Assembly (NCBI GenBank): GCA_002686955.1
Contig: NYZA01000169.1
Span: 1 to 15,688 of the forward strand
Length of the DNA stretch: 15,688 nt
Source of the DNA: Gemmatimonadota bacterium
GTDB lineage: Bacteria; GCA-2686955
Reading direction: 5' to 3'
Shown: positions 1 to 15,688 of the stretch, piece after piece
How the letters are laid out: every line of letters begins with the position of its first letter
Numbering within the stretch: the first letter of the stretch is position 1
Program-made: the position numbers and the translations under genes
Notes under the pieces: generated by a model
Told to the model about the DNA's origin: nothing
Seen by the model: the letters and a program-made list of their open reading frames with translations, nothing else
Databases searched by the model: none

Positions 1-84
1 ACGCCTCCGCGTCGAACCGGCACGAAGCACCGGCAGGACAAGAACCTGCACAGTCTCGCTACGGAATCTCGTGAGATATCTGGG

Positions 85-216
85 CTAGCCCCCGAGCCTG
101 GGGCCTTCGACAAACGTCGTCAGCGCGAATTCTCGAAAGGCACCGATGTTTCGGGCACCCCCGACCGCTTCGCCCCGGAATGCCCAATCCAGCAAGACAT
201 GATCTTCGGTTCCCTT
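85..216 (-). pseudogene. in-frame continuation of the beta-helix-like ORF beyond its TAA stop
   Basis: After the TAA at 217-219, the same minus-strand frame reads on for about 43 codons to a TAG at 85-87. It contains the segment GGARNIGAFREF. Choice-of-anchor Q beta-helix proteins often end in a DIGAFEY-like motif, so this may be the true C-terminus, cut off by a nonsense mutation. The stretch is short, and an open frame of this length can arise by chance in GC-rich DNA. Confidence 0.25.
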
Positions 217-801
217 TTATCTAACGAAAAGCCCATGTCGCGCTTTTCCGAGAGCGGCGTCTTTGATCGCTTGGTGGTTGCTCAAGCGACAGCCATTCAG
301 ATTCTCGATCGTGTGATCGGCGGCCTTGGCGAGAATCCAGGGGCTACCTCCCGCGGGGATGTGAATCGCCTTGCTGCCGTAGCTACAGTCTTGCCTGTCG
401 CTGAAAGTCCCAGGAGGAGGAAATGTGCAATTGTGGTCGCAAGGGTTGTTCTCGATCTTCCCGATGCGGAACTTGAGCGCGCCCTCGCCCGCCTGATACA
501 GATTGTTGTCCGAGAAGAAGCAGCCCTTCATCGTCGGGAACGTATCCACGCCGTACTCCTTCTGCGATGCGAAGTCGATACCCCATTCGTAGTGGTGGCC
601 ATGGTACTCCTCCCATAGGTTCTGAACGATGTTGTTGTACACCTCGGCGTCTTCGTTGTGGAGCCAGAAGACCGTTCCTTCATCCTCTTCGGCATCCTCG
701 GCCTCTTCCGTGTACTGGCCGTTGACGAATCGAATGTAGCAATCGACGAGAGTACTGGCGGAGATGAGGATCGGTGCGGCGAAAGGGTAGGGGCGGGTCA
801 T
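217..801 (-). CDS. hypothetical protein, possible right-handed beta-helix fragment
   Basis: The ORF is 194 codons. The ATG at 801 is chosen because AAGGAGGT lies 6 nt upstream of it, an almost perfect Shine-Dalgarno site. Short repeated segments such as VYNNIVQNLW (about residues 54-63) and FFSDNNLYQAG (about 95-105) resemble coils of parallel beta-helix proteins, including the choice-of-anchor Q type, which are usually secreted or surface polysaccharide-binding or degrading proteins. An acidic run (EEAEDAEEDEG) lies near residue 35. No signal peptide is visible, and the protein is much shorter than most secreted beta-helix proteins, so it may be a fragment. In the same frame, beyond the TAA at 217, sense reading continues to a TAG at 85. 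The opposite strand is also open here, but has no comparable ribosome binding site. That this is a translated ORF is likely; the fold is inference. Confidence 0.5.
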   Translation of the reverse strand: MTRPYPFAAPILISASTLVDCYIRFVNGQYTEEAEDAEEDEGTVFWLHNEDAEVYNNIVQNLWEEYHGHHYEWGIDFASQKEYGVDTFPTMKGCFFSDNNLYQAGEGALKFRIGKIENNPCDHNCTFPPPGTFSDRQDCSYGSKAIHIPAGGSPWILAKAADHTIENLNGCRLSNHQAIKDAALGKARHGLFVR

Positions 802-807
802 GGGTGG

Positions 808-815
808 ACCTCCTT
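808..815 (-). promoter_or_regulatory. strong ribosome binding site for the 801-217 ORF
   Basis: On the minus strand AAGGAGGT is followed by 6 nt and then ATG. It matches the anti-Shine-Dalgarno sequence almost completely and decides the start codon of the beta-helix-like ORF. Confidence 0.75.
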
Positions 816-835
816 CGTTGCGGCCGAAATGGAAA

Positions 836-867
836 ACCCCACGCGCCCGGCGATGGGTGCGTGGGGT
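836..867 (-). terminator. terminator-like hairpin with T-run (operon terminator or leader attenuator)
   Basis: ACCCCACGC at the top of the minus strand pairs with GCGTGGGGT, and the stem continues inward with ACCC/GGGC (one G-T pair). This gives 13 bp around a 6-nt loop. On the minus strand TTTT follows directly, as in a Rho-independent terminator. It lies about 455 nt beyond the stop of the oxidoreductase gene, so it could end the polysaccharide operon. It also lies only about 20 nt upstream of the ribosome binding site at 808-815, leaving little room for a promoter in between, so attenuation of the downstream ORF is possible. Confidence 0.6.
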
Positions 868-1053
868 CTGAAATGCGAGTAGGGGCGCAGCCTCGCGGCG
901 TCAGCGGCGTAGGGCGAGGTGTGGGCCCGGGGGCCTGTAAGGCCCTGGCATATCACACTGTGTCAACGGGTTGCGCCACATTGCTCGAACTCCGCCCGGG
1001 CTTGTTCGCCCTCTTCTGGGTACGAGCATGGTTCAGATGGGTGGCGAGGGCAA

Positions 1054-1071
1054 GTGCTGGAGCACTCCAGC
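1054..1071. repeat. overlapping short palindromes
   Basis: AGTGCT-GG-AGCACT (1054-1067) and GCTGGAG-CA-CTCCAGC (1056-1071) are both perfect inverted repeats with 2-nt centres, and they share most of their bases. They could form a hairpin or serve as a dimeric regulator site. No T-run follows, so this is not a classical terminator. Confidence 0.4.
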
Positions 1072-1133
1072 GCGAGGTGGGGCGCGCCGTGCTTACTCCC
1101 TTCGCGAGCAAAGAGGGCGTCGCGTTCGGAGAT

Positions 1134-1174
1134 GCGGAGCCGGGGGGCGGGCCTGGCTGCGAATGGCGGAGATC
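1134..1174 (+). repeat. dispersed intergenic repeat, copy A
   Basis: This copy starts GCGGAGCCGGGGGGC and continues with GGCCTGGCTGCGAA and GGCGGAGA. The same 41-nt block occurs in reverse orientation at 7558-7598 with about three mismatches. A weaker copy lies at 1264-1310. All three are outside coding genes, on the two sides of the polysaccharide operon. Confidence 0.6.
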
Positions 1175-1263
1175 GGCGAGTCAATGCTCAGTCACACAAA
1201 CTCGCCACGCCACAGGCATCTGAAGCGTCAAGTCCGAATGTTCCGGAGGATGGAACACGCGCG

Positions 1264-1310
1264 CCCGGCTACGAATCGCGAAGATCGGCAGGCGAATGCT
1301 CCGGTCGCCC
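1264..1310 (+). repeat. dispersed intergenic repeat, degenerate copy
   Basis: GGCTACGAATCGCGAAGATC matches GGCTGCGAATGGCGGAGATC of copy A at most positions. The following bases (GGCaggcgAATGCTC against GGCgagtcAATGCTC) also match in part, so copy A and this copy look like a tandem pair about 110 nt apart. Confidence 0.4.
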
Positions 1311-1323
1311 GCAAATCCTCATC

Positions 1324-3525
1324 TCACCCTCTGATCGGCACCAAGACACCACCCCGAGCCGCGCTCTCCACGATCGCGAAGGTCGCCTCGCTCGCAGCGA
1401 CGAGCTCGCCGAAGGGGATCGGATCCAGGCCGCCCGTGGCGACCGATTCGACGAAGGCCGCCAGCTCCTCGCGGTGGCCTTTGCCGCTCTTGAAACGTTG
1501 TACGGTGCGCTTGCCGCCGCGGTGCATTTCGAGGCGCCGCAGATCTTCGAGAACCACGACGGCACCATCGCCCAGAACCTCGATCCGCTCCTTGGGGTAG
1601 CGCTTATCGCCGCTGGAGACGTATCGAAGTGTCGCTACCGATCCATCGTCGAAGCTCAGGCTCGCCGCGACATTGTCGGAGGCCAGCCAGCGCTCGCTTC
1701 GGTCCGCGAGAGCGTGGGCGCTCGCCTTGGTGGGCAGCGCACCCAGCACATGGATCAACAGATCGACGAAATGCCCGCCTTCTCCGATGATCCGCCCACC
1801 GCCGACCTCCGGATCCTGATACCAATGATCCCGTGCGATCGGTCCCGCGTTGATGCGGTAGTCGATCTGGAAGGGACCGTGCAGCTTCGAGAGTGTTGTC
1901 GCCAGGGCTGCTCCGGCGGCCGAAAAGCGACGGTTGTAGCCCACCATCAGCGCACCGCCGTGCTCCAATCGAGCCTCTTCGACCCGCTGGAGCTGATCGC
2001 GGTCGAGCGCCAACGGCTTCTCGACGAAGACCTGCTTTCCGGCGGCCATCGCCCGCGTAGCGAGCTCGGCGTGGCTGTCGTGCCGCGTGAGGATCATCAC
2101 GGCGTCCACATTTTCATCGGCGAATAGCTCTTCCGGGCCGCCGTGCGCGCGCGCGATCCCGAAGCGCTCCTGGGCGGCATGGGCGGTAATCCCCGAAGAT
2201 GTCGTCACCGCCTCGATTCGATGCGGCCCTGCGCCTTCGAGCGACGGCAGGAGCGTTCCCCGGGCGAAGTTGCCTGCGCCGATGAGCCCAAGACCGACGG
2301 GCCGGTCCACCACCCGCGCCCGTCCCCCGCTCTTCTCACGTGACGCCGGCAGCGTCGCAACCGATGCCTCGGCGGCGTCGTCTCGCTCCGGGTAGCGCAA
2401 CACGATACCGAGCGATCTCTCGTCGTCCCCATCGCCCGAAAGCAGCCCGAACGCCTCGTCGGCCTGCGACACATCGAAACGATGCGTGACAATGCCGTCC
2501 AGCGACACTTTGCCGCGCGCCAAGAGGTCGAGAAAGAGATCCAGATTCCGTCCTTCGGTCCACCGCACGTAGCCGATCGGGTAGTCGAAGCCCCGCTCCT
2601 CGTAGTCGGGATCGTAACGACCCGGTCCGTACGATCGACTGAGGACTATTCTGGCCTCTTTCTCGTAAAACACACTCGAGACACTTCGAGGCACGTCGAT
2701 CCGCACCCCTCCGACGATCGATACCACGCCTCTGTCGCGAACGATCTCGCCGGCGAGGTCCACGACCACTCCGGAGTTCGTCGATGCCGTGACGATCGCC
2801 GCATCGACACCGCGCCGCGCCGTGAACGCGTCCACAAGTGTCGCGATCTCTTCGCCCGAGCCGCAGGCCGCGTCGTCGATCCCGCCGCGCAGCGCCTCGG
2901 CCACCGCGACCGGGCTCACGTCGATTCCGAAGACACGAAATCCCCCGGCTTGCAGAATCCGCGCCGTGATCTGTCCGATCAATCCCAGGCCGATCACAGC
3001 CACCGATCCGCCGAAGGGGATCTCGGCCTGGTGAATCCCCTGGAGAGAGATCGCTCCCAGCGTCGCGAAGGCCGCGTCTTCGTACGGAACGCCCTCCGGA
3101 ATCCGCGCCACCAGGTTGCGCGGCACCCAGTTCATTTCGGCGTGACACGCGTAGCCGACCCCGGCGCAAGCCACACGATCGCCAGCCGCGATCCCCTCGA
3201 CCCCCCGGCCGATCACCACGACTTCGCCCGCCGCGGCATAGCCCAAGCCCTTCAGCGTGTCGAGCCGGGCCCTCACCTTTCGAATCGTCGCCCCCACCCC
3301 TTCGCGCGCGGCCGTATCGAGAACCTGTCGCACGAGATCGGGTCGCTCTTTCGCCTTTCCCACCAGAGAGCGGCGTGCGGTCCGAAAGGTCGACCCTTCC
3401 GTCCCCGAGCTGATCGCACTCGCCGCGGTGCGCACCAACACGCCTCCGGCGCGCAAAGACGGCGGCTGCACTTCGGCGACACTCAGCTCGCCGCTTCGAA
3501 AGCTCTGCACCACTTGCTGGATCAC
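1324..3525 (-). CDS. bi-domain oxidoreductase (medium-chain dehydrogenase + Gfo/Idh/MocA)
   Basis: The product has 733 residues. Residues 1-380 are a zinc-type alcohol-dehydrogenase-like, NAD(P)-binding MDR domain: SAISSGTEGS near 38-46, a GYAAAGEVV segment near 95-103, and Rossmann loop GLGLIG at 179-184. Residues 408-733 are a Gfo/Idh/MocA oxidoreductase: GAGNFA at 416-421, EKP at 502-504 and GYNRRF at 529-534. This fusion is a known family, often found in polysaccharide clusters, where it probably oxidises or reduces a sugar or sugar nucleotide; the substrate is unknown. The start is GTG, preceded by AAGGAG, and overlaps the stop of the DUF362 gene by 4 bp (GTGA). It is the last gene of the operon. 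The family call is firm; the role in glycan synthesis is inferred from context. Confidence 0.9.
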   Translation of the reverse strand: MIQQVVQSFRSGELSVAEVQPPSLRAGGVLVRTAASAISSGTEGSTFRTARRSLVGKAKERPDLVRQVLDTAAREGVGATIRKVRARLDTLKGLGYAAAGEVVVIGRGVEGIAAGDRVACAGVGYACHAEMNWVPRNLVARIPEGVPYEDAAFATLGAISLQGIHQAEIPFGGSVAVIGLGLIGQITARILQAGGFRVFGIDVSPVAVAEALRGGIDDAACGSGEEIATLVDAFTARRGVDAAIVTASTNSGVVVDLAGEIVRDRGVVSIVGGVRIDVPRSVSSVFYEKEARIVLSRSYGPGRYDPDYEERGFDYPIGYVRWTEGRNLDLFLDLLARGKVSLDGIVTHRFDVSQADEAFGLLSGDGDDERSLGIVLRYPERDDAAEASVATLPASREKSGGRARVVDRPVGLGLIGAGNFARGTLLPSLEGAGPHRIEAVTTSSGITAHAAQERFGIARAHGGPEELFADENVDAVMILTRHDSHAELATRAMAAGKQVFVEKPLALDRDQLQRVEEARLEHGGALMVGYNRRFSAAGAALATTLSKLHGPFQIDYRINAGPIARDHWYQDPEVGGGRIIGEGGHFVDLLIHVLGALPTKASAHALADRSERWLASDNVAASLSFDDGSVATLRYVSSGDKRYPKERIEVLGDGAVVVLEDLRRLEMHRGGKRTVQRFKSGKGHREELAAFVESVATGGLDPIPFGELVAASEATFAIVESAARGGVLVPIRG

Positions 3526-5123
3526 CCGAAATCTCCTTCACCGCTCGTCGCCGAGAGAAGCCCGGCCGACGACCGGCTCGTCCCCGCCTCGTGCCGGACC
3601 GGCCCGGCAAAACCCTCGGGACCGATCGGTCCTTCGAGCTCGACGTGGCCGGCCCAACCGAAGTGTGGTACGAATCGATACTTGCGCGCCGGATCCACCG
3701 TCCAAGTGGGCTCCGTCGCTCCTGACCCTCGCACGATGCTCACCTCGCCCGCGTCGAAGCGGGCCAGGGGGAACGTACGACAGGCTCTTGCTCGATCGAT
3801 CGACGGTATTTTGCGTGGGTCCAGTCCCATTTCCACCGCGCAGACCTGATCGACCGCGACCGCATTCCGTCCCCCGATCAGACGACCGGCCGCGACCGGC
3901 TCGGGACACATCGGTCCGTTCCCCTCGCCCGCCACGATGCCATCCACGATCGAGAAATAGCGACGAACCGGTTTCGATCTCAATTCACCATGCCGGTCCC
4001 CGTAGAGAAGGAGCTTGTTCAGATCGAGCACCATTCGCCATATGGTGTCGTTTCCGTACCAGTTGCCGCTCCGAACCACCTCTTCGGTGTCGCCGAAGGC
4101 CGCGCGTCCCGGCTTCTTCAGATGCCTCAGCACCGCCGCCACGCCATCGGGGCAGCGGTTTATGAAGGCCTTGAAGCGTCCCATCAAGTGGTACTCCAGC
4201 ACGCCCTTGAGGGAATCATCCGGGAACTGGTCCCCCCCCATTCGCGGGGTTCCTTCGCTGTGATGCGGCAGGAAGTTCTTCCACCCGTTGATCCCCACCA
4301 TGTTCTTGAGCGAGGCGGTGATGCCGCATTTCTTGTGCGTCTTCATCTTCGGGATGTTCAAGACGACGTCGGCATGAGCGACGGTTCCGCTGATGCGATA
4401 GCGATGAACGCCGCCTGAATGGGCGCGATTCGTCTCGTCCATGTCGAAACAGGCGCCAAAATACCGCCCCTTGTGCCCCACGAGCTCGGAGCCCTCGCCC
4501 AGATCGTATTCGACATATCCGAGGGGATCGCCCTCGAGCCGCGTTCGCCGCACGATGACACCGTCGCGCGTCAGATGCTCCTCCTGGCGAAGATCGAGAA
4601 GCTCCACATCGGGACCGAGCCCGAGCGAGCGCCAGTGATCGATGAGCGCACCCATCGACGTCCTCTGCACGATCTTCCGGAACGACGAATCGGTCTGCGG
4701 TCCGTCGGTAATGATGATTCGACCGCTCTCCCCCAACGCGAGGAGCGCATAGTCGACCACGGCCCGAATCACCGAGGGGTGGGTGATCACCTCTTCCCAG
4801 TCGTCGGGGCGCAGAAGGTGCGATTCCTTGACCCAGTTCGGCTTCACCACGACCGTCTCGCCCGGTCGAATCACTTCGCCCAGGGGATTCCAATCGATCG
4901 ATCCGAATCGCGGGCCGTCCATCTCCAGCCGGCGAAAAAGCTCCCGCACTGCCTCGTAGACCGCGTTGCCGCCGGCCTCCGCCAGGCTGGGCGCGCTCCC
5001 TCCCCGCAGCCGCCGCAGCTCGGGGTATGGAGCGGCCGGATGGAATGGGGGCCGCGCGGGGTAGCCCGCATCGCCCACCGAGATCGAGGCGACCCTCGGA
5101 TCGTCCAGCTCGGGCAGGTTCAC
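3522..5123 (-). CDS. DUF362 domain-containing protein
   Basis: The product has 533 residues and typical DUF362 segments: VVVKPNWV (91-98), IIITDGPQ (136-143), NIPKMKTHKKCGITASLKNM (256-275), and IVDGIVAGEGNGP (392-404) followed by a GRNAVAVDQVCAVEMG segment. No ferredoxin-like CxxCxxC cluster is seen, unlike the DUF362-ferredoxin fusions. The biochemical function of the family is not established. Members occur in polysaccharide clusters beside bi-domain oxidoreductases and glycosyltransferases, as here. The start is GTG and overlaps the stop of the glycosyltransferase gene by 4 bp (GTGA). The stop overlaps the oxidoreductase start in the same way, so this is the middle gene of a translationally coupled set. 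The C-terminal tail (about 500-533) is low-complexity and may be disordered. Confidence 0.88.
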   Translation of the reverse strand: MNLPELDDPRVASISVGDAGYPARPPFHPAAPYPELRRLRGGSAPSLAEAGGNAVYEAVRELFRRLEMDGPRFGSIDWNPLGEVIRPGETVVVKPNWVKESHLLRPDDWEEVITHPSVIRAVVDYALLALGESGRIIITDGPQTDSSFRKIVQRTSMGALIDHWRSLGLGPDVELLDLRQEEHLTRDGVIVRRTRLEGDPLGYVEYDLGEGSELVGHKGRYFGACFDMDETNRAHSGGVHRYRISGTVAHADVVLNIPKMKTHKKCGITASLKNMVGINGWKNFLPHHSEGTPRMGGDQFPDDSLKGVLEYHLMGRFKAFINRCPDGVAAVLRHLKKPGRAAFGDTEEVVRSGNWYGNDTIWRMVLDLNKLLLYGDRHGELRSKPVRRYFSIVDGIVAGEGNGPMCPEPVAAGRLIGGRNAVAVDQVCAVEMGLDPRKIPSIDRARACRTFPLARFDAGEVSIVRGSGATEPTWTVDPARKYRFVPHFGWAGHVELEGPIGPEGFAGPVRHEAGTSRSSAGLLSATSGEGDFG

Positions 5124-7375
5124 GATGCGCCCTTCCTCGTCTCGATCGGCTCGAGAAGGACCTCCGCCAGCAACTCGGCGAATCGGGCCGCCGTGTAGTG
5201 TCGCCGGTGAAGCTCCCGCGCCCGCTCGCCCATGGCGCGGCGCAGACCGGGGTCGCGCGCAAGGGTCGCCAGCGCTGTCACGAGCGCGGGGCCGTTCCGC
5301 TCGGGGACCAGGAACCCGCTCTCTCCATCGCGGACCACTTCGGCGATCGCGCCTCGCGGCGTCGCCACGACCGGTCGCCCCGCCGCCATAGCCTCGAGAA
5401 CCACCACAGGCAGCCCTTCCAAAGGGTAGTAGGTGGGCAGGCAGAGCAGATCGGCCTCCTCGAAGAGGGCCGCCTTGGCGGGACCGATCACGACACCGGC
5501 GAATCGCACGGCCTCTTCGAGATCGAGCGCTCGGATCTCACGCTCCACGTCCAGACGCAAGATCTCCGACTCCCACCGCCCCGCGATCGTCAGGCGGGCA
5601 CCGGGACACTCGGCGCGCAGGACCGGCATCGCGCGGATCAGATCGCGAAAGCCCTTCGTCTCGTCCAACACGCCCATGAAGAGGATGTGCGGGGGACCGG
5701 AACCTCCGGGAGGTTCGGAAGCGCTGGTTGCCAGAGGCGCGGCGACCCCATTCGGCACGACCCGCACCCGCTCCACCGGAACGGCGGGACCGAGAATGTC
5801 GCGCAAACACTCCCCCAGAACCACCGCGCGGTCGACCCGCCCGAGCACGCGATCGATGAAGCGGCGCAGAGCCGGGCGAGCGCTGCCCCGGAAGCGGCCG
5901 AAATGGGCGCCGTGAAGATGAGCAACGACGCGAGCGCCGAACGCCTTCGCCGCCAGGATCAGCAGAGCATCCCGCAGAAAGGCCCAGCGGTTCTGGCTAA
6001 GCGACAGATATGCGGTCCTCGGACGAAGGCGATGAAGACGAACGACGCCTCGCAGCACATCGAGCGCGGCCACCCACGCGTTTCGCGCGGAGAACACGCC
6101 GAAGCCGCGCCCCTTCTTCGGATCGCCCACCGGCACATGGTGGAGCTCCACCCGCGGATCGCGCTCCAGCTCGTCGAGAAGAGTCCGGAACATCACCGCG
6201 ACCCCGTGCACCGGGGGCGGAAGCGGTCCTAGAACCAGAACATCGCTCCGTCGCACGATCGCCGCCGCGCCCTCGACGAATCCGCGCACCATCTCCTCCA
6301 CATCGTGGCCACACGTCTCCGCCGCCCCCGCTCGCAGGCGCGAGGCCAGCGAAGGATCGGTGATCAGCGATTCGATGGCCATTTCGAGCGTGCGCGGTCC
6401 CGCCGCGTCGACAAAGAGGCCGTTGCGGCCCTCTTGGAGCGACTCCAGCTCCGGACCGGCGGTGCTCCCGCAGAGCACGGGAAGGCCGTGGGCCAGCGCC
6501 TCGTTCACCGCCAGCCCGGCCTGAGCCGGCAGCACAAGCGCTTCGGCGGCCCGGAAGTAGAGGGCCTTCTCATCGGGATCGGTCGTGCCAGGCCGCAGAA
6601 TCACATGGTCGGGGGCGCAACGCCTGGCCATCAACTCGAGCCGCGAACGCCGCGGGCCGTCCCCAACAATCAGAGCCATCACTTCCGGATGCCGCGTCGA
6701 AACACGTGAGATCGCCTCGATGAGCCGATCGACCCCCTTGTAGTCGAGCAGCCGGCCGAGAAAGACGAAGATGCGGCGATCCGCCAGCCCCAGAGCAGCG
6801 CGGGCGGCTTCTCGATCGGGGAAGCGCTGCTCAGCCTCGGCAGCCGCCCGGCGCGCCACCCGCGTGTCGACCGCGTTGGGAGCCACGTGAATTCGACCGA
6901 AAGGCACGCCGACCTCGGCGTAGAAATCGCGCGCTCCGTCGCCATAAGTGAGGATGCCGTGGGCGGAACGGGCAAGGTGGCGGCGCCATCGACGGCGGGT
7001 CCGATCCCCGATCCCCCTCCCGGTCTCGCGCCAGGCCTCCCATCCCGAGCCCCACCAAGCGAAGCGGATTCCCCGGCGGCGGCAGAAGCGAAGCAGGTGG
7101 GGAAGGCCGACCAGCTTCAACCCAAACTCGGCGACGACGAGATCGCAGTCGGCGGGGATCGCGGAAACCAGGCCGCGCTGGAGCACGCTCCCCCCGATCG
7201 ACAGGCTCGGCAGGCGAAGAGCGCGGAAGCCGCGGGCGGCGGATCCGGCGACGGGCCCCGGATCGCTGTGCAGCACGATCAGCTCACCGCCCCGCTGCTC
7301 GAGCGCCTCGGCTATGAGATCCAGCGGTCCCAAGCGATAGGGCGGCAGCACCCGCTGGATGATGACGATCTTCAA
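5120..7375 (-). CDS. tandem GT4-type glycosyltransferase fusion
   Basis: The product has 751 residues holding two complete GT-B-fold glycosyltransferases of the GT4/glycosyl-transferase-1 type. Unit one (about 1-372) has FLGRLLDYKGVDRLIEA at 205-221 and the donor-site stretch AGLAVNEALAHGLPVL at 286-301. Unit two starts near 377 (DVLVLGPLPPPVHGVAVMF), has MGVLDETKGFRDLI at 568-581, and carries a clear EX7E pair, E653 and E661, in LEGLPVVVLEAMAAGRPVV. Each unit is about 370 residues, a full-length single enzyme. The protein probably adds two successive sugars from nucleotide-sugar donors to a membrane-bound or soluble acceptor on the cytoplasmic side. The start is TTG at 7375 with GGAG 6 nt upstream; no better ATG is in frame nearby. 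It is the first gene of the three-gene operon. The sugars transferred cannot be told from sequence. Confidence 0.9.
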   Translation of the reverse strand: MKIVIIQRVLPPYRLGPLDLIAEALEQRGGELIVLHSDPGPVAGSAARGFRALRLPSLSIGGSVLQRGLVSAIPADCDLVVAEFGLKLVGLPHLLRFCRRRGIRFAWWGSGWEAWRETGRGIGDRTRRRWRRHLARSAHGILTYGDGARDFYAEVGVPFGRIHVAPNAVDTRVARRAAAEAEQRFPDREAARAALGLADRRIFVFLGRLLDYKGVDRLIEAISRVSTRHPEVMALIVGDGPRRSRLELMARRCAPDHVILRPGTTDPDEKALYFRAAEALVLPAQAGLAVNEALAHGLPVLCGSTAGPELESLQEGRNGLFVDAAGPRTLEMAIESLITDPSLASRLRAGAAETCGHDVEEMVRGFVEGAAAIVRRSDVLVLGPLPPPVHGVAVMFRTLLDELERDPRVELHHVPVGDPKKGRGFGVFSARNAWVAALDVLRGVVRLHRLRPRTAYLSLSQNRWAFLRDALLILAAKAFGARVVAHLHGAHFGRFRGSARPALRRFIDRVLGRVDRAVVLGECLRDILGPAVPVERVRVVPNGVAAPLATSASEPPGGSGPPHILFMGVLDETKGFRDLIRAMPVLRAECPGARLTIAGRWESEILRLDVEREIRALDLEEAVRFAGVVIGPAKAALFEEADLLCLPTYYPLEGLPVVVLEAMAAGRPVVATPRGAIAEVVRDGESGFLVPERNGPALVTALATLARDPGLRRAMGERARELHRRHYTAARFAELLAEVLLEPIETRKGAS

Positions 7376-8101
7376 ACTCGACTCCGGGGCGTGGACGGGG
7401 CGGGCTCGGCGCGGCTGCGCCTGAGCTATTCGTCCACATCGGCGGATCGCCTCGGGGCTTGAGCGATCGCTGATCGAGGTCCAGCTCTCCGGCCGGCTGC
7501 CCCAACACCTTCATGAAGAGGAATAAGAAGGGGATTGGGACCGCGCACTGATTCTCTGGTCTCCGCCCTTCGCAGCCAGGCCTGCCCCCCGGCTCCGCTC
7601 CCCCGGTCCGGCAAATCCGTGAGCTCCCACCGGCAACACCAATTCGCTCGCCTTCATCGTTCGGTTCCGACCCGCGGCTCAATGTTCACCTCCACGCCCT
7701 CGTGCTGGACGGTGTCTACGCCGAAACGCAGGGCGGATCCCAAGGCCCGGACGGAGGGCAGAATGTGACGCGAATGGGCGGATATTGAGCACTCGGATTA
7801 TGAGGCGCCGCATAAGCTCGTGCCCACCGGCTTATCTGGACGCGTGAGGCCGAGCTGAATCGGTCTTGACAGCAACCTGCGGAGCTGCAACTGTCGACGA
7901 GATCGAGACTTGGCTGGCTTGGTCGGCGCGGCGCCGGGCCGGGCGAGGGTTGCTGGACGCACCTGAGATGGGGGCGAGGTGCTGGAATTTGTGCGCGCTG
8001 GATTGATGATTGTTGGGCAAGACGAAATACTATGAGCATGGTAGAATAAAACCGTGTGCCAGTACGAGATATTGGGCGAATCTCAACGATAGGATTGCAT
8101 C
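7376..8101. other. 726-nt intergenic region between divergent transcription units
   Basis: No ORF here has a convincing ribosome binding site or recognisable family. The region must hold the promoters of the minus-strand operon and of the plus-strand ATPase gene, but I see no clear sigma-70 pair for either. It contains dispersed-repeat copy B (7558-7598) and, near the right end, an isolated GTTGGGC (8012-8018). Composition falls from strongly GC-rich to AT-richer near 8000, which may mark the edge of imported DNA. Confidence 0.5.
7558..7598 (-). repeat. dispersed intergenic repeat, copy B (inverted)
   Basis: The reverse complement reads GCGGAGCCGGGGGGC, then AGGCCTGGCTGCGAA and GGGCGGAGACC. 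This matches 1134-1174 with about three differences. It lies upstream of the operon whose far end carries copy A, so the operon is bracketed by inverted copies. Confidence 0.6.
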
Positions 8102-10492
8102 ATGAAAGATCGTGTACCCGTTGGGTTCTTTGCTTATCCATCGCAGTCCCCAACGCTTGCGGAGTCTATCGTTGAGGCGGTGAAGATTCTCCATAAGGCC
8201 CAGGGCACGAAGATCTCCACCTGGGAGGAGTGTCGAGTAGGTGGAAAACTGGTAATCGGGGAGGTGTGCAGAGCGATAGACGGTGCCGATCTCTTTTGCG
8301 CAGATTTGACCGGTCAAAACGCAAATGTGCTCTTTGAATTAGGCTACGCGATTGCTAAGAACAAGCGTGTTTGGGTTGTACGGGACTGTAGCTACGCTGA
8401 CGATGCAACACTGTTCGGGAAATTGCGCATTCTTACGACGCTTGGATACGCTTCCGCATCCAATTCAGATGAAATCGTTGCAGCATTCTCGAAGGATGAT
8501 CCATTCGGTGATCTTGATCGAACAGTATTCTCCGATTCGATCGAGCCGAATCTTGACGGTCCTCCAGCTGGGACGTTGCTATATCTAAAGAACAGACACG
8601 ACACGCAATCGAGCATTCATATCGCGCGGAGGATTGACGCCTCGCCAATTCCGACGATAGTGGATGACCCTGGGGAATCTGCGGTTCAAACACTGCAGTG
8701 GTATGGCGATCAAGTCTACGCTGCACGAGGTGTAGTGGTGCACCTTACGAGTCCAGAACGGAAGGGAGCGGTGCTACACACAGCGCGCCAATCTTTTGTT
8801 GCTGGGCTTGCTTACGGACTGAACAAGTCTCTATTGATGCTGTCTGAAAGCGATGTTCTCGCTCCCTTAGACTATCGAGATCTGTTGCGCCGATATGACA
8901 ACGCAAGAAACGCGAAGACCGAACTTGATGTCTGGCTTGACCCGGTTGAGAAGGAATTTGCGCGTGAAACTGATCAGGCGAAAAGTAGGGCTCATACCAT
9001 TCGGTTGGCCTCTGAGCTAAAGGGGCTCAGGTTTGGGGAGTATATCGCTGAGAATGAGTCACGGGACAAGCTGGATGCTTGCTTTGTACCAACGGCTGCG
9101 TACAACGCGGCGATTGAGGGTACGACAACACTTTTCGTCGGCCGCAAGGGATCGGGAAAGTCCGCCAATCTTCTGCGATTGGAGCGGGAGTTGGCTGGAG
9201 ATTCACGTAATCTCGTTTGTGTGATCAAGCCAGTCGCATACGAGATGCAGGGCCTCGTAGATCTTCTTCGAAAATACGAGAAAAGGGACAGCAAAGGGTA
9301 CGCAGTAGACGCACTATGGAAATATGTATTGTACACGGAGATTGCCCGTACACTTAGGGCACGCCTCGATAAACGACACAATAGTACATGGACCGACAGC
9401 GAACAGTGGTTCGGACAGTACGTCGACCAGCAGGGGGACATAATTCTCGACGACTTCTCGGTTAGACTTGAGAACTGCGTGGATCTGCTCCTAGAGGGAC
9501 GCACAGGGGAGTGGGAAGACAAAGTGAAGGACACACGTCTCGGAATATCAGAGGCGCTTCATGTCAACGCTCTGGGCGGTCTCCTAAAAGCACTGGGACC
9601 GGCCATGGAGCGCATCGGTCGCGTGTGCATACTGATTGATAATCTCGACAAGGCGTGGGAGCGCTCTGCCGATATATCGGTTCTGGCGGAGCTAATACTG
9701 GGACTGTTGGGAATTGCGCAACGGGTACCGAGAGATCTTCGGCTAGGCAAGGTGGGTGGTAGGGCGGTCGAAGCGAGCCTTGCCGTCTTTCTGCGTTCGG
9801 ACATATTTGACAACGTACGGAGAGTGGCACGAGAGCCAGACAAGCTTCTGTCAACGCGTTTGGATTGGAGCGATCCGGAGATGCTCGTTCGTGTTCTGGA
9901 GGAGAGGTTCATGGTAGGCAGGGAGGACTCTGCGGATCCCAGGCAGTTGTGGGACCGGTATTTTTGCGAATCGGTTCAGGGAAAGTCCACGCGAGAATAT
10001 CTGCTATCAACGATCTTGCCTCGCCCGCGAGATCTAATCTTTTTTACAAACGCGTGCGTTTCCGTGGCGGTGAATAGGGGTCACGGTCGCGTAGAGCCCG
10101 GTGACATTGAAGAGGCTGAGAAGCAATACTCTCAGTACGCCTTGGAAAGCGTATTGGTTGAGAGCACTGGCGAAGAGATTGACATGGAGGGTGTCACGTT
10201 CGCGTTTGCGGACGGAGAACAGGTTGTGTCGGAAACTGATGTCACGGATGTACTGTCCGGCGCTGGAGTGTCAGCGAAGGAGCACCTTCGCGTGATAGAT
10301 CGACTCTGTGGCCTCACGTTCCTCGGTCCGGAGGTTGGAGATGGAATCTACAATTATTGCGAAGACGCGCAAGCCTACAAGCTGGCGCAGGTGCGTGCAT
10401 CTAGCTTTGCGAGGCGAAGCGAACGCGGTCGGAGGTGGCGAATCCATCCAGCTTTTTGCGGATTTTTGGAGGTCGGACGCGAGTCTGACTGA
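8102..10492 (+). CDS. tandem TIR-like/deoxyribosyltransferase-like domains fused to Sll1717-type P-loop ATPase
   Basis: The product has 796 residues. Residues 1-95 form a TIR-like or nucleoside 2-deoxyribosyltransferase-like domain with GADLFCADLTGQNANVLFEL (61-80); E79 is the candidate catalytic glutamate. Residues about 157-250 look like a second, degenerate copy (SFVAGLAYGL in place of VLFELGYAIA). Residues about 320-690 are a P-loop ATPase: Walker A GRKGSGKS (347-354), Walker B VCILIDNLD (508-516), a sensor-like FLRSDIFD (563-570), and RPRDLIFFTNA (641-651), typical of the Sll1717 family. The last 100 residues are probably winged-helix-like. The start is set by AGGA 7 nt before ATG. GC content is visibly lower than in the left-hand operon, suggesting transfer. 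A defence role, with the ATPase sensing and the N-terminus acting on NAD or nucleotides, is inferred from architecture and neighbours. No membrane segment is seen. Confidence 0.75.
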   Translation: MKDRVPVGFFAYPSQSPTLAESIVEAVKILHKAQGTKISTWEECRVGGKLVIGEVCRAIDGADLFCADLTGQNANVLFELGYAIAKNKRVWVVRDCSYADDATLFGKLRILTTLGYASASNSDEIVAAFSKDDPFGDLDRTVFSDSIEPNLDGPPAGTLLYLKNRHDTQSSIHIARRIDASPIPTIVDDPGESAVQTLQWYGDQVYAARGVVVHLTSPERKGAVLHTARQSFVAGLAYGLNKSLLMLSESDVLAPLDYRDLLRRYDNARNAKTELDVWLDPVEKEFARETDQAKSRAHTIRLASELKGLRFGEYIAENESRDKLDACFVPTAAYNAAIEGTTTLFVGRKGSGKSANLLRLERELAGDSRNLVCVIKPVAYEMQGLVDLLRKYEKRDSKGYAVDALWKYVLYTEIARTLRARLDKRHNSTWTDSEQWFGQYVDQQGDIILDDFSVRLENCVDLLLEGRTGEWEDKVKDTRLGISEALHVNALGGLLKALGPAMERIGRVCILIDNLDKAWERSADISVLAELILGLLGIAQRVPRDLRLGKVGGRAVEASLAVFLRSDIFDNVRRVAREPDKLLSTRLDWSDPEMLVRVLEERFMVGREDSADPRQLWDRYFCESVQGKSTREYLLSTILPRPRDLIFFTNACVSVAVNRGHGRVEPGDIEEAEKQYSQYALESVLVESTGEEIDMEGVTFAFADGEQVVSETDVTDVLSGAGVSAKEHLRVIDRLCGLTFLGPEVGDGIYNYCEDAQAYKLAQVRASSFARRSERGRRWRIHPAFCGFLEVGRESD

Positions 10493-10581
10493 GGAGCCTA
10501 ATCGGGTAGCCGGGGGTTTCTCTCCCATAAGCGCTAACTTACTGGCTCGGCGCCACTCCTACTCAAGCGCTCTGGCTGCAC
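10493..10581. other. short tail between the ATPase gene and the IS21 left end
   Basis: The tail is 89 nt with no gene and no clear terminator. It holds CCCATAAGC followed by GCGCTAAC (10531-10538), whose TAAC resembles the left core of an integron attC site. The matching right half is not found before the insertion element begins. Confidence 0.3.
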
Positions 10582-10587
10582 TGTCAG

Positions 10588-10703
10588 AGATCGGGCTATA
10601 GGAACGTAAGGGATCGGATCAAAGGGAACGCTAGAGGTCGGGTCAATGGGAACGGCCCGGATCGGGTCAAAGGAAACGCCCGAGATCGGGTCAACGGGAA
10701 CGC
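10588..10703 (+). repeat. IS21 left-end subterminal repeat array
   Basis: There are five units related to GATCGGGTCAAAGGGAACGC, beginning near 10588, 10612, 10636, 10660 and 10684, a period of 24 bp. The outermost unit is the most diverged and has a 1-nt deletion. In IS21 elements such arrays bind the IstA transposase. Confidence 0.85.
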
Positions 10704-10791
10704 GATCGAGGGAGCGTTTGAGTGGAATTGGCACAAGGGTTCACTGACCCTGCGTGAGCGACTGATGACGGTCGTCGAAGCAGGAGATCAG

Positions 10792-12396
10792 ATGAGCGCA
10801 AAGAGAGTTGAAATGGACAGATTGATCGAGTTGGTGCGGCTTCATCGCATGGGCGAGGGGAGTCGCGAGGTGTGTCGGCTGCTGGCGATGAGCCCGAAGA
10901 CGGAGCTGCGATATCGGAGTGCCTTGAGAACGGCAGGACTCCTGGACGGACCGGTGGATGCGCTCCCGGACTCCGAGGCGATTGGGACCGCGCTGAGCTC
11001 GGTGTTGCCGGCCGGGAAGACGCGCGAGGTGAAGTCGTCAGTGGATCGCTGGATGGACGAGATTCGCGGGGCGGTGGATGGCGGCGTTCGCCCGAAGGCG
11101 TTGTGTGACAGGCTCGTACGCACCGAGAACGGTTTTCGGGGCAGCTACCAGGCGATCAAACGAGCGTACGCTCGAGTGGCTCGTGCTCGGGGTGTGCAGG
11201 CTGAGGACGTCGTGATTCCGGTCGAAACCCCGGCCGGTGAAGTGGGCCAGGTGGACTTCGGCTATGTGGGCCGGCTGTTCGATCCCGAGGCCGGCCGGTT
11301 GCGCAAGGCATGGGTGTTTCTGCTGGTCCTGGGCTTCAGTCGACATATGTTCGCCCAGGTCGTCTTCGATCAGAAGACCGCGACTTGGATCCAGCTACAT
11401 GTGGATGCCTTTTCTTACCTTGGCGGAGTTCCGCGCGTCATCGTTCCCGACAATTTGAAGGCCGCAGTCGTGCGCACGGCGTTCGGCCTAACCGATCGCT
11501 CGAAGCTCGCCCTAAATCGCAGTTATCGGGAATTGGCGCGTTTCTACCGTTTCAAGATCGACCCGACTCCGCCGCGCAGTCCGAAGAAAAAGGGGAAGGT
11601 GGAATCGGGCGTTCGATATGTGAAACAGAATTTCTTCGCATCAACCGAGCTCGAGGACATCGATCACGCGAATCGCGAACTCGCGGACTGGGTTGAGAAG
11701 ACCGCGGGTCGGAGGACGCACGGAACCACGGGACGGCAACCACTGGCGTACTTTCTCGAGGAGGAGAGCCAAGCTCTTACGCCCTTGCCTGTCAACCGCT
11801 TCGAAGTCGTGGTGTGGAAGATCGCCAAAGTGCATCGCGACTCGCACGTGGAGTTCGAACGCCGTCTCTACTCGGTTCCGTGGCGCCATGTTGGGCAGCA
11901 GGTCCTGATTCGGGCGACCAAGAGCTCCGTCGAGATCCACGCCGACAACACGCGCATCGCCACCCACGAACGGCTCACGCGCGGGCGGCGCAGCACGCAC
12001 GAGCGACATTTGCCCGAACACCGTGTGGATCTGCGCCATCGATGCGAGGGCTACTGGCTCGAACGCGCTGATCGCATCGGCGACGACGTAGGTCGATATG
12101 TCCGCGCTGTATTCGAGTCCGACGACGTGCTGAGCAAGCTGCGTGACGCGCAGGCGATCGTCAGCTTGCTCGAAGGCTACCCGCCTCATCGAGCGGCCCG
12201 CGCGGCCCAGCGGGCTCTCTACTACGGCAATTTCACCTATCAGGGCATCCGGCGAATCCTCCGCAACGCCCTGAACCTCAGAGAGTTGCCGACTGTCCTG
12301 GTCCAAGACCAAAGCGGGATCGAGCAGCCTCGTTTCGCTCGCTCGGTCCACGAACTACTCGCCACCAAACTGGAGCTACCAAATGAGCCCAACTGA
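10792..12396 (+). CDS. istA: IS21-family transposase IstA
   Basis: This is the DDE transposase that cuts and joins the ends of the element. The preferred start is ATG at 10792, preceded by AGGAG 5 nt upstream; an in-frame ATG at 10765 would add nine residues but lacks a ribosome binding site. From 10792 the protein has 534 residues: an N-terminal helix-turn-helix (about 17-46, RLHRMGEGSREVCRLL), then an integrase-core (rve) domain with D155 (QVDFG), D220 (VPDNLKAAV) and E271 (KGKVESGVRYV), so the catalytic triad is complete. The C-terminal Mu-transposase-like part carries the RRLYSVPW segment. The 3' end overlaps istB by 14 bp, typical of the family. Confidence 0.95.
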   Translation: MSAKRVEMDRLIELVRLHRMGEGSREVCRLLAMSPKTELRYRSALRTAGLLDGPVDALPDSEAIGTALSSVLPAGKTREVKSSVDRWMDEIRGAVDGGVRPKALCDRLVRTENGFRGSYQAIKRAYARVARARGVQAEDVVIPVETPAGEVGQVDFGYVGRLFDPEAGRLRKAWVFLLVLGFSRHMFAQVVFDQKTATWIQLHVDAFSYLGGVPRVIVPDNLKAAVVRTAFGLTDRSKLALNRSYRELARFYRFKIDPTPPRSPKKKGKVESGVRYVKQNFFASTELEDIDHANRELADWVEKTAGRRTHGTTGRQPLAYFLEEESQALTPLPVNRFEVVVWKIAKVHRDSHVEFERRLYSVPWRHVGQQVLIRATKSSVEIHADNTRIATHERLTRGRRSTHERHLPEHRVDLRHRCEGYWLERADRIGDDVGRYVRAVFESDDVLSKLRDAQAIVSLLEGYPPHRAARAAQRALYYGNFTYQGIRRILRNALNLRELPTVLVQDQSGIEQPRFARSVHELLATKLELPNEPN

Positions 12397-13135
12397 CGAA
12401 CTGATCCCCGTGCTCAAGAAGCTGCGCATGTCCGGCGTTCTATCGAGCCTCGATATTCGACTCCGACAGGCCACCGAAGGAGAGATCAGCCACATCGAAT
12501 TCCTCTACCGGCTCCTAACCGACGAAGTCGAGCGAAGAGAGAGCAAACAGCTCCAGCTCCGACTGAATCGAGCCAGTTTCGAACACCAGAAGTCGTTGGA
12601 AGACTTCAACTTCTCATTCAATCCCAAGTTGCCAAAGAGCAAGATTCTCGATCTTGCCACCTGCCGATTCCTCGATTCCCACACGAACATCTTGCTCGTC
12701 GGACCCGCCGGCGTCGGCAAGAGTCATATTGCACAGGCCCTCGGCCATCGCGCCTGCATGAGCGGCTACTCCTGCCTCTACGTGACCGCTCACAAGATGC
12801 TGGCTTCACTGCGGGCCGCCCGCGCTGATGCTACCTACGAACGCCGCCTCGCCAGATTCACCACACCGCAACTCCTCATCATCGATGACCTCGGACTGCG
12901 TCCCCTGCAACACGACGAGCCTCTCGATCTCTACGAGATCATCCGGCAACGATACGAACGCACCGCCACGATCATGACCTCCAATCGAGATGTCGCCGAA
13001 TGGTACCCCCTCTTCGGCGACGATCTCCTCGCCAGCGCGGCGATGGATCGCCAACTTCACCACAGCCAAATCCTCACCCTCGAAGGGAAATCCTTCCGCA
13101 CCAACAAGAACAAGCGATCGGCCAAGGCGGCATGA
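12383..13135 (+). CDS. istB: IS21-family helper ATPase IstB
   Basis: The product has 250 residues, the usual length. It is a DnaC-like AAA+ ATPase that assists IstA in target selection and strand transfer. Walker A is GPAGVGKS (107-114), Walker B LLIIDDLG (164-171), and the sensor segment is IMTSNRDVAEW (197-207). The basic C-terminus (KSFRTNKNKRSAK) is typical. The ATG at 12383 has GGAG about 8 nt upstream inside the istA end. The stop lies 2 nt before the first inner repeat unit of the right end. It appears intact. Confidence 0.95.
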   Translation: MSPTDELIPVLKKLRMSGVLSSLDIRLRQATEGEISHIEFLYRLLTDEVERRESKQLQLRLNRASFEHQKSLEDFNFSFNPKLPKSKILDLATCRFLDSHTNILLVGPAGVGKSHIAQALGHRACMSGYSCLYVTAHKMLASLRAARADATYERRLARFTTPQLLIIDDLGLRPLQHDEPLDLYEIIRQRYERTATIMTSNRDVAEWYPLFGDDLLASAAMDRQLHHSQILTLEGKSFRTNKNKRSAKAA

Positions 13136-13137
13136 TC

Positions 13138-13277
13138 GCGTTCCCTTTGACCCGATCCCGATGCGCCATGGCGTACACGCCAAACCAGCCAACTTGTACA
13201 CCCCGATGACCCTCACCCTGTACCTCCCAAAAACGCGTTCCCTTTACCCCGATCTCGAGCGTTCCCTATGGGCGGTC
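13138..13277 (-). repeat. IS21 right-end subterminal repeats
   Basis: There are three units in inverse orientation to the left end: GCGTTCCCTTTGACCCGATC (13138-13157), GCGTTCCCTTTACCCCGATC (13235-13254) and GCGTTCCCTATGGGCGGTC (13259-13277). The outer two are 24 nt apart. The inner one is 97 nt away, close to four periods. Confidence 0.8.
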
Positions 13278-13396
13278 CTTGACACTAGGCTTCCTTCAGA
13301 CCCCGCCTCGCGGCGACGCCCTTGCCTTTCGCTAATGGTTCTAGATGCTTTCACATCTTCGATCCTTTCCATAGGGGACTTGCACCCCATAAGCTC

Positions 13397-13470
13397 ACGC
13401 CCATGCCGGGCGTACACAAGTCGATGAAGCTGGCGAGGCTTCGCCTCGCAGCTTATCGACGGCGTTAGGC
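13397..13470 (+). other. integron attC-like recombination site
   Basis: The arm 13420-13439 pairs with 13443-13460 in an 18-bp stem, leaving two unpaired G bases on the left arm (13426 and about 13433) and a 3-nt loop. Imperfect palindromes with extrahelical bases on one arm are the hallmark of attC sites. A right core box GTTAGGC (matching GTTRRRY) sits at 13464-13470, 3 nt past the stem. The left core box is poor: ACAC where YAAC is expected. A second small hairpin, ACGCCC/GGGCGT, lies at 13397-13413. The next gene starts 17 nt beyond the box, the usual spacing for a cassette. No integrase gene is in the window. Confidence 0.65.
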
Positions 13471-13487
13471 GTCGGCCGGAGAACTGA

Positions 13488-14654
13488 ATGAGGAGACCCG
13501 TAGTGCTTTCGAACGTCTACTTCCTGGGAGCCGGATTCTCTAAGGGGCTCGGGTTTCCATTGGCTACGGAGCTCTTCGCTTGCATGGAAGGGCACCGATC
13601 ATTGTTGTTGGAAGAAACGGGCTTCTACGATCCACACATGGAGTGGATTAGGGCCCTGCAACAAGATGGCATCTACCGTTATCGCGAGGCACTCGAAGGG
13701 AAACTAGGGGTCGAGGACTGGTTCACGCACATCGACAAGCTACATAAGGACAATGCTCCCAAGACGGATGCGGAGCGGTTTGAGTTCGGCCGTCGATGGG
13801 AAGTCCGCAATACGAGCCAGAACATCAAGTACTTGATGGCGCACCTTCTAGGCAAACTCGTGTACCACCTCTCTGGCTCTGCGCACCCTCGCAGCTACTA
13901 CGACTTTCTAGAGGCCATCGGATCGAGAGCTGCACTCATCACCACGAACTGGGACGTTGCAGTCGAGCGCATCTTGGCCGCCATCGGTCGTCGCTACACG
14001 TATGGCGACGGCGACGGCCTTCCCCTGATGAAGCTCCACGGATCCGCGAACTGGTTTGACCTTCGCGGATTCAAGATCTTCCCACATGACCGCCAAGTCT
14101 GTCCCCTACCGGCGACACTACAGGACGCTGAAAGTTTTCTTGTTGCGGACACACGGACCGGGGAGATGCGAGTGGTCAGGACCACCGTCGCGGGCCTGGG
14201 GAAGAGTTCTTTTCTCCCACACGAGATACGGGGCTACATACAGTGCGATGACAACCCTTACGCACCCACGGGGTTCTCAGAGGGCTTCATCGCGGCGAAC
14301 CCGGAAGCGGGTGGAAAAATGACCGCCCCGATCTTGGACACCATGCTGTATCTTCCGTGGATGGAGAAGCATGCTCCGGATTTCCAACCATTCCGGTACA
14401 TATTCCAGCGAACTAGAGAGCTGTTGGCCGAAGCCGATCGCGTCTGGTTTGTGGGGTACAGCATGCCGCCGCAAGACGCGAACATTGTATCGCTCTTACG
14501 GCAGCTCAGCCAAGATAACCCGCGTGCGAGCATCTACGTCGTGAACCCAGATGCAGCGCTTGCAGGTCACTTCGAGAGCCTATTGGATGCGAAGGTCACG
14601 CTGGTGACCGAGTACACGGAGGGATGGATTGAATCGGGTGTATGGCGGGGATGA
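13488..14654 (+). CDS. SIR2-like family protein, probable NAD-consuming defence effector
   Basis: The product has 388 residues and the SIR2 motifs in order: NAD-binding FLGAGFSKG (12-20), ITTNWD (151-156; N154 and D156), KLHGS (182-186; H184 is the catalytic histidine) and VGYSMPPQD (322-330). No zinc-binding CxxC pairs are seen, so it is closer to the prokaryotic SIR2 NADases of phage defence than to sirtuin deacetylases. In known systems such enzymes deplete NAD+ when triggered, stopping phage growth. The start is ATG at 13488 with GGAG 6 nt upstream. The gene begins just after an attC-like GTTAGGC box, as in an integron cassette. No partner gene is directly joined; the nearest candidate is the ATPase gene on the other side of the IS21 element. 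The defence role is inferred from the family. Confidence 0.85.
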   Translation: MRRPVVLSNVYFLGAGFSKGLGFPLATELFACMEGHRSLLLEETGFYDPHMEWIRALQQDGIYRYREALEGKLGVEDWFTHIDKLHKDNAPKTDAERFEFGRRWEVRNTSQNIKYLMAHLLGKLVYHLSGSAHPRSYYDFLEAIGSRAALITTNWDVAVERILAAIGRRYTYGDGDGLPLMKLHGSANWFDLRGFKIFPHDRQVCPLPATLQDAESFLVADTRTGEMRVVRTTVAGLGKSSFLPHEIRGYIQCDDNPYAPTGFSEGFIAANPEAGGKMTAPILDTMLYLPWMEKHAPDFQPFRYIFQRTRELLAEADRVWFVGYSMPPQDANIVSLLRQLSQDNPRASIYVVNPDAALAGHFESLLDAKVTLVTEYTEGWIESGVWRG

Positions 14655-14717
14655 AGGTATGAAGGAACCTGCTTATCCGGTTGACGCAACACGGCACTAG
14701 ATGTAGTGTGCGCGACT

Positions 14718-15656
14718 ATGAAACTCCCCTCACCGCAGACCCTTCCCGAATTCCAGAGCGTGTTTCCGAACGAGGAGGCGTGCCTGCTGTATCTCTTCGA
14801 CCTGCGATGGCCCGGCGGATTCGTCTGCCGAAAATGTACGGGGAGGAAGCACTACTCGTATCCGCTGCGAAGGACGGTCGTCTGCAAGACATGTCGGACA
14901 CACGTGCGCTTGACGGCGGGGACAATTATGGAGCGCTCGAAGCAACCCCTTTTGACTTGGTTCTATGGCGCCTTTCTGACAACCACCTTGACTCCTGGGA
15001 TCTCCGCGGTCCAGTTTCAGAGACAGTTGGGGATTGGTCGATATGAAACGGCCTTCCAGTTACTTCACAAGATTCGGGCGGCGATGGTTGCTCCCGAACG
15101 TGAACTGCTCCACGGGTGCGTCGAAATCGATGAGACACTCATTGGCGGAGTACACAAGGGTGGCGAGCGGGGACGCTCGACCCAAAAGAAGACGCTGGTG
15201 ATCGGCGCCGTAGAAGTCCGGCAGGGGAGGAAGAGAAGCGTAGTCGCCGGCAGAGTCCGCCTCCGCGCGATTCCCGATGCTGCGTGCTCTGCGGTGGTGG
15301 GCTTCGTGCAGGAAAACGTCGTCCCCGGAACGACTGTATTGACGGATGGCCATAACGGCTACAATGCTCTGCAGCGGCTGGGATACCAACATCGATCAGA
15401 AGTGGCAGCTGCCCTCCCCTTGGCTCATCGTGAATTCGCCAACCTCAAAACCTGGCTGCGCGGGCCCCACCATGACCGGGTCGAGCGTAAGCACCTACAA
15501 GCGTACCTCAACGAGTTCGCATTTCGCCACAACCGACGCTTCTGGCCTTTCAGCGCATTCCAGCGCGTCCTCCAGATTGCGATGAAGACAGCGGCACCCA
15601 CGTATCACGAACTGTATCAAGCAGACGAGTTCGGAACTGACGTGCATGTCAGGTGA
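14718..15656 (+). CDS. IS1595-family transposase
   Basis: The product has 312 residues from the ATG at 14718; an in-frame GTG at 14706 would add four. The start FQSVFPNEEACLLYLFDLRWPGGF is typical of the family. An N-terminal zinc ribbon has C37 and C40 (CRKC) and C56 and C59 (CKTC). The ISXO2-like DDE core has D138 (EIDETLIGG), D210 (LTDGHNGY) and E266 in YLNEFAFRHNRR. The frame is intact. I could not define terminal inverted repeats or a target duplication; the right end may lie at or beyond the window edge. The element sits 63 nt after the SIR2 gene. Confidence 0.9.
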   Translation: MKLPSPQTLPEFQSVFPNEEACLLYLFDLRWPGGFVCRKCTGRKHYSYPLRRTVVCKTCRTHVRLTAGTIMERSKQPLLTWFYGAFLTTTLTPGISAVQFQRQLGIGRYETAFQLLHKIRAAMVAPERELLHGCVEIDETLIGGVHKGGERGRSTQKKTLVIGAVEVRQGRKRSVVAGRVRLRAIPDAACSAVVGFVQENVVPGTTVLTDGHNGYNALQRLGYQHRSEVAAALPLAHREFANLKTWLRGPHHDRVERKHLQAYLNEFAFRHNRRFWPFSAFQRVLQIAMKTAAPTYHELYQADEFGTDVHVR

Positions 15657-15688
15657 CACAGCCACGCCCCAATTGTGGCCACCACCCA

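Follow-up and report, generated by a model that had tools for sequence, protein, structure and literature searches.

The 796-residue protein encoded at positions 8102..10492 on the forward strand of the window (the whole 15,688-nt stretch analysed here) combines two TIR/NDT-like domains with a Sll1717-family ATPase, and we consider it probable, with moderate confidence, that it is a single-gene, NLR-like anti-phage protein of the abortive-infection kind, whose TIR/NDT-type effector is most likely an NADase. This architecture is seen in both the sequence and the predicted structure, and it is accompanied by conserved active-site residues, a patchy distribution and a defence-type neighbourhood. 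An earlier note on this DNA, which had read the gene as a TIR-like or deoxyribosyltransferase-like N-terminus fused to a Sll1717-type ATPase with a possible role in phage defence, is correct on the architecture and probably also on the kind of function.

The reading frame begins with the ATG at 8102, about 7 nt downstream of an AGGA-type ribosome site, and its stop ends at 10492. The GC content is 51-55% across the gene and 58-71% in the DNA on its left, confirming the lower GC relative to host-like DNA that had been remarked on before. Judged from their translations, the reading frames to the left are bi-domain oxidoreductase-like, DUF362-like and glycosyltransferase-like. The right side is occupied by an IS21 element with 24-nt tandem end repeats (10593-13270; istA 10765-12396, istB 12383-13135), a SIR2-like gene of 388 aa (13488-14654) with a GAGFSKGLGFP motif and a match to PF13289 (SIR2_2; E 4e-6), and an IS1595-family transposase with a zinc ribbon (14706-15656). 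The SIR2 gene and mobile elements previously placed beside the gene are thus present, but the SIR2 gene is not its direct neighbor, since IS21 lies in between; were IS21 removed, about 320 bp would separate the two, which share a strand. The SIR2 protein had no match among plasmids. An alignment scan found at least 315 relatives of the 796-aa protein in species genomes (full length checked for part of them), whereas a scan of genome contigs with the single sequence gave no match. The best 80 of these relatives were fetched and, with the window protein, make up the 81-sequence alignment in which conservation was assessed; they align end to end with the window protein and are 23-44% identical to it. 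The AF2 model of the whole protein, computed from this alignment, has a pLDDT of 92.

Residues 1-137 (D1; 8102..8512, forward strand) form a predicted catalytic domain of the TIR/NDT superfamily, as assigned by PF05014 together with Foldseek and VIA matches. The PF05014 (Nuc_deoxyrib_tr) match covers residues 57-95 with an E-value of 8e-5 when residues 1-268 are the query and 5e-4 with the whole protein; although weak (23.3 bits for residues 1-268 against a Pfam gathering score of 28.8), it is real, as this model also hits 66 members of the 81-sequence alignment at E <= 0.01. At that threshold 13 of the 81 members, but not the window protein, match the CAP12/Pycsar TIR model (PF10137), the best of them at 1.8e-7. 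Searching PDB sequences with the protein alone gave mainly matches to dynein light chain, at chance level. When a profile built from the N-terminal region was compared with solved structures, it found Rcl/DNPH1 (E 5e-5) and placed E79 on its catalytic Glu in a gap-free aligned stretch. Residues 1-268 were folded (AF2, pLDDT 94, pTM 0.93) and structure-searched alone, since the full-length VIA search was filled by the ATPase; the matches then listed were filled by D1. In this predicted model, residues 4-148 align with DNPH1, MilB, NDT and the TIR domains of SfSTING and SARM1 at VIA Z scores of 9-11 (DNPH1 11.1, MilB 10.7, SfSTING TIR 10.2, SARM1 TIR 10.0), with Foldseek matches as well. D1 (residues 4-137 in the structural matches) is thus predicted to be an alpha/beta domain of flavodoxin-like type whose catalytic Glu stands at the conserved site, which bears out the TIR-like/deoxyribosyltransferase-like N-terminus proposed before. 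The candidate catalytic residue, E79 (codon 8336..8338, forward strand), lies within ADLTGQNANVLFELGYA (residues 67-83), where the family motif is N-x-N-V-x-F/Y-E-x-G, and is invariant in 81/81 sequences.

As the Z scores are near ties (within about 1 Z), the fold alone cannot choose between a nucleotide hydrolase and an NADase. An unlikely, though appreciable, alternative is that D1 is a DNPH1/MilB-like nucleotide N-hydrolase or deoxyribosyltransferase, gated by the ATPase, that attacks free or phage-modified nucleotides and so corrupts or clears their pool. The best sequence and fold matches are to Rcl/DNPH1, followed in fold by MilB, a CMP/hmCMP N-glycosidase, and most members match PF05014; that the closest folds by overall score belong to nucleotide hydrolases and not to NADases was counted against the reading that we prefer. 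However, the active site departs from these enzymes. In DNPH1, D80 protonates the leaving base (PMC10603095). The equivalent position (D80 in the human and D69 in the rat enzyme) is V55 in the window protein and Ile (56/81) or Val (25/81) in the family, so that the catalytic acid Asp of DNPH1/NDT-type nucleotide N-glycosidases is found in none of the 81. Such an acid serves to protonate a neutral base; the leaving group of NAD+ is charged, and TIR NADases work without that acid. Its replacement by Val or Ile throughout the family therefore favors an NADase on chemical grounds, NAD+ having a good leaving group. Moreover, where DNPH1 has a Ser six positions ahead of its Glu, 75/81 sequences have Asn, the residue four before the Glu (N75) is an invariant Asn, and the members that match the CAP12 TIR model likewise point away from a nucleotide hydrolase. 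D1 is most likely an NADase.

A second region, suspected earlier at residues 157-250, proved to be a second alpha/beta domain lacking the Glu (D2, residues 153-268; 8558..8905, forward strand; delimited from the AF2 model of residues 1-268 and hhalign). The Glu position is taken by V233, and this position is hydrophobic in nearly all relatives. The hhalign comparison of D1 with D2 scored 21.8 in the expected register, whereas 60 shuffled trials reached at most 16.2 and reversing the profile gave 17.8; this is moderate evidence that D2 is probably a degenerate repeat, or pseudo-copy, of D1. DSSP on the AF2 model assigns a long linker helix to residues 268-307 (8903..9022, forward strand).

The remainder of the protein comprises a Sll1717-family, ORC/Cdc6-like P-loop ATPase (residues 311-690; 9032..10171, forward strand; NF047389 and VIA) and a C-terminal winged-helix-like part (residues 691-796; 10172..10489, forward strand), the latter assigned from AF2 secondary structure and from NLR/ORC alignments that extend to about residue 791. 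NF047389 (ATPase_Sll1717, NCBIfam) matches residues 311-787 at E 5e-80 over model positions 1-452 of 454, its 269.7 bits being far over the curated cut-off of 75, which places the protein firmly in the family to which it had been assigned. The Walker A (GRKGSGKS, residues 347-354; 9140..9163) and Walker B (VCILIDNLD, residues 508-516; 9623..9649) motifs, both on the forward strand, are intact as reported, with G347, G350, G352 and K353 of the former and D513 and D516 of the latter invariant in all 81 sequences. Other invariant residues include W41, N75, G81, G235, D257, R565 and R643. VIA matches of the ATPase include SSO1545 (Z 13.7), the NRC4 resistosome (13.4), ORC2 (13.2), RPP1 (12.8) and CED-4 (12.2), and TnsC-type AAA+ proteins likewise match its fold. 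In the predicted model an NTPase is followed by a winged helix, as in STAND/NLR proteins, and SSO1545 and the NLR structures align up to residue 790-791.

Sll1717-family ATPases occur in several settings. Some stand alone, and a distant Sll1717 protein (L196) instead has a weakly TIR_2-like N-terminus (E 0.0016); one ATPase chassis that carries varied N-termini is the pattern expected of a switch whose outputs can be exchanged. We also observed a cold-shock nucleic-acid-binding domain fused to a Sll1717-family ATPase (L185 1156-2880). On the F plasmid, a hypothetical gene (L011 3010-5106) encodes a stand-alone Sll1717-family ATPase with an unassigned C-terminal extension of about 220 aa and adjoins Tn3-type transposase and recombinase genes of the Tn1000 region. 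ATPase-only relatives are found on many plasmids, and ATPases similar to that of F on many enterobacterial ones. These plasmid and transposon associations, the TnsC-type fold matches and the IS21 and IS1595 elements flanking the window gene would suit a gene that serves a mobile element, in plasmid or transposon movement, self-regulation or the exclusion of competitors, and not host defence. We regard this as quite unlikely, because the IS neighbors vary by locus, no transposition gene recurs at most loci (a recombinase group reaches 4) and transposition needs no conserved glycosidase site; guarding an element from its rivals would, besides, still be a defence-type role.

About 18 phyla, two groups of archaea among them, are represented in the best 80 of the at least 315 relatives. 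Near-full-length copies are present on viral contigs (9), and in 13 plasmid records a match covers 80% or more of the protein; on plasmids the members are annotated as hypothetical proteins or, in Ensifer, as nucleoside 2-deoxyribosyltransferase. A phage collection contained no match to the window protein and one weak, ATPase-only match to a Pseudomonas relative, and E. coli genomes contained no DNA-level match to that Pseudomonas relative. In the family tree the members group mostly by phylum, with 22 changes against a minimum of 17, so the family is old and has either been retained patchily or moved chiefly inside phyla, transfer between phyla being limited. At a finer scale the gene is sparse: a full-length copy occurs in five of 199 Pseudomonas species and in none of 191 further genomes sampled from around that of the window. 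Broken copies occur on plasmids of Rhizobium johnstonii, Rhodococcus and Planococcus and on one Poribacteria contig. Stops or frameshifts interrupt several copies of the main gene (L008, L003, L006 and L049), which may point to a costly or toxic product. Nucleotide salvage is a role of NDT and DNPH1 enzymes, and the protein might by that token be an ATPase-controlled salvage enzyme for housekeeping or stress. This scattered pattern, however, with sites that differ in each Pseudomonas species compared and with broken plasmid copies, speaks against a metabolic role, and we hold such a role to be most improbable. The relatives are thus not concentrated in conserved housekeeping loci, which would have spoken against the earlier reading, but are distributed patchily, among defence-type genes and on plasmids.

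In the four Pseudomonas species compared, the gene occupies four sites with no flanking DNA in common. Its neighbors are TPR-S, ThsB-TIR and SLATT genes in P. chlororaphis, where a tRNA-Pro lies beside the gene, TPR-S and ThsB-TIR in a second species, AIPR/AbiU and a Mrr-type endonuclease in a third, and a NACHT protein in the fourth. The pair of TPR-S and ThsB-type TIR that adjoins the main gene in two of these species (L209 12900-14560, L212 12259-14904), accompanied in P. chlororaphis by a double SLATT protein, looks like a separate defence cassette. On a Rhodococcus plasmid, the flanking genes encode a TIR protein and a DUF4062 protein. The defence-gene count proposed in the earlier note was carried out on 263 proteins encoded no more than 3.5 kb from 44 relatives; the controls were 259 proteins from 40 regions of the same contigs, at a distance of about 55 kb or more. 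At E <= 1e-10, 120+119 PADLOC models were hit near the relatives and 57+36 in the controls (about 2.6-fold), a comparison that counts models and not proteins, simply sums two scans per set and includes some matches to housekeeping-like helicases. Within the window itself, the sole possible defence neighbor is the one SIR2 gene beyond IS21.

No conserved operon partner emerged from 853 neighboring ORFs, in which the largest homologous group is found at 5 loci and is not defence-effector-like; the lack of a widely recurring partner gene fits a single-gene system. It also bears on the idea that D1 makes a signal, such as cyclic ADP-ribose in the manner of ThsB, that activates a separate effector, either the SIR2 protein of the window or a neighboring SLATT protein. 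The downstream position of the SIR2 gene, its short distance once IS21 is discounted, and the SLATT and ThsB neighbors in Pseudomonas are in keeping with this idea, as is a relative of the SIR2 gene 1 kb from a main-gene homologue on an Elusimicrobia contig (L023). However, that is the sole locus with such a relative, and with no partner recurring we find this explanation very unlikely.

For the anti-phage, NADase-type protein that we prefer, we hypothesize the following mechanism. The STAND/ORC-Cdc6-like ATPase (residues 311-790) would act as a nucleotide-driven switch and oligomerization platform that senses a cue of infection, probably via the C-terminal winged-helix part. Switching would draw the N-terminal TIR/NDT-like domains together, and D1 would then break an N-glycosidic bond via E79, most likely that of NAD+, leaving a cell that no longer supports the phage and plausibly dies. 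D2 would be catalytically dead and would serve D1 as a partner in the same chain, probably by completing its active site or regulating it. An unlikely variant is a single-gene immune system in which the ORC/Cdc6-like ATPase senses phage DNA or replication directly and fires a TIR/NDT enzyme, completed in-chain by its dead twin, that possibly acts on nucleotides and not on NAD+. If the NADase-type function is correct, the protein represents a further prokaryotic counterpart of TIR-NLR receptors, and the pairing of a catalytic with a dead domain, if true, would add a useful variant to the ways in which TIR-like enzymes build their active sites. With one gene and two obvious mutants (E79 and K353), the proposal is readily testable.

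Widespread as it is, the family has no model of the whole architecture in Pfam, NCBIfam or PADLOC, and a literature search on Sll1717 and on NDT with defence, its coverage lying mostly outside subscription papers, returned no description of the protein. Like the earlier note, we know of no named system with exactly this arrangement, though close precedents exist. The NLR proteins RPP1, NRC4 and CED-4 share a STAND-like ATPase with a winged helix (VIA Z 12-13), and RPP1 also carries an N-terminal TIR; the window protein differs in having no LRR or other C-terminal repeat sensor, and the identity is about 8-13%. DNPH1, MilB and the nucleoside 2'-deoxyribosyltransferases share the D1 fold and the position of the nucleophilic Glu, unlike which the window family is fused to an ATPase and lacks their catalytic acid. 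Thoeris (ThsA SIR2-SLOG with ThsB TIR) was rejected, as the SIR2 protein of the window matches only SIR2_2, with no SLOG, and the 796-aa protein has no ThsB-family match in PADLOC. DS-41 (NF053860), an anti-phage protein validated in DefensePredictor (PMC13092281), is distantly similar to the window protein over residues 311-375 (E 2e-8); at 34 bits the match is far under the cut-off of 370 and serves as a lead only. Swarozyc, a TIR-like DUF4062 NADase with an auxiliary sensor domain for which abortive defence was shown experimentally (PMC13174449), is alike in its TIR-like/NDT-like domain with one catalytic Glu, its fusion to an auxiliary domain and its patchy, single-gene occurrence in defence islands, but its auxiliary part is a winged-helix portal-binding domain where the window protein has a Sll1717 ATPase. 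Membership in Swarozyc was rejected, given that DUF4062 is absent from the window protein and matches only one of the 81 members, weakly (E 0.004). Fusions of Orc/Cdc6-family ATPases with TIR NADases are predicted from genome context to be counter-invader proteins (PMC10853773), and they similarly join an ORC/Cdc6-clade ATPase to a TIR-type N-glycosidase in mobile, defence-like contexts. They sit with REase/HerA or KAP partners, whereas the window protein stands alone; it also differs in its tandem NDT-like module with one copy apparently dead, and in a D1 that by sequence is nearest to NDT/DNPH1 and, in some members, to CAP12-TIR. Thus, the 796-aa architecture, for which the libraries searched gave no name, is a variant among known kinds, possibly distinct from the Orc/Cdc6-TIR fusions.
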